Positions 1 through 21,059 of a DNA stretch of 21,059 nucleotides are shown here, one piece after another; position 1 is the first letter of the stretch, and the number at the start of each line of letters is the position of its first letter. Location: contig JALLAZ010000147.1 of NCBI GenBank assembly GCA_036939755.1, positions 1 to 21,059 on the forward strand, given 5' to 3'. The notes under the pieces are model-generated. The model ran no database searches. It was given only the letters and a program-made list of their open reading frames with translations, and was not told the origin of the DNA. Source of the DNA: Stephanodiscus triporus (taxonomy: Eukaryota; Bacillariophyta; Thalassiosirophyceae; Thalassiosirales; Thalassiosiraceae). Both the position numbers and the translations under genes were made by a program.

Positions 1-790
1 ATACTGTTGATTGTCATGTATTTTTTACTAGCCCATCTACTAGGATCATGCCGCCGTCCTTGCCGTTGCCGTATGCTACCATCATTGTCAACCCCATTCC
101 TGACATTGCCACCATTGCCATCGCTACCACCAGCACAACCGCCATTTCTCTTGCTTCCGCTTTTGTTTGATTTTTGTTTGGTCTTGCCGCCGTCATTGTC
201 GCCGCTGTTGCCTGTCACTGCCGCCGCCGCCGCTGCCGCCATGACAGCCATTTGTCTCGCTGTCACTTTTGTTTGATTGTTGTGCAGCACGTTGACGCCT
301 CCACCACCTCCTCCTCCTCCCTCTCCTCCTCCCCCTCCTCGGCCCCCTCCTTGGACGCGGCAGGAGTCCTGGTTGCGTCGCCCCCCCCCCCCGACAAAGA
401 CATCGTCCTCCTCGGAGCATCGACGGCCCTGCTCTCTCTCCTTCCCCCGCATACTCCTCACAACGAAGATGCAGCAACGGCGGCAATGATGGCGGAAACA
501 ATGGCATCTCCGTCTCCGTCGGACGTGTTTGACCGGCGCGGGGCCATGGTTGTCGTAGTCATCTACGTCCCCCCGCCCACATGGGTGAAGGGGGGGGGAG
601 GGGGGAGGAAGGGGGAAAAGGCACGGGTAGGGGTGGACGACGCGGCGAGGCGACGACCACGATTGTCACGGGGGGACGGTTGTCATCGTGGTTATTGTTG
701 CCAACAACAATCACTATCCCAACTCCATCCTGATGGCGCTTCATTGTCGCTGGTTGTGGTTGTGGTTGTGGGTTGTAGCGTATGGTAGAA
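1..790. repeat. GC-rich low-complexity region without a credible gene
   Basis: The left part (to about 450) is pyrimidine-rich, built from imperfect CCGCCGT, CCATTGCC and CTCCTCC triplet-like runs and ending near a C homopolymer around 380-392. The right part (about 585-790) is G-rich, with G runs near 589-605 and GTTGTGG/GGTTGTGG steps. The phrase CTTTTGTTTGAT occurs twice (near 161 and 267). Open frames exist on both strands, but they translate to homopolymeric Pro/Ser/Leu or Arg/Gly runs with no domain, as expected from biased composition. I see no RNA gene. Confidence 0.6.
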
Positions 791-1035
791 TTTGAGAGGC
801 CTCAAAAATCTACGAAAAACTTAGAATCTTGAATACTCTCAATCAGAGAGGCTTTCAAAAGTCTGTGTTTCCAGTACCTTTCACAGCGGAATTCCACTAG
901 CTTTCACAGCGGAATTCAATATGTTTGCAAAAGCCTCTCACCTGAGATATTGCAAAATTCTAAGAAAAACTTAGAACGCCCGCCTATTTTGGTATGCAAA
1001 CTTAGAATTTTGAGGACTGGCTCTTGAGAGATACT
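785..1035. repeat. Cluster of short direct and inverted repeats upstream of Hikeshi
   Basis: Several small repeats crowd here. CTTTCACAGCGGAATTC occurs at 878-894 and 901-917 (23-bp period). GAAAAACTTAGAA occurs at 814-826 and 964-976. TTCTAAG-AAAAA-CTTAGAA is a perfect inverted repeat at 958-976. CAAAATTCTAAG (953-964) is mirrored by CTTAGAATTTTG (1001-1012). GAGAGGCTTT (846-855) is mirrored by AAAGCCTCTC (930-939). The patch ends about 85 bp before the Hikeshi start codon, so it may be promoter sequence or the remnant of a small fold-back element. No coding potential is visible. Confidence 0.55.
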
Positions 1036-1118
1036 GTACGCACAAAACCCGTGGAAGTCCGTAGAAAGATTATTGGAAGGATCTCAAATCGTCCTCGCCG
1101 CATGTTGGCGTTCGACCA

Positions 1119-1775
1119 ATGAATGACGCACAACAACCATCGTCTCAAGTCCTCGGCGTGCTAATACCTGGGGGCGTCGTTCGGACAGACTTTATGCCCA
1201 GCGACCCCTCGGGTACGAAATTCACCTTGGCTCTCACCGGCATCAGCGGCACTGACATTTCAGCCGTCAGCGAACTGGTATTTTTCTTACTACCGGGCGT
1301 TCCATTGCCGCCGGATCACGGGGCGCTTCTTTACTGGCAAATAGTTTCCACGCCCGCGTCGAATTCCATGTCCTCGACTCCCTTTTCATCGGGGATGCTT
1401 ACCACTGAATTTGAGCTCGTTGGTGCCATAGCCAACCACAAGCCCTCTGGCGTGTTTCGGACCGGCTGGGCCACAAATGAAGCAATCGGTGCGGCCATAA
1501 AGCACCCATCGTCAAATGTTACAATCAATTTGGGTGTATCGATAGAACCCATGTCAAATGTTCAGAATATGGGCATTATACAAGATAAGACAACTCATGT
1601 GGCAATGAAGATTGCAATGGATTTATTTAATTACATGCAAAGTTTCGACACAGGAGTTGGCGGCGGAGGAAATATGTTGGTTCCAAAAAATGTGTTTGAT
1701 CGATGGATATCGAGGTTCGAAGCAAAGGCTAGAGTTGATCCTACTTTCTTTATGAAAAGCTCAGATGATGGTTGA
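1119..1775 (+). CDS. HIKESHI: Hikeshi/OPI10 family protein (nuclear import carrier for HSP70)
   Basis: Intronless gene for 218 residues, slightly longer than the roughly 197-residue animal protein. Family hallmarks are visible in order: the N-terminal GVLIPGG-V-TDF strand (13-25), the hydrophobic VSELVFFLLPGVPLPPDHGA segment (50-69), FELVGAIANHKPSGVFRTGW (98-117), INLGVSIEPM (136-145) and the C-terminal NMLVPKNVFDRWISRFEAK helix region (185-203) followed by DPTFF. In animals Hikeshi carries ATP-bound HSP70 into the nucleus during heat stress by binding FG nucleoporins; that role is inferred from family membership. The first ATG of the open frame is used and no better in-frame start exists nearby. 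It converges on the PsbQ-like gene, with 250 bp of AT-rich sequence between the two stops. The upstream 300 bp is repeat-rich. Confidence 0.9.
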   Translation: MNDAQQPSSQVLGVLIPGGVVRTDFMPSDPSGTKFTLALTGISGTDISAVSELVFFLLPGVPLPPDHGALLYWQIVSTPASNSMSSTPFSSGMLTTEFELVGAIANHKPSGVFRTGWATNEAIGAAIKHPSSNVTINLGVSIEPMSNVQNMGIIQDKTTHVAMKIAMDLFNYMQSFDTGVGGGGNMLVPKNVFDRWISRFEAKARVDPTFFMKSSDDG

Positions 1776-2025
1776 GAAATTAGATTGGATTGAAACTTGC
1801 ATGAGAAAATAAAACGCCAGAGAATATTTGATTCGCCCACAAAAATTCCCGAAAAATTCACATCAGTGCAATTTTGTCAGTATTCGTCCGACATCGAAAG
1901 ATAGGGGTAATAGCTGTTACGATGGAGAGCTAAAATAAATGAAAAACGCAAAATAGAGTTGTCTACTTTTTGTTCATGTCTCTAGCTCAACGTATAATAT
2001 ATTGAATTAGTACATGATATATTCC

Positions 2026-2619
2026 TCAGAGCTCGTCCGGAATATCTCTCAGCAAGTCAAGAAAATCCCCGAACAGGTCATCGGCCTTTGCCGCTACCAC
2101 TCCGAATCCCGCCGAATCCTTGTTCGACACTGGTTTCTGGGCCACCTGCACCAAACTCTGAAGTAACTTGATATCTTCGTCCGCCTTGGTCTTTTTAGCA
2201 GGTTCATATATCCCCTTGGCGATAACTTTCATGTCCTCCCCGGCGGAATACACCGTTCGCAAGAAGTCGTCGATTTTATCCCATTCGGCTTTATCGATTT
2301 CGGATGGCTGTTCGGTGACTCGCTTGGCGACGCTCTTCAACTGGGCCCTAACCTTGATCACGCGGCTGAATTGCGCGGCTCCTTGCGGCAGGGCGTTGCC
2401 GTCGGAAACATCCGCCACGCCCGGGAGAGGGGATATCACTAGGGCGGACGTTGCGGCGAGGGAGCCGATGGCGATGCTCGTTGTGAGGAAGTCTCGACGG
2501 CTACTTGCTGTGGCGTGGAGATGGGTGCTAGAACGATCCCCTCTTGACGGTGTGAACGCATCATTGATGTAGGGGTTGATTAGGGCTATTGTTACCACGA
2601 GCGATGATACTTTTTTCAT
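2026..2619 (-). CDS. PsbQ-family lumenal photosystem II extrinsic protein (PsbQ' or Psb31 type)
   Basis: Intronless, 197 residues with a three-part targeting region. Residues 1-21 are a hydrophobic signal peptide ending at NDA|FTP, the A|F junction used for import into red-lineage secondary plastids. Residues 22-39 are Ser/Thr/His/Arg-rich, like a transit peptide. Residues 39-69 are a twin-arginine thylakoid signal (SRRDFLT, a hydrophobic core, then GVA|D). The predicted mature part (70-197, about 14 kDa) is mostly helical and charged, as in the four-helix PsbQ fold, and of the size of the diatom Psb31 protein. Role by family: it binds the lumenal side of photosystem II and stabilises the oxygen-evolving cluster. 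I cannot choose between PsbQ' and Psb31 without alignment. It shares a 220-bp divergent promoter with the cyclodeaminase-like gene. Confidence 0.82.
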   Translation of the reverse strand: MKKVSSLVVTIALINPYINDAFTPSRGDRSSTHLHATASSRRDFLTTSIAIGSLAATSALVISPLPGVADVSDGNALPQGAAQFSRVIKVRAQLKSVAKRVTEQPSEIDKAEWDKIDDFLRTVYSAGEDMKVIAKGIYEPAKKTKADEDIKLLQSLVQVAQKPVSNKDSAGFGVVAAKADDLFGDFLDLLRDIPDEL

Positions 2620-2839
2620 CTTCGGTGCGTTGCTCAGAGGTTTGAAGGTGCCAAGTGCCCAGTGAAGTGTGCATGCAGAGGATTGCTCTTCTCTCTGTGT
2701 GTGACGAGTGATACCCTTGAATTTCTCCCTTCCATATCCACAAAAAATCCCTCGTCAGGTAGGTTACGCACTTTACTCGTTCCCGCCACACTTTCTCAAA
2801 AACAAAAAAACAACCAAGCCGCCAATCAATGCAAACGAC
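2620..2839. promoter_or_regulatory. Shared divergent intergenic region (PsbQ-like / cyclodeaminase-like)
   Basis: This 220-bp stretch separates two start codons pointing apart, so both promoters must lie here. An in-frame Met upstream of the cyclodeaminase start (2708) would give 44 extra residues with no family resemblance, so I treat the stretch as non-coding. No clear promoter box can be assigned by eye. Confidence 0.45.
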
Positions 2840-3979
2840 ATGATACATCAAACTTCCAGATTACTCTCAAATACTATGCTCATCCTTTCAGAAGCCGATG
2901 CAAGAAGATGCTTTCCTGTACCTGTGGCCATCGCAGCCAACCGGAAGGCGCTAGCTTCTCTGCGAAAAGATGAAGATGGCGGAGCGGTGGTACCGACCAG
3001 GATCAGCTTACCCTATCGTGCCCCCACTGTCGCCACTCCCACCTCGACATCGTCGTCAAGCCTGCCTGCCGATTGGTCACTGTTCAAACCCGCAGCGTAT
3101 TATCCCAGAGAAGGGATAACAGATGAGGAAATATTGATGGGGATGAAATTGGTTTCTATTCGGAGTAGAAACCCAGAAAAATTTAACAAACCCACCGTCC
3201 CTGCAACAACAATGCTACTCAATTCCGAAACCGGCGAGGTGTCGGCAATTTTAGCTGCTACATACTTGACTGCAGCAAGGACGGCAGCTGGGAGTGCCCT
3301 GGCTACGGAATTGGCGTTGTCGAATCGTAAAACTCAGGATGGATTGACATTACTGGTCTTCGGTGCAGGTCTCCAAGCAGAATTACACATACGATCTATT
3401 CAGCACGTCGTAAACATTAACAGATTGGTGATTATAAATCGATCCCTCTTAAGAGCAGAAAAACTCAAAGAAATGATACTGAAAGAGCAACCAAATTCGG
3501 ATTCAGAAGCACAAATAGACATATCGACAACACTGCTTTCAGATAAAGATGGAGTGGAAAATGCAGTAAAAAATGCAGATATCATTTGCGCGGCTACCAA
3601 TACATGCACTCCTCTCTTCCGTGGCGAGTGGCTAAAACCAGGCTGTCATATCAATGGCGTTGGTTCTTACACACCGCTGATGCAAGAAATTGACGATGCC
3701 ACAGTGAGGAGGTCCGAGATACTAATCGATACACCAGAGGCATTGGATGTTGGAGATCTATCATGTTTGAAGCAAGGAGGGGATGACTTGCAATTCAATT
3801 TTGCTGGTTTAATTGGGGATGCCATCGTTGGAAATATTAACTTTGGCAGACGAAGAGACGATCGTATCGACTGTTCATTTTATAAGTCGGTTGGAACGGC
3901 TATCATGGATTTGTTTTCTGCAAATGTGGCGGTAAATAATGCAAGAAAGAACAAAATAGGAGTCGAAGTGGATATGTAA
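2840..3979 (+). CDS. Ornithine cyclodeaminase / mu-crystallin family NAD(P)-dependent enzyme
   Basis: Intronless, 379 residues from the chosen ATG at 2840; a second in-frame ATG at 2876 sits just before the conserved ILSEADAR start of the domain and is a possible alternative. Family features: TAARTAAGSALATELAL (143-159, substrate/cofactor region), the Rossmann loop GAGLQAE (175-181), ADIICAATNT (246-255) and RGEWLKPGCHINGVGSYTP (261-279), then ALDVGDL (301-307). Bacterial members turn L-ornithine into L-proline and ammonia; eukaryotic mu-crystallins are ketimine reductases, and other relatives act on alanine or lysine derivatives, so the substrate here is open. A Thr/Ser-rich insert at about 62-76 makes the protein longer than most members. 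There is no clear organelle signal. The stop codon is only 35 bp from the convergent aminopeptidase stop. Confidence 0.88.
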   Translation: MIHQTSRLLSNTMLILSEADARRCFPVPVAIAANRKALASLRKDEDGGAVVPTRISLPYRAPTVATPTSTSSSSLPADWSLFKPAAYYPREGITDEEILMGMKLVSIRSRNPEKFNKPTVPATTMLLNSETGEVSAILAATYLTAARTAAGSALATELALSNRKTQDGLTLLVFGAGLQAELHIRSIQHVVNINRLVIINRSLLRAEKLKEMILKEQPNSDSEAQIDISTTLLSDKDGVENAVKNADIICAATNTCTPLFRGEWLKPGCHINGVGSYTPLMQEIDDATVRRSEILIDTPEALDVGDLSCLKQGGDDLQFNFAGLIGDAIVGNINFGRRRDDRIDCSFYKSVGTAIMDLFSANVAVNNARKNKIGVEVDM

Positions 3980-4014
3980 ATAATGCAAAATAGTTATTAC
4001 TTGATGACGCAACC

Positions 4015-7000
4015 CTACTTCAACCCTTTTGTGACAATTTCAAGGAGATCATTGCTCACATTTGGCATATCCTTTAGCCGTTGTAGCTGTTCCTTCATCA
4101 AAGTAGCCCTCTTCTCGTTGTAGTTCTTCCACCCAATCAAGCACGCGGCCGTTGTGCGCGCGGCTACCTTTGAGTTAATATTATCGATCTTTTCCAACAT
4201 GTCACCCAAGAACTTATAACCCTTGCCTTCCTCATTGTGAAATGCGGCCGCATTCATGGCAAATGTCATTATAAGAGCACGGCATCTATTGGGGTTCTTG
4301 AGAGAAAAATCAGGGTGGGAAGAGGCAAGCTTTATGACTCGATCCAAAACATCCGGCAACTCCGCATCGGCTTGTACTGAGAACCATTTGTTTAGCACCA
4401 GCGGATCACCTTTCGCATCATCATAAAATTTTTCAATGGCCGAGTCTCTCGCGATTGCTCCCTCTCCGCTCATAGACGCAAGGATGCTGAATGCAGCAAG
4501 CTTGTCTGTCATTCCAGTTGCGGCGATGAAGTGCTCAGTTGCAAGAGCGGCTGATTCCTTTTGCTCGTCACCGGTCTCACATATTGAGCAGAGGTACCCA
4601 AGGTAGACATTTCTCAGACGCCGACGTCCTACGGATACCCCGTCCACTTTGAAGGTGGCTCCATCTGCATCAATGGCAGCAGTCAAATTCTTATAGGCCA
4701 CAAGGAGGTCTTCCTTGAATCGCCTGGCGATTAACTTCTTGACATAGTTTCGTGCTTTGAGTATGGCTGGAGGATCGATGATAGTGACTGATTTGGACAG
4801 AGTTGATTCAGATGGTAGTATCAAGGCAAAAGCCCGAATGGAATCATCACTAATGCCTTCGTCTTTCAGTGTCTGACCAAAAGTCTTCAGAACACGATCC
4901 AGACTTTCACCATGTGCCTCTTGGTTGATGACTTTGAGGATGGCAGCCTCATACAACTTCTGTGCACTGTCCCATCGGTTGAAACCGTCAGTATCCCTTT
5001 AAATCATAATAGACGCAACAGTGGATCAGAAAGCTGAGAAATAATACAATGATCAAAGAGAAACTAAATCCATGTACTTACCAAGAAGCGAGGAATGCCA
5101 AGTCATTTTCATCCACTACTCCTGATGCTGGAACAATCTTTACTGGAGCCGAAAAATTGCGTAGGATGGAAGGTACCACACCACCTTTGAGGCCAGCGAA
5201 GTCAAACGTCTGAGTGCATTCCTTCAATTGAAGAATTGTGGTTGGCGTGACCTCATGTCCGGTTTGTTTATCAAGTAAGCCTACGGCTACAGGTATCAAT
5301 AATGGCTCCTCACTGCGACTGCTTTGCGATAAAGTCAATTGAAACAATCCCTTTTGCTGATCAAAAGTTGAAGAGTAGGTTACCACAGGTGTGCCAGAAG
5401 TTGAGTACCACCTCGCAAACTGAGACAAATCAACACCATTTGCATCTGCCATGGCAGCCAAGAAGTCATCGCAGGTCACCGCACAACCATCATGTCTTAG
5501 AAAATAACAATCCATCCCCTTTCTGAAACCCTCAGTGCCTAAAAGTGTCTCGTACATTCGAATGACCTCTGCTCCCTTTCTGTACACTATCGGGACCGGG
5601 GAAAACAAAAACACAGGTCAACGTTAGAGCCTAACGAGCATCATACGCAATTTAGATACATAATCGAACGCACCGGTGGATGTATAGAAATTATCCATTG
5701 CAATATAGCTATCAGGTCGTATGGGATGCGACATCGGCCCATCATCTTCCTGAAATTGGCTGCCACGAACGACAAGAACATTCTGAATGCGAGTGACAGC
5801 CGCGCAGTTGTTGATTTGGCCCGAGAACTGCTGATCTCGATAAACTGTAAGCCCTTCTTTCAAGGTCAATTGGAACCAATCTCGACACGTCACTCGATTG
5901 CCCGTCCAGTTGTGAAAGTATTCATGGCCAATTATCCCCTCCACTCGATAATACTCGGCGTCGGTAGATGTAACTGGATCAGCCAGCACGCAACTAGTGT
6001 TGAACACGTTCAAGCTTTTGTTTTCCATTGCACCCATATTGAATGACTCCACGGCAACGACATTGAAGAGGTCTAAGTCATATTCGAGTCCATACGTTTC
6101 TTCGTCCCATTTCATTGCACGCTTTAAAGACTCTAAGGCATAATTTAACTTGCCAGCATTCTTGTGCTGTAGAGATCAAAAAATTGCATCAGGAGGTAAT
6201 GAAGATGTGTCGGATGAAATGTGAGGAATAGATGTTTCATGTCCATCGTTAAGTTCCCGATCTGCTACTTACCTCCGAATAAAATCGCAGGATGACCTCA
6301 CGGCCACTCATGGTCGTGAAGGTGCCCTCAATCGATCCGAGATCGCCAGCCACGAGCGCAAAGAGATAGCTAGGCTTGGGAAATGGATCGTGCCAGATGG
6401 CGAATTTTCGTTTTCCATCGCTACCCTCGCATTCACCCTCCTCCATCAAATTACCATTGGACAACAACACTGGAAAAGAATCGGTATCGGCCTCGATCCT
6501 CACACTTTCAAAAGTTGCCATGTTGTCTGGCCTGTTGGTGATGGAGCAAATATTACAGGCCAGCGCAAACGAAGATGGAGATGACAACTTTGTGGGAGAG
6601 ACAAAAGAAACTTCAAATGTGGCTCACCTGTCAGGATAATAAGTGATGCGACGAAATCCCTCTGCCTCGCACTGAGAGCAGTACATTGATCCATCTTTGT
6701 ACAGTCCGGACAGCTGGGTGTTATCCTCGGGAACGATCTCGACTGTGGACCTGACAATCATTTCGCCCTTCGAGTTCTTAGATGCTCCCCGACGCAGAGT
6801 CTCCGCCTTGATGATCAACTTCCCGGGCTTCAAGATGTAATCGACATCCGGCACAAGAGTATCGCATCCATCCACCGATAGCTTGTAGAGTGCGACCACC
6901 CCCTCGTCTCCGTCCAGATCGAGCCCATCCACAGCGTCATTGGCGGCCACCTTTGCGTCGGTGGCGGTCGTTAAGGCGTCGGCGGCATCGAATTTTTCGA

Positions 7001-7244
7001 CCGTCAGGACCGACTCCACGACCGTTCGTCGCTCGACGAGATTGAAATTCAACGAGACCTTGGTAACCTTGTACCGCAGCGGCGCGTAGTCCAATCGATG
7101 GATCTCCTTCGCCTCGGGCGGATTGGCCTTGGTGGATGCAGCGAGCCCGCCGTTAAGTGCCTTGTCTTTGACGGGGGGGTCGTCCGTCCTGGGCTTTTTG
7201 GTGGGGTTCGCCGCTGTCAGCTCGAAATTTGTGCTGTTTGCCAT
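4015..7244 (-). CDS. pepN: M1-family aminopeptidase N, bacterial PepN type (five exons)
   Basis: Exons 7244-6628, 6531-6273, 6166-5674, 5586-5082 and 4996-4015 join in frame through four short introns (96, 106, 87 and 85 bp; donors GTGAGC, GTAAGT, GTGCGT, GTAAGT) to 951 residues. The joins restore [27 protein letters not shown] and [13 protein letters not shown], each matching PepN. The catalytic centre is complete: GAMEN (337-341), zinc site HEYFH (373-377) with Glu396 eighteen residues on, and Tyr458 in TVYRKGAEV. It removes N-terminal residues from peptides and is probably a cytosolic or organellar housekeeping enzyme. Residues 1-50 are polar with a KKPR patch, and 87-114 form an Ala/Asp-rich low-complexity insert. 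An in-frame Met at 7379 would add 45 basic residues with no family match, so the start at 7244 is preferred. Confidence 0.93.
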
Positions 7245-7926
7245 GATGGAGTAGATCCGAGGAATCGTTTTATGGGCGTTACGTTTATGGTCAGCTTTTC
7301 TCTCTTTTGACCAGCGTGACAGAGTAGAGGAAGGAGGGTCACTCCGTCGATGATTCCACGTGGCGTATTTTTTCCACAAAAAAGGTAAAAAGAGAACAAA
7401 ATGCTAAGACTACATTCATACAATAAGTAATACCATACGAACCTGCCGATCAGTCGTTCACTACCTAGATAAGTTCGAGAATTTGGACACTCTCTCTGCC
7501 TCAGATGTTGTAGCAGACGGTACATACTGACAAAATGCCGTCGGCCCATTCGCCAATCTGCATGGGATGGTTCGGGGAGATCCAGATTATGCAGCAACAA
7601 TTCAATAGGAGTTGCAATTGTGCGAGGCAACGCGAAACACAATCTCGGGCGCCTACACTACATTCGTGAGAGTTCGGAGGAGGCGATGAATGCGAGTACG
7701 GCACATGATACCGTGAGAAGGTGGAATCTGATTTGGAATGGGCATGACGCCTGTGGGATACACAACATATCAACGAACGGCTTCTACTTTGGCATGCTTT
7801 AGAAGCATATGAAAACATCTGAACGCGTACTGACATTACTATCTCATGTTCTGTTAGCATTTAAAGAATCTAACAGCCCTTTTACATACAATATACAAAG
7901 GTGTAGGTTCGATTCAAATGACGCTT
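7245..7926. other. Intergenic stretch between methyltransferase 3' end and aminopeptidase 5' end
   Basis: About 680 bp. It should hold the aminopeptidase promoter on the right side of that gene and the 3' untranslated region of the methyltransferase at 7800-7926. Open frames up to 141 codons occur but overlap one another on both strands and show no recognisable domain. A short hairpin lies at 7851-7877. I see no RNA gene. Confidence 0.5.
7851..7877 (-). other. Small hairpin in the 3' flank of the methyltransferase gene
   Basis: CTGTTAG (7851-7857) and CTAACAG (7871-7877) are perfect 7-bp inverted arms around a 13-bp loop, 50-75 bp past the methyltransferase stop codon. It may be a 3'-UTR structure, but an arm this short could also be chance. 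Confidence 0.3.
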
Positions 7927-8832
7927 TCACTTTACTCCTTTCACGACAAACATCGGATCCCCTTGATTGTTTTTCGTGACCGCAGCAGCAGCATTCGTCC
8001 AAGCCAGTACCAAGGAAGGGTTCTTCATGACATCTGCCACGGCTGGCCTTTGTGGCATTGGTAGCATTTCCTTGAGATCCAATGCCTCAATTGAAGTCCA
8101 CTTTGCGGAATAATGAAAGTAAGATCCGACAATTGTTAATCTACCGATGTCATCTGCTTGGAGCCACATGGCGATTGCTTTCGTTGGGAAGCATCGGTTG
8201 CTGAAACTCATCAAGGATATACCACCCGGCCGCAAAATCCTGTACATTTCTCGAAACATCTCCAGCGGCTTCGTCAAATAATCCACGGAGACGACGTTAC
8301 AAATCACGTCGAACGAGTTGTCTTCGAACTGAGATAACGAGGGGTTATCATTGAGATCCTGAACGACAAAACCAGTCAGTTGCTTATTCGCCGACAATTC
8401 CTTCTCATTCATACCCACACCCACCACCTTTCCATACCTGATATCGTCTTCTGGCAAGTGGCTTATCCAGCTCGAGCAAAGATCCAAAACGTCCAGCGAT
8501 TCCTTGCTCAATGAAGCAAACTCTTGTTGGTAAAATTTGGTGAGGCAAGAGATGGCCGAATCATCAATATGCGTCACGAAACGTGGCTGATAGTAAAAAG
8601 CGGAGTCGTCGGAGTTGTCAAGTCTGTTTAAATCATCGGCCGTGTAGGGCCAATCGCCCTGTTTACCAGCGAAGTCACTTTCATCGAAAGTGCATATCGA
8701 TTTGGCAGCGAGACATGAACTTGGACATGATAAAATTGACGGATGGCGATGCATGGACGACCAAGATTGCAGCACCAACGGCGACGCAATGCTACCCAGA
8801 TTTATGGGGCTTATTCGAGGAAGAGATTTCAT
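7927..8832 (-). CDS. Class I SAM-dependent methyltransferase, function unknown
   Basis: Intronless, 301 residues. The SAM fold is recognisable: motif I LDVLDLCSSWISHLP (113-127), the acidic-strand region VVGVGMNEKEL (136-146), VVQDLND (156-162), then SFDVICNVVSVDYLTKP (173-189) and the RILRPGGISLMSFSN segment (198-212), which is typical of methyltransferase type 11 proteins. The motif I variant with Cys-Ser-Ser-Trp replaces the usual Gly-rich loop; to my recollection it marks an uncharacterised family in plants and bacteria. The first 48 residues are Ser-rich and hydrophobic with few acids, so they may be an organelle presequence. Substrate unknown. The gene is divergent from the J-protein gene across 257 bp. 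The first Met of the frame is used; Met27 is an alternative. Confidence 0.8.
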   Translation of the reverse strand: MKSLPRISPINLGSIASPLVLQSWSSMHRHPSILSCPSSCLAAKSICTFDESDFAGKQGDWPYTADDLNRLDNSDDSAFYYQPRFVTHIDDSAISCLTKFYQQEFASLSKESLDVLDLCSSWISHLPEDDIRYGKVVGVGMNEKELSANKQLTGFVVQDLNDNPSLSQFEDNSFDVICNVVSVDYLTKPLEMFREMYRILRPGGISLMSFSNRCFPTKAIAMWLQADDIGRLTIVGSYFHYSAKWTSIEALDLKEMLPMPQRPAVADVMKNPSLVLAWTNAAAAVTKNNQGDPMFVVKGVK

Positions 8833-9089
8833 AGTATTAAATACATAATGTCGTTGTCGGGCGGAGATGAGCTGGCCCGCTCACAGGGCTCTCTAGAGAG
8901 ATACTCTAAAGTACTCAAAAAAATCTCAAAATTAGACGTCCGTCCGCCGCCAGCAACTAAGACTGTGACTCTCCCGGAGTGAATCGAACTCTCTCACTCG
9001 GAAGCCAAACAAATTTAAGTTCAAGGCGAAGATGCGGTGAGGTGTGCCTTCCCTTTTCCATTGCCGTTCTAAACAGCTCTTCTTTTAGT
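8833..9089. promoter_or_regulatory. Shared divergent intergenic region (methyltransferase / J protein)
   Basis: A 257-bp region between divergent start codons. It contains a perfect 12-bp palindrome CTCTCTAGAGAG (8889-8900) leading into GAGAGATACT, a phrase also present upstream of Hikeshi (near 1026). An in-frame Met at 8979 would extend the J protein by 37 residues ahead of its signal peptide, which is unlikely. Confidence 0.4.
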
Positions 9090-10484
9090 ATGGCCGCCAG
9101 CCACCCTGGCTCCACAAGGATGACATTTTTTCGGCGCTTTTGGATTACACTACTCCTTCTGGCAGTTGTCCTTGCCGTCTCATGCTCGCTCGTCTACGCA
9201 CAGGAAGATGATTCCGCCACAACTGCTTCTTCGACCGAAGAAGCCGGTGATTCGTCATCCACCGCGTCTGACGGCACATCAGATTCCAGCTCATACTCTA
9301 ATTCTCCGCCGAAAGAGACTAGAAGACCTTCTTCTGGCAACGAAGATGACTGGGGTAGCTTCTACGATCCCAACAACGTCTTCTGCGGCAAATTCGATTG
9401 CTACAAAATTTTAGGCTTTGATCATGAAACCTGGGGCTCCGACCCGCCGTCGTTGAAAGCGATTACAAAGAGTTATCGTAATTTGAGTCGCAAGTGGCAC
9501 CCAGATAAGAATAAGGCCAAGGGTGCTAGGGAGAGATTTGTGGTGAGTAGAACTTACCATATCGATCATATCGAGTTATTCGCGCTGCTGTGGTTTCAGT
9601 TCTGACTTATGTTTCGTTTCACCCCGCAGGCCATAGCCAAAGCATACGAAATCCTCACTAACTTTCAAAAGCGTGCCGAGTACGACCACTTTCGCGACCG
9701 CCCTGACGAATACTATAAAAAGTATGGCTCCTCTGTCCTTTGGGCCTACGCTCCCAAAACAGACGCTTCCATAATTATCATTTTGTTCCTCATTGCCGGG
9801 AGTGCGTTCACCTATTACGCTCAGAAGAAAAGGTGGCAGACCATCGCTGATCACTTGGTCAAAGCTGCCACGGAGGATTGGAGTCCACGTGAGGGGGGAA
9901 GTAAGGAAAGCACCGAAATAAGGGAGAAGGCATTGGCCATTTTGGCTGAAAAGAAAAACGAGCAGAGCGGGGCAGTTGAGACGAATGGGGCGGGCAACGG
10001 GGAAAAGAAGAAGAAGGTCCCAAAATTGACACCGAGAGAGAAAAAGGAGAGGGAATGGGATGAATTGCGGCCGATTTGTATCGAACTTGTTAGTAAAATT
10101 GATGATTTTGGGGCTGGATTTCGCAAGGCAACGTTGCAGGACCTGCTGATCTTTCGGATGGCCAAGTGGCCATATTATTTGATGACTTCATCACTTTGGT
10201 GGTCGAAGTATGCATTGAGAAGGCTCAGAAAGATGGAGCTGAATGATGAAGAGCGTGAGGTATTGACCAAGAATGCTATTGGTGAGGTGGCATGGATTGC
10301 TGTTTCAGATGACGAGCGTGCAAACTTGCTCACCCTGGAATTGTGGAAGAGTACTGATGCCCTAGTTGAGTGGAAAGAGGAACAAGAATTTAAGCGAGCA
10401 GGACTGAGTGCGACCAAAATGAAACTAATCAAGAAAATGAGGAAGAGGAGAGGTACCGATGACGAGGATTTACATATGGACTAA
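9090..10484 (+). CDS. DNAJC25-like ER membrane J-domain protein (two exons)
   Basis: Exon 9090-9542 joins exon 9630-10484 across an 87-bp intron (GTGAGT to CCCGCAG), giving 435 residues; the join restores RERFVAIAKAYEIL inside the J domain. A signal peptide or anchor covers about 12-37 (hydrophobic LLLLAVVLAVSCSLVYA). An acidic Ser/Thr-rich linker (38-86) follows. The J domain (about 102-173) carries the HPD motif at 137-139, which stimulates Hsp70 ATPase. A second hydrophobic span lies at about 197-214, then a long charged, lysine-rich region. The segment GKFDCYKILG, the spacing of J domain and membrane segment, and YYKKYGSSVLWAYAPKTD resemble DNAJC25 of animals. Expected role: ER-membrane co-chaperone of BiP. 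Start choice: Met1 at 9090 or Met11 at 9120, both just before the signal. The C-terminus is cytosolic-looking, rich in Lys/Glu. Confidence 0.87.
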
Positions 10485-10765
10485 AGCCTTTTCTTGTAAA
10501 CCGAGTTTGCGAACACTACACTCGTCGTCTCGTCCACCTTGTAAGCAGTAGAAGATGTTATTGCGCTTGACTTGGTACATCGATGAACTAGTCAATGCAG
10601 TAGTGATGCTCACAGAGCAAAGATAGGTAAAGCACATCAGGGCAAGTCTCAGCTCTGAAGGGGCGTTCGTTGAGTTAAGCTCACACAATTAAAGGAGACC
10701 AAGCTATTTGTTACTCCCACTACAATAGTTTGCATGTCTTGTCCCACGCTCTTCACTAAAAATCA

Positions 10766-12284
10766 CTAAACTTTCATGAAATCATCATCAACGCTCCTCA
10801 TTTCAAGGCACTCACGTAGCTGGTCGAGGGCGACATATGGGGGAATCCTCGTGCATGCCTCACACCACTCTGTGGTTGTGCACATCGTAGTGCCTGTTTG
10901 CTCGGAGGGAATAAAAAGACCACATCTCTTGCACATCACAGTTTTGTCAATAACAGGAACTAATGGCCCAAAGACGTAGCCTTTGATGTGAGAGTACTGT
11001 GGCCTCTTTGACTCTGCCGCTAGAACTTTCATGACTGCACGGGTTTTCTCCTGAATAGCATCCACCGAATCGCTATCAGTGGATACGCTAGACCTGTCGA
11101 CCATCATGCTTGAGTACTTTTGTACCTGGCGATGAAAATCTTTGCCGAGTCTACGACGGAGGTGATGGAACCTGTTTTTTGTGCCATTGTCGGTCCTTTG
11201 GAGCAAAACAGTTGAGTAAAAATGTAAAAACAAGCCCTTCTTGCAAGCAGCTCGCGACAGAAACTTACCGTCCCTTCAACAACCTAGCAATTTTACACCA
11301 AGATTTCCCAAATCTGCATGGATAGGAGAATCATGAGGCATTTTTTCCATGCAAAAAAGGGGTGCGGTGCCTCGGAGCAACTCACCGAAAGAAAGACATG
11401 AACAAGGTTGCATCCTCCTTCGGACTCCAGACATCCGTCCGGAGAGATAAGGATAGATGATTGATCCTAATGAAACAGAGCCAAGTGAACATGAGTCTCC
11501 GATGTGAGAGAAGAGAGAAGGGAAGAGACAGAGAGAAAGATCAAACGCACCAGCGCTCTCGACATTGTTTGCCGTTTCTGGAGCCACAGTGCTTCGCGAC
11601 ATCTGGCCACTTTAGACTTTTCTTATTTCCTTTGATGACGAAAGAGTGAACGATTTTTTGTAGATTGAGATCCTCTTCGGGAGTCCACATCGAGGGCTTT
11701 GACTTTGTTTCCTTCGTTTTCATGTCCTTCATCGAGCCACAAAAATGTGGGATGGGAGAGCTCTTCTTTTTGCTTTCTGCGCTTGAAAACAATTTTTCAT
11801 CGTCGAATAGAGGGACAGCATTACCATCATCGAAGATTGACATCGATGAAAACGAGGATGACGAGAAGGATCCAATGCTGCGATGGTCCATCATTTCTAA
11901 GCGCGGTGGAACCAGACCAATATTGATGAACTTGAGATAATCTCTCGAAGGTTTTGAACTCACGTCCGCCCACTCTTCTTTACCGTCGAGGAAAGACATA
12001 CGAAAGGGATGAAGTTGGGTAGCATCGTATTCTTTCACCTCTCCAAAGCACCAGCTACTGTCCGAGGCTCTCAGGACTGCAACGTCGTTTCCAACCAGGC
12101 AATCGCCACAGAGATCTTTACGAGTCACCGTGGACACTTCATCCTCGCCTTCCTTACTCACAACATACGTCTCAGTGATATGTTTCGCGGTGGTGATGCC
12201 ACAGTGGGCACAGGGAGTAACATCGTACCCTTCACTTTCCCCTTGACTTTTGACCTTAGGCCTCAAACCGGTTCGGACAGGCAT
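10766..12284 (-). CDS. Two-repeat MYB/SANT protein with flanking Cys clusters and Tudor-like segment (four exons)
   Basis: Exons 12284-11551, 11466-11386, 11313-11269 and 11195-10766 join through introns of 84, 72 and 73 bp (donors GTGCGT, GTGAGT, GTAAGT) to 429 residues. The first MYB repeat (about 197-247) has Trp200, Trp226 and Trp245; the second (256-300) has Trp258, Trp277 and Phe296, with RLLKGRTDNGTKNR as in plant-type DNA-recognition helices. The second repeat is split over three exons, and the 45-bp third exon holds most of its second helix. N-terminally, CAHC (25-28) and CGDC (59-62) look like a small zinc site, followed by a possible Tudor-like strand segment (64-108, with SSWCFGEVKEYD and SFLDGKEEW). 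The C-terminal part has a second cluster, CKRC...C...CEAC. Likely a sequence-specific nuclear factor; targets unknown. The last exon runs to a stop 281 bp from the convergent J-protein gene. Confidence 0.8.
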
Positions 12285-12621
12285 TTTTTGTTGTAGGAAA
12301 ATCGTTTGTGTGAAAATGGACGGAGAACGTGTGCAAACTATGAAAGAGTTGGGAGAGCTGGTCCTAAAGCACACACCTTGCAGTGGATTTTTTCGGATTC
12401 CATCAACCAAAATAAGTCGAAGTCCATCAGCTTTCTGTACGTGCCATTTGGCAATTCAATCGTACTGGATGATGTGTCTGTGCTATGAAGATGTATTATG
12501 ACCTAATTTGATGTATTGTGACCTTGAATATATCATACGATGTTTTTTGAAGTTCGTGTTAGCTTGCTTGTTCCCTCACGCTGGACTCGTTTGTTTCCCG
12601 GCGGCGCGCCCTCGACAATCC
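12285..12621. other. Intergenic stretch between ARL2 3' end and MYB gene 5' end
   Basis: About 340 bp. It should contain the MYB promoter and the ARL2 3' flank. A 15-bp phrase GATGTATTRTGACCT is repeated at 12490-12504 and 12510-12524. An in-frame Met at 12410 could extend the MYB protein by 42 residues (Cys, Ser and Thr-rich, no domain), but MPVRTG at 12284 is the more natural start. Nothing else is recognised. Confidence 0.4.
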
Positions 12622-13344
12622 TCAACTCAGCATGAAGATTCTGTTCGCGACATCTTCGACCATCCAATCCATCCCTTCCACGAGTCCCTCTCCTGTCACC
12701 GCACTGCAACCGCGTATGGACCAATGTCTATTCAGGAAAGACGTATCTTCTTCCAACCCCAATGCCTCCGCGATTTCGTCGGCATCGAGGGCCCCCCTCA
12801 CATCTTGCTTGTTCGCGAATATCAACAGGCTTGCCCCCGCTAACTTCTCCTGGTCCAACAATGCGCACAGCTCCTTCTTGCATATTTCGAGCCGTACCTG
12901 GTCGGCGCTATCCACGACCCATACCAAACCGTCGGTCCTTTCGAAGTAATTCCTCCAATAGGCGCGGATCGTCTTCTGTCCTCCAACGTCCCACACGTTC
13001 AGCTGGTAATTTTGGTGTTCCAGCGTCTTGATGTTGAAACCCAAGGTGGGTTCGATAGTATCGATCGGCTCGCCGCAGAATTTGCGCAGGATCGTGGTTT
13101 TCCCGGCATTGTCGAGTCCAAGAATGAGAATGCGAACTTCCTTCTCCTGTTCCTTCACCTAGATTATTCGACGATCAAAGACGATAAATGAGGGGGCTAC
13201 GATGAAAGCGGTACAAAGGCTGCAATTGGTAACCCGCATTCCGCATTGCCCGCTGCAGTTTGTTTTTTTGCGCAATGAAGTCTGTCGAAAAGCAACAACC
13301 TCAACCACGCCACTGACCTTTTTCAATATCGAAAGGAGCCCCAT
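12622..13344 (-). CDS. ARL2: ARL2 small GTPase (two exons)
   Basis: A 27-bp first exon (13344-13318, MGLLSILKK) joins 13158-12622 across a 159-bp intron (GTCAGT to AATCTAG), giving 187 residues, close to the 184 of animal ARL2. The nucleotide-binding motifs are intact: GLDNAGKT (23-30), Thr47 of switch I in EPTLGF, WDVGGQ (65-70), NKQD (125-128) and CSAVTGE near the C-terminus. NIKTLEH, YWRNYFE and [12 protein letters not shown] are strongly ARL2-like. ARL2 works with tubulin cofactors in tubulin heterodimer folding and with prenyl-binding proteins in membrane-cargo release; these roles are inferred from the family. Gly2 is present, but ARL2 is generally not N-myristoylated. Taking only the long exon would make a spurious GTG start at 13158, which is really the exon boundary. 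Divergent from the ABC-F gene. Confidence 0.95.
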
Positions 13345-13630
13345 TGCGCCACTTGTGAGATAGAGCGACGGAGGGAGAAAGGAGTGAAGTGCCAGGATAG
13401 GAGTTCGCAGTTCGCTGAAGTCGCCTAATAAATCGCTCGAAGTAATTATTAATTTCTGGCGCGCCCACAGCAAATGACGTGGATTGCGGGCGTGCGAGCT
13501 CGTAGCTGTTGCGGGCCACCGATGACTCTCGAGCTTTTGTTCTTTCTCTTTCCCCTCCCCCTTGATCCTCCTATTTATCTCTCGAGGGAGGGTCGGTCGT
13601 CGCCTCGTCTCTATAAGCAACACCTCAAAC
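13345..13630. promoter_or_regulatory. Shared divergent intergenic region (ARL2 / ABC-F)
   Basis: A 286-bp region separating two divergent start codons. It is mixed in composition, with pyrimidine-rich sequence just before the ABC-F ATG and a CTATAAGC near 13611-13618 that could serve as a promoter element, though its distance to the ATG is very short. A longer in-frame reading from 13562 lacks the signal-peptide start and is disfavoured. Confidence 0.35.
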
Positions 13631-16010
13631 ATGGCGCTGCTCGTTATTGCTGCCTTCGCCGGATTGATCGGTGGGGCGCTGCCTTTTTCGATCGTTCCCT
13701 CCGCCGGGTGCCAAACCACGAAGATTCCCACACGCCATCCCAGATTCGACGCCCCGTTCGACGCCCCGCCGAACGCGAGGGGGACGACGACGGCCCTGGC
13801 ATCGACGACATCCGAGGCGCCCACCTCACATGGGGGTGTGACCAAGGGCGACACGAAGGGCGCCAACCTCCTCCTCACCGACCTGAACATCTCCACGGGC
13901 GCCGGCAACACCATCCTAAAGTCGATCAACTTTCGCGTCGACCCGAAGGAGCGCTGGGGCATCGTCGGGCCCAACGGCTGCGGCAAGAGCACCCTGCTCG
14001 GCGCGATCACCGGCACGGTCAGGATCGACGGGGGTGATGCCCTCGTGGCGAGCAAGGTGAGGGTGGGCTACCTCAAGCAAACCGCCGTTAGCGGATCCAC
14101 GAGGACGGTGAGGGAGGAGGCGGCGTCGGAGATGCAGGACATCAACGACGCGAAGTTCCTCATGGACAGGCTCGAGGAACGGATCACGAACGGCGACGCC
14201 TCGGAGAAGACTTTGAACGACCTGGTGAGCGCGCAATCGCGCTTCGAGGACGTGGGAGGATGGACCCAAGATCAAGACGTTGACCTGGTCCTGAAGGGAC
14301 TTGGCTTCCAGCCATCGGATTCCGATCGCCTATGCAGCGATTTCAGCGGCGGATGGCAAATGAGGATCGCGCTGGCGAGGTTGCTGCTCTCGCAGCCGGA
14401 CCTGCTGTTGCTGGACGAGCCGTCCAATCACCTCGACAGTTCGGCGCGGGATTGGCTGGCCACCTACCTCGCTAATTATCAAGGATCTATACTGTTAGTA
14501 TCGCACGACGTCGCGCTCCTCAGCAAGGCGGTCAACAGCATTGCGGAGGTCAGCGGCCAAACTCTTATCCAGTATGTCTCGTGCGACTACGAAAAGTATC
14601 TCAGCGAGAAGGCCTTCCGAGCGAAGAGCGCGATGGCGGAGTACGAGCGCAACATGAAAGAGGCCGCGAGACTGCAGGAGTTCGTCGATAAGTTCGGCGC
14701 ATCGGCCACGAAGGCGGCGAGCGCCCAAAGTCGGGTGAAGATGATAGAGAAGATGAGACGGGAGGGGAAGCTTGATCCGCCGCCAATGGGCATTGTCGAG
14801 ACGAGGTGGAAGCCTTCGTTGGTCCTGCCGGATCCCCCCAAGGGAATCGGAGAGAAATTGTTAGTGTTGAAGAAGGCCAGCATCGGCTACGGAGACGGTT
14901 CGCCGCCGATTCTGGAGGGTATCGACTTGGTGGTGAACCGCGGGGTCAAGTTGATCCTACGTGGGCCGAACGGTGCTGGAAAAAGTACCTTATTGGCTGC
15001 CCTGCGAGGCAAGCTCCCGCTGCTCGCTGGGGAGCGCATCGAAAACGACAGGCTTCGTCTGGGCGTATTCACCCAAGATCTGGCGCAAGAGCTCGACGTG
15101 TCCGCTCGAGCCATGGATCTAGTCACCGACTACGCTCGCGGAGGTCCCGATGGGGATATTACCATCTCCAACCAAGATGCGCGTGGTGTAATGGGCCGTT
15201 TAGGACTGAGCGATGAGAAGCCGTTAAGGAAGGTCGGAGAACTATCTGGAGGCGAGAAAGCGAGAGTCGCGTTGTCTATGTTTGCCTTGAAGGCTAGCAA
15301 CTTGCTTCTTCTGGACGAGGTTTGTGTCATTTTGGTTTTTTGATGATGTGTATCTTCATTATGATGTGACCTCACGTTATATTCCTCTATCGCCACCAGC
15401 CTTCGAACCACTTGGATATTGAATGGTAAGTTTCCAGTAAAGAACGCAGCCGTTGAAGATATTGCGATGGAATGTTGTAACTCAATTGAATGTATCCTTC
15501 ACACTACACAGCATTGAAGCTCTTGGAGAAAGTCTTAGCAACTGGGGAGGCAAAGACGGATCGATTGTCGTCGTGTCCCACGACCGCGCATTTTGCGAGT
15601 CTGTTGGTTTCACCCACGTTGGCACCGTGATGGACGGAGCTTTGGTTATTGAAGAACGTGGATTAGAGGAGAGGGATTGGGCTCGATACGACATAGCGGG
15701 ATCAGCATCAGGAGGATGCGACGACGTGGTGCAAACTGCCGAATTGACGCCTGAGGAAAAGGCTGAGCAAGAGCGCAAGAGAAAGCTGGCATTCAATGCA
15801 CCTAAAAGGATGGTGAAAATCGAGGAAATGATGGCCAAGGCCGAAATTAAAATAGCAGAATATGACGAGCAAATGATGAATTTCGGCAGCGATGCAGAGA
15901 AGCTCGTGGAAATAACGAAAAAGAAGAAGAAAGAAGAGGATGGGGTGGCGAAATTGATGGAGGAGTGGGAATCATTGGAAGTTATAATGGCAGAAATGTG
16001 CGCTACATGA
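13631..16010 (+). CDS. ABC-F family ATPase, probably plastid-targeted (three exons)
   Basis: Exons 13631-15319, 15400-15425 and 15512-16010 join across 80- and 86-bp introns to 737 residues. Two ABC cassettes and no membrane domain define the ABC-F family. Cassette 1: Walker A GPNGCGKST (113-121), signature FSGGWQMR (238-245), Walker B LLLLDEPSNHLD (258-269). Cassette 2: Walker A GPNGAGKST (445-453), signature LSGGEKAR (538-545), Walker B LLLLDEPSNHLD (558-569) restored only by splicing a 26-bp exon. The inter-cassette linker (about 310-410) is helical and charged, as in EttA/Uup translation factors. The N-terminus has a signal-peptide-like stretch ending at ALPFS (16-20), then a Pro/Thr/Arg-rich stretch, suggesting a bipartite plastid signal. 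Likely a ribosome-associated factor of the plastid. The C-terminal part is a Lys/Glu-rich coiled coil. The stop is 25 bp from the REV1 stop. Confidence 0.9.
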
Positions 16011-16035
16011 CACCATAAGATAGCCTCTATATTCC

Positions 16036-19000
16036 CTAGAGCCCAAGCCATTTTATGTCCAACACATCGCCAGTCCTAGAATTGATCTCGTCCATTGTTG
16101 ACTTCCTCAGCCATGAGTAAATGTTGTCGGCCCAACCATTGCTCATATTTTTTATTGTTCGAAGGAAGATTACAGCATCATCAAGCTTTCTTTCGTGAAC
16201 GCACAATGAGAGGAAGTCTCGAACCTTATCAATTGCCCCGCTATCAGGATCCGGGTTGGACGAAATAAAGTCTTGCAGCGGAAGTACATTATCCTGATGA
16301 AAATTTGTGCACTGGTTCTCTGGAGAACCACTGCCTCGTTCCTTAACTTGCAAGCCACCAACAGCTAAAAATTCAACATCGTTCGTATCGTTTTGATCAG
16401 AATTGATGATCCTGTTTATCTTGTGTTTAGACTTCTTCATAATTTTGACTTCATCCTGATTTGCAAGCTGAAGTTGTAGCTCCAATGGTAAACGGTCTAA
16501 CTGACTTAAGCTGAGGTCGTTGCTGCCCAACTGTTCGTCGCCCGATTTAACGCATGCAAGTTTGAGCATCCGTCGAACACTTGCCTGACCCACGATTGGG
16601 ATTGGTTTATCATTCTGGAAACTCTTTCCTGGGCTCCTTGATTTTGACGGATTTAGTAGTGATGTGTTGCTTGAAGTTTGACTGCTTGACTTATGTCCAT
16701 ATGTCGCTCGTACTTCCATCAAAATATTCTCAGGCAAATTACTCAGCACATCCTGGTCAAGTTGGCTGAAAGATGGCATGGTTGCAAAGCCTGATGTGCC
16801 GCATTGATCATTCTCCGGTAAAGAAAAAAGATCTTGCTTTAAAGTCTCATGCAACTCGCGTGATTCATGGCCATCACATACTGTTGTTGACTTGTCCTTT
16901 TGCAACCACTCAGAGAGTTTTGATGGGCTTGAATTCAAAGCGCTAACTTCGTCATCGGATTTCAGTGAAGTTATCAAGATTCCTATGCCTCGTACGGATG
17001 AATCATTGACAACAAGTTTCTCATACAATTTCATAGCGGCTAAGAAAATGACTTCTTTGTCCCGAGTTAGTGACATTTCAGCACTCCTAGAGAAGCTATC
17101 ACAATGACCGTGGCCAAGAAATTTGCCAGGTACCTTTGAGGGATCTTTGCTCTTCATTACTTTGAGAACAATTTTGGATCCTCTAACGGCAGCAACAACC
17201 ATTCTGCTGTGAACCTCCTTTGCCAACCCTTGCATCATATAATCTACGCCATATGGGCCGTTAAAACGAACTCCATAATTGCACTCAGCGCCGATAGATT
17301 TCCGAATAGCGGGCGTAACTGGTCTATCATCCTTTCCATAACAAAACCTCACAATTTTATCCGCATTCCCTGTGCCAATTATCCCCCCCACCACGCTGAC
17401 TGCGTCTTGCTCTAGATCCCATATGTCATCGACAGTGCACAAACCATGTGACTGAAGTTTTGTTTCCAACTTGCGCCCGATACCTGGTATGTCCCGTAGC
17501 GACCGAGAGTGGAGGAATTCTCGCCAATCTCTTACGACACAACATGCATTTGGTTTCACTGTGTCAGCGGCAAGCTTTGCTAATAACTTTCCAGGAGTAA
17601 AGGTACAGCCATAAGTAACAATAAAAGAATGCTCTTGCATGTAATAATATCACAACACACCTTGTTAGGGCCGATACCGATCGATGCCGTGCACGCGGTA
17701 TTTCTCACAATGTCCGTGCGGATTTTCTCTGCAACGGAATTTACGAAAGCGTATATATCACTCCCGGTATCACTAGTTTTGATATTGATCTCAACGTAGC
17801 TCTCGTCACACGACACTTGCTCCACATATCCATTATAATGTTCAGCGTACCCGTGTAATAGATCCGCAACCACTCCAGAGACTTCTTCGTACCCGTCGAA
17901 ATCGTAGGGTAGAACAACAAGATCTGGACAAATCTCAATGGCATCACCTAAAAAATTCGGTCAGGTGAAAATTTCAGTAAGTTGTAATTTTATAACGAAG
18001 TTGGAGATTCGGTGCAACGCGGTCGCCTGGAACGGCCACGCACCTAGAAACATTCCCTTTCGTATGCCATGCTTCCTTGCAATGTAATTGCACGTAGATA
18101 GTTCAGAAGAAGAGTTCTTGTTTCGAGTCTTGGTCGTATTCTCATACAGATTAGTTCTCGCCACATGAGAATGTCCGACAGCAACTGGCTTGTCTCTGTA
18201 TTGCGGATATCTTCGAAGCGCTACTGAAGCAAAAAAGCAGTCCATATCGACGAGAAGAACAAACTTCCTTGCTCCAATTATTGATTGAGAATGACAAGCT
18301 GCCTGCTTTGTCGGCTTAACACGTTGCTTAAAGCTCCCTATGTAGCTTAGGCGAGAGTTGCTGAAGTATGATTCTAGAAAGTTTGGATCGTTGCCCACAG
18401 TGCGTACTTGTCCGTTAATGTGATAGTTTGCTTCGGACGGGGGCTTGTCTTCCCATCGATGCTGCGACTTTGGTTCATCAATCGAAAAACCATTCGAGCC
18501 TTTCTCTGGTGGTGTGATTTTGTCTCCCAATTGTTCATCCGCTGGCAATTCATCTGTCCGATCTGGATTTGGTCGAAAAAATGACTTGACCGATTTTGTT
18601 CCAACGACATCTCTATCTTGAACATTTTCAAGCAAGTAGTCACCAAACGGCAACAGCCTCCCACATTTCACACTTTCGGTTATCCACTCCGGTCGACAAA
18701 CCGGAGTCGGCTTCTTCTGGTGTTTATATATATTTGCCTTTGCAGCAGAAAGTTGTTCGGCAATTATGTGTGTGACTCGTTGAGTTTCGTATTTCTCCAA
18801 GTCTCCACCATGTTTGTGCAGTAGACGCATGAGGGTTGTTGCATCAGGTGATGTGTAGCCATTGACTAAGACAATGACCCCCATGAAGAAAAGGTCGGGT
18901 CTCTGATTTGGCTTTCTGGTTAATTTTATGGGAGGCGCTTCTGCTCGAATGATTGGCGACAAATGCGTGACAGATTCAGCAGATGATGCAGGGGAATGTT

Positions 19001-19862
19001 GCGTTAGTTGAGAAAGGCCCAGTTTAGGTGACATTGAACTCTTATGAAAATGATCTTCAGGATAACGTTGACCAAGGCAGTCATATGCAATCGGTTCATC
19101 CTCCTGGCTGGTGCTATCGTAACGTGTTGGCTCCAGTACCTCCAACAATGACCTGCCCTTACAAGTAGGACTTTCTGTTTTCCGTTTTGATAAAGGTGTG
19201 CCACTACCTGCGCCAGAATTGCCGTATGCCAAATACGAAGAAAAGCCAGCTCTGTCATCGTATTCCACCAAATCAAGGACTGATGATGTCTTCACGCCAA
19301 CACTTTGACTAATCCTGGGTCTCTTTGATGACTCGTCAGCAGTATATGATCGCTTTTTCTTGAGACAAGACGTTCCATGTCTTTTCTGCAGGTTATCCAA
19401 CACACCAAGAATAGAAGCATATTGATTGTCGGACTTATTGTCCGCTTCATCTGCTGACAGAGTTTCGGGTGCATCATTATCTGTCGACGACTCTCTATCT
19501 GAACCTGTCGGCCCTCGTAACTTTCGCTGACCTGTTTCAGCCGAAAACCGACTTGATTTCTCACCAGTGTGCTTTCGTTTGAGGTTATTTAACACATGCG
19601 ACACCCCCTCAAGAACCAATTTATCATGGAAGCGAACTGATTTTCTGTTTTTCGTTGAATTCGCATCTGTAATTGTTGCTGTTGGGACATCGCTGTTGCC
19701 AAAGGATTTCGTCGTAGGCGGCGGTGGTACAACCAAACCAAATTGCTTTCTCTGAAGTTCAATTTTACGCGCCATGTAATTCCGAAAGCCATCATCAGCA
19801 GGAACAGAGTTAAAGTTACTCCTTGACGTTCGCCCTCCAGAATTCATCGCTCGCTTCGCCAT
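16036..19862 (-). CDS. REV1: REV1 translesion DNA polymerase (three exons)
   Basis: Exons 19862-18044, 17947-17661 and 17586-16036 join across 96- and 74-bp introns (donors GTGCGT, GTGTGT) to 1218 residues. A disordered N-terminus (1-320) is followed by a BRCT domain (about 321-412, with Trp393 in PEWITESV). Then come SRLSYIGSF (502-510), whose Arg corresponds to the REV1 arginine that pairs with incoming dCTP, LLVDMDCFFASVALRRYP (536-553) and SCDESYVEI (652-660); Asp538, Asp654 and Glu655 are the expected metal-binding acids. Exon 3 opens with LLAKLAADTVKP and has the helix-hairpin-helix RDIPGIG. Two ubiquitin-binding motifs follow: LSNLPENILMEV (ending at 994) and LSQLDRLPLELQLQLA (about 1062-1077). 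The last 80 residues match the REV1 C-terminal domain that recruits polymerase zeta and Y-family partners. Role: dCMP insertion opposite abasic sites and damaged guanines, and scaffolding of lesion bypass. A palindrome array lies upstream. Confidence 0.95.
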
Positions 19863-19902
19863 GAGCTCTGCCCGATAACAACTCTTCTTACAGTCTCTTG
19901 CG

Positions 19903-19968
19903 CCACTGCACTATTACACATCCGTCGGGTCGCACTCGGATATTGTAATCATAGTTTAAGTGCAGTGG
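19903..19968. promoter_or_regulatory. Nested inverted repeat / long stem-loop just upstream of REV1
   Basis: Perfect 10-bp arms CCACTGCACT (19903-19912) and AGTGCAGTGG (19959-19968) enclose a second pair, ATTACA (19913-19918) with TGTAAT (19944-19949), and a third, ATCCG (19920-19924) with CGGAT (19937-19941), around a 12-nt loop. A 9-nt one-sided bulge (19950-19958) separates the first two stems. The structure lies 41 bp before the REV1 start codon and would fall in its 5' UTR or core promoter. Three collinear pairings are hard to obtain by chance, but no known RNA family is recognised. Confidence 0.5.
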
Positions 19969-20101
19969 ACTAGGTAATACCGTTCAGAGTCTTGGCATTC
20001 GGCACAGAGATCTGTTACGCACAATAGTTAGAATAATCATTTTAATAAAATGGCTTTTTTAGAACAGCCCTTTTTGACCCTGGTTATATATAATCCGGAA
20101 A

Positions 20102-20147
20102 AAAAGGGGGGAATTTTTCGTGGGCTAATTGTTGGTTCCCCCCTTTT
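20102..20147. repeat. Inverted repeat with G6/C6 arms at the edge of the palindrome array
   Basis: AAAAGGGGGGAA (20102-20113) and TTCCCCCCTTTT (20136-20147) are perfect 12-bp inverted arms around a 22-bp loop. The right arm touches the first member of the regular 21-bp array (20144). It could form a hairpin or cruciform, or mark a boundary of the array. Confidence 0.55.
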
Positions 20148-20254
20148 ATAACTATTCTACAGTCGATTAGTTATAATCGGACCCCGATTATATATAATCT
20201 GACCCCGATTATATATAATAGTACCCCTGATTATATATAATCTGCTATTTGTAT

Positions 20255-20282
20255 AGACCGTCATTATATATAATGACGGTCT
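20255..20282. repeat. 28-bp perfect palindrome inside the array
   Basis: The left half AGACCGTCATTATA is followed directly by its exact reverse complement with no loop. It is the array unit at 20262 with both terminal bases changed symmetrically (G to C and C to G) and seven matching bases added on each side. It is the longest uninterrupted palindrome in the window. Confidence 0.85.
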
Positions 20283-20377
20283 GATTATATATAATCAGGA
20301 GCCGATTATATATAATCATGGTTTGATTATATATAATCAGAAAACAAAACACGATTATATATAACCTTCATCCAGTT

Positions 20378-20412
20378 TAGTTAGAATGAGTGTTCCGCCG
20401 CCATTCTAACTA
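20378..20412. repeat. 11-bp inverted repeat where array polarity flips
   Basis: TAGTTAGAATG (20378-20388) and CATTCTAACTA (20402-20412) are perfect arms around a 13-bp GC-richer loop. They belong to two asymmetric array units (20375 and 20402) in opposite orientation, in the middle of the array. Confidence 0.7.
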
Positions 20413-20713
20413 TTCTAGGTCAGGTTATATATAATCAACGTCCGATTATATATAATAAGAATCCGATTATATATAATCAGATAGTGAATTATATAAAATG
20501 AATTTCCGGAATGTGAACCATTTTAACTATTCGTAAGCCGATTATATATAATCGGCTCCTGATTAGTTATAATCGTTCTAAAATCAGTCCATTCTAAGTA
20601 ATCTGTGTCTGTTTACATATAGTTGACAATAATTTTTTTTTTAGACAAGGGATCGGAGCTGGAGTATCACACGCTTGCGCACAATGATTCCAAGTTATGG
20701 TGTCCAATGATGG

Positions 20714-21059
20714 TCAATGTGACGATGTATACGACCCCACGTTAACAACAATTGTCGTAGTGATCTTATTACCAAGTGCAAAGTCCCTGTGCCAAGTTTG
20801 AAACCCGTCATTTGAAGAACACTTTGTCAAGAGCCACACATTGTCAATACGAAGGTGGTCAAATATTCCTTCGAACATGTCTACTAGCGCTCGAATCTTC
20901 GGGACACTATCGAATTGGTGGGAGAAAATCTGTCGATTTTTATCACTCTCGATCCCTTCACCGTTGAACTGCGTGGCTTTTGGCAAAAATCCCTGCGTGT
21001 ACAGTGTTTTCCACTTACCCACGAGATCTTTTGTCAGATCGTCCAGGGTGGTCCTGTCT
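20714..21059 (-). CDS. 3' part of an uncharacterised protein with an HxD motif, possibly 2-oxoglutarate oxygenase-like (runs off the window)
   Basis: The frame is open from the right edge of the window to a stop at 20714, giving about 115 residues, with the 5' part lying beyond the window. The segment KCSSNDGFQTWHRDFALG followed by NKITTTIVVNVG has a His-x-Asp placed like the iron-binding HxD of 2-oxoglutarate/Fe(II) oxygenases, and to my recollection such segments occur in expanded, uncharacterised diatom families. The protein ends a few residues after this strand, before any distal His or 2-oxoglutarate-binding Arg could appear, so this copy is either cut short, spliced further, or not a working oxygenase. 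A GTG near 21022 is not a credible start because the frame continues upstream with similar composition. Its 3' end faces the palindrome array. Confidence 0.5.
   Translation of the reverse strand, partial: DRTTLDDLTKDLVGKWKTLYTQGFLPKATQFNGEGIESDKNRQIFSHQFDSVPKIRALVDMFEGIFDHLRIDNVWLLTKCSSNDGFQTWHRDFALGNKITTTIVVNVGSYTSSH

Follow-up and report, generated by a model that had tools for sequence, protein, structure and literature searches.

An array of 14-bp dyads in the diatom Stephanodiscus triporus, probably the subterminal region of a Ginger-like transposon

The array and its word in the genome

The stretch of DNA analysed here, called the window below, is 21,059 nt long and was read on the forward strand of contig JALLAZ010000147.1 (C147) of the Stephanodiscus triporus assembly GCA_036939755.1. 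The host is a diatom, and the organism names among the 120 matches listed for the window's ABC-F protein are those of diatoms, Cyclotella, Skeletonema, and Chaetoceros among them. Beyond a REV1-like gene, an array of short palindromes spans about 500 bp, bordered on one side by the end of a transposon and on the other by a truncated transposon gene, of which the 3' part is present (Table 1).

Table 1. Coordinates of the array and of its neighbours in the window.
Feature	Positions	Strand	Basis
REV1-like gene, two frames (BRCT, IMS, IMS_C)	16036-19862	−	
GATC beside the terminus, putative 4-bp target duplication	20009-20012	none	Read in the sequence
Transposon end TGTTACGCA (degenerate TGTTACACC) and conserved subterminal stretch to ATTTTAATAAAATGGC	20013-20054	+	Aligns with the C33 and C335 ends
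Array of 14-bp dyads GATTATATATAATC	20082-20574	none	16 units with at most 3 mismatches, 7 perfect
Perfect 28-bp palindrome centred on one array unit	20255-20282	none	Read from the sequence
3' part of the second coding domain, 114 codons and stop, open to the contig end	20714-21058	−	Frame read

The array is a real feature, found where a preliminary description of this DNA had placed it, and the seven perfect palindromes reported there were counted again. Allowing at most three mismatches to GATTATATATAATC, we found 17 matches in the window, a number reached by no shuffle against an expectation of 0.59; all lie inside the array except the 17th, which stands apart at 18722. About 21 units, with a spacing of 21 or 22 bp in 14 of 20 intervals, had been described earlier, a count that included weaker units; its substance holds under a stricter rule (ATTATNNATAAT with at most two mismatches), which gives 17 units in the window and start-to-start intervals of 21 or 22 bp in 10 cases out of 16 (83, 21, 21, 22, 33, 21, 21, 21, 28, 70, 21, 21, 22, 53, 21, and 29 bp). 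Conserved cores and free spacers, also part of that description, are indeed what distinguishes these units: over 12 chosen units, the mean mismatch is 9.8% in the cores versus 66% in the 7-bp spacers, with ACCCC present in three of the latter. An ordinary tandem satellite does not account for these figures, since the whole period is not copied.

The genome-wide search for the 14-mer that had been recommended was run on the window's own genome (21.65 Mb in 1324 contigs), with the reversed word as a control. The exact 14-mer occurs 13 times per strand, versus 0 for the control, and on three contigs only, namely C147 with the window (7), C335 (4), and C33 (2). The 12-mer ATTATATATAAT has 25 matches versus 7 in the control, with 23 of the 25 on C33, C147, C335, and C671, while GATTATNNATAATC has 24 versus 0; 22 of these 24 lie in elements with a recognised end, one lies on C969 inside an array whose degenerate end was read by eye, and one, on C260, is unlinked. 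Judging from the 14-mer and 12-mer counts, the array word is thus not confined to this site, nor does it form a common satellite; what we found is a rare 14-mer with mostly uncopied spacers, and not the common satellite, spacers included, that the preliminary description had set against a specific role.

Copies, ends, and flanks of the element

The array is shared with copies of a mobile element found at other loci. Elements of 474 bp on C33 and 476 bp on C335 are 92% identical with unlike flanks; both start with GATC-TGTTACACC and finish with RGTGTGACA-GATC, so that their inverted ends read TGTYACACC...RGTGTGACA with GATC on each side. The window copy begins with GATC-TGTTACGCA at 20009, and its segment 20008-20288, which comprises the end and the first part of the array, aligns with C33 at 82% and with the C335 element at 79%. 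The claim of an end in the window rests on this alignment, because the match of the reverse strand at 20009-20021 to GGTGTGACAGATC has three mismatches, and a match of that quality is to be expected by chance somewhere in the window. Contig C671 terminates inside another copy.

Searching both strands for the end motif GATCTGTYRCACCTAATA with at most two mismatches gave 54 matches versus 4 in the reversed control, including copies without a gene that measure 154-158 bp on C109, C169, C394, and C108 and 604 bp on C1322. Like the C33 and C335 elements, the C1322 copy consists of ends and array only. The ends of the family (TGTYACACC, TGTYGCACC and similar, with TGTTACGCA as the window form) follow the Ginger-type rule TGTNR. 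How far the two ends of a copy are alike varies: inverted identity covers 53-54 of the first 60 bases in the four short copies and 11-12 of the first 13, with little further in, in C33 and C335, C1322 being intermediate (23/30).

GATC stands at 13 of the 14 ends of seven complete copies, the remaining end having GACC, a count that is biased because the copies were found using patterns that contain GATC. Better evidence that GATC is the target comes from C709 and C394, where two elements abut each time with one GATC common to both, which is what one would see if GATC were a target site lying outside the repeat. On C33, a frame of coding character (L005 4315-4710, plus strand) runs at its 3' end into the element and stops there; this copy was inserted within a gene or directly behind it.

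These copies bear on the preliminary reading of the array as a local element, be it a regulatory module of REV1, a replication origin, or a centromere. Its position invites such a reading: the gene that encodes BRCT and Y-family polymerase domains has its start codon at 19862, and the element end lies 147 bp upstream of it, a distance at which the insertion may affect the REV1-like promoter incidentally. Yet the same sequence, with inverted transposon ends and GATC, occurs at other loci, and there is strong evidence that the array belongs to a transposon; we therefore abandon both the REV1 element and its local variants, whose probability we consider close to negligible.

The copies also allow cores and spacers to be compared between loci. 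Over the first ~280 bp, the only part of the window copy that aligns, C33 differs from the window at 5 of 64 core and 23 of 65 spacer positions (Fisher p 0.0002) and C335 at 4 of 62 and 22 of 65 (p 0.0001); between C33 and C335 themselves, the figures are 8/154 and 24/230 (p 0.09), and these pairwise comparisons are not independent. Mismatch thus amounts to 8% of core sites versus 35% of spacer sites where copies are aligned with the window. This contrast, which extends the one within the array, fits recognition of the DNA by a protein dyad by dyad; a protein on each dyad had been proposed before, and here the pattern agrees with recognition while binding itself is inferred.

Related arrays and the transposon gene

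Arrays of the same general kind, built on different words, are present on further contigs, where ATTATCGATAAT, CCCATAGCGCTATGGG, and CCCCGTTACCATATGGGG are repeated. The word is CCCATAGCGCTATGGG on C1037, whereas C1257 and C867 carry CCCCGTTACCATATGGGG-type units that are only partly palindromic; the arrays of C1037 and C1257 were not seen to adjoin any recognised end. A second array, of CCCCATTTTGAAACGGGG-type units, abuts the C33 element and is itself without a tie to the gene. Units of ATTATNNATAAT, degenerate ones included, number 20 on C757, 16 on C1181, 12 on C969, and 13 on C1322; their centres are mostly CG, GG, CC, or AG, as against mostly AT in the window, C33, and C335. Some related words carry G+C edges.

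We compared the dyads of 11 arrays with first-order shuffles: the observed count was reached by 0 of 300 shuffles in seven arrays and by 1 of 300 in two, while C867 (120 bp) was not significant and C1111 holds 0 dyads. Four control stretches gave 0, 0, 2, and 2 dyads. The C1111 stretch (L051 990-1500) has an arrangement of its own, in which a 17-bp motif (ATATTTGATATTACATG-like) recurs many times as inverted copies, without forming simple dyads, beside an end of the same type and a short cysteine-rich frame.

The phasing at two helical turns, which was central to the preliminary description, recurs in part. Spacings of 20-22 bp prevail in C969 and C1322 and form one run in C33, but C1181 has mostly 25 bp and C757 alternates between 25 and 28 bp, and an exact 17-bp pair beside one end is common to C33, C335, C671, C1181, and C1322; two-turn phasing is therefore no rule of the family.

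One has to consider that such arrays could be a by-product without function, i.e., minisatellite-like blocks generated by slippage and gene conversion. Internal tandem repeats are on record for mobile elements (PMC7492417). Within an array, neighbouring units tend to keep one spacing, and spacers resemble one another in places, as with ACCCC in the window or CAGTGGTTCAC in C1181. However, passive copying would take the spacers along with the cores, which is not what the mismatch values within the array show; cores but not spacers are kept between aligned copies, the same architecture recurs with other words, and five copies have the 17-bp end pair in common. We regard this explanation as unlikely. 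Palindromes might also work in folded form, as DNA or RNA hairpins that would, for instance, help to recognise the ends or give rise to double-stranded RNA. As RNA, the array does fold much more stably than shuffles (z −11.5), which arrays of palindromes are bound to do, but many centres lack self-complementarity (GG, CC, AG, and CA in C757, C1181, and C1322) and outer pairs T..C and G..A are common; sequence, and not pairing, thus seems to be what is kept, and hairpins are a very unlikely explanation.

On the gene side, the fragment in the window contains GFQTWHRDF and KITTTIVVNVGSY and has nine further matches on eight other contigs. On C757, the second domain, another array, and an end stand on one contig, and it is on the parallel with C757 that membership of the window fragment in the element rests, as the window has one end only and the contig stops within its gene. 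On C757, a frame of ~210 codons with paired cysteines lies on the opposite strand (L049 300-960, minus), in the interval that separates the second domain from the array. The order on C1037 and C1257 is integrase tail, CXC cluster, second domain, and array; the cysteine cluster of C1037 reads HCNCRSECQTNQCSCKKAGRLCSSRCH, and the frame of C1257 is broken. C867 has an integrase frame of 835 aa, which is preceded by two array-type units and followed by the start of the second domain. Against Pfam rve, this frame scores E 1.7e-6 (28.6 bits, under the curated cut-off of 32.6), and its best solved relatives are integrases of the retroviral type, first a chain named Integrase (E 0.016) and then PFV integrase (E 0.14); DIIDF, QTDNGGEF, GGVERVN, and an HHCC-like stretch can be made out by eye. 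It is thereby predicted to be a transposase of the DDE integrase (rve) type, and no OTU or Ulp1 domain was found in it with Pfam.

In this genome, 20 matches to the integrase are spread over 10 contigs, and its tail has relatives in 111 public protein clusters, three of which are named Cyclotella cryptica and bear the partial label Tesmin/TSO1-like CXC. Public relatives of the second domain fall into 17 clusters. Comparison of second domains gave dN 0.33 and dS 1.18 between the window and C1037 and dN 0.38 and dS 1.53 between C757 and C1037, synonymous sites being saturated between the window and C757; with dN well below dS, the domain is under constraint. Its WHxD and YHxG motifs and a confident structure model, for which no fold match was found, allow no more than a guess at an iron-dioxygenase, possibly a permuted one; 2OG-Fe(II) dioxygenases are recognised by a double-stranded beta-helix bearing HxD...H...R. 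Another relative of the window fragment, on C935 (L076 238-3312, plus strand), combines in one frame the window-related domain, Ulp1 (E 6.1e-20), and SET (E 2.9e-18).

Within the genome, the window fragment is closest to the C1257 domain (75-81%), and the public protein P0009, 83% identical to it, has a start resembling the C867 domain. Since C1257 and C867 both carry other words, the kind of array does not track the second domain, and arrays seem to have been exchanged independently of it.

No single contig was found to carry the element in full, i.e., its two ends, its two arrays, and the entire gene. Pieced together from several contigs, the predicted anatomy of the family is GATC, an inverted end TGTYRCASC, a dyad array, the gene, an array, and an end, where the gene would encode a DDE integrase carrying a CXC-like cysteine cluster at its C-terminus, followed by the second domain with its WHxD motif.

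Possible roles of the array and known systems

We propose that the array makes up the subterminal region of a Ginger-like transposon and has a role in the mobility of the element itself, a reading to which we give a probability of about three in four. This figure covers both the transposon end and the role in mobility, and it overlaps with those of three of the rivals (host protein, by-product, and hairpins), which accept the transposon. Each dyad would be bound by a dimer, most likely of the element's transposase through its CXC cluster. In LIN54, the palindrome TTYRAA is read in the minor groove by a tandem pair of CXC domains, which take up its two halves (PMC4974476); with one CXC-like cluster per transposase, two subunits could read one dyad. 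A row of many sites may raise the local occupancy of the transposase, many dyads may mark the DNA as "self", and the arrays may help the two ends to pair for excision and for insertion at GATC, while a word private to each lineage would limit cross-mobilisation. Going one step further, these elements might be a clan of diatom integrase transposons whose lineages exchange the word but leave the other architecture unchanged; lineage-private words might then form a fast-turning recognition code, read by dimers of a single-CXC transposase in choosing between self and relative and hence in selecting the copies to be mobilised, with the second domain acting on DNA or chromatin at the array; this extension is tentative and, in our estimate, has the odds against it.

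The dyads could instead be bound by a host protein, for instance a silencing or chromatin factor, whose sites the transposon would have acquired or amplified in order to use or escape it. Conserved cores with free spacers would be expected here as well, and the independence of array kind and second domain speaks for it; still, sites of a host protein should normally also be found elsewhere, and the 14-mer is absent outside elements, its relaxed form nearly so, while related elements have unlike words, some of them G+C-edged. We hold a host protein to be quite unlikely and retain the transposase as the more plausible reader of the array.

Many short subterminal sites bound by an element-encoded protein are a feature of En/Spm and Ac. 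Unlike those, the sites here are dyads, in an array of ~500 bp, with unlike words among relatives. A close likeness exists with Ginger1 and Ginger2/TDD, which also have an integrase-type transposase and TGTNR ends, and whose 4-bp target duplications may have a counterpart here in GATC (PMC2836005). Ginger1 is described there with highly specific CCGG or CCGT duplications, inverted repeats of ~40-270 bp, and OTU or Ulp1; the inverted ends of our 154-158-bp copies (~60-70 bp) fall inside this range, but the C33 and C335 ends are alike over ~13 bp only, and a CXC-like cluster and a WHxD domain take the place of the C-terminal OTU or Ulp1. Other hallmarks are an H2C2 zinc finger in Ginger1 and Ginger2 and the GPY/F and YPYY motifs of Ginger1. 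Given matching ends, a repeat length that agrees in the short copies though not in C33 and C335, and different extra domains, the element is best classed from its sequence as Ginger-like and not as a member of Ginger1. The words "subterminal" and "palindrom" are absent from the text of the Ginger1/Ginger2 paper as searched (PMC2836005).

IS481EU elements also have TGT...ACA ends, 4-bp duplications in some families, and a DDE transposase of the wider group; they are described from parabasalids, with duplications also of ~15 and 25 bp, unlike the seven complete copies here, beside which no repeat of that kind beyond GATC was found (PMC10045372). If the motif-based guess at a dioxygenase holds, there would be a further likeness to the fungal TET/JBP DNA transposons, which carry an extra dioxygenase gene; "Ginger" and "integrase" are absent from that text as searched (PMC12730594). 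In Cyclotella cryptica, the Ginger superfamily has been annotated, in a passage that names the superfamily only and no arrays (PMC7466962), and it is this species that supplied three of the proteins matching the integrase tail of the present family. Such arrays are without description in the literature searched, mostly titles and abstract openings.

A striking non-coding array is in this way explained as part of a mobile element. One genome offers three to four unlike words, one of them with several centre variants, i.e., a natural series in which to follow the co-change of a transposase and its sites, and with 111 clusters of integrase-tail relatives in public data, the question of specificity can be tested widely.
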